A stretch of DNA of 38,372 bases from Magnetococcales bacterium. Its GTDB lineage: Bacteria > Pseudomonadota > Magnetococcia > Magnetococcales > Magnetaquicoccaceae. The notes under the pieces were generated by a model that searched no databases, was not told the origin of the DNA, and was given only the letters and a program-made list of their open reading frames with translations. Positions 1-38,372 of this stretch are shown in pieces. The translations under genes were made by a program, and so were the position numbers. The stretch's first letter is position 1; each line of letters opens with the position of its first letter. The stretch spans positions 1 through 38,372 of the forward strand of contig JADGAZ010000028.1 in assembly GCA_015231755.1 (NCBI GenBank), in the 5' to 3' direction.

Positions 1-632
1 TCCTGCTGTTGTCTCCGGGCCTGTTCTTCCTGCTGCTTGCGCGCCTGCTCTTCCTGCTGCTTGCGGAGCTGGTCCTGCTGTTGTCTCCGGGCCTGTTCTT
101 CCTGCTGCTTACGCGCCTGCTCTTCCTGCTGCTTGCGGAGCTGATCCTGCTGTTGTCTCCGGGCCTGTTCTTCCTGCTGCTTGCGCGCCTGCTCTTCCTG
201 CTGCTTGCGAAGCTGGTCCTGCTGTTGTCTCCGGGCCTGTTCTTCCTGCTGCTTGCGCGCCTGCTCTTCCTGCTGCTTGCGGAGCTGGTCCTGCTGTTGT
301 CTCCGAGCCTGTTCTTCCTGCTGCTTGCGCGCCTGCTCTTCCTGCTGCTTGCGCTGCTGGTCCTGCTGCTGTCTCCGAGCCTGTTCTTCCTGCTGCTTGC
401 GAAGCTGATCCTGCTGTTGTCTCCGGGCCTGCTCTTCCTGCTGCTTGCGCTGCTGGTCCTGCGCTTCACGCTGACGGAGTTCTCGTTGCTGCTTACAAAT
501 TTCAGGTTGGGTGCCCGGTGGACAGTCGTCCGGAACTTTGTTGTCTGGAGCTGCAAAACCGATGGAAATCGATCCGAGCGTTACTGAAAGAATAAAAATA
601 ATGCTCTTTTTAAGCTGAGATTGAATACGCAT
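1..632 (-). CDS. Exported Gln/Arg/Glu-rich octapeptide-repeat protein, 3' end outside the window
   Basis: An open minus-strand frame starts at ATG 632 (MRIQSQLKKS) and stays open to the left edge, so about 210 residues are visible and the C-terminus is missing. Residues 1-28 look like a Sec signal peptide: a basic N-region, a hydrophobic core IIFILSVTLGSISIGFA, and AAP near the likely cleavage site. Two cysteines follow (C37 and C46 in DDCPPGTQPEIC). From about residue 58 the chain is built only of octapeptides of the types QARKQQEE, QARRQQQD and QLRKQQEE. Such a highly charged sequence should be a long helix or coiled coil. A Shine-Dalgarno-like AAGGA lies 11 nt upstream; an ATG nearer to it opens a 9-codon dead end. 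Role unknown: it could be an envelope spacer or structural protein. The signal peptide and codon structure make this strand far more credible than the opposite Leu-rich frame. Confidence 0.8.
   Translation of the reverse strand, partial: MRIQSQLKKSIIFILSVTLGSISIGFAAPDNKVPDDCPPGTQPEICKQQRELRQREAQDQQRKQQEEQARRQQQDQLRKQQEEQARRQQQDQQRKQQEEQARKQQEEQARRQQQDQLRKQQEEQARKQQEEQARRQQQDQLRKQQEEQARKQQEEQARRQQQDQLRKQQEEQARKQQEEQARRQQQDQLRKQQEEQARKQQEEQARRQQQ
2..457. repeat. In-frame 72-bp tandem repeat (five 72-bp units plus two 48-bp units)
   Basis: Units lie at 2-73, 74-145, 146-217, 218-289 and 290-361 (72 bp each), then 362-409 and 410-457 (48 bp each). Every unit is a multiple of a 24-bp sub-repeat that encodes one octapeptide of the minus-strand protein, so gain or loss of units keeps the frame. 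Differences between units are few single-base changes, mostly swapping Leu/Ala or Lys/Arg at fixed octapeptide positions. The array continues past the left edge. It is probably prone to slippage and also to assembly collapse. Confidence 0.9.
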
Positions 633-855
633 CTGTCATTGGTTCCTTCTAACGGCTTGCCAGCCGGAACGATTTCCGGAGCACTGGTATGGATGCTAAC
701 GCAGTAAGAGTCCAAGTACAACACCCGTCGCCATCTTGCCCAACTCCACACCGATCCAGACGATTCATGATGCTCCCGAATCAAACCGATGGAAAGGAAT
801 CCGCATCCTCTGGCTGGATCAAGAATATGGCCCAGGTCCCACAAGGCTCTGAGCG

Positions 856-1341
856 TCAGTTGTGATCCCATTCATAAGGATTGCTGCTGTTTCTCATCCG
901 TTCCAAAAACAATTGATACTCCTGGTCGGAGATTTGATTGAACAACGGAGCGTAACCCATGTCATCCACGACAATATGTCCAACCAGCCAGTTTTGCAAA
1001 AACTTGATGATCCTCTTGGCACCACTGATCTGATCCTGATTGTCCTCCACCAGCCGTTTGAGTTGCAACAGAAGAAATTTGTGAATTTCCTTATGGTTGC
1101 TATAATTTTCATCACCAAGCAAAAAGATAAGTTCTTCCTCGAAACGGAAATGCAATTTAACATGTTCAATAAATTCCCGCAAAGCGTGCCGGATACTATG
1201 ATTGTTCTGTCTGTGCTGAGAAAACAGATCCTTAATGACATTCACGTGCCGCATCAAGTCCATATGCTGCTGATCGATTTCGGCAATGCCAACACTGTAT
1301 TGACTGCTCCACTGAATTGGCGTGGATAACGGATCGGACAT
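856..1341 (-). CDS. Bacteriohemerythrin (stand-alone hemerythrin domain protein)
   Basis: This 161-residue protein carries the complete di-iron ligand set of hemerythrins: H26 (EIDQQH), H64 and E68 (HFRFEEE), H83 and H87 (NHKEIH), H122 and D127 (HIVVDDMGY). Family members bind O2 reversibly at a non-heme di-iron centre and act as oxygen carriers, stores or sensors in the cytoplasm. The start at 1341 was chosen because AGGAGG sits 4 nt upstream; an in-frame ATG at 1371 has no ribosome-binding site. The gene lies 76 bp downstream of the MBL-cNMP-hemerythrin fusion on the same strand, so the two are probably co-transcribed. The C-terminal 20 residues after the last ligand are polar and have no recognised motif. 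Confidence 0.9.
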   Translation of the reverse strand: MSDPLSTPIQWSSQYSVGIAEIDQQHMDLMRHVNVIKDLFSQHRQNNHSIRHALREFIEHVKLHFRFEEELIFLLGDENYSNHKEIHKFLLLQLKRLVEDNQDQISGAKRIIKFLQNWLVGHIVVDDMGYAPLFNQISDQEYQLFLERMRNSSNPYEWDHN

Positions 1342-1417
1342 GGCACCTCCTGCAAGCATCGTTGAATCCATGGTTCATTCAAGAGTCGATTCAAAATGGT
1401 TTGACCAGACAAGAAGA

Positions 1418-4030
1418 TCAATAGACTCCTTTCGAGTTCAGGAAAACGCCATAATTCAGATCATCATTCAGGATATGACGAACCAGCCATTGTGTGAAGA
1501 ATCCCTTGAAGTCCGCCTGATGCAAGACGGACGGCTCCTGCAACTGGTGACGATACTCCAAAACCTGCTGCACCAAATGGCGGTGTTTTTCTTGATGGCG
1601 TTCCAGATCCGGATAGCCGTACCGTTGCATCAACTGTTCTTCGGCCTTGAAGTGATATTCAGTATAATCAATCAACGACTCGAAGGTACTTTCCAAAGCT
1701 TCACGATCTGCGCCATGACGCAGAATTTCCATAATGGCGTTGGCAATTTCGACCAGTTTCTTGTGATGGGTATCCATTTCCAGGAGTTGGATGTTGAAGG
1801 CGCTATCCCAACGGAAACTGCCCGACTCTCCACCCCCATGAACCACCATCATGGTACGGGTATGATAGGCCTCAAAAAGTTTCCAACGCACAATGGGGAT
1901 ATTCTGCACCACATGGCTGGGCAATTGAAACAGTTGCACCTCTTCCAGGGCCATGAGTCGGAACAGACAGGGCGTGTTGAAGACTGCCCGTTCCTCGCCG
2001 AAGTAGTCACCGGATTCGAGCACATCGACGTGGACACCGGCGATGGATCGTTGGATGCGACCGGAACGGATGATATGGATCCGGTTCAGATCCGGACATG
2101 AAACAATCTCTCCGGCGGGAATGATGCGGATGGTCAGATTGTCGAGCAACGGCCCCATCACCGGAGGCGACATGCCTTCGGAAAACAGCGCCGTGGATTG
2201 CAGAAAAGTACCGAATTCCGAATGGCGCAGGATGCGCTCCATGAAACCGTTGCGTTGCACCAACTCCCGGTACATCAGCACCGGAATCTCCAACGCCATG
2301 ACAAAACAGGCCGTGCTGAAAGTATAACGGGAAGCCGTCCCCATCAATCCGGACATTTCGCCGATCATGGCGCCGCTGCTGAGCCGACCAAGATACCCAT
2401 CCCTGGCGCGAATCTGCTCCACGGCACCCGTCAGGATCAAATGGAGATTTTTGGGAACTTCGCCTTCTTTGAGGAAGATCATGCCCGGTTTCAGATCAAG
2501 CACAGGATTGTTGATCAGGATCCGGAGATGATGCAGCGGAATGGTTGGAAACATCGACCGCAAAAAGGCATAGGCCCGACGACGGGCAAAATCCGATTCT
2601 CCCGGAATCAAGACATCCATCATGCCATGGGGGGCACTGGAGCCGATCTCCTTTTCCGCCGGCGTCAGTTCCCGCGCCAGATGGGAAAGCAGAATGCGCG
2701 CTGATCGATCGGTGGCGAAATCAGCCGCCATGCCGTGAATCATGCCGCCGCCGATATCGAGCTTTTTCAGGTCCGCAGGAGTCAGATATTCGTTTCTGAT
2801 CTTTTCATAATAGGCACGATCCACTCCGGGTTTGGTCGCATCCTCCACGATCATTTTTTCCAGCAGTTCCAGGGAAACAATGTCGGCAAGATGGGCATAA
2901 CTCCGATAACCGTCACGCCACAGGGTCCGAAACAGAAAAAACGTCGTCTCCACCGGATGCGGAGAGTGGACCGGGCGGACCTCCAGGCCTTCGATGTCAT
3001 TCCAGACCTCCGGGATCAGATCGTGGACATCAAAATATTCGCCAAACCGCTCCTCTTCGATGGAAAGCAAAGCAGCCACCTTTTTTTCCACGGTGGCCCG
3101 GACCAGTCGCGTGGCATAATAACCGACCTTCCGACTGGAACGCATCATCGTCGTGATGCCGGCAAAGTGGTCATCATGGGCATGGGTGTGGAAAATCCCC
3201 TCGATCTCATCGATACCGATCCCCAGGGACGACAGATTATAAAAAATGTTCGGACCGGCATCGATCAGATAGATCTTGCCGTGAAACATCAAAATACTCG
3301 ACATGCTGGGACGGTTCACATCCCAACCATCCCCTTCTCCGGCGTGGACCACCGCGAAATACTCCCGGGGCAACAACTGATACCCCAGAGGATAGGCGGA
3401 CTCATAGCGCATGCCCGGCATCAGGTTGAGATCCACCTGAACGGTCTGGCCTGCGTATTCAAACACGTACAAATTGGAACTTTTGCGACGGATCCACACG
3501 CCATCCCGAATCTCGACCGCTCCATCGCCGACGATCCGACAATCCAGCAACTCCCCGGAAGGACGAATCGCTCCGAAAGCAAACCGCAACTTCAGACGCA
3601 TCATCTGGTCCGCGGTGCTTGCGTCAACACCGGTTGCCATGATCTCTTCCCGGGAAATCAAGCCATAGTTGCCCCGATAGATGTATTGCTTCTGGGCGTT
3701 GACCTGTTCCGCCTGTCCGATCAGCAACGGCTTTTGTCCGGTATTGTTGGGATGATTGGGGATAATCATGCCCTGCTTGTAAAGCATCTGCAGAACTGGA
3801 AACTCCCCCAGATTGGCAAATTCTCCGTTCTGGAGCGTGAGATCCGCAAGCAAAATGGCATTGGGACCGGTCTCGCAGGCGACACCACCTTTTTCGGTGG
3901 GCATGATCAAACCGCGTTTCATCAAATGCTTGACGCTGTCCATGGGACAACCGCATAAAATCCGCAGGCCCACATCCGGAATTTCCACCCAATGGATTCC
4001 TTGAGCCACCGTCAATTTAATAATCTTCAT
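1418..4030 (-). CDS. Metallo-beta-lactamase fold / cNMP-binding / cNMP-binding / hemerythrin fusion protein
   Basis: This protein of 870 residues joins four modules. Residues 1-220 form an N-terminal extension I cannot assign. Residues 220-450 are a metallo-beta-lactamase (MBL) fold with HAHDDH at 283-288 (HxHxDH), further likely metal ligands in HSPHPVET (355-362), D383 and H432. Residues about 495-610 form a cyclic-nucleotide-binding-type beta-roll with GEMSGLMGTASRYTF as the phosphate-cassette equivalent. Residues 620-725 are a second, more divergent beta-roll (GDYFGEER). Residues 745-870 are a hemerythrin with ligands H755, H793, E797, H812, H816, H852 and D857. The HxHxDH motif fits zinc-type MBL hydrolases better than the HxExDH of flavodiiron proteins. 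The start at 4030 is supported by GGTGG 7 nt upstream; ATG 4036 is an alternative. No signal peptide or membrane helix is visible, so it is probably cytosolic. It may sense oxygen and a nucleotide to gate a hydrolase, which is inference. Confidence 0.85.
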   Translation of the reverse strand: MKIIKLTVAQGIHWVEIPDVGLRILCGCPMDSVKHLMKRGLIMPTEKGGVACETGPNAILLADLTLQNGEFANLGEFPVLQMLYKQGMIIPNHPNNTGQKPLLIGQAEQVNAQKQYIYRGNYGLISREEIMATGVDASTADQMMRLKLRFAFGAIRPSGELLDCRIVGDGAVEIRDGVWIRRKSSNLYVFEYAGQTVQVDLNLMPGMRYESAYPLGYQLLPREYFAVVHAGEGDGWDVNRPSMSSILMFHGKIYLIDAGPNIFYNLSSLGIGIDEIEGIFHTHAHDDHFAGITTMMRSSRKVGYYATRLVRATVEKKVAALLSIEEERFGEYFDVHDLIPEVWNDIEGLEVRPVHSPHPVETTFFLFRTLWRDGYRSYAHLADIVSLELLEKMIVEDATKPGVDRAYYEKIRNEYLTPADLKKLDIGGGMIHGMAADFATDRSARILLSHLARELTPAEKEIGSSAPHGMMDVLIPGESDFARRRAYAFLRSMFPTIPLHHLRILINNPVLDLKPGMIFLKEGEVPKNLHLILTGAVEQIRARDGYLGRLSSGAMIGEMSGLMGTASRYTFSTACFVMALEIPVLMYRELVQRNGFMERILRHSEFGTFLQSTALFSEGMSPPVMGPLLDNLTIRIIPAGEIVSCPDLNRIHIIRSGRIQRSIAGVHVDVLESGDYFGEERAVFNTPCLFRLMALEEVQLFQLPSHVVQNIPIVRWKLFEAYHTRTMMVVHGGGESGSFRWDSAFNIQLLEMDTHHKKLVEIANAIMEILRHGADREALESTFESLIDYTEYHFKAEEQLMQRYGYPDLERHQEKHRHLVQQVLEYRHQLQEPSVLHQADFKGFFTQWLVRHILNDDLNYGVFLNSKGVY

Positions 4031-4036
4031 AATCAT

Positions 4037-4532
4037 CCACCCAAAGACCCACCAATCCCCAAACCAAAACCCCATCCAGGACTTGGAACGCGCAACACCC
4101 CACCGATACCGACAGGACACGTGACTCAAAGCAAGAGCGGTGCAACGGTATCAACCGCATCTGGTTTTCCCGATCATGCCAATCATACCTTCTGAAGGAC
4201 ACATCAGTTTACCATGAGTCTATGCCGGGACCCAACCCTCCATACGCAACGTTCCAATGATCCATCCGCATGATCTCCTCCTCCCACACCCTCTGCAAGC
4301 CGTGTTACCCGTTCCCCGGGACACACCGTTTGACAACTCCCCCACCGCATACCCTGGTTGCGGATGGAATCACATGGTAGACTGAATGAGGAGGGTCAGA
4401 ATTCCGGATTGGCGTGCCATGAACAGCGTATTCATGCCTGGAAACCGTCCAGGATCCAATCAGCCAAAAAGAGCAGCCATTCGACCCTTCTCCATCTTCA
4501 GTGACCCACAATAGAATCAAGGAGGTTGTCCC
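4037..4532. other. Non-coding divergent intergenic region
   Basis: This stretch separates the minus-strand MBL fusion gene from the plus-strand cysteine-rich gene, so it should hold both promoters. No long open frame here has a ribosome-binding site or a recognisable product. A TTGACA at 4330-4335 matches a sigma-70 -35 element but has no convincing -10 at the right distance. I see no tRNA-like or strong hairpin structure. The only clear signal is AAGGAGG just before the ATG at 4533. Confidence 0.5.
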
Positions 4533-4829
4533 ATGCAGACTTTTTTGAAATACATGCGTTCAGCGGTTCTTCTGTCGATCATCGTCCTGTCCGCGTCGAT
4601 GGCGTCCGCGGATCCGGGCCTGGCGGTATCCAACATGACTTCAGACCAATCGATGGCCGAACCGCTGGTGCTGGCCTGGAATGATCGCCATGAAAGAAAA
4701 TGCGTGAGAATCTGTCGTCACCGCTATCAGGAAGCCTTGCGGGACTGCGAAAGCGAACGCAGACACCATCATTGTGTCCAAAGGGCCAAAAGACAACATG
4801 AGAATTGTCTGAACCGGTGCGACTATTGA
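4533..4829 (+). CDS. Small secreted six-cysteine protein with mirror-symmetric Cys spacing
   Basis: This 98-residue protein starts at an ATG preceded by AAGGAGG 7 nt upstream. Residues 1-26 form a signal peptide (hydrophobic core AVLLSIIVLSAS, cleavage after ASA). The mature C-terminal half, residues 51-98, is rich in Arg, His and Glu. Its six cysteines (C57, C61, C72, C81, C92, C96) are spaced C-x3-C-x10-C-x8-C-x10-C-x3-C, which reads the same in both directions. That pattern suggests two antiparallel helices stapled by disulfides in the periplasm, similar in principle to the twin CX9C and CX3C helical hairpins. The many His and Cys residues could also bind metal. I do not recognise the family. 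The next plus-strand gene starts 88 bp downstream; co-transcription is possible. Confidence 0.75.
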   Translation: MQTFLKYMRSAVLLSIIVLSASMASADPGLAVSNMTSDQSMAEPLVLAWNDRHERKCVRICRHRYQEALRDCESERRHHHCVQRAKRQHENCLNRCDY

Positions 4830-4917
4830 GTCATTCCTGATTGCGCGTCATCTCTTGCGCTCCCGAGAGACGGGTGAACCCGGGTACCCCTCATGCTGAA
4901 AAAACAGCCACCCCCCC

Positions 4918-5616
4918 ATGATCCGTTTCATTGTGTTCTTTCTGGGCGGATTGGGGGTGGCGGCGGTTCTGCACGAACGGTTTCTGGGGTCGGTTTCCGT
5001 GTCACTGGATACGGAACGGATGGGATATGCAGCCGGATCGGCTTTTCTGCTCGCATGGCTGCTGACCTCCGTGAACTGGCATGGCCTGCCGAACCTCGTG
5101 AAAAGCATGGGCATCTGGATCGGTCTGTTGATGATCTTGGTGTTGGTTTATGGGGTTCGGCATGAATGGGCAGAGTTGTATCAACGTTTCCTGGCCATCC
5201 TGATCCCCCAACGCGGTTTTAGCCAGGATTCGGGGTCATGGAACGTCTTCAAGTCTGCCGATGGCCATTTTTATGTGGAAATCATGCTGAATCGCACCCC
5301 CATCCGCATGCTGGTGGATACCGGGGCCAGCGACATGATTCTGACCCGATCCGATGCCCGCAAAATCGGTTTGTCGCCGGAACGGCTCGAGTATACACGA
5401 CACTACCAAACCGCCAATGGCGAAACCCGAGGGGCTCCGGTCCTGTTGGACGAAGTCCGTCTGGGCAGCTTGATCCTGCATCGCATGCCGGCTTCGGTCC
5501 TGACCGGAGAGGCCCACGAATCGTTGTTGGGCATGGCCTTTTTCAAACGGCTCGACTCGTATGAAGTCAAACAGGATCGTTTGACCTTCCGTTGGACCGT
5601 CAAGACCCCACCTTGA
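4918..5616 (+). CDS. Membrane-anchored retropepsin-like aspartic protease (TIGR02281-type, clan AA)
   Basis: The product has 232 residues. Three hydrophobic segments (about 3-19, 37-53 and 63-80) precede a short linker and a single retropepsin-like domain (110-225). The catalytic motif is MLVDTGASDMILT with D134, followed by the flap region and the second hydrophobic-hydrophobic-glycine motif ESLLGMAFFKRL. Families of this build are homodimeric aspartic proteases related to retroviral proteases; substrates in bacteria are mostly unknown. The topology predicts a periplasmic or cytoplasmic protease tethered to the inner membrane. The start at 4918 lacks a visible ribosome-binding site because a C-run lies upstream, so translation may depend on coupling or on a start I cannot see. 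It is convergent with the methyltransferase downstream. Confidence 0.85.
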   Translation: MIRFIVFFLGGLGVAAVLHERFLGSVSVSLDTERMGYAAGSAFLLAWLLTSVNWHGLPNLVKSMGIWIGLLMILVLVYGVRHEWAELYQRFLAILIPQRGFSQDSGSWNVFKSADGHFYVEIMLNRTPIRMLVDTGASDMILTRSDARKIGLSPERLEYTRHYQTANGETRGAPVLLDEVRLGSLILHRMPASVLTGEAHESLLGMAFFKRLDSYEVKQDRLTFRWTVKTPP

Positions 5617-5622
5617 ACTGTT

Positions 5623-5725
5623 GGCCTCTGACGATCCCCATCCTTCCAGCCCTGCCGGGGAGTGAGAGGCCCATGCTGGATGCTTGTCCTCCGTCGTCAT
5701 GAGGATGGGCAACCGGGGAACCGGT
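5623..5725. terminator. Possible hairpins between convergent genes
   Basis: GGCCTCT (5623-5629) can pair with AGAGGCC (5665-5671), supported inside by CCCC and GGGG. A second small stem, ACCGG-ggaa-CCGGT, lies at 5712-5725. The position between two convergent stop codons fits transcription termination, but there is no U-tract on either side, so any terminator would not be of the classical intrinsic type. Confidence 0.25.
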
Positions 5726-5787
5726 CTGACCACGGGAGTCACCGGCGGCCAAGGATCTCCCAAACGCGTTCTTGCGGCCTCCCCGCA

Positions 5788-6648
5788 TTATCGAACGTGA
5801 AAACTCCACCCCATGGATTCTTCAGGTTTGCGTTTCATGTAATCATATTTCCACTGCTGCAAACGCTTGTACAGCGCGGGAGAAACCGCCGCGCTCAAGG
5901 CAAACAGGCCATGCCATGGAAAACTCGGCACGATGGGAAACAATGGGCTTTCCAATCGCAACCCGGCACTGGCGATCTCTTGATAGAGTTGCTCCTTGCT
6001 GTATTCAATCTTGTGGTCGGTATCATCACGCGAATCAATTCCAGCTTGACGCAATTGCCTTTTCCAGGAAGTATCCCGGTTTGGCACGCTGATCACAATC
6101 GGGGCTTCATCTTTCTTGATGCGTTTCAATTCCTTCAGACACGCAATACGATTCTCCAGATGCTCCATGACATCGGAAAAATGAATCACATCAAACGTGT
6201 CGTCGGCAAAGGGATACGGTGTTTTCTCCAAATCGATGGGATATACCTCCACCACAACGCCACGGGCCAAAGCGCTCTCCCTGGTAATGCGAATATTATC
6301 CGGATTGTATTCAATCCCCACCGTGCGGGCTGCACCATACTCACACGCCTTCAGGCAGACGGCGCCGACACCACATCCGACATCCAAAAAATGAATGCCC
6401 GGCTTCAGAAATGGCTCCACATAGGAACCGGTTTTCGGATCAAATAAATGTTTTGGATGCACAGGATGTTGAGAATAGCCGCGCCACTGCATCGCCTTGC
6501 AGGCAAGTTGAGCAAAATACTTATTTTGCCACTTCAACCAAGCCAAATAACGACGTCTGGGATGCAGCACCCATGCACTCAACGTCCAATAAAGAGATTT
6601 GATCATTTGAATGACCCATGCCAACACGATCCGAGATTGATCCGCCAT
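5788..6648 (-). CDS. Class I SAM-dependent methyltransferase
   Basis: The chosen product has 286 residues. Motif I is HFLDVGCGVGAVCL at about 87-99. An acidic residue after strand 2 (GIEYNPDN) and a motif IV-like FDVIHFSDVMEHL identify a class I Rossmann methyltransferase of the Methyltransf_11/UbiG/ubiE-like type; HFSDVMEHL resembles small-molecule or glycan methyltransferases. A hydrophobic, tryptophan-rich N-terminal 40 residues (MIKSLYWTLSAWVL followed by RRR) could associate with the membrane. The start is uncertain: ATG 6648 has a weak GGTGGGG upstream, ATG 6654 is also in frame, and a TTG at 6720 would add 24 residues. The substrate is unknown. No neighbouring gene indicates a pathway. 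Confidence 0.75.
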   Translation of the reverse strand: MADQSRIVLAWVIQMIKSLYWTLSAWVLHPRRRYLAWLKWQNKYFAQLACKAMQWRGYSQHPVHPKHLFDPKTGSYVEPFLKPGIHFLDVGCGVGAVCLKACEYGAARTVGIEYNPDNIRITRESALARGVVVEVYPIDLEKTPYPFADDTFDVIHFSDVMEHLENRIACLKELKRIKKDEAPIVISVPNRDTSWKRQLRQAGIDSRDDTDHKIEYSKEQLYQEIASAGLRLESPLFPIVPSFPWHGLFALSAAVSPALYKRLQQWKYDYMKRKPEESMGWSFHVR

Positions 6649-7100
6649 CAACATCCCCACCAGAACAACAGGTATCTTTATTTCTGGGATACAAACAAAA
6701 AATTCGGCGGGATGAACCAAAAGAAGTCCGGAACACAGACAGAACAGTGTCCTTTCTCACGTTCCACAGCCGCCTTATGGACAATAAATCATGAATATTG
6801 TCAGAACGCAAGATATTCAGGTAACAGGCAACCGAGGCATCCTGACTGGGCCACCTCGCCCAGGTGATGCGGATCCGGAATCCGCTTTCCATCTCTCCCG
6901 GGAGGCCGTATGATTGTTCAAGGATCTTGTCCGCCAAGCAAAGTTTCTGTTTGTCAGCCCCATCTTAACCACCCGGATGGATCCCAGCAAACGCAAAGAT
7001 CCGACCACCCAGACCGTCTGTCCACCACAAAACCACCGCACAAGCCGAAAAACAGTCGTTCGGGAGACCAACCCCATCACACTCACGGGAGAACATACAT
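6649..7100. other. Divergent intergenic region with two tandem small hairpins
   Basis: No credible gene is present. Two perfect short inverted repeats sit close together: CTGGGC-cacctc-GCCCAG (6846-6863) and GCGGAT-ccgga-ATCCGC followed by TTTCC (6869-6885). They could be a transcription boundary between the divergent units or operator-like sites. Further on, GGGAGA lies 9 nt before the start of the TMEM43-like gene. Confidence 0.4.
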
Positions 7101-7952
7101 ATGGCGCAGGATGAAGTGACCGAGGTCACGACCCAATCCCTGGGGTCCAATCTGGGATCGTCGATCAAGGGGGCGTTATTCGGATTCGTGTTGATTCTGG
7201 GGGCGTTCGTGCTGTTGTGGTGGAACGAGGGTCGCACGGTCGAACACTACAAAACCTTGCGGGAGGGTCTCGCCCAGGTGGTCGAGGCGCAGACAGAGCG
7301 GATCGATCCCGCCATGGAAAAAAAGTTGATCCATGTGGCGGGCAAACTGCTGGTGAATGGCACACTCACGGACGCGGATTTCGGGATCACCACCCAGGCG
7401 GTACGGTTGAAACGCACCGTCTCCATGTATCAATGGGTGGAAAGCAAAAGCGAGGAGACCAACAAACAGTTGGGGGGTTCAACCGAAAAAGTGACCACTT
7501 ACCGATATGCCAAAGAGTGGTCCGAGCAGGCGCATCCATCCAAAACGTTCAAAAACCCCCAGGGGCATGACAATCCAGCGGCATTCCTTTACGCGGGCCG
7601 GGAGTATTCCGCCACCGATGTGCAACTGGGGACACGTCGGCTTTCCGAGGGGTTGATTCAACAACTCTCCAACTTTGCCAGACTGGAGGTGACACCCGCA
7701 ACCAAACTGCCGGCCCCCCTTCAGTCCAAAGCGAAACTCCATGACGGGGGATTTTTCATCGGCCAGGATCCACAGAATCCCGCAATCGGCGATCTCAAGG
7801 TCTCTTTTCAGACCGTCAACCCGGAAAGCGTCTCCGTCATCGCCAAACAACGGGGCAATACCTTTGAACCCTTCACCACCTATAATGGACCCCAATTTTC
7901 AGACCATGTGATAAGCTCTGAACCATCTCTAACATGCGAGGAGTGGATATGA
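7101..7952 (+). pseudogene. TMEM43-like membrane protein, N-terminal part, interrupted by an IS3-family element
   Basis: The ATG at 7101 has GGGAGA 9 nt upstream. Residues 1-261 are native: a membrane segment at about 25-41 (FGFVLILGAFVLLWWNEGRT), then a large soluble region with the family pattern of WNEGRTV near the first helix, GREYSA and GDLKVSFQTV. TMEM43 (DUF1625) family proteins have one N-terminal helix, a long extracytoplasmic domain and several C-terminal helices. From 7886 the frame reads into the insertion sequence, adds about 22 foreign residues and stops at 7952. All C-terminal helices are therefore lost, and the truncated product is probably not functional. The missing part is recognisable at 9285-9670. 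Confidence 0.85.
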
Positions 7953-8236
7953 GCAATATACGCAAACAACACACCAGTGTTTTCAAGGCAAAGGTAGCGC
8001 TTGCGGCCATTCGGGGAGAAGAAACGACAGCGCAGTTGGCAGCCCGTTATGAAGTTCATCCGACAATGATCAACTCGTGGAAAAAACAGTTGGAGGAGAG
8101 TGCTGCTGGCGTGTTTGATTCGAGTCGGAATGGCAGTAAGGAGAAAAAGACAGAGGAAACGCTTGCAGAGTTATACCGTCATATTGGTCAACTGAAAGTG
8201 GAGCGAGATTTTTTAGCCAAGCGGCCCGGGATCTAA
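7949..8236 (+). CDS. IS3-family transposase OrfA
   Basis: The product has 95 residues from the ATG at 7949, chosen because GAGGAG lies 7 nt upstream; an in-frame ATG at 7934 has none. It contains the helix-turn-helix of IS3 OrfA proteins (VALAAIRGEETTAQLAARYE ... INSWKKQL), which binds the terminal inverted repeats, and a following helix rich in Glu and Leu (a leucine-zipper-like segment) ending in GQLKVERDFLAK. OrfA ends 21 nt before the first ATG of orfB, but the OrfB frame is open upstream of that ATG, so the T TTT TTA site can fuse both. Confidence 0.9.
   Translation: MSNIRKQHTSVFKAKVALAAIRGEETTAQLAARYEVHPTMINSWKKQLEESAAGVFDSSRNGSKEKKTEETLAELYRHIGQLKVERDFLAKRPGI
8209..8215 (+). promoter_or_regulatory. 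Programmed -1 frameshift heptamer T TTT TTA
   Basis: In the OrfA frame the codons read GAT TTT TTA, giving the X XXY YYZ heptamer T TTT TTA. A -1 slip here enters the OrfB frame, which is open at this point (reading S Q A A R D L S R E E K), and yields the OrfAB transposase fusion. IS3-family elements are known to make their transposase this way. I did not identify a definite stimulatory pseudoknot. Confidence 0.75.
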
Positions 8237-8256
8237 GCCGCGAGGAGAAACTGACC

Positions 8257-9087
8257 ATGGTAGAACCGGACCATGAACGGTTGAGCGTCCGCAAGCAATG
8301 TGAACTGCTGGTACTGAATAGGTCGTCGTTGTACTACCGGCATCATCCTGTTGAGAAAGATGACCTGGAGATGATGCGTTTGATTGATGAGCAGTTTTTG
8401 AAAACGCCGTTTTATGGTACTCGGCGGATGGCGGCACATTTGAGTCATGCCGGACATCCGATCAATCGGAAGCGGGTGCAACGGCTGATGGCCAGGATGG
8501 GCTTGGTAGCGATCCATCCAGGACCAAATACCAGCAAACCACACCCAGAACATAAGATCTATCCATATTTATTGAGGAATGTGGAGATCAATCGTTCCAA
8601 CCAGGTTTGGTCTACAGACATCACATACCTACGGATGTCACAAGGGTTTATGTATTTGATAGCAATCATGGATTGGTATAGTCGAAAGGTGCTATCATGG
8701 CGTATTTCCAACACATTGGAGAGCAGGTTTTGCCTGGAAGCTTTGCAGGAAGCGTTTCAGATCTATGGCAGACCAGAGATTTTTAACACGGATCAGGGCA
8801 GCCAGTTTACCAGTGATGCATTTGTTAAGACAGTAGAAGCCACTGGAGCCAAGATGAGTATGGATGGACGGGGCCGGTGTCATGACAATATTTTCATCGA
8901 ACGGTTGTGGCGGTCGGTAAAATACGAGTGCATATATTTGCATTCATTTAAAACTGGAAAAGATCTTCGCCAGAAGATGGGCGAGTGGTTTGACTGGTAC
9001 AATCAGGAAAGGGTACATCAATCTTTAGGCTATTGTACACCGGACTTGGTCTATCAACAGGAACTACATCTCCGGGAGGTAGCATGA
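8257..9087 (+). CDS. IS3-family transposase OrfB (DDE integrase domain)
   Basis: The annotated 276 residues begin at the first ATG of the frame, but the working protein is probably the OrfAB frameshift product. The N-terminal HTH_21-like region contains GTRRMAAHL and the rve integrase core follows. The DDE triad is visible as D in VWSTDITYL, D in IFNTDQGSQF, and E in the NIFIERLWRSVKYE block, followed by the usual FDWYNQERVHQSLGY and a C-terminal TPDLVYQ. All hallmark residues are intact, so the element may still be active. Confidence 0.92.
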   Translation: MVEPDHERLSVRKQCELLVLNRSSLYYRHHPVEKDDLEMMRLIDEQFLKTPFYGTRRMAAHLSHAGHPINRKRVQRLMARMGLVAIHPGPNTSKPHPEHKIYPYLLRNVEINRSNQVWSTDITYLRMSQGFMYLIAIMDWYSRKVLSWRISNTLESRFCLEALQEAFQIYGRPEIFNTDQGSQFTSDAFVKTVEATGAKMSMDGRGRCHDNIFIERLWRSVKYECIYLHSFKTGKDLRQKMGEWFDWYNQERVHQSLGYCTPDLVYQQELHLREVA

Positions 9088-9100
9088 TGTGGGGCATGCC

Positions 9101-9180
9101 TCCTGGTTACCCACAAATCCACAGGCCCGATGGGATTTTTGTGAGAATCCTGTGGCCTGTGGATTTGTGGATAACCAGGA
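9101..9180. repeat. 80-bp palindrome (27-bp arms) inside the IS right end
   Basis: The arm 9101-9127 pairs with 9154-9180 with one mismatch; it begins TCCTGGTTACCCACAAATCC. The 26-nt centre adds a short GGATT/AATCC stem, so the folded form is a long nearly perfect hairpin. It sits between the orfB stop (9087) and the inner inverted repeat at 9237. No U-tract follows. It may be an IS-borne transcription block or a separate small palindromic element that entered the IS. Confidence 0.8.
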
Positions 9181-9284
9181 CCCAAGCCGGTGGGCATTGC
9201 CAAGTATTCAGTGTCTATAAAAATAAAAGCAAACAAGGTTCAGAGCTTATTCGCTTCATAAAATTGTCTTGACGATAGGGTCCA

Positions 9285-9670
9285 CTTCAACCAGCACAGG
9301 CGAAACCATCGACCTGATTCACACCGGGGTACTGAGCGCCCAGGAGATCTTCCAGGAAGAAGAACGGACCAACGCCCTGTGGGCCTGGATTTTGCGGGGT
9401 GGGGGATTTTTGTGTCTGTGGCTGGGATTGAGTCTGCTCTTCAGCCCATTGCTGGCTTTGTTGAACATTCTGCCCTTTCTGGGGGATCTGGTGGGGATCG
9501 GAACCGGGCTGTTCAGCCTGGTGCTGAGTCTGTTTTTGTCCATCCTCGTCATCGCCATCGCTTGGCTGGTCTATCACCCCCTGATCGGTGGGGGACTCCT
9601 GCTGCTGGCGCTTCTGATCCTGTTCCTGGCAAAACGTACCCTGCCGAACCCCGCCCATTCCCGGTCCTGA
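9285..9670 (+). pseudogene. TMEM43-like membrane protein, C-terminal part, separated by the IS element
   Basis: This is the 3' remnant of the gene that begins at 7101. It reads ETIDLIHTGVLSAQEIF, then the helix-rich tail typical of TMEM43 proteins: WILRGGGFLCLWLGLSLLF, a glycine-rich hydrophobic stretch, and VIAIAWLVYHPLIGGG up to a short basic end. Four membrane segments are visible. An open frame continues into the last 16 bases of the IS, with a TTG at 9269, but no ribosome-binding site is seen, so independent translation is unlikely. Function lost by insertion. Confidence 0.85.
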
Positions 9671-9697
9671 AACAAACCCGGGATCAAGACCGCCATC

Positions 9698-9754
9698 AAA
9701 AAAAAACGGCCAGGATTGTCACGGCAAACGGTTCATCCGTGACAATCCTGGCCG
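9698..9754 (-). terminator. Rho-independent terminator for the MscS/pseudokinase operon
   Basis: A perfect 18-bp stem (9707-9724 with 9737-9754, beginning CGGCCAGGATTGTCACGG) encloses a 12-nt loop. Nine A residues at 9698-9706 become a U-tract when read on the minus strand. It lies 23 bp beyond the MscS stop codon and also faces the TMEM43-like gene, so it probably stops transcription from both sides. Confidence 0.9.
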
Positions 9755-9777
9755 GGTTCACACATACGACAACGCTT

Positions 9778-11247
9778 TCAGGATCCGACGGGCACCCGTT
9801 CGGTTCTGACAGGCATGTCATCGTACAGGTAGTTGGCATGAATCTGACCCCGATACAGATTGGTCAGATGATCGATCACCGCCGGGTCGGGTTCGACACC
9901 GGCCACGCTGTCTTTGGACTCCCGCCACGCCAGCAGCGCCAAGGAATGGGAACAGGCATCCACCAGGGAGGGTTCTTCCGCGATCATCACCGCCAACGCT
10001 TTCCGATCAAACTCATAAACCAATGCCGCGGTTTCGGCAATCGCCGTGGCCACCTGAGGCTGATGACAGAACAAGGCCCGCAGACCAAAAGCCTCGGTGG
10101 CGATGAAGCGCTCCGTGACCAGCTTGGTGCCATCCCGGTCTGTCAAGGTCCGTTTGACCATGCCCTCGCCGACGATAAACAGGGAATCCCGCTGCTCGCC
10201 AGCCTTGACGATGGTGGCTCCGGCGGCGAAATAACGTTCGCTCATGGTAGCGGCAATGCGTTTGCACACCGTGGCCGGCAGTTGCCGGAACACACGACAC
10301 TGTTGCACCAGTCGCAACGTATCCAGGGAACGGTTGGCGATGGGAACGCGGCCTTGGGACTGGATGAACTCGGACTTGGGGAAGGAGACGGTGATTCCGG
10401 CGTCGCGCATGCATTGCAAGATGCTTTTGATCACCATGTGATCGGCCTTCCAGCGATCCCCGTAATTGGAAATGATATACGTGACCAGATAGACCACCCC
10501 ATCCCGTTCGATCCGAATCGCGGTTACGCTGGGGGGACTGACATACGTTACGCCCATCGCTCCCAGCACCGCCGCATATAAAATACGCTCCGCGCTATCC
10601 ACCGAGGTGTCGAAATCGATCACCACCTCGATGTTGCGGCGCGCCCGGGCATCCGGGGTGGTGAAGTTGACGATCACCGCATTGGCGAGGGTCAGATTGG
10701 GAATGATCAAGGTTTCTTCGTTTCTGGTCAGCAGATAGGTGGCGCGCCAGGTGATCTTGTCGACCTTGCCCCCCCATTTGTCGTTGATCTTGACGTTGTC
10801 TCCGGGTTTCAGAGGTTTTTCAACGTTGAGCAAAATCCCGGTAAAGGCCGACAACAACATGTCCCGCAGCGCGAGACCGATCACCATGACCGAAGCGCCT
10901 CCGGTGGCGACCAGCGCGGTGATGTCTCGTTTGAAGACCATCGAGAAGATGATGCAGATACCGATGAAAAAGATCAAAGCGCCGGTCAGATCGATCACCA
11001 GTTGGGGCAAAGCCTTGCCGGTTTTTCTTGGCAGAACCCCGTTCAGAATTTCGTGACGGACGAAGCGGGAACACAGGATCGTCAACACCAGCCCAAAGGC
11101 GCCGGCGATATACTGCTCCAGCGCCTGCTGCGGCATCCCCGAGACAAACGCCAACGGTCTGGTGAACAGATCATCCAGCAGGACCGCCATACCGAGTATG
11201 ACGCCTGTTACCGTCATCTTGCCATAAATCTGCCAATATCCATTCAT
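9778..11247 (-). CDS. MscS-type mechanosensitive channel fused to a cyclic-nucleotide-binding-type domain
   Basis: This 489-residue protein has three membrane helices (about 12-30, 45-62, 85-105) followed by the pore-lining helix (110-140: ALVATGGASVMVIGLALRDM, then FTGILL). The beta domain GDNVKI...GKVDKITWRATYLLT and NLTLANAVIVNF are typical of the MscS superfamily. Residues 310-430 form a cNMP-binding-type beta-roll (AGATIVKAGEQRDSLFIVGEG), which resembles bCNG channels (bacterial cyclic-nucleotide-gated MscS relatives). In the phosphate cassette the usual arginine is replaced (HQPQVATAIA), so cAMP binding is doubtful. It starts 14 bp after the stop of the upstream pseudokinase gene and should be in one operon with it. 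A strong terminator follows. Confidence 0.9.
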   Translation of the reverse strand: MNGYWQIYGKMTVTGVILGMAVLLDDLFTRPLAFVSGMPQQALEQYIAGAFGLVLTILCSRFVRHEILNGVLPRKTGKALPQLVIDLTGALIFFIGICIIFSMVFKRDITALVATGGASVMVIGLALRDMLLSAFTGILLNVEKPLKPGDNVKINDKWGGKVDKITWRATYLLTRNEETLIIPNLTLANAVIVNFTTPDARARRNIEVVIDFDTSVDSAERILYAAVLGAMGVTYVSPPSVTAIRIERDGVVYLVTYIISNYGDRWKADHMVIKSILQCMRDAGITVSFPKSEFIQSQGRVPIANRSLDTLRLVQQCRVFRQLPATVCKRIAATMSERYFAAGATIVKAGEQRDSLFIVGEGMVKRTLTDRDGTKLVTERFIATEAFGLRALFCHQPQVATAIAETAALVYEFDRKALAVMIAEEPSLVDACSHSLALLAWRESKDSVAGVEPDPAVIDHLTNLYRGQIHANYLYDDMPVRTERVPVGS

Positions 11248-11261
11248 GGTAGCGATGCCCC

Positions 11262-13088
11262 TCAGACGGTAACCGGAAGACGAAGAACGAAGCCGGGTTC
11301 GGATGTGGAGACTTCGAGGCTGCCACCGTAGAATTCAAGGATGACCCGGGACAAGACCACCGCGATCAGGGGCGCGGTATTGGTTTCCGTGGCGTTGGAG
11401 ACATTGCCGATGCGGGAGAGGAACTGACGGGACTCGTCGATCATGGCCTCGTTGGGCACACCGGCGTTGGCGAAGGCGGAACCGGTGATCGACAGATTCA
11501 GCCACCCTCCGTCCCGATCGTGGCGACAGGCCACGGTGATGTTGCCGCTGCCACTCTGATGGGCGGCGTAACCGACCAGACCGGAAATGGCCCGACGCAG
11601 CAGATCGGCATCCGCCCGGATCTGAGGCATATCCGCCGTTACCGTCGAAGCGATCTTGAGTTGCGGCAAACGACGCAGACTGGCCATGTCTTCGGCGATC
11701 ACCAAGGCGGTCACATCGGCCACCGACACCAGGGGATTTTCCGCCTTGACCAGTTTCTGGCGGAAGAGTTCCAACTGCTGATAGTCGGCGACCAGACGGC
11801 TGAGACGGGCGGTTTTGTGCATGGAGAATTCAAACCGTTCCCGCAGGATCTGGCGCTGCTCCGGCAGGGGCAACTCCCCTTTCGCCACGGTATCGACCGT
11901 GGGCATCAAGGATTGCAACTGTCCGCTGACCGACAACAAAGGCTCATTGAGAGCGGTCACCAGATTGGTGAAGAAGCCACGTTTGATCAGATCCACTTCC
12001 TTCAATTTGGCCATGGCGGCGTCACACATCACGGCGCGGTCTTCGAGTTCCTTCTTCTGGCGGCTCATCACGCCGAAGAAGCCGGCGCGCATCTGGCCCA
12101 ACTGCATGTATCCAACCGTACCGCCCACGGCGATGACCAGAAACAAAATGACCGCCTTGATGGCCACGCCCTGGAACAGATCACCATACACTTCGGTGAG
12201 ATCCAGCATGGTGGAAATCACGATGGTCGGCACCCCGGAAAAGTTGACCAGGGGAAACGTCTTGACAAAAACGGTCTTCTTCCCGGACTTGTCCAGAGAG
12301 GAATCCTTGGCGCGGGGATCGAAATTCAGCGCACGCATCATCTCCCCGGCGGTATTGTCCGAGTAGATGTAATAGACATCGGTGCCCTTGACGGCGTCAT
12401 TTTTGTTGTCGATGGGCCGTTCAACCCGATCCGAGACCTCTTTCATCAGGCCAATGGCCCACTTCAAGCCGGTCACCGTGCTGGCGCGTTCCAAAGGAAT
12501 ATTGAAATCGCTGGCATATTCAAGCACACCCACCAGTTTGTCCTCGTGGGTCACCGGGGTGATGGCCCGCACCGCGATGACCCCGCCCAGACCGGTCTCC
12601 ACAGCCAGGATTTTTTGTTTGCGCTCATTGGCGGCCACGATGGATTTGCGGAACTTGCTCAGATCCTGACCGTATTCCGTCGGACTGCCCGCCCGATAAA
12701 ACAGGGTGGCCGGGGCGTGCCAAAAATTGAGTTGGGCCACGCCGTGATCCTTGCGCAGAACCTGGAAAAAGGGTTCGATGCGGGCAATCAGGGCATCACG
12801 ATCCTTCTTGGCGAAAGCCTCGACCGTGACCCGGCTTTGCAACATGACCTCGGAGGCCAGATTCATCGCCCGCATGCGGGCCTGAAGCAGATCGCGGAAA
12901 ACGGTTTCAAATTGTTCCGCGTTGGCATTCGTGCGCTTGAGCACCGCCCCGGTGGAAGAGGCGTAATCATTGATGGCATAAAACCCGGACAATCCGAGCG
13001 CCGCCAGAATGATCAAGAGAATGATCCATCCGCTGGCGCCTTCCGACTTCTTGCCGCTGTCACCCGACTTCTTTTCTGTTGTCATCAT
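11262..13088 (-). CDS. Double-Cache-like membrane sensor with a degenerate histidine-kinase core (pseudokinase)
   Basis: The product has 608 residues. Helix 1 (20-38) and helix 2 (307-326) flank a ~265-residue extracytoplasmic sensor with Cache-like motifs (FWHAPATLFYRAG, ETGLGGVIAVRAITPV, VGVLEYASDF). The cytoplasmic half has the layout of a DHp/CA histidine kinase, but the phospho-acceptor site reads LVTALNEPLL with T378 where SHELRTPL would have His. The N-box equivalent (RRAISGLVGYAAHQ) has no Asn, and no G-box GxGxG is seen. Autophosphorylation is therefore not expected. GGAAGGG lies 5 nt before the start. The MscS-cNMP channel gene follows 14 bp downstream, so this sensor may control that channel by conformational coupling, or be a ligand-binding regulator of another kinase; both are inference. 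Confidence 0.82.
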   Translation of the reverse strand: MMTTEKKSGDSGKKSEGASGWIILLIILAALGLSGFYAINDYASSTGAVLKRTNANAEQFETVFRDLLQARMRAMNLASEVMLQSRVTVEAFAKKDRDALIARIEPFFQVLRKDHGVAQLNFWHAPATLFYRAGSPTEYGQDLSKFRKSIVAANERKQKILAVETGLGGVIAVRAITPVTHEDKLVGVLEYASDFNIPLERASTVTGLKWAIGLMKEVSDRVERPIDNKNDAVKGTDVYYIYSDNTAGEMMRALNFDPRAKDSSLDKSGKKTVFVKTFPLVNFSGVPTIVISTMLDLTEVYGDLFQGVAIKAVILFLVIAVGGTVGYMQLGQMRAGFFGVMSRQKKELEDRAVMCDAAMAKLKEVDLIKRGFFTNLVTALNEPLLSVSGQLQSLMPTVDTVAKGELPLPEQRQILRERFEFSMHKTARLSRLVADYQQLELFRQKLVKAENPLVSVADVTALVIAEDMASLRRLPQLKIASTVTADMPQIRADADLLRRAISGLVGYAAHQSGSGNITVACRHDRDGGWLNLSITGSAFANAGVPNEAMIDESRQFLSRIGNVSNATETNTAPLIAVVLSRVILEFYGGSLEVSTSEPGFVLRLPVTV

Positions 13089-13365
13089 GGGGTCCCTTCC
13101 AGGGTTGATAAAAGAACAATATGCGCGCTTTTCGTGCGTTGAACGGTTGCGTGAGATGGAATCATGAATCGGATTCAGTTTAATTTCAAGATATCCAATC
13201 CATTCGACTCTTTTTTCTCATCGGGTGAGCAGACACTCACTGTCAAGCCATGGATCAATCATTCTGATGACACTGCGGGGTTATCAGTCTTTGTCCATCC
13301 ATTCATTCAGATATGAAAACCAGAATCACCCAAGGACCGCACCATGCCAGCCTGCCCGGCAAATT

Positions 13366-13395
13366 TTCGACTGGCCGGCGGCAATTCGGTATGAT
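13366..13395 (+). promoter_or_regulatory. Candidate sigma-70 promoter of the glutamate dehydrogenase gene
   Basis: TTCGAC (13366-13371) and TATGAT (13390-13395) are separated by 18 nt. The -10 element differs from consensus at one base and the -35 at two. Transcription would begin near 13402, giving a leader of about 65 nt that contains the GTTTGA/TCAAAC palindrome. Prediction by eye only. Confidence 0.35.
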
Positions 13396-13413
13396 AGACT
13401 TGTTTGTTTGGAT

Positions 13414-13430
13414 GTTTGATGCATTCAAAC
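13414..13430. promoter_or_regulatory. Palindrome GTTTGA-TGCAT-TCAAAC upstream of gdhA
   Basis: The 6-bp arms are perfect and the spacer TGCAT is itself nearly palindromic. It lies 35 bp before the gdhA start, downstream of the candidate promoter, where a repressor site or a leader hairpin could act. The binding protein is unknown. Confidence 0.35.
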
Positions 13431-13465
13431 TTTTTGATATCTTTTAGAAACCCGTTGGTGCAACC

Positions 13466-14809
13466 ATGCCGGACTCCTCTTTGCAAGATTTTTTACAGCG
13501 TGTTGCCACCCTCAATCCCGGGCAATCCGAGTTTCTGCAGGCGGTCACCGAGGTCATGATCAGTCTGTGGCCTTTCATTCAGAAAAATCCGCAATACCTG
13601 GAACAATGCCTGCTGGAGCGTCTCATCGAACCCGAACGGATCGTCATGTTCCGCGTCGCCTGGATGGATGACCAGGACACGGTCCAGGTCAACCGGGGCT
13701 ATCGGATCCAACACAGCATGGCAATCGGCCCCTACAAGGGCGGTCTGCGTTTTCATCCATCGGTCAATTTGTCGGTGCTCAAATTTCTGGCCTTTGAGCA
13801 AACCTTCAAAAACGCCCTCACCTCCCTGCCCATGGGCAGTGGCAAAGGCGGCTCCGACTTTGACCCCAAAGGCAAAAGCCCTCTCGAAATCATGCGGTTC
13901 TGTCAGGCTTTCGTGACCGAACTGTTCCGCCATGTGGGTCCGGATACCGATGTCCCGGCTGGCGACATCGGGGTCGGCGCCCGCGAAATCGGCTTCATGG
14001 TGGGCATGATGAAAAAACTGGTCAACAGCGCCGCCAGCGTCTTCACCGGCAAAGGGGTCTCCTTTGGCGGCTCTTTGGTCCGTTCCGAAGCCACCGGATA
14101 CGGTCTGGTCTATTTTGTGGAAGAGATGCTCAAAGCCTCCGGACGCTCCCTGGACGGGCTGAGGGTCGGGGTCTCCGGTTCGGGCAACGTGGCCCAGTAC
14201 GCGGTCGAAAAGGCCATGCACCTGGGCGCCAAGGTGATCACCGTTTCCGACTCCGGGGGCACCATCATCGATCCGGCGGGATTTGATCAGGAAAAACTGG
14301 CAATTTTGATGCAAGTCAAGAATGAACGTTTCGGTCGTGTCAGCGACTATGCGAAACTCACCGGCGTGACCTTTGAACCGGGCCTCAAACCCTGGCAGGT
14401 GCCCATGGATGTGGCCATGCCCTGCGCGACCCAGAACGAACTCAACGCCGTGGATGCGGCCACCCTGATCCACAATGGGGTCATCTGCGTGGCCGAAGGA
14501 GCCAACATGCCCAGCACCATCGAGGCCATCCAGACCTTCACCGCCGCCGATGTGCTGTATGCCCCCAGCAAGGCCTGCAACGCCGGTGGTGTGGCCACGT
14601 CCGGCATGGAAATGAGTCAAAACGCCCTGCGCCTCTCCTGGAGTCGGGAAGAGGTGGATACCCGCTTGCGGCACATCATGACCAACATCCATGCCACCTG
14701 CCTACAGTATGGCCGCCACGACGATGGTCGCGTCAGCTACCCGGATGGGGCGAACATCGCCGGATTCGTCAAGGTGGCGGACGCCATGCTGGCCCAGGGC
14801 GTGATCTAG
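13466..14809 (+). CDS. gdhA: NADP-type glutamate dehydrogenase
   Basis: The 447-residue length is typical of the hexameric small-subunit glutamate dehydrogenases. The enzyme reductively aminates 2-oxoglutarate with ammonium to glutamate in the cytoplasm. Visible signatures are the glutamate-binding block RGYRIQHSMAIGPYKGGLRF, the active-site lysine K127 in LPMGSGKGGSDFDPKGKS, DVPAGDIGVGAREIGFM, and the Rossmann dinucleotide site GVSGSGNVAQYA, followed by a Ser/Asp (SDSGG) after strand 2, which fits NADP preference seen in GdhA. The conserved NAGGVATSGMEMSQN block is complete. The start at 13466 has no clear Shine-Dalgarno sequence; no better start is available. It is a single-gene unit between a divergent pseudokinase gene and the PCMT-like operon 141 bp downstream. 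Confidence 0.96.
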   Translation: MPDSSLQDFLQRVATLNPGQSEFLQAVTEVMISLWPFIQKNPQYLEQCLLERLIEPERIVMFRVAWMDDQDTVQVNRGYRIQHSMAIGPYKGGLRFHPSVNLSVLKFLAFEQTFKNALTSLPMGSGKGGSDFDPKGKSPLEIMRFCQAFVTELFRHVGPDTDVPAGDIGVGAREIGFMVGMMKKLVNSAASVFTGKGVSFGGSLVRSEATGYGLVYFVEEMLKASGRSLDGLRVGVSGSGNVAQYAVEKAMHLGAKVITVSDSGGTIIDPAGFDQEKLAILMQVKNERFGRVSDYAKLTGVTFEPGLKPWQVPMDVAMPCATQNELNAVDAATLIHNGVICVAEGANMPSTIEAIQTFTAADVLYAPSKACNAGGVATSGMEMSQNALRLSWSREEVDTRLRHIMTNIHATCLQYGRHDDGRVSYPDGANIAGFVKVADAMLAQGVI

Positions 14810-14950
14810 TCCGGTGGCACTGTGACTGTTAACAAACCCAAACAACCGGAGCCTCCTGGCCGAATGACACCATCAGGTCTCCTTTGACAAACGGTTGCAT
14901 GCGCCCATGCAGCCGGCCCCTTCCTCTCCTTTTGATGACGAAAGTATGCC

Positions 14951-15907
14951 ATGAAACCATTGTCGATGAATCGAATCCAGCTGTGTCTCCCGTTGTTGCT
15001 GATGGGACTGTTCACCCCGGTCGCCCCCGGTTTCGCCGAGGGTACCCCTGCTACTGCCGTCGCCCCTGCTGCTGCGCCTGCTACTGCCGCCGCCCCTGCT
15101 ACTGCCAGCAGCTTCGATGTGGCCACCCTGCCCTCACCGGATCACAAGGACAAGGCCAGCTTCGTCTCGTCCATGGGCAAGCTCACCAAACACGACAAGG
15201 CCATGGTGGCTTGGCGCTATGACCGCTTCAAGGCGCTTTTGAACAACAAGGATCTGGTCTCCGACAGCGGCAAAGAGGCCAAAGCCTTCCTGCTGACCGC
15301 CCGCGAAGAGTTCACCCTGGAAAGAAACAAGCCCCGCGCCTATGACCATGCCTTTCTGGACATCGGTTACGGGGTGACCATTTCCGGTCCCCATCTGGTG
15401 ATGCGCATGACCTCCGCCCTGGACGTGCAACCCACGGACAAGGTGCTGGAAGTGGGCACCGGTTCCGGTTACCAGTCGGCGATTCTGGCCCACCTGTCCA
15501 ACAACGTGAACTCGGTGGAAATCATCGAGCCCCTCCACGAACGCACCAAGGCGGTGTACAAAAAACTGGTGGACGCCGGCAACGCTGAATACCAGAATGT
15601 GCATCTGAAGTCCGGGGACGGCTATCACGGCTGGGAAGAAAACGGACCGTACAACAAGATCATCGTCACCTGCGCCATCGACCACATTCCGCCTCCCCTG
15701 CTCAAGCAGTTGGCCCCCAACGGTGTCATCGTGATCCCCGTCGGCCCCCCGGGCAAACAGACCCTGCTCAAGGTGCAAAAGACCGTCGATGCGGAAGGCA
15801 AAGTCACCATCAACCGCACCGATGTCTATAACGGCAGACGCTCGGTCTCCTTCGTGCCCTTCACCAAACAAGGCGGCGGCACCTGGAGCGGAAAGGGCAA
15901 CCGTTGA
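14951..15907 (+). CDS. Exported PCMT-like (protein-L-isoaspartate O-methyltransferase family) protein
   Basis: This 318-residue protein has a signal-peptide-like N-terminus (residues 1-29, core LCLPLLLMGLFTPVAPGFA) followed by an Ala/Pro/Thr-rich linker (33-52) encoded by a repetitive stretch. Residues 75-310 match the PCMT fold: motif I KVLEVGTGSGYQSAILAHL, the acidic EIIEPL after strand 2, GDGYHGW, then IIVTCAIDHIPPPLLKQL, which is the family's post-II region, and a C-terminal RRSVSFVPF. PCMT repairs isoaspartyl residues with S-adenosylmethionine in the cytosol; an exported version would lack its cofactor unless SAM is supplied. The signal could instead be a membrane anchor. Its stop overlaps the start of the next gene (TTGA), implying translational coupling with the spermidine-synthase-like membrane protein. 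Confidence 0.85.
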   Translation: MKPLSMNRIQLCLPLLLMGLFTPVAPGFAEGTPATAVAPAAAPATAAAPATASSFDVATLPSPDHKDKASFVSSMGKLTKHDKAMVAWRYDRFKALLNNKDLVSDSGKEAKAFLLTAREEFTLERNKPRAYDHAFLDIGYGVTISGPHLVMRMTSALDVQPTDKVLEVGTGSGYQSAILAHLSNNVNSVEIIEPLHERTKAVYKKLVDAGNAEYQNVHLKSGDGYHGWEENGPYNKIIVTCAIDHIPPPLLKQLAPNGVIVIPVGPPGKQTLLKVQKTVDAEGKVTINRTDVYNGRRSVSFVPFTKQGGGTWSGKGNR

Positions 15908-18489
15908 GCGGTCTCCCCTCGAAAGTGGCGCCGGAAACCGCAGCCCGGCGCCACTCTTTTCTGCTCGCGGTGTTTCTCATCGCCGGAGCCATCATCGGTC
16001 TGCAAATCACCATCATGCGGCTTTACGCCATCTCCGGCTGGGCCCATTTCGGTTCCCTGGTGGTGAGTGTCGCCATGTTCGGCTTCGGTTTTGCCAGCAC
16101 CGTCATGTGCCTGGGCCGGGGTCTGTTTGAACGGCGCATCGAAGAGATCGCCCGCCTCGCCCTGTTGTTGTTCGGTCCCCTGACCGTGCTCGGCAACGTG
16201 GTGGCCCAGAACGCCCAGTTCAATCCCATTTTCCTGCTGGCGGACAACCGGCAGATTCTCAACCTGATCTTCAACCTGCTGGCCTACGCCGCCCCGTTCC
16301 TGGTGGGGGCGATCCTGCTGGGCATCTGTTTTCTGGCCGGACGCCACCGCTTCCAGCTCACCTATGCGGCGGACATGACCGGCTCCGGCGTCACCGGACT
16401 GCTCTGCCTAGCCGCCATGGACTGGCTGATTCCCGAACATCTGCTGCTGCTGCCCCTGCTGCTGTGGTGGGGCGGCGCCCTCGCTTGGTTCCGCGCCTGG
16501 GAAGACCGACGCTCCCCCTGGCTGGTGAGTCTTTCCGGGGTGGTCTCCCTGCTGATGCTGTTTCTGCTGCCCCAGCTACAGGTCTCCCCCTACAAAGGGG
16601 TGAGCTACGCCGCCAAGTTTCCCGACGCCCAACGGCTCTATCATGCCGCCGGCGCCCACGGTCTGCACGAAATCTTCGGTAGCTCCTACTTCCATTTCGC
16701 CCCCGGCCTGAGCGACATGGCCTCCCTGACCATGGGAGAGTTGCCGAAAAATACCTACATCGGTCTGTATGTGGACAGCGATGGCCCCATCGGCATCATG
16801 AAGGCCATCCCCCCGGAACAAAACGATTATTACCGTTTCCTGCCCATGTCCATGCCCTACCTGCTGCATCCGCAGCCGGAAAGCGTGTTCGTGGTGCAGT
16901 TCGGCGGCGGCATTTCCACCCGGGTGGCCCTGGCCGGCGGCGCGAAACACGTCACCGTGGCGGAAGGCAACCCCATGATTCCCAAAGCCTTCTCCGACGA
17001 CGCCATCCGGACTTTCACCGGAAATCTCCTCGGTGATCCCCGTCTGACCCTGGCCCCCATGGATGGTCATCTGTTCATCCGCAGCAGCAAACAGCATTTC
17101 CAGGTGATCGATCTGAGTCTGGCGGACTCTACCGGGCTGTCCAGTCCCGGCGGTTTCTCGGTCACGGAAAAATATCTGTACACCCGGGAAACCATGGCCG
17201 CCTACATGAACGCCCTGGAACCGAACGGAGTGCTGGCGGTCACGGTGTGGAACAAGGAAGATCCCCCGAAATCCACCCTGCGCCTCTTCAACACCCTGGC
17301 GGCGGCGGGACGGGCCACCGCCGGCGAACTGACCCCCAACTCCTTTTATGTGGTGCAGGTGTTTCTTTCCACCACCACCGTGCTGTACAAAAAAGGTGGC
17401 TTCACCGCGGAAGAACGGGCGAAACTGGATGCCCACGCCCGGGAAATGGCTTTCGACGTGGTTTACCGCCCCGGCGAACGATTCCAGGGAGACGCGCAGG
17501 CCCTGCTTGGGGGATTCCGTCAGGTGGTGCTGGGCGGCAAAATCACGCCGACGGCCACCCCCGACGCGGACAATCCCGCGCCGGAAGCCGAAGAGGAAGG
17601 TCCAGACCTCTCCGTACCCTCCTTGTACCGACTCATGCTCGATCGCATGATGTACAACGAAAAACCGGATGAAATCCTATCCTATCCCTTCGACATCTCA
17701 CCCTTGACGGATGATCGGCCCTATTTCGCCGGTTTCGTGCGGCTGAATGATCTGTTTTCATTCGTCGGGCGTCTGGAGGTCATCTCCGACGAGTGGGGCT
17801 ATCTGCTGTTATGGCTGACCCTGGGTCAATCGGCCATGGCCGGAGCGTTGCTGCTCTCCATGCCGATCCTGTTCGGCTGGCGCACCATCTTTGCCCCCCA
17901 GCCCGGCAAGCTCGGCATTCTGGGCTATTTTGCCGCCCTTGGATTGGGGTATATACTGGTGGAAGTGGCACTGATCGGCAAATTCATCAGCGCCTTGGGC
18001 AATCAGGTGATCTCCACCAGCGTGCTGATCACCGGCATGCTGATCAGCACCGGTCTGGGATCACTGGCCTCCGGACGTATCGTGGAACGGGCTTCCGCCA
18101 TCATGCCGCGGATCTTCCTGGCCATCGCCGCCATCCTGACCCTCTACGGCGTGGCCCTGGAAACCTGGTTGCCGGTCATCGGCACCCTCTCCTGGCGCAC
18201 GGCGGCCTGCATTCTGCTGCTGTTTCCGCCGGCCTTTCTGATGGGGTTTCCCTTCGCCACCGGCATGAGCTGGCTGGCCAAACTGGGCAAGGAACCTTTC
18301 TTCCTATGGGCATGGGGCATCAACGGCATGTTTTCGGTCATGGGCGCGGTGCTGGTTCCCATCATCGCCGTCAACGTGGGGCTGTCCGCCAACCTCTATC
18401 TGGCGGGAATCCTTTATCTGCTGGCCTGGCCCTGCTTCTTCGCCTTGCTGAAACCCTCCCCCGCCGCCTCCTGCGGGTCGGGTGTCTGA
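15904..18489 (+). CDS. Polytopic membrane protein with spermidine-synthase-like domain
   Basis: The product has 861 residues. The N-terminal ~225 contain about six to seven membrane helices (for example 19-38, 48-70, 87-101, 119-147, 180-197, 207-224). Residues 230-610 carry a SpeE-like Rossmann region: VVQFGGGISTRVAL and AEGNPM as SAM-site equivalents, and IDLSLADST plus YLYTRETM, which align with the aminopropyltransferase VDSSDP and LYTREF regions. The C-terminal ~240 residues add several further helices. Such fused membrane/SpeE proteins are widespread and of unknown reaction. The start is the TTG at 15904, inside the stop of the preceding gene (TTGA), because it lies 4 nt from it and no ATG precedes the first helix. 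The stop overlaps the next gene by one base (TGATG). The product probably modifies a substrate at the inner membrane together with its neighbours. Confidence 0.85.
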   Translation: MSGLPSKVAPETAARRHSFLLAVFLIAGAIIGLQITIMRLYAISGWAHFGSLVVSVAMFGFGFASTVMCLGRGLFERRIEEIARLALLLFGPLTVLGNVVAQNAQFNPIFLLADNRQILNLIFNLLAYAAPFLVGAILLGICFLAGRHRFQLTYAADMTGSGVTGLLCLAAMDWLIPEHLLLLPLLLWWGGALAWFRAWEDRRSPWLVSLSGVVSLLMLFLLPQLQVSPYKGVSYAAKFPDAQRLYHAAGAHGLHEIFGSSYFHFAPGLSDMASLTMGELPKNTYIGLYVDSDGPIGIMKAIPPEQNDYYRFLPMSMPYLLHPQPESVFVVQFGGGISTRVALAGGAKHVTVAEGNPMIPKAFSDDAIRTFTGNLLGDPRLTLAPMDGHLFIRSSKQHFQVIDLSLADSTGLSSPGGFSVTEKYLYTRETMAAYMNALEPNGVLAVTVWNKEDPPKSTLRLFNTLAAAGRATAGELTPNSFYVVQVFLSTTTVLYKKGGFTAEERAKLDAHAREMAFDVVYRPGERFQGDAQALLGGFRQVVLGGKITPTATPDADNPAPEAEEEGPDLSVPSLYRLMLDRMMYNEKPDEILSYPFDISPLTDDRPYFAGFVRLNDLFSFVGRLEVISDEWGYLLLWLTLGQSAMAGALLLSMPILFGWRTIFAPQPGKLGILGYFAALGLGYILVEVALIGKFISALGNQVISTSVLITGMLISTGLGSLASGRIVERASAIMPRIFLAIAAILTLYGVALETWLPVIGTLSWRTAACILLLFPPAFLMGFPFATGMSWLAKLGKEPFFLWAWGINGMFSVMGAVLVPIIAVNVGLSANLYLAGILYLLAWPCFFALLKPSPAASCGSGV

Positions 18490-19577
18490 TGGCGGTACTG
18501 CTTCAAGGGGGCATGGCTCTGGCGACAGAGCCTGCCTCCTCCCTTCGTCACGAGGTGATCTGCCGCAAAACCCCCTCCTGCCAGATGACCCTGATGGCCC
18601 GCTTGCCCCACGCCCCGTTTCCCTATGACGGCATGGTGGGAGATACCGGCCAGCCCTTCTTCGAGGGAATGGACGCCGCCCATGGCCAACGTCTGCATCG
18701 GGTCAGCGAAGAGTTGTCCTATCCCGAATCCCCCCACTACCGGGACAACCGGGTCTTGATCCATCTGCCTCCGCAATTCAAGCCGGACAACCCTTTCGAG
18801 ATTGTGGTCTTTTTCCACGGACACATGACCGAACTCAACCGCACGGTGGTGGACGAGATGGCCCTGCCGGACCAGATCAACGCCACAGGCCGCAATCTGC
18901 TGCTGGTGGCCCCCCAAATGGTGTTGGAAGGGGCGGACTCCAGCCCTGGCAAGCTCTATCGTCCCGGGGGATTCGACAACCTGCTCCAGGATGTCTCGAA
19001 GGTGCTGAAAAGCCGGATGGGCAAAACCTTCGCCGCACGCTTCGACCGGGCACCGGTGATCCTGACCGCCTTCAGCGGTGGATTCCGGGCCACGGCCTAT
19101 ACCCTGGACCGGGGATTTGCCAATCAGAAACCATTGAAAAAACCGAACAAAGGGGACAAGAAAAACAAAAGAGACAAACCGGGCAAAGAAGAAATACCGG
19201 ACAAACGGGTCTCTCCGGACAAACGGGATGCCCGCCTGCGGGGCGTGATCCTGGTGGATGCCCTGTACAGCGATACCGAGAAGTTCAACGCCTGGTTGCG
19301 ACATCCTGGGCGACGGGGATTTTTCGTCAACCTTTACGGCCCATCCAGCGCGCCGCTTTCCCAGCAGCTTCAGCAGGAGTGGGACCAGTGCAAGCTGCCC
19401 TGGTCGGAGCGCCTGAAAGGAAAAATCAAGCCGAAAGGCCTCTACTCCCTGTCGGTGGAAACCCACCACGATTCCATTCTCCTGGCGGGACCGCCCTCCT
19501 GGCCCCTGGTGGAGATTCTCAAAAAATTCGGCAACCCGACCACCTCACCACCCGCGCCACCCCGCTCCCGGAAATGA
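18489..19577 (+). CDS. Exported alpha/beta-hydrolase-like protein with a lysine-rich insertion
   Basis: About 362 residues from the ATG at 18489, which overlaps the previous stop (TGATG). The short hydrophobic start (MAVLLQGGMALA) looks like the core of a signal peptide; a non-ATG start upstream (for example CTG 18471 reading LRVGCLMAVLL) would give the usual basic N-region, so the true start is unsure. The hydrolase fold is suggested by EIVVFFHGH (oxyanion region, 104-112), the nucleophile elbow TAFSGGFRA (S196), a later LVDALYSD for the acid and SVETHHDSIL for the histidine. Residues about 207-245 are a low-complexity Lys/Asp/Pro segment absent from ordinary hydrolases. An exported esterase or amidase is the likely role; substrate unknown. 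It is the last gene of the coupled trio and ends 52 bp before a convergent response-regulator gene. Confidence 0.75.
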   Translation: MAVLLQGGMALATEPASSLRHEVICRKTPSCQMTLMARLPHAPFPYDGMVGDTGQPFFEGMDAAHGQRLHRVSEELSYPESPHYRDNRVLIHLPPQFKPDNPFEIVVFFHGHMTELNRTVVDEMALPDQINATGRNLLLVAPQMVLEGADSSPGKLYRPGGFDNLLQDVSKVLKSRMGKTFAARFDRAPVILTAFSGGFRATAYTLDRGFANQKPLKKPNKGDKKNKRDKPGKEEIPDKRVSPDKRDARLRGVILVDALYSDTEKFNAWLRHPGRRGFFVNLYGPSSAPLSQQLQQEWDQCKLPWSERLKGKIKPKGLYSLSVETHHDSILLAGPPSWPLVEILKKFGNPTTSPPAPPRSRK

Positions 19578-19629
19578 CCAAAAAGTACAGACGGATTGCC
19601 AATCGGGAACGCAAGCCATCCTGCCGGGG

Positions 19630-20034
19630 CTACTCATGGGGGATCAGATTGTATTCCCTCAATTTTTCCAAAAGCATCAGCCGGGTGAACGGTTTGGTGA
19701 TGTAATCGGTGCAATAGCCCTTGTAAAAGGCCTCGGTGACCGCCTCCGGGGCATCGAGGGCGGTCACCATGATGATCACCGCCTCCTTGGCTCCGATCAC
19801 GCCATACGCCACCTCCAAGGCGCGTATGGCCTGCAAGGCACTTTGACCATCCATGACCGGCATCATGATGTCCAGCAGGATCAAATCATAAGGGGTCTCT
19901 TCCACCAGGGACGCCTCCACCAGATCCACCGCCTCCAGGCCATTGGCGGCCTGATCGCACGAACCGAATGGAATCAAAAGATCATACAAAAACCTGCGAT
20001 TTTCCGGATAATCATCCGCAATCAATATGTTCAT
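19630..20034 (-). CDS. Single-domain response regulator (CheY-like)
   Basis: The 134-residue product starts at ATG 20034 (MNILIADD) and contains only a receiver: acidic pair D7/D8, phospho-acceptor D55 in LILLDIMMPVMDG, T in IIMVTALDA, and K in YITKPFTR. The start overlaps the stop of the large hybrid kinase upstream in ATGA (20031-20034), so the two are translationally coupled and this regulator is a probable phosphate recipient of that kinase. It has no output domain and presumably acts by protein-protein contact. It is the last gene of the minus-strand signalling locus. Confidence 0.92.
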   Translation of the reverse strand: MNILIADDYPENRRFLYDLLIPFGSCDQAANGLEAVDLVEASLVEETPYDLILLDIMMPVMDGQSALQAIRALEVAYGVIGAKEAVIIMVTALDAPEAVTEAFYKGYCTDYITKPFTRLMLLEKLREYNLIPHE

Positions 20035-23000
20035 GGGTTCACTCCCCTGTCTGACAGAGCCTGTCGCGCTTCCAGGCATTGGGTTGCCAGTTTCGTCAAC
20101 GCCTCTGCGGCCTGCTCCCAATTTTTCTGTTCCACGCCACCACGCAGGCGCAATGCTTGGGTGGAGACCTTCCAGGCACCAATTTCCCGGGACAGATCGC
20201 TCAACCGCTGCACGGACTTGCCCACCCCGACCTCGTTGCGACTGGCAATGGCCTGCTGCAACGCCTCCAGGCACAGGGGAAACTGCTCGACGAATACCGC
20301 GCTTTTCTGGACCCAGACCTCCGCTTCCAGTTCGACATCCTTCAAGACCGAGGTCAATTTTCTGGGTGGCGTCCGGCCCACCGTCAAGGAGGTGCGCTTG
20401 ATCACCTTGGCAATGACCTCCAACAGCTCGCTGGAGCGGTAGGGCTTGCGCAGATAACCGTTCATGCCCACGTCGAAACACTGTTTTTCCTCTTCGCCCA
20501 TGGTTTTGGCCGTCACCGCGATGATGGGAATCCGGGGGCTGGCCACCATGGGTAAATCCCCCTGGCGAATCTGTCGGGTGGCCTCCATGCCATCCATCTC
20601 CGGCATTTGCAGATCCATCAGTACCAGATCATAGGCATGTTGCCCCAGTTGCAGCAAAGCCTCTCGACCATTGCCCACGATGGTGACCGTATGCCCGGCC
20701 TGCTCTAAAATCAACGTGGCGAGCCTTTGATTTTGCGCATTGTCTTCCACCAACAAAATATGAATCGGAATCATATGGTTGACCAAACGATCCGCCGATG
20801 AGACGCTCTCTTCGCTCTGCGTCACCCGGCCCAGCCGTTGTTGAATCGCCTTGAGCAGACGAAATTTCCAGACCGGCTTGCGTACCACGTTGGCATGGAG
20901 CAATCCATGCGCGCCCATCACATCATCCGCGTCCACCGTGGGAGGCAGAAAGAGTACCACATTGTCGAATACGCCGGCTGCCGACGCCAGCGTCACCAAC
21001 GGATTCGCCCCATCCCGCAACACGCCATAATCGATGATCAGCAGATCAAAATCTCGATTGGACGCCGCGACGTTGCGTTCCAGTTGCTTCCGGATGGCGA
21101 CGAGACTCTCCGCCTCCACGACATCGGCCCCGGCAACGGAGAGCATCTCCCCCACAATGGCGCGTCCCGTGGCATGGGTATCGGCCAGAAGAATCCTCAC
21201 CCCCTCCAGCGCCGGGCCACCCGGATCGGCCCGTCGGTCATCCCCCTCCCGTCCCACCCTGTCTCTGCGGCTCACCCCGAACCGGGCGGTGAAATGAAAA
21301 ATACTGCCCTTATCCGCAGCACTTTCCAGCCAGATCTCCCCGTCCATCATGAAGACCAGATGTTTGCTGATGGTCAATCCCAATCCGGTGCCGCCAAACT
21401 TACGGGTGGTGGAACCATCGGCCTGGGTGAACCGTTCAAAAACCAGCGCCTGCTTCTCCGCCGAAATACCCACTCCGGTATCGACGATGGAAAAATGCAG
21501 CCAGATATCCTCCCTGAAATCCGGATTGCCCACAGGAATCTCATCCGGGCCGGCCAGGGCGACACGCAAGACCACCTCCCCATCCGCGGTGAACTTGATG
21601 GCGTTGTTGATCAAATTGATCAACACCTGCTTCAGCCGCAACGGATCCCCCAGCAGCGTGGATGGCACATCCTCGGCCAGATGGCAATACAGCTCCAACT
21701 CCTTCTGATAGGCCTTGATGGCCAACGAATCGCAAGCGTTCTCGATCTGCCCGGAAAGATCGAAGGGGATCCGTTCCAAGGTGAGCATGCCCGCGTCGAT
21801 TTTGGACAGATCCAGGATCGAATTGATCAATTCCAGCAGCGAATCGGAAGATTTCTGGATCACCTCCAGATAGTGTCGCTGATTTTGGGCGGAGAGGCGT
21901 GTGGTCAGGATCAAATCGGTCAAACCGATGATGGTATTCATGGGGGTACGAATTTCGTGGCTCATGTTGGCCAGAAATTCGCTTTTCATGCGACTGGCCG
22001 ACTCGGCCACCTCCAGAGTCTCTTTCAACGACCGCATCAACTGTTTGCGCTCGGTGATATCGTGCATGAAGGCGGTATAAAGCTTCTTGCCACCCAGATG
22101 AATTTCAACCAGCCCCACCTCCAGATCGATGATTTGACCATCCGCACGCAAACCCGGCAGTTCCACCCTTCTTTTGAGATGGGGAGAGCCTTCCGGGGCC
22201 TGGGCATGCCGCAGCAGGGCCTGGGCATGGGCCTGACGGTGCTCCGGGGGAATGATATACTGGGCCAGATCCTTGCCCAGACACGCCTCCCGGGAAAAAC
22301 CGAACATCTCTTCCGCCGCCGGGTTGAGCTCCACCACTTTGCCATCGACATCGATGGTGATGATGGCATCCAACGCGGACTCCTGATTCAAATGAAGCCG
22401 CTTCTCCCGCTCTTTCAATTCCGCATGGGTCTCCAGGAGCTTGCTCTCCATGGTTCCCAACATCCTGCCGAACAGCAAAATCAATCCGATTCCCCCCATC
22501 ACTCCCACCCCGATGCCGATGGCAATGATCCAGTAGGAATGATGCACCTGGAACGTGGCGTCTTGCACCACGATCATGAAGGCCACTTCCTGACCAGATG
22601 CATTCAGAATCGGCAGACGGGCGATGTTGTAATGGTCATCGTCTTGCGAGACGTTGTACCACAAGTGGCGACCCGCGACATAAAAATCCGGTCTGAGACG
22701 GTTGATCAAGGAAGGCGGAGTCGTAGCGGTACTTTGATTGATCACCACATGATCCGGAAAGGCATCCCAAACCAGGGACCGGCCCAACATTTTCGCGCCG
22801 GACTGCCAGTCGGTCTGCTGGAGACGACTCTTTTCGACAAACAGATACAGATCGACCGGAAACTGCTGACGCACCAATCCGGCGAATTGTTCCAGTTCTT
22901 TGCCCAGTTCGATGAAACCGATCAAGGTCTGTCCATCGTACCAGGGAGTGACGGTCCGCAGCACCAGAGTGCCCATTTTGCCCAACTCCAGATCCGAAGA

Positions 23001-23429
23001 GACCAGACCGCTCTCCTGAGCCAGCATCAACGAGGCACGATCAATCCCATCACCAAAGCGATCCGGTTGATGCACACGTAAAAAATTGACCCGGTCCGGT
23101 TGGTGGAAATAAAAATGGGTGATCCGGTTTTCCTGCTGCAACGCCCTGAAAAAACCCTTAGAAGTGGTGTACAGCGCCTCCCGGTCACGGGTCAGATAGG
23201 TGTTCCTGATCGTGTCATTCAGCCGGATGGCACTGATGGCGATCTGCATTTTGCTGACTTCATCGGAGTGCATTTCGACCAGGGCGCGACCGATGGCATC
23301 GGCGACCTGCTGCATGTGATATTCGTTCTGGGTGGTCTGCTGCCAATAGATGCCCAAGGAACTGCAAGAGATCATGATTGCCACAATCACGATAAATTTA
23401 ATGATCATATCGCGCTTTGCGCTGTACAT
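20031..23429 (-). CDS. Membrane hybrid histidine kinase: sensor, PAS, HisKA, HATPase, REC, REC, HPt-like
   Basis: This protein has 1132 residues. Helices at 9-27 and 300-322 flank an extracytoplasmic sensor of about 270 residues (Cache-like; [20 protein letters not shown]). A PAS domain covers 345-462. HisKA has H491 in [13 protein letters not shown]; the HATPase has N609 ([11 protein letters not shown]), DTGVGI and GGTGLGL. The first receiver (745-865) keeps D800 and K851 but has lost one of the acidic pair and the MPxMDG motif. The second (888-1010) is canonical with D939 ([11 protein letters not shown]). The C-terminal HPt-like helix bundle reads [13 protein letters not shown], where AHxLKG would carry the phospho-histidine, so that His is missing. 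The start ATG 23429 has only a weak ribosome-binding site; an inner ATG at 23408 is possible. It lies 36 bp downstream of a response-regulator gene. Confidence 0.93.
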
Positions 23430-23465
23430 GACTCTTAGCCTTAACGATAAGAAATCAAAGGTTTA

Positions 23466-23879
23466 TCAAACGCCGGAGCCATCCGTTTGGAAAGCCCGTG
23501 CGATAACGGTGGTCAATTCAGCGGCGGTGAATGGCTTCATCAAGATGCTGGAAGCCCCCAAGACCGTCGCCGCCTTCAGGTTCAGGGCGGCTGACAAATA
23601 CGGAGGACTCCCGCCGGAGATGGCAATGATTTTGGGTCTGTTCTCCAAACGGGTAAACGCCATGACCACCTCGATACCATCCATCTCCGGCATGAGGATA
23701 TCGGTGATGACAAGATCCGCCGGACGATTGTAAAACGCTTGCACCCCCTCCTTGCCATTGTTGGCCTCCTCCACCTCATACCCGTTCTCCCGGAGAATAC
23801 GGGTCATCAAGGTCCGGATCGCGGGATTGTCATCAATAATCAAAATGCGTTTGGCCACTGCGTTGATATGGTGATTCAT
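23466..23879 (-). CDS. Single-domain response regulator (CheY-like)
   Basis: This 137-residue receiver has D16/D17 (LIIDDNPAIR), phospho-acceptor D60 (LVITDILMPEMDG), S in IIAISGGSPP and K in ILMKPFTAAE. SGGSPPYLSAALNL after strand 4 is close to the sequence of the next regulator, so the pair arose by duplication. The ATG at 23879 overlaps the stop of the upstream gene in ATGA (23876-23879), which implies coupled translation. No DNA-binding domain is present. Confidence 0.92.
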   Translation of the reverse strand: MNHHINAVAKRILIIDDNPAIRTLMTRILRENGYEVEEANNGKEGVQAFYNRPADLVITDILMPEMDGIEVVMAFTRLENRPKIIAISGGSPPYLSAALNLKAATVLGASSILMKPFTAAELTTVIARAFQTDGSGV

Positions 23880-24280
23880 GACACCCCTTCCGGATGGCTG
23901 TGGTGGTCAGGCAGTCCGATGGCCAATGCGACTGCGTCCAGAATCCTTTGATTGGTAAACGGCTTTTGCAGCACATTGACCACACCGAACATTGTGGTCA
24001 GTTTCAAGACAAAATCCATGGCCAACTGGGCATTGCCGCCAGACATGGCAATGATCTTTTGCTCCTGGTTGATCGTTTGCACACGTTGAATCAAATCAAT
24101 ACCATCCATATCCGGCATGATGATGTCGCTGATCACCAGCCTGGGTTGCACGTCCTGATAAACCTGCAACGCTTCCACCCCGTTGGAGGCGGTCGCCAAC
24201 GAATAACCGGCATCTTGAAGAACACGACACAACAAGTTCACCAATCTTTGTTCATCATCCACAATCAGGATATCTTTCAT
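23876..24280 (-). CDS. Single-domain response regulator (CheY-like)
   Basis: The 134-residue receiver has D8/D9 (ILIVDDEQRL), phospho-acceptor D52 in LVISDIIMPDMDG, S in IIAMSGGNAQ and K in VLQKPFTNQR. It is the first of a pair of tandem overlapping receivers and lies 116 bp downstream of the Cache/PAS/GAF hybrid kinase. The product would need a separate partner for output, for example the motor, an enzyme or another kinase. Confidence 0.92.
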   Translation of the reverse strand: MKDILIVDDEQRLVNLLCRVLQDAGYSLATASNGVEALQVYQDVQPRLVISDIIMPDMDGIDLIQRVQTINQEQKIIAMSGGNAQLAMDFVLKLTTMFGVVNVLQKPFTNQRILDAVALAIGLPDHHSHPEGVS

Positions 24281-24396
24281 ATTCTGTCATCCGCTGAATT
24301 CCTGGTGCCTGATCATCCGGTGGGGGTGATCCACCACACAGACCCGACCCATCCGTTTGGGGTTGCGGGATGTTCACTCCACCCGACATGGAATCA

Positions 24397-27300
24397 CTAT
24401 GGGCCGACAGCCTCTGCGGAATCAACAACAAATTGATCCGGATCCCAAACTTCTCGGTTGTTGAAAATATCGTACAGAATCCGTCCCAACTCCTCCTTCA
24501 GGACCGGTTTCCTGAGAACCGCCCGGATGCCAAGCGTCCGCATCTGTTCGGGGGAGACCGGATCCTTTTTCCCCGAACACAACACAGAGGGCAACCCGGC
24601 ATTCAGGGTGGCAATCCGGGACAGCAATTCGATTCCGGTCATGCCGGGCATGGTCTGATCGGTAATGATGACATCGTACTGATCCGAATCCAGTTGCAAC
24701 CGTTTCCAGGCCAGACCGGGATCGCTGCAACACTCCACCTGATAGCCCAATTGTTCCAATTGCATTTTTCCCAATCGGGCGATGCTGGTTTCGTCATCGA
24801 CGAACAAAACCCGATAGGCCTCCAGGGTTCGATGCACAGTGGTACTCGTCTCGGAGGCCGTTTCCCGTTCGACGGCCAAAGGCCAGAACACCTGAAAGGT
24901 GCTGCCCCGACCGATTTCACTGAACACCTGAATGGCCCCTTTGGCATCGGTGACAATCCCATGAACCACCGACAATCCCAAACCGGTCCCCTTGCCGATC
25001 TCCCGGGTACTGAAAAAAGGATCGAACAGACGATCCCGTATCTCCGGATCGATGCCCACACCCGTATCCTGAACCGCCAGCAACGCATAAAGACCGGGGG
25101 CGACATCCAAGGTGCCGGCCTCATCGGGAGTCAAAGTGACCGTGTTCAGGGTGATATCCAGGCTCCCACCCTTTTCCTCCATGGCAAAAGACGCGTTCGT
25201 GCACAGGTTCATGATGACCTGATGCAACTGGGTGGGATCCCCCGAAATCACCACATCCGGCTCCAGAATGTGGGTATGGATGGCAATGGTGGTCGGAACC
25301 GAAGCGCGCATGAACTGGATGGTTTCCTTGAGAATCGGCACCACTTGAATGGTTTTGCGTTCCCCTTCGGACATGCGGCTGAAGGTCAACAGTTGGGCGA
25401 CCAGATCCTTGGCCCGTTTTCCCGCCAGGAAGACATCCTGCAAATCCTGGTGGTTCTGGTCGGTGGCGGGAATCTTGTCCAGCACCAGTTCCGTATAACC
25501 CAGAATGATGCCCAGCAGATTGTTGAAATCATGGGCAATGCCACCTGCGAGGGTTCCGATGGCCTTCATTTTCTGCGCCTGACGCAGTTGCCGTTCCATG
25601 CGCAACTGTCTGGTGATGTCCCGATGCACCGCGACATAGTTTCTGACCGATCCATCCGGACTTTTCACCGGGGAGATGCTGGATTCCACATCAAAAAACG
25701 ATCCATCCTTTTTGCGGTTGAGGAAATGCCCCTTCCAGGTCTTGCCCATGGCCAGACAACGCCACATCTCCCCGGCGATCTCCTGTTTGAACTCTCCCGC
25801 GTCCAGAATGGTGATGTTCTGGTCGATCACCTCCGTCGCCGCATAACCCGTCACCCGACAAAAGGCCTGATTGACATACTGGATCACCCCGCCGGTATCG
25901 GCAACCAGGACCATATCTTCGGTCTGCTCGATGGCCGAAGCCAGGCGCAAATTGTTGGCATGAGCGCGCAGCGCCATGATTCCGAAAGAGATATCCCGGG
26001 CCAGATCCATCAGGAACGCCGTCTCCCGCCCATCGAAGGCATCGGGTTCCGCCGCATAGACGCTCAAGGCACCGAAAGGTTGTCCTTCGCTCACCAAGGG
26101 CAGGGAAACCGAGGAGCGATACCCCTGGGCCATGGCCTGTTCCCGCCAGGGGGCGAAGTCAGGATCGTTGAGAATGTCTCTGGCATGGGCCGGCAGACCG
26201 GTGCGAATGGCGCGACCGGTTGGCCCCTGTCCACTGGCCCCCTCGCCCCAAGAGATGTACAAGCTATCCAGATAGCCGATTTCATAACCAAACTGAGCCA
26301 CCGGCACCACCCGTTGCGTGGCATCCTGTCCGGAAAAACCGCACCACGCCAGCCGGTAACCGGCCTTCTCCACGATCAATTGACACAACGTGGTCATGAA
26401 CTGCTCTTCATCCTGGGCGTGAAGCAACGCCTCGCTGGCGGAACTCAACGCCTTGAGGGCGCGGTTCATGCGTTGCAATTCCATTTCCGCCCCTTTGCGC
26501 ACGGTAATATCCGTATAGGTACCGGCCATTCTCCAGGGCTTGCCTTCTGCATCCCGCTCCACCACCTTGCCGCGTCCTTGAATCCAGACCCAATCCCCCA
26601 TGCGGGTGCGCAATCGATACTCCAGGGAGTGGCTCTCGATCCGACCGGCCACATGATCGTCGAGGCCGCTCAACACCCGTTCCCGATCATCCGGATGCAG
26701 CAGATCGACCCAGCTTTGAAAGTGGGGCACCAGTTCTCCATGGGCGAAACCCAGCATCTGTTCGGCCTTGGGACTGAAATAGATCGCCCCGCTCCGGATG
26801 TTCCAGTCCCAGATGCCGTCGTTGGTGCCATCCAGGACCAGTTGCAAACGCTCCTCGCTGGTCTGCAACGCGGCGCGCATCCGATACTCTTCGGTCACAT
26901 CCCGAAACACCAGCACCACTCCAAGCAGGGTTCCCCCGGCATCCCGGATGGGGGAGCAACTGTCGGCAATCTGCGATTCCCGTCCGTCCCTGGCAACCAG
27001 GGTGGCATGACTGGCCAGACCGACAAGCGTACCGGTTTCAAGCACCGTCTCCACCGGATTGACCACCGGCAAGCCGGTCTGACTGTTGACCATCCGAAAC
27101 ACTTCGGACAAAGGACGATTGCGCGCTTCGTCCAATTTCCATCCGGTCAACGTCTCGGCCACGGGATTCATGTACTGCACACGACGGCGTGTGTCGGTGG
27201 AGATGACCGCGTCGCCAATGGATTGCAACGTGATGAAATGGTTGGTTTCCGTCTCGTACAGGGAACGTTCCAGGCTTTTGCGGGTGGAGACATCCAGCAC

Positions 27301-28275
27301 AATGGACACCACGACCTGGATTTTCTCCTGCTGAAAAAGCTGCATGCGCACTTCGACTGGATATACAGAACCATCCCTGCGACGGTGCTCGGTCTCGAAA
27401 AACAGTTGGAGCTTGTCTCCCCGCAACAGAGGCTGCACCCGTTCCTTGAATGCATTCTCCGACATCAACGGATTGAAAGACCAGGGATACAGCATCGATA
27501 ACTCGGCAGACGTATATCCCAGATTGACTTGTGCGCTATTGTTGACATAAACACAACGAAAAAAATCCACGTCAAAAATATAAATCTCATTGACCGAACT
27601 TTCCAGAATGCGTCCCAATTGTTGATGTTCCACAATACGACGAATCAACGGTTTGCTGATCCAATAAAACAGCAACTCCCCGACCGCAACGATTCCACAG
27701 GCCAATGCAAACAACAGCAAGGCAGCCTGGATGTATCGACTGCGGACCTCTTCCATATCGACTTTGACCACCACCCCCATATTCAAAATGGCCACCGGCT
27801 CATAAGCGGCCAACACCTCCACCCCGCGATAATCCAGACCAACAACGGAGCCGGATTGTCCCGACAAGGCCCGCTGCATCGGAATGGCCAACCGACTCGG
27901 AAGCGGCACCGGCTGAGGCTTGTCGAAGTCGGAGTGGCGATGCCGCACCATGAACACGATCCGGTCCCCTTCTCTTCGGCCCACCGTGAACTCCCCGGTC
28001 TCACCAAAGCCCTTGAACCGGTCATGAGCCTGCCGGATTTGCGCAAGGGTCGCCTCCTGAGAACCTCCCGGATAATCCGGACTGTGCTGCTGATCAAACG
28101 CCGCCAGGGATTCCATGAACCGGGCGCGGCTCTGGACAATGTCGATCAATCGGTCGCGAACATCTTCAAGATGGGTTGTATACAAAGTCCAAATGGTAAT
28201 ACCTCCCACAACCATCGAAACGATCAACAGGATCAGGCCAAGCAGCATGAACTTTCGATTGAAGGTCAGTTCCAT
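24397..28275 (-). CDS. Membrane hybrid histidine kinase: Cache, PAS x3, GAF, PAS, HisKA, HATPase, REC
   Basis: About 1292 residues from the ATG at 28275, chosen because GGAAAG lies about 7 nt upstream and the next residues MELTFNRKFMLLGLILLIVS begin the first helix; longer in-frame extensions have no homology signal. Two helices flank a Cache-like sensor (FGETGEFTVGRREG). Four PAS domains follow (PAS-PAS-PAS-GAF-PAS order by motifs such as NEIYIFDVD, GDAVISTDT, NDGIWDWN, EDMVLVADT), with one GAF module before the last. HisKA is of the AHDFNNLL subclass with H915; HATPase has DTGVGI and GKGTGLGL. A C-terminal receiver has D1206 in VIITDQTMPGM and K in LRKPV. No HPt is attached, so it needs a separate phosphotransfer protein or direct transfer to the nearby CheY-like regulators. 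Confidence 0.92.
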   Translation of the reverse strand: MELTFNRKFMLLGLILLIVSMVVGGITIWTLYTTHLEDVRDRLIDIVQSRARFMESLAAFDQQHSPDYPGGSQEATLAQIRQAHDRFKGFGETGEFTVGRREGDRIVFMVRHRHSDFDKPQPVPLPSRLAIPMQRALSGQSGSVVGLDYRGVEVLAAYEPVAILNMGVVVKVDMEEVRSRYIQAALLLFALACGIVAVGELLFYWISKPLIRRIVEHQQLGRILESSVNEIYIFDVDFFRCVYVNNSAQVNLGYTSAELSMLYPWSFNPLMSENAFKERVQPLLRGDKLQLFFETEHRRRDGSVYPVEVRMQLFQQEKIQVVVSIVLDVSTRKSLERSLYETETNHFITLQSIGDAVISTDTRRRVQYMNPVAETLTGWKLDEARNRPLSEVFRMVNSQTGLPVVNPVETVLETGTLVGLASHATLVARDGRESQIADSCSPIRDAGGTLLGVVLVFRDVTEEYRMRAALQTSEERLQLVLDGTNDGIWDWNIRSGAIYFSPKAEQMLGFAHGELVPHFQSWVDLLHPDDRERVLSGLDDHVAGRIESHSLEYRLRTRMGDWVWIQGRGKVVERDAEGKPWRMAGTYTDITVRKGAEMELQRMNRALKALSSASEALLHAQDEEQFMTTLCQLIVEKAGYRLAWCGFSGQDATQRVVPVAQFGYEIGYLDSLYISWGEGASGQGPTGRAIRTGLPAHARDILNDPDFAPWREQAMAQGYRSSVSLPLVSEGQPFGALSVYAAEPDAFDGRETAFLMDLARDISFGIMALRAHANNLRLASAIEQTEDMVLVADTGGVIQYVNQAFCRVTGYAATEVIDQNITILDAGEFKQEIAGEMWRCLAMGKTWKGHFLNRKKDGSFFDVESSISPVKSPDGSVRNYVAVHRDITRQLRMERQLRQAQKMKAIGTLAGGIAHDFNNLLGIILGYTELVLDKIPATDQNHQDLQDVFLAGKRAKDLVAQLLTFSRMSEGERKTIQVVPILKETIQFMRASVPTTIAIHTHILEPDVVISGDPTQLHQVIMNLCTNASFAMEEKGGSLDITLNTVTLTPDEAGTLDVAPGLYALLAVQDTGVGIDPEIRDRLFDPFFSTREIGKGTGLGLSVVHGIVTDAKGAIQVFSEIGRGSTFQVFWPLAVERETASETSTTVHRTLEAYRVLFVDDETSIARLGKMQLEQLGYQVECCSDPGLAWKRLQLDSDQYDVIITDQTMPGMTGIELLSRIATLNAGLPSVLCSGKKDPVSPEQMRTLGIRAVLRKPVLKEELGRILYDIFNNREVWDPDQFVVDSAEAVGP

Positions 28276-28566
28276 TTCTCGTCTTTCCGGATTCAATCCG
28301 AGCTGAAATCGGAATGCAACCAGTTCTGGAAGTTTATAAACACAAACATGAATGATAGACCTTATTGGAGATCTGAATGAGTGATACTCTATCAGAAGTT
28401 TCACAACGATGCAGCATCCCATGCGATACCGATCTAAAAACATCTCCGGCATGCGCGAGATCCGCCGTTGCGCCTCAAGGATGAACCTTCTCCAGGAAGA
28501 ATATTCGACAAATTGGGGAAAACAGGCGGGAAACTCCGGGACAAGCGGAATCAAGGCGTCCGGCGA

Positions 28567-29361
28567 TCAAGGCGTCCGGACCAGACGAAATCCAATATAG
28601 TCATAGCGACTGGTGGGAGCATGCCAGTAACGTTCGGCACTACGGGCTCTTTTGGCACCATTATCATAAGACCCCCCGCGCAAGACACGATCACGGACAT
28701 TCACTTCATTTCGGAACGGATTTTTCATACTGGCCTGGGGAGTGGCATAATAGTCCGGGTCATAGCCGTCCATGCACCATTCCCAGACATTGCCATGCAT
28801 GTCGTACAAACCAAACCCGTTGGCGGGAAAACTCCCGACCGGCATGGTGGATTGGCGATACAGTCCCTTGGAAAATCCCCGACAGGGACAACTGCCATTG
28901 AAATTGACCTGATTGTTGGATCGAATGGTTTCGCCAAAAGAAAAAGGGGTCACACTCCCGGCGCGGCAGGCGTATTCCCACTCGGCTTCCGTAGGCAGGC
29001 GAAACCCTCCTCCGCTGCGCAAATTCAACAGTTCGATGAAGGCCATGGCGTCATACCAACTGACCCGCTCCACCGGATAGTTGGCCCCCCGTCGGAAATG
29101 GGCCGGATTTTCATGGATGAGTTTGCACCACTCCCCCTGAGTGACGGCAAACATCCCCATCCAGAAACCATCCAGGCTCACGTCATGTAGCGGCGCCTCG
29201 CTTGGTTTGTGACCATCCTCGCTCTCCACGCTGCCCATCCTGAAGGTTCCCGGGGGAATCCACACAAACTTCATTCCGGTAATATCGTCTCGAAATTCCA
29301 ACATGTCACAATCCGGCCTTCCAGGTACGGTTGATTCCAGAAGATCGACCCTCATCGTCAT
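28567..29361 (-). CDS. SUMF1/formylglycine-generating-enzyme-fold protein lacking the catalytic cysteines
   Basis: The product has about 264 residues. The family blocks are clear: VWIPPGTFRMGS, the DVSLDGFWMGMFAVT strand, NYPVERVSWYDAMAF, RLPTEAEWEYACRAG, NGFGLYDMHGNVWEW and RVLRGGSYDNG...RSAERYW...IGFR. In active formylglycine-generating enzymes two Cys follow the RGGSW motif; here the stretch after RGGSY has none, so sulfatase-type formylglycine formation is unlikely. Other members of the fold act as sensors, oxygenase-like enzymes (EgtB, PvdO) or recognition modules. The start is uncertain: ATG 29361, ATG 29355 or ATG 29304, with GGAAGG 12 nt before the last. It lies inside the signalling locus between two hybrid kinases, so it may serve as their accessory domain. 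Confidence 0.85.
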   Translation of the reverse strand: MTMRVDLLESTVPGRPDCDMLEFRDDITGMKFVWIPPGTFRMGSVESEDGHKPSEAPLHDVSLDGFWMGMFAVTQGEWCKLIHENPAHFRRGANYPVERVSWYDAMAFIELLNLRSGGGFRLPTEAEWEYACRAGSVTPFSFGETIRSNNQVNFNGSCPCRGFSKGLYRQSTMPVGSFPANGFGLYDMHGNVWEWCMDGYDPDYYATPQASMKNPFRNEVNVRDRVLRGGSYDNGAKRARSAERYWHAPTSRYDYIGFRLVRTP

Positions 29362-29465
29362 CCACACCAACCGATCTCAACATGCTCGCCCTCGTCAATT
29401 CCGATGAACCATACATCCCCTCGACTCACAACAACACCCAACGCGCACCATCCGCAGGCAACGGT

Positions 29466-32400
29466 TCATAACTGGGTCAACAATAGCAAGGTCTGCTCAA
29501 TCTGTTCATCCAGTCTTTCCAGAAAGGCATTCACCTCCTCCCAGTCCCCCACCTCCGCGGAACCTTTGATGCGAATGGCCTGGGTTCCGATCCGACTGGC
29601 GCCGATCCCTTTGGCCAGACTGGACAATTTCCCAACCCCCTGCACCGCCTGTGTGACATTTTTCTTGTCCAGGGCACGGCGCAACTCTTTGACGACCGCC
29701 AACACCTCTCCCTGAAAGGCGCTCCTGGCCCGGTTCCAGGACTCCTGATCCACTTCGACCGGCTCCAAAGTGATCTTTCCCACGGACCGTTTCCGGGGCT
29801 TGAGAAACGGTTCGATGACCTGAATCAGCTCATGGGGTCGATACGGTTTTCTCAGATAACCATTCATGCCGATATTGCGACACTTCTCCTCCTCCGAGGC
29901 CATGATACAGGCGGTGACCGCAATGATGGGAATCCGGGAATCCAACATCTCGGACGGGGAACTTTCCCGGATGCGCAGGGTGGTTTCAAAGCCATCCATG
30001 TTCGGCATTTGCAGGTCCATCAAAATCACATCGAAATGGGTTTCCTTTTTCTTCAAGATGTCCAGGGCCTCGCCACCATGGTTGGCCAGGGTGACCAGAT
30101 GACCCGCCTGATACAAAATGGTGGTCGCCAGTCTCTGGTTGGTGGCCAGATCCTCCACCAGAAGAATCTGCAATGGATAAACATCGGTCCGACGTTTGAT
30201 GGCATGATCGACCGGATGACTCAAAGCGCTCTCTTTTCCCAATCCCTGTTGAATCCGATTGAGCAGTTGAAAACGCCGCACCGGTTTTTTCAACGACAAC
30301 GCCCCATGCAACCAGGACGGCCCAATGAATGCCGAAAGGCTCATATTGGTGGGCAACAAGACAATCGGCGCGCCCCGGAATCCGCTGGCCACCTGCTGCA
30401 TATCCACCTCGGAGATCTCTTCCCGCAGCAGGCACTCATCCACCAACAAGACATCAAACGGTTGGTTTCGTCCTTGCGCCTCCCTCAAAGCGGCAAGCAA
30501 CGCCGTACTGTCCGCAACCGTCTCACAGCTTCCGCCAAATCCGATCACCATCTTGCCAATGATCGACTGCCCGATGTAGGGACCACCACCGATCAAAACC
30601 CGCAACCCTTCCAGAGTGGCGGCATTTTTCTCTTTCCGGTTGACACGATCGTCACTGTCGGCTCTGTGACCCCTCGTGTGTTGTGGCTGGGCATGAGACA
30701 ATTTGACAGCAAAATGAAACGTGCTTCCCTGGTCAAGAATGCTTTCGACCCAGATGCTCCCATTCATCATCTGCACCAGATGTTTGCTGATACCCAACCC
30801 CAGACCCGTCCCGCCATACTTGCGTGACGTGGAGTCGTCGACCTGGGTGAATTCCTTGAAAATGATATTCAGTTTATCTTCCGGAATCCCGATTCCCGTG
30901 TCGGTGACGGAAACGCGCAACAAAAAAGGCTCCCCGTCCGCATCCAAAACCCGCGCCCCTTCCACCCGCACCAGAACATAACCGGAAAAGGTGAATTTGA
31001 TGGCGTTGTTGATCAGGTTGATCATGATCTGTTTGAGCCGCAACGGATCTCCATACAAGGTTTGCGGCAAATTCCAGGCCACGTCGCAAAACAGGTCCAG
31101 TGACTTATGATGCGCATTGACCGCCATGGTCTCACACACATCCTCGATCCTGCCGCACAAATCGAATGGAATGTTCTCAAAGACCAGCTTTCCCGCTTCG
31201 ATTTTGGAAATATCCAGGATATCGTTGATCAGATCCAACAAAGAAAGCCCGGCATTCAAAACCATTTGCAGATGCCCCAACTCCTCTTCCCGCGGCAGAT
31301 TGCTGGTCAGAATCAGATCGGTCATGCCAATGATGGCATTCATGGGACTCCGAATCTCATGACTCATATTGGCAAGAAAGGCGCTTTTTGTCTTGCTTGC
31401 TGCTTCCGCGACACTCAATGTATCCCCAAGCGATTTCAGAAGCTGTTTTTCCGAGGTAATGTCATGCAGAAAGATAATATTACTTGATTTTCCGTGTCGC
31501 AAAGAGATGACCAGCCCAATATCCAAATCAATCGGCTGACCACTGGCTCCCAGACAGGTACAATTGAGCCGTCTTTGAATGGTGCCAGACTGGCCGGAAG
31601 GTGAATCCACTCCGCTCCCGGAGGGTAACGTGTGCAGCAACGACAAAAATTCCCGATGCGGAATCAGATTTCCAATATTGATATTCTCCCATGCGGATAA
31701 TGAATATCCAAAAATCTGCATGGCTGCCGCATTGGAATAGACAATCCGGCCCTGGGCATCGATCCCCATGATGCCATCCAACGCACTGTCCAGAATGGTT
31801 TCCAGGTACCTTTCACTCTCGGCAATCCACTCCTTGCTGTGTTCACAATCCAGCACACCCGCCATGATGCGCCCGACGGTGTGCAGAAAGTCGAAGGATT
31901 CGGGACACAAATCAATCTGATGATCAAAAACAAGACACACAACCCCAAAACGACTCCCTTCAAGCTCGACCGGGAATACCCGATGCCCATCAGGCCATAC
32001 CGGTCCTTCCTTCGCGATCAAACCGGGCAACAACTGGCAGCATTTTTCAATCTCGGCCACCTCCATGCCAATGGTGACTTGCAAACAATCCAGCCCCTCC
32101 AGTCTGCCATTCAAGGGTGCCAGAAAAATTCCCGCCGACACATAATCGGCAATATCATGCACCGATACAATGCGGTTCAAAATGATCTCCAGTCGTTCTT
32201 TCCAGGGCAGATGACTCGTGGCAACCCGGTGAATCTCGACGATACCTTCTTGATAAACCAACTGCTTTTTGATATGGGCATTCAGTCTGTGATGATTCAG
32301 GGCAATGGTTGCCTGAGAGGCCAAAGATTCCACAAGACTCTCGTCATCCTCGGAAAACGGAATGACTCCCCCACTGTGCTTATCCGTCGCGTTGATCAAC

Positions 32401-32861
32401 TGAATCGCGCCAACAGGCTCTTCACCAGCAATCATCAAGGGAGCCGTCAGAAAGGATCGGGAACGGTAGCCGTTCTGCCGATCGAATTCGCGGGTCTTCT
32501 CAAAATCATAATCCGTCACCGAATAGCCGTCTTCGATTCTGATGATTTTGCGTTCAAGAACACAGGCAGACACAATGGATCGGAGATCCGGGCTATCGTC
32601 ATCCAGATAAAGGGGAATCAAAGGAAACGAACATTTCCGCCCCGAAGCCCCCCCGAGGCTGATGCCGAGAGAATCGGTACGCACAATCTCGAACCGAAGA
32701 AACCGTTTTCCGACCACCAGATATAAAGTACCCGCATCGGCGCGGGTCAGGTCCTTGGCGTAGACCAGGATCATTTCCAACAACAAATCCAACTCCACGG
32801 AGGAGGACAAAGCAACTCCGATCTGATTCAGTTTTCTTAACTTGTCGCGCAGATCCACCAT
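29466..32861 (-). CDS. Cytosolic hybrid histidine kinase: GAF, GAF-like, PAS, HisKA, HATPase, REC-like, REC, HPt-like
   Basis: The product has 1131 residues from the ATG at 32861, chosen because AAGGTG lies 6 nt upstream and GAF begins immediately; an upstream extension to 33044 is unconvincing. GAF covers about 12-195 (FLTAPLMIAGEEPVGAIQLI) and a second GAF-like region 205-340. PAS follows (350-470). HisKA has H501 ([13 protein letters not shown]); HATPase has N619 ([11 protein letters not shown]), DTGIGI and GGTGLGLGISK. The first receiver-like domain (755-875) keeps a D in VLLVDECLL and a K, but the acidic pair is replaced by GGG. The second (897-1015) is canonical with D949 (LMDLQMPNMDG). 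The end region reads VGKLSSLAKGIGA instead of AHxLKG, so the HPt histidine is absent. No membrane helix is seen; GAF input suggests a soluble ligand or redox cue. It is the promoter-proximal gene of the locus. Confidence 0.93.
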   Translation of the reverse strand: MVDLRDKLRKLNQIGVALSSSVELDLLLEMILVYAKDLTRADAGTLYLVVGKRFLRFEIVRTDSLGISLGGASGRKCSFPLIPLYLDDDSPDLRSIVSACVLERKIIRIEDGYSVTDYDFEKTREFDRQNGYRSRSFLTAPLMIAGEEPVGAIQLINATDKHSGGVIPFSEDDESLVESLASQATIALNHHRLNAHIKKQLVYQEGIVEIHRVATSHLPWKERLEIILNRIVSVHDIADYVSAGIFLAPLNGRLEGLDCLQVTIGMEVAEIEKCCQLLPGLIAKEGPVWPDGHRVFPVELEGSRFGVVCLVFDHQIDLCPESFDFLHTVGRIMAGVLDCEHSKEWIAESERYLETILDSALDGIMGIDAQGRIVYSNAAAMQIFGYSLSAWENINIGNLIPHREFLSLLHTLPSGSGVDSPSGQSGTIQRRLNCTCLGASGQPIDLDIGLVISLRHGKSSNIIFLHDITSEKQLLKSLGDTLSVAEAASKTKSAFLANMSHEIRSPMNAIIGMTDLILTSNLPREEELGHLQMVLNAGLSLLDLINDILDISKIEAGKLVFENIPFDLCGRIEDVCETMAVNAHHKSLDLFCDVAWNLPQTLYGDPLRLKQIMINLINNAIKFTFSGYVLVRVEGARVLDADGEPFLLRVSVTDTGIGIPEDKLNIIFKEFTQVDDSTSRKYGGTGLGLGISKHLVQMMNGSIWVESILDQGSTFHFAVKLSHAQPQHTRGHRADSDDRVNRKEKNAATLEGLRVLIGGGPYIGQSIIGKMVIGFGGSCETVADSTALLAALREAQGRNQPFDVLLVDECLLREEISEVDMQQVASGFRGAPIVLLPTNMSLSAFIGPSWLHGALSLKKPVRRFQLLNRIQQGLGKESALSHPVDHAIKRRTDVYPLQILLVEDLATNQRLATTILYQAGHLVTLANHGGEALDILKKKETHFDVILMDLQMPNMDGFETTLRIRESSPSEMLDSRIPIIAVTACIMASEEEKCRNIGMNGYLRKPYRPHELIQVIEPFLKPRKRSVGKITLEPVEVDQESWNRARSAFQGEVLAVVKELRRALDKKNVTQAVQGVGKLSSLAKGIGASRIGTQAIRIKGSAEVGDWEEVNAFLERLDEQIEQTLLLLTQL

Positions 32862-33378
32862 GCATACACCTTGAATCCAACAGAAATCTCCCGGATCTGC
32901 CGGGGGAGAGGAAAAATGGGAAATTTCTGGAAAGATTCCAGCGTTTTCTTTGCTGCTCTTGCGACTCTCCTGCCGTATCCATCTCAGGTCTGAACAACCG
33001 CAATACGATAAATTGGCCTGACTCCCGCCTTTGAACGTTTGCAATTCAAGGGATATCCAATCAGGTTAGGCCAACTTTCCCACTTTGTAAACCTTCTTGT
33101 CATTCCTGAAACCAACCCCAGCCCCAAAAACCATCCCCTCGGCAACACGCTTTACGAAAGACGCCAAGCAACAAACAAGCCCCGCCACCCTTCCGTCCAA
33201 GAAATGGCAGGCCGAGGAAAATAATGATAGAAATCTAAAATTAAATAATTTTTATTATATAATAACCGCCCAGCATGCAGTCCCGCCACACCCGCAAAGG
33301 GGTGGCGGGACAACGGGAAAACATGGCGTTCTGTGGCGAAAGCGCGACAAACCAGCGCTCCCGAACCACCCTTTCAAG
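32862..33378. other. Non-coding region between the cytosolic kinase gene and the SphA-like gene
   Basis: The left half serves as the leader of the kinase gene on the minus strand. The middle (33220-33265) is strikingly A/T-rich. A strong GC stem (33280-33311) follows, next to the end of the SphA-like gene. No gene with a credible start was found. Confidence 0.5.
33280..33311 (-). terminator. GC-rich hairpin downstream of the SphA-like gene
   Basis: GTCCCGCCAC (33280-33289) and GTGGCGGGAC (33302-33311) form a perfect 10-bp stem, with CCC/GGG able to extend it inward, on the 3' side of the minus-strand gene ending at 33379. Reading on, the minus strand is T/A-rich after about 20 nt, so the U-tract is remote. 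A terminator is plausible, not certain. Confidence 0.45.
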
Positions 33379-34287
33379 TCACAATGGCTTGGTCAAAGTC
33401 ATCGTCACAATGGAACCTTCGGGACGATCTTCCGCACCAAACTCCAAAATGCCACGCAGGGACACAGACATCTTCAACGCCGGAATCGCCGTGACCAACT
33501 CCGGTCCGATGCCGAAAACCTGATCGTGATCGTTACGATTCCAGGTGACGCCGGTGCCTTTGTCGTCGGTCAACTGCCATTGTCCATAACCCGCCACCCC
33601 CAGTTCCACCAGATCGGTGACCTGATGACCGATGCCCCATTCAAAATGGAAATCATCACCAAGACGCACATCGGTTTCGTCTTTCTTGGAGTGGGTTTCA
33701 TATCGGGTCAACAACGACATCGACCACTCTTTCTTCGCATCCGGGTACCAGGTACCGCCCAACGTAAACATGGTGGTCCAGAAATCCTTGCCGGGAGAGG
33801 CGGGATTGAGGCGGTTATAGCTGCCGGTGGGCAGATAGAATCCAAGGGCCGTGGAGGCATCCCAATTGGCCCCATGCCAACCCAGCAGAAGCGGTTCAAT
33901 GGCGATGTCACCCAGGCCGAATTTGTCAGATTCCACCCCCACACCGTTCAAGTCGAGATCGGTGTTCACCAACGGGACCAGGATATCCATCCCATAGTCG
34001 GCGCCCAGCACCTTATGGGGTGTCATCCAAATGAGTCGATTGACCGAGGCGAAAACATCCAGATCCAGTCCAACCGGAACCTCTTTGCCGTTATTGTCCT
34101 GCAAAGCCGTGGATTGATACAATACGTTGTACCAGCGCCAGTAAACGCCAGGCGGAGGAAGTGTTGCGGCCTTGATTCCTTCGACCCCATGAACATAATG
34201 CCCCTGTTCTCCGGCATCTGCACGGGAGGTCAAAGTGAGATTGCCCACACACAGTCCAACCGCCAGCAGTGTTCCGACTTTTTTCAT
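33379..34287 (-). CDS. SphA-type outer-membrane protein (COG4313-like, phenol meta-pathway-associated family)
   Basis: The 302-residue product starts at ATG 34287 with a perfect AAAGGAG 5 nt upstream. A signal peptide covers about 1-25 (AVGLCVGNLTL, cleavage after ADA). The mature chain is rich in alternating aromatic/polar strands: PPPGVYWRWYNVLY, GLGDIAIEPLLLGWHG, TALGFYLPTGSYN, FTLGGTWYPDAKKEWSMSL. This is the pattern of SphA-like beta-barrel proteins, which resemble FadL-like transporters and are often linked to uptake of hydrophobic or aromatic compounds. No aromatic catabolism genes lie nearby, so its substrate is open. The end SIVTMTLTKPL is typical of an outer-membrane C-terminus without the terminal Phe. 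Confidence 0.8.
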   Translation of the reverse strand: MKKVGTLLAVGLCVGNLTLTSRADAGEQGHYVHGVEGIKAATLPPPGVYWRWYNVLYQSTALQDNNGKEVPVGLDLDVFASVNRLIWMTPHKVLGADYGMDILVPLVNTDLDLNGVGVESDKFGLGDIAIEPLLLGWHGANWDASTALGFYLPTGSYNRLNPASPGKDFWTTMFTLGGTWYPDAKKEWSMSLLTRYETHSKKDETDVRLGDDFHFEWGIGHQVTDLVELGVAGYGQWQLTDDKGTGVTWNRNDHDQVFGIGPELVTAIPALKMSVSLRGILEFGAEDRPEGSIVTMTLTKPL

Positions 34288-34862
34288 GGTCACTCCTTTG
34301 TCTATAACCGGGCCATGGAATGGAATACGTTCCATCGCCCCAGGTGCTGTCCAATGAACACCCCAGACCACAGTATCCCGCAGTTTGGGACATCCACCCA
34401 TCCGAACATCATAGGTCACCCCAAGGGGGATAGAAAGCAAAAATATGAATACCGGGCCATCCCCACCTTCCAGGCGCGTTCCATTTCCAGTTTGTGGTGT
34501 CTATTCTTTCATAAACAGAACCAAATAACCGCAGACGCTCTGGTCATCGCCACCGCTGCGTTGGACCCTGTTCATGCCGTTCAATGCTGGCCCAACACGC
34601 CACACCATCCAACCCAAACACAACGCCATCATTATGGATAAACCGGTTCCGCATACTTGATCTGTGGGCGTGATGGATGTATGCTGCGTCATCACTCAGA
34701 TTTTCATTAATTCCGATTGCCAAGTCATCACAAAAATAGAATTAAAATAATCAACCAAACAAAACCGCTTGCAATCGTCGCATGATACAAAAAAAGAGTC
34801 CCGTTGATCCCATTGACGCGTGACTCCCAATCGATCTCCACCCATACCAAAGGGTTGTTGCT
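34288..34862. other. Divergent intergenic region with a separated inverted repeat
   Basis: No convincing gene is present; a 64-codon minus-strand frame at 34501-34695 has one hydrophobic stretch but no ribosome-binding site. CGATTGCCAAG (34714-34724) pairs with CTTGCAATCG (34768-34777), one base bulged, around a 43-bp A/T-rich core (34725-34767) that could hold a promoter. AAGGG lies 8 nt before the GTG at 34863. Confidence 0.4.
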
Positions 34863-35519
34863 GTGTTCAGAATGATATCTCAAGCCAGCCACGTATGGCC
34901 GGACCATCTGGATTGGCGGTCCGGCACACGCATGGCTTCGTCGTTGGTCCGTTTGCGGGAGATTGGATCGGTGGCAGCGAGTTCCCGCCACTTGGCGCGA
35001 CAGATGGCCATGCAGGTGGACTATCAGCAATCCGGATTGATCGTGGAACTGGGGCCAGGACTGGGCGCCATCACCAAGGAAGTATACAAACGGGTCGCCA
35101 ACCGCAAGCAATTGCTGTTGATCGAGGTGGGAGGAGCCTTTATCCCCGAATTGAAAAAACAATTCCACGGAGTCACGGTGATTCACGACTCGGCGGAGTG
35201 GCTGCTCAAACATGTCAAAGGACGCCGAGTGGCGGCAGTGGTCTCCTCGCTGCCGTTACGATCCCTGCCCAACAAAGTGGTACATCGCATTGGAGTGGCC
35301 TTGAGCCAGGTGATGGATGCCCAAACCCGCTACATCCAGTTCACCTACGATCTGCGCCCCACGGAATCGGCTTATTTTACCCACATCGCCATGGAAAAAC
35401 AGCACAGCCGGATTGTCTGGCGCAACCTGCCCCCGGCACGGGTGGATACCTTCTGTCTGGCCACGGAATCGACCGGTCGCCCGGAAAAAATCGCGTTCCA
35501 TGCCGCCTCTGGATCCTGA
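34863..35519 (+). CDS. PmtA/KsgA-like SAM methyltransferase (probable phospholipid N-methyltransferase)
   Basis: This 218-residue protein starts at GTG 34863, preferred over ATG 34872 because AAGGG is 8 nt upstream. Residues 35-48 (GSVAASSRHLARQM) and 60-70 (IVELGPGLGAIT) match the N-terminal signature and motif I of bacterial phosphatidylethanolamine N-methyltransferases of the PmtA type and of related rRNA dimethyltransferases. The post-I residue E in LLLIEVGG and the SSLPLRSLP block in place of the KsgA NLPY motif favour the phospholipid enzyme, which makes phosphatidylcholine precursors at the membrane. The end block FTYDLRPT and the C-terminal VWRNLPPARVDTFC fit the same family. Convergent with the HdeA-like gene. 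Confidence 0.8.
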   Translation: MFRMISQASHVWPDHLDWRSGTRMASSLVRLREIGSVAASSRHLARQMAMQVDYQQSGLIVELGPGLGAITKEVYKRVANRKQLLLIEVGGAFIPELKKQFHGVTVIHDSAEWLLKHVKGRRVAAVVSSLPLRSLPNKVVHRIGVALSQVMDAQTRYIQFTYDLRPTESAYFTHIAMEKQHSRIVWRNLPPARVDTFCLATESTGRPEKIAFHAASGS

Positions 35520-35572
35520 CGGCAGCAACGAGAACCTCCCGGACCCGTCTCAATTCACAAGACACAAGGCCC

Positions 35573-35600
35573 CCATCCCCACCAGTCAAGGGGGGGATGG
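35573..35600. terminator. Possible hairpin between convergent genes
   Basis: CCATCCCC (35573-35580) pairs with GGGGATGG (35593-35600) around a 12-nt loop. The location between two convergent stop codons (35519 and 35614) fits termination, but no U-tract follows on either strand. Confidence 0.35.
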
Positions 35601-35613
35601 ATGACCTGAAAAC

Positions 35614-35943
35614 TTACTGAATGCCTTTCTTTTTGGCCGCATCCAGCAATTTGGCATCACCGTGCTTGGCGCAATAATTGACCAAACGCTCGCTGAATTC
35701 TTCAAAGCCTTTCTGTTTCCAGACCGTATCTCCGGAGACACCGCTCAGATAGCCGTCGATCCACATCAGGACAATCCCGATATCTTCCGCATTCCCCTGA
35801 GCAGCCTCCTCCAGGAACTCCTGGCAGGTATACACTCCGAAGTTAATGTCTTCGCTCTGTTTTTGCTTCTTTGCGTGGCCGGGGGTCGCCACCAGCAGCG
35901 AGGCAAGCACAAAACTGGCAATCAAATTAATTTTTCTCATCAT
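35614..35943 (-). CDS. HdeA-like small periplasmic protein
   Basis: The 109-residue product starts with MMRKINLIAS and a signal peptide of about 24 residues (FVLASLLVATPGHA). The mature part carries YTCQEFLEEA, WIDGYLSGVSGDTVW and LVNYC, with C40 and C91 placed to form the single disulfide of the HdeA/HdeB acid-stress chaperones. Those proteins unfold at low pH and hold clients in the periplasm. The length and the C-to-C spacing of 50 residues fit the HdeA superfamily; a general HdeA-fold protein with another function remains possible. GGATGG lies just upstream of the first ATG. Confidence 0.78.
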   Translation of the reverse strand: MMRKINLIASFVLASLLVATPGHAKKQKQSEDINFGVYTCQEFLEEAAQGNAEDIGIVLMWIDGYLSGVSGDTVWKQKGFEEFSERLVNYCAKHGDAKLLDAAKKKGIQ

Positions 35944-36303
35944 ACACCATCCGGTTATAAGGTTATTTTCTAAAGGCGACAGAAGTGGCGGAAAATACCC
36001 GATGACGCGGTATCTTGCAAGGGGTGGAATGCTCCATGCTCGAAAGAGTCAAGTATCATCTCTCTTCATCCCCTCATAACGTCTGACCCTGTTGACCGTT
36101 TCATCCATGCGATTGAATGCGATTCGCAAAATCAATGGACAAAACCAATAACGAAAGCTACTTTCTTTTTCCAGGAACATCATCCCGTCCCTCAGAAGAA
36201 AAACAACAAAACCGGACAAACACCAGGATCCAACCCAATCGTGACCGGTGCCAACACACCGGCTTATCAGCCATTTCCTTCGACATTCATTGGAGGTCAA
36301 TCG
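35944..36303. other. Divergent intergenic region with a hairpin in the LprI leader
   Basis: No coding frame with support was found. A perfect 6-bp stem CCGGTG-ccaaca-CACCGG lies at 36245-36262, 42 nt before the start of the LprI-domain gene; it could be a leader hairpin or a repressor site. GGAGGT precedes that start by 6 nt. On the minus strand TTATAA near 35955 could be part of a -10 for the HdeA-like gene. Confidence 0.4.
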
Positions 36304-37263
36304 ATGCAATCATCCAATTTTTCCCTCAGCGCCGCCATGGTGAGCATTGGTTTTCACATGACCTGCGCCATGGCGATGGAAGGCGATATCCATCCCGCTT
36401 CCATGCAGAAGGGCAATCCAAACCCGATCATGGCCTCCCGGAGCGAACTCCAGCCGCCAACTCCCGGTTTCGATTGCCGCAAGGCCGCTTCAACCGTGGA
36501 AAAAACCATTTGCACCGATGTAAACCTCGCGCAAATGGATGGGGAACTCTCCACGATTTACAAACACGCCCTGCAACGGACCAAACAGGACGAAAACCTG
36601 AAAACTCAACAACTGAACTGGCTGCGCCAAGTCCGCAACGCCTGTGCCGATGCCCCCTGTCTGTCCAAGGCGTATCAAGGTCGGATCAACGCATTGCGAC
36701 AGATGGATACAACCGCCGGTTCTGGAATCGTCTCCCCCTTTCCCGCCACCTACCAGGGAGGATTTACCGGAAAAGAACGCCTCACCTTGACCGCAGATGG
36801 CCGAATCCTTGAACAGGGAATCCCCACCGGAAGCCATCAGGTGGATTGGGATTCACCCTGGACAAAGGCCCAATACCCCCTATTGCTCATCCGGAAGGAC
36901 GCACACGGCGTCGAGAAACGACACTGCAAAATTCAACCGGACAGGATGAAAATGTTTTGCCATGAAGGAGGATCAGGCTATTCCGAACTGGATCGGATTG
37001 ACCCGGCACCCAAAGTCCAACCCCATGTCGCCACCCAGTGCGACGACGAACAACTCTATCTGGAAGTGATGGCAGCCGCACGGCAGGCCAAACCGGATCT
37101 CGAACTCAAAGGAGCCACAGAAATCCGCCTGCACACCAAAACAACCTGTCAAATCACCCTCTACTACCTGAAACAAGGTCAACCCCTTGATCTTCCTGCC
37201 ACCTACGACCTGAACAATCATCCGGTCAGACTGACTTTTCTCCCCATGCCCAGCCAAAAATAA
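36304..37263 (+). CDS. Exported LprI-domain (DUF1311) protein
   Basis: The start ATG 36304 has GGAGGT 6 nt upstream, which outweighs the GTG at 36241. The 319-residue product has a signal peptide (about residues 1-24, MVSIGFHMTCAMA). Residues 56-133 are an LprI domain: FDCRKAASTVEKTICTD, QMDGELSTIYKHAL and QLNWLRQVRNAC...CLSKAY, with the four conserved cysteines C58, C70, C114 and C119. LprI-type domains are known as periplasmic lysozyme inhibitors in mycobacteria and are widespread as DUF1311. The C-terminal ~180 residues (with LTADGRILEQG and a further pair of cysteines in QPDRMKMFC and KTTCQITLYY) form an extra domain I do not recognise. Confidence 0.8.
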   Translation: MQSSNFSLSAAMVSIGFHMTCAMAMEGDIHPASMQKGNPNPIMASRSELQPPTPGFDCRKAASTVEKTICTDVNLAQMDGELSTIYKHALQRTKQDENLKTQQLNWLRQVRNACADAPCLSKAYQGRINALRQMDTTAGSGIVSPFPATYQGGFTGKERLTLTADGRILEQGIPTGSHQVDWDSPWTKAQYPLLLIRKDAHGVEKRHCKIQPDRMKMFCHEGGSGYSELDRIDPAPKVQPHVATQCDDEQLYLEVMAAARQAKPDLELKGATEIRLHTKTTCQITLYYLKQGQPLDLPATYDLNNHPVRLTFLPMPSQK

Positions 37264-37532
37264 GGAGAAAGAATCATAAAAACGGGGGAAAGACATGCTT
37301 CTCTTTACCCTGACCACAAAAATAATAATAATTATTCAGTTATTATTACTGATGATCATTCCCCAACATCTCTTCATTCAACCCCCGCATCTCCGATAAA
37401 ACGATCAAAATTTGCAGAAAAAATTATATTTTGCGAAATTATCTTGCATTGCGGAGTGTCCAGTGCAAAAATATACAACATTCACGCAAGGAATCATTCG
37501 AGTATCAGCGCAACCAAAAGTGGGAGTTGAAG
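37264..37532. other. AT-rich intergenic region before the terminal hemerythrin gene
   Basis: The region changes from average composition to A/T-rich near 37320, where AATAAT repeats form a weak palindrome (37321-37348). No gene is seen. The start of the composition change coincides with the start of the AT-rich hemerythrin unit, and the region probably holds its promoter; no confident -35/-10 pair was identified. Confidence 0.4.
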
Positions 37533-38372
37533 ATGATTCAACCAAAATGGGTGAATGACAGGACAAAGGATGCCAACGACACGCAGACACCGGATAAAGA
37601 CCGCCTTGCGACAACCCTGAATGCGACAAACAACTATTATTTTAATCAAGGGTTTACTGTGGAAGATTTCCGCAGAAACATGAATAGCCGATTAAAAAAT
37701 GTGGGGGTTGCCCTGTTGCATGATCAACATAAGCGATTGGTGGAAATTCTGGTCAAACTGTACATTGGTGTCAGAAATCTCCAGAAAAGTGCCCCGAATC
37801 ACGAAAATTCTACATACCTCTATAATGTCATTGACGAACTAAAAGATTATGCATTAAAACACTTCAGAAACGAAGAAGAGTTTATGAGAAAAATAAAATA
37901 CTCATATATTGCTGAACATATGGAAGCGCATAAGATTTTTGTCGAATCTTTGCTTGGCCTGGAAAAACGTATGCGGCAAGAATCCGTATCTTACATTATT
38001 GATTTACTGCACCTTGTCATTGGATGGCTGTTTCAGCACATCAATCATATGGACATGTCTTATTCAAAATTTCACAACGGAGATATTAAAACAAAAGCTA
38101 TCATTACACTGCATATTCCACCCTCATTATCAAACAATAGTCTGTTAAGAAACAAAGAAACAAAAGATGACTTAAAATCAAAAGAAAATCACGCCGATTT
38201 AAAAAGAACGCTCCTGAGACGATTACCGATCATAGAAATCAATAATATAGACAAGGAGCATATGGAGTTGATCAATCAAACGATCCTGTTGAGCGGGTTG
38301 GCAATCAAACTTACTTCGGGCATCCTCAGAAAGTCCAACACATTGAAACTGTACATGAAATCGTATTTATGA
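37533..38372 (+). CDS. Hemerythrin-domain protein with a second hemerythrin domain cut short
   Basis: The 279-residue product starts at ATG 37533, with GGGAG 6 nt upstream. Residues about 45-180 form a complete hemerythrin with ligands H66, H110, E114, H129, H133, H169 and D174 (HFRNEEEFM, EHMEAH, HINHMDMSY). After a Lys/Asn-rich linker (185-230) a second domain begins (IEINNIDKEHMELINQTI), the typical first helix with its histidine, but the frame ends at a TGA in the last three bases of the window after only about 45 residues. The other ligands of domain two are therefore absent, either because of a true nonsense or frameshift event or an unseen restart beyond the edge. The gene is clearly AT-rich compared with the rest of the window, suggesting separate origin. 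Confidence 0.8.
   Translation: MIQPKWVNDRTKDANDTQTPDKDRLATTLNATNNYYFNQGFTVEDFRRNMNSRLKNVGVALLHDQHKRLVEILVKLYIGVRNLQKSAPNHENSTYLYNVIDELKDYALKHFRNEEEFMRKIKYSYIAEHMEAHKIFVESLLGLEKRMRQESVSYIIDLLHLVIGWLFQHINHMDMSYSKFHNGDIKTKAIITLHIPPSLSNNSLLRNKETKDDLKSKENHADLKRTLLRRLPIIEINNIDKEHMELINQTILLSGLAIKLTSGILRKSNTLKLYMKSYL

Follow-up and report, generated by a model that had tools for sequence, protein, structure and literature searches.

The region studied here lies in a stretch of 38,372 nucleotides from a Magnetococcales bacterium (contig JADGAZ010000028.1 of assembly GCA_015231755.1), which is called the window below. Three consecutive genes on the forward strand, named A, B and C, occupy positions 14951 to 19577 and carry the following features:

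14951..15907, + strand: gene A, predicted exported PIMT (PCMT) homologue of 318 aa; PF01135 with E 3.5e-45; Pcm structures matched over residues 111-275
14951..15037, + strand: residues 1-29 of A, read by inspection as a signal peptide cleaved after GFA
15440..15475, + strand: SAM motif I of A, KVLEVGTGSGYQ, residues 164-175
15904..18489, + strand: gene B, 861 aa, TTG start, MFS-like halves around a SpeE-like domain
15940..16566, + strand: first block of seven TM helices of B, residues 13-221, from hydropathy over 81 homologues and the AlphaFold2 model
16585..17769, + strand: SpeE/methyltransferase-fold domain of B, predicted periplasmic, residues 228-622, with GGGI 334-337, E354, D387, D403, S405 and D408
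17773..18447, + strand: second block of seven TM helices of B, residues 624-848, with the invariant E687 in the ninth helix
18489..19577, + strand: gene C, alpha/beta serine hydrolase of 362 aa, triad S196/D257/H327, start codon uncertain

The coordinates confirmed the overlaps given in the preliminary description, TTGA between A and B (the TTG start of B overlapping the stop codon of A) and TGATG between B and C. The host genome measures 3.84 Mb and is 97.8% complete, and its nearest named relatives are Magnetococcales MAGs. Elsewhere in the window, a glutamate dehydrogenase gene (13466-14809) adjoins a gene at 11262-13088 (− strand) for a membrane sensor that carries a dCache_3 domain and weakly matches a histidine-kinase ATPase. 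At 9778-11247 (− strand) lies a gene whose translation, judged by inspection only, has the look of an MscS-type channel and ends in a domain that resembles cyclic-nucleotide-binding ones.

In protein A, a linker rich in Ala, Pro and Thr connects the signal peptide to a PCMT domain. By inspection, its N-terminus is a Sec-type signal peptide, MKPLSMNRIQLCLPLLLMGLFTPVAPGFA, followed by EG. The protein scored 154.8 bits against PF01135, above the curated cut-off of 20.3, and its structural matches were Pcm proteins of the E. coli and V. cholerae type. It fell short of both NCBI equivalog models, NF001453 (175 vs 188 bits) and TIGR00080 (155.1 vs 159.05 bits), and is therefore filed as a PCMT-family homologue and not as a certified equivalog. 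A shares its fold, SAM motif and TISxP motif with PIMT (Pcm; PF01135), and differs from it by its predicted Sec or Tat export, by scores just under the equivalog cut-offs and by the signature GVTISGPH in place of the GQTISQP of bacterial PIMTs. Since A combines these scores with a divergent motif, its substrate may differ from that of PIMT. Across 77 homologues, E167, G169, T170, G171, S172, G173 and Q175 of SAM motif I are invariant, as are T143, S145 and P147 of the TISxP motif, with I or M at position 144. The putatively exported protein has thus kept its cofactor site.

Export signals in the A family were called by a pattern scan and not by a trained signal-peptide predictor. A Tat-type (twin-arginine) signal was found in at least 42 of the 77 homologues, and a hydrophobic Sec-type or similar start in another 32. 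Three members had no scored signal: one of them is truncated where its contig stops, and in another (L029) a long linker places the N-terminus outside the scan. In a divergent clade, A can open with a Tat-type, lipobox-like sequence (L147), and divergent relatives on plasmids carry an ordinary PIMT motif behind a signal peptide. Retention of export while the pathway switches between Tat and Sec is good evidence, at the level of sequence, that the outside location matters, and export of A by either pathway is supported across its family. The host genome also encodes a second PCMT with no evident signal peptide (L001, G000:C7:66798-67400, − strand), which is probably an ordinary cytosolic Pcm; we counted this separate enzyme in favour of a periplasmic role for A.

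Hydropathy profiles of 81 B homologues revealed two sets of seven helices, separated by a domain of about 390 residues. When the N-terminus is placed inside the cell, cytoplasmic loops carry a mean of 17.7 Lys/Arg compared to 6.6 for outside loops. All 81 homologues agree with this model, and eight divergent members likewise fit it by positive-inside count. This topology puts the SpeE-like domain of B in the predicted periplasm. In the AlphaFold2 model (pLDDT 88.6, pTM 0.88), the two TM blocks superposed on the MFS carrier G6PT1 (SLC37A4; 9ugy) with Z 25.1 over 366 residues at 9% identity, and on a second MFS structure, 9ugu, with Z 23.8; these matches, obtained by Foldseek and VIA-align, indicate fold and not function. 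Pfam assigned no MFS family to B at E 0.1, nor to five diverse homologues at E 0.01. Compared to MFS carriers such as G6PT1, B has two extra helices and a predicted periplasmic insert of 390 residues, and with one extra helix per half the central loop of the MFS fold, otherwise cytoplasmic, would come to lie in the periplasm. Within the TM helices, R39, H48, D157 and E687 vary little or not at all, and the membrane glutamate E687 is kept across the wider, divergent B family, as would be expected of a carrier.

The SpeE-like domain of the B model matched the polyamine aminopropyltransferase 1uir with Z 19.8 over 263 residues. This fold speaks for an aminopropyltransferase decorating the envelope with polyamines, a function that the preliminary description had put forward, but several observations make it very improbable. 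B reached neither the PF01564 cut-off (20.3 vs 22.9 bits) nor that of TIGR00417 (20.3 vs 249.55 bits). The acid of GGG(D/E)G, which binds decarboxylated SAM, is missing, with no acid at positions 333-338, and S405 replaces the first catalytic Asp, while the second, D408, is kept. No AdoMet_dc match was found in the 97.8%-complete host genome, where an unrelated decarboxylase could still exist; AdoMet_dc was present in only 1 of 21 genomes searched, against 8 of 14 control genomes. On the strength of the lost acids and of the failure to find a SAM decarboxylase, B was not filed as an aminopropyltransferase and polyamine decoration is disfavoured. Membrane spermidine synthases of the PRK03612 type, found in relatives (L167-L170), resemble B in joining a multi-TM N-terminal block to a SpeE-fold domain. 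They keep GGGDG or GAGDG and DLPDP, whereas B has GGGI, S405 and a second TM block. In two of them (L169, L170), the positive-inside count suggests an N-in arrangement with seven helices, which would leave the SpeE domain outside.

The SAM-binding E354, the glycine motif, D387 and D408 are kept in B, and the active-site stretch DLSLADS is strongly conserved. Nucleotide-binding residues in a predicted periplasmic domain, joined to an MFS fold, would also suit a protein that takes up or senses external SAM, SAH or related nucleosides for salvage, with the domain as receptor and A merely binding the same compounds. We regard this as quite improbable, because the catalytic-type TISxP motif of A is invariant, which mere binding would not call for, and the substrate-side stretch of B is conserved too.

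The association of A with B was examined in a genome scan whose query was an alignment of nine B proteins and contained B only; 80 loci of named genomes were obtained. Although the loci had been found with B alone, 76 of the 77 that had room for A carried it directly before B, on the upstream side, a linkage far beyond chance. The pairing persists at about 26-30% identity, and far more distant B homologues still adjoin a PCMT (L025, L144-L148), with signal peptides in those examined. C followed B in 59 of the 71 loci with room. The preliminary description had treated the three coupled genes as a unit, and this was borne out for A and B; a strict trio was rejected, C being missing from the other 12 loci and solitary elsewhere. 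The core unit is thus A-B, with C as a frequent accessory. The three-family survey that it had called for gave a similar picture: among 299 genomes sampled across the phylum, strong A (>440 bits) and strong B (>800 bits) occurred in the identical 14, whereas C was also found without them. Since 12 of the 14 come from the order to which the window itself is assigned, they do not count as 14 independent events. Judged from sequence, A does not look like a cytosolic protein with an uncleaved N-terminus and has not drifted apart from B, the two outcomes that the preliminary description had named as speaking against its proposal. No further conserved neighbour of A-B-C was found in 22 diverse loci. 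An apparent fusion of A and B (frames of 1172 and 1173 residues in L012 and L013) was discarded, the B frame simply staying open through A in another frame.

B loci span Alpha-, Beta- and Gammaproteobacteria and Riflebacteria (a MAG), and include those of the cultured strains Reyranella soli, Prosthecomicrobium hirschii, Lichenibacterium ramalinae and Rudaea cellulosilytica. In a tree of B, the Magnetococcales form one clade and the alpha, beta and gamma members are intermixed, which is suggestive, but no proof, of horizontal transfer. The pairwise distances in the three protein families are correlated (r 0.82-0.91), an effect that common ancestry of the genomes could also produce. Microvirga and Phyllobacterium plasmids carry the A-B pair without C. 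On the Microvirga sp. VF16 plasmid pMVF16-5 (L217:3217-6409) the two-gene unit, annotated only as 'PIMT' and 'SAM-dependent methyltransferase', has IS110 and IS6 family transposase genes some distance away on either side, which suggests mobility; the pair is apparently a mobile module as well as a widely spread one. A few B homologues were found with no A next door (L103, L149, L150 and, on a Rhizobium jaguaris plasmid, L216), which counts against the module reading preferred below; in them B may work by itself or with a partner encoded elsewhere.

The A-B linkage and the extracytoplasmic location are well supported; linkage, export signals, topology signature, folds and conserved SAM-binding residues are all computed observations. 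The idea of an extracytoplasmic module with two SAM-fold proteins is upheld by the export signals across the A family and by the predicted periplasmic SpeE-like domain of B. To our knowledge, SAM is not thought to be available outside the inner membrane, and we know of no route for it into the bacterial periplasm. The preliminary description was right to raise the puzzle of SAM on the outer side; the predicted exported A keeps its SAM motif and the predicted periplasmic domain of B its SAM-binding residues. The occurrence of A and B side by side in many bacteria suggests that SAM is used outside the inner membrane.

The reading that we prefer, tentatively and with a little less than half of our confidence, is that A-B, often with C, forms a periplasmic SAM-dependent protein-methylation module, in which A would repair or tag envelope proteins and B would bring SAM to the periplasm or use it there. 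Our inference covers the use of SAM by periplasmic enzymes, its transport by B, the isoaspartate substrate and whatever C does. Once exported, A would modify envelope proteins at aspartyl or isoaspartyl positions, and repair of aged isoaspartate would be its most likely task. B would be an MFS-type carrier with an extra helix per half and a SAM-binding, methyltransferase-like SpeE domain in the periplasm; it would most likely move SAM out and SAH back, supplying both its own periplasmic domain and A. C may be an accessory exported serine esterase, perhaps cleaving a methyl ester or another ester product. SAM-dependent enzymes at work in the periplasm would require a way for SAM to reach it, and B can now be named as a candidate carrier. 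A would be a candidate for the repair of isoaspartate damage in the periplasm, in a module that is present in cultured strains, and annotation of the B family in the style of 'spermidine synthase' would need correction.

A more specific form of this proposal, possible but doubtful, is a dedicated system for SAM export and periplasmic methylation, in which B carries SAM and feeds A for isoaspartate repair, as a methyl-donor counterpart of MsrPQ. In MsrPQ, a polytopic membrane partner overcomes the missing cytosolic cofactor for an exported repair enzyme. The likeness to A-B is one of principle, a repair enzyme for proteins being exported and served by a polytopic membrane protein of its own; the chemistry is different and the proteins are unrelated. 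MsrPQ repairs methionine sulfoxide in the periplasm (PMC9302797), and as a conceptual precedent it speaks for the preferred reading. In the literature searched, which left most subscription journals outside, we found no description of an exported PIMT, of the A-B pair or of periplasmic SAM, in keeping with the earlier view of a little-described system; two papers mention pcm genes, not in the A-B arrangement (PMC5442454 and PMC5705917).

The nearest precedent in function, which likewise speaks for the preferred reading, is NHMT (AN4663), the fungal 7TM N-terminal histidine methyltransferase, which resides in the ER and, as knockout and mutation showed, methylates secreted proteins (PMC10349129). 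Its authors note that the enzyme may be limited by how much SAM reaches the ER, and they describe its 7TM sequence as unique to filamentous fungi (PMC10349129). Like B, it joins seven TM helices to a SpeE-like domain that faces away from the cytosol, has no acid in the glycine motif and keeps the SAM-binding Glu; unlike B, it has neither a second 7TM block completing an MFS-like fold nor an exported PIMT partner. The analogy concerns the mode of action and does not make B an NHMT. If it holds, the two would point to SpeE-like domains on seven-helix bundles as a recurring design for protein methylation outside the cytosol. In a different division of labour, B would itself be the main enzyme, an NHMT-like periplasmic methyltransferase, with A as a second one, the two tagging specific secreted proteins or peptides and C reversing or processing the tag. 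Besides the missing acid of GxG(D/E)G and the retained Glu, the strongly conserved DLSLADS stretch, the unusual motif of A and the presence of C in 59 of 71 loci are consistent with this, but the divergent A members with an ordinary PIMT motif behind a signal peptide, the lack of a dedicated substrate gene conserved nearby and the dispensable, sometimes solitary C argue against it, and we consider it rather unlikely.

Our preferred repair model leaves C unexplained, because the PIMT repair cycle requires no esterase. The AlphaFold2 model of C (pLDDT 88.9) is an alpha/beta hydrolase, whose closest folds are S-formylglutathione hydrolases and feruloyl esterases (Z about 16-17). C has their fold and triad; it differs from them in sequence, with about 10% identity, and in being probably exported or lipoprotein-like. 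The Ser-Asp-His triad was invariant in 60 of 60 sequences, and no Pfam or NCBIfam model matched C. Of the earlier claim of an exported hydrolase, the hydrolase fold is upheld and export is probable, but read from the ATG at 18489 the protein begins with only a brief hydrophobic stretch that has no basic residues. For a fuller signal peptide, PRRLLRVGCLMAVLLQGGMALA, translation would have to start at a non-ATG codon upstream of 18489. Export signals are clearer in relatives, some of which have lipobox-like cysteines. The esterase fold of C would also fit a module whose methyl acceptor, on the outer side of the inner membrane, is a small molecule or a compound linked to lipid, with C hydrolysing an ester or related compound and the carrier-like B exporting the acceptor rather than SAM. 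This seems improbable, as A is nearest to protein methyltransferases and no biosynthetic genes are conserved nearby.

C was also found without A or B, and was unlinked to A-B in one genome (G005). Solitary C with a lipobox-like start was seen in several genomes of one large-genome genus. L210, L211, L212, L213 and L215 hold C-family hydrolases with N-terminal extensions and lipobox-like cysteines and no A-B. In several genomes, a gene for an APC-type amino-acid permease, recognised by inspection, adjoins the solitary hydrolases. In a genome of one divergent clade, the place of C, after B and A, is taken by the gene for an aspartyl protease of the retropepsin-like kind (PF13650), whose N-terminus is Tat-like (L162:10639-11592).
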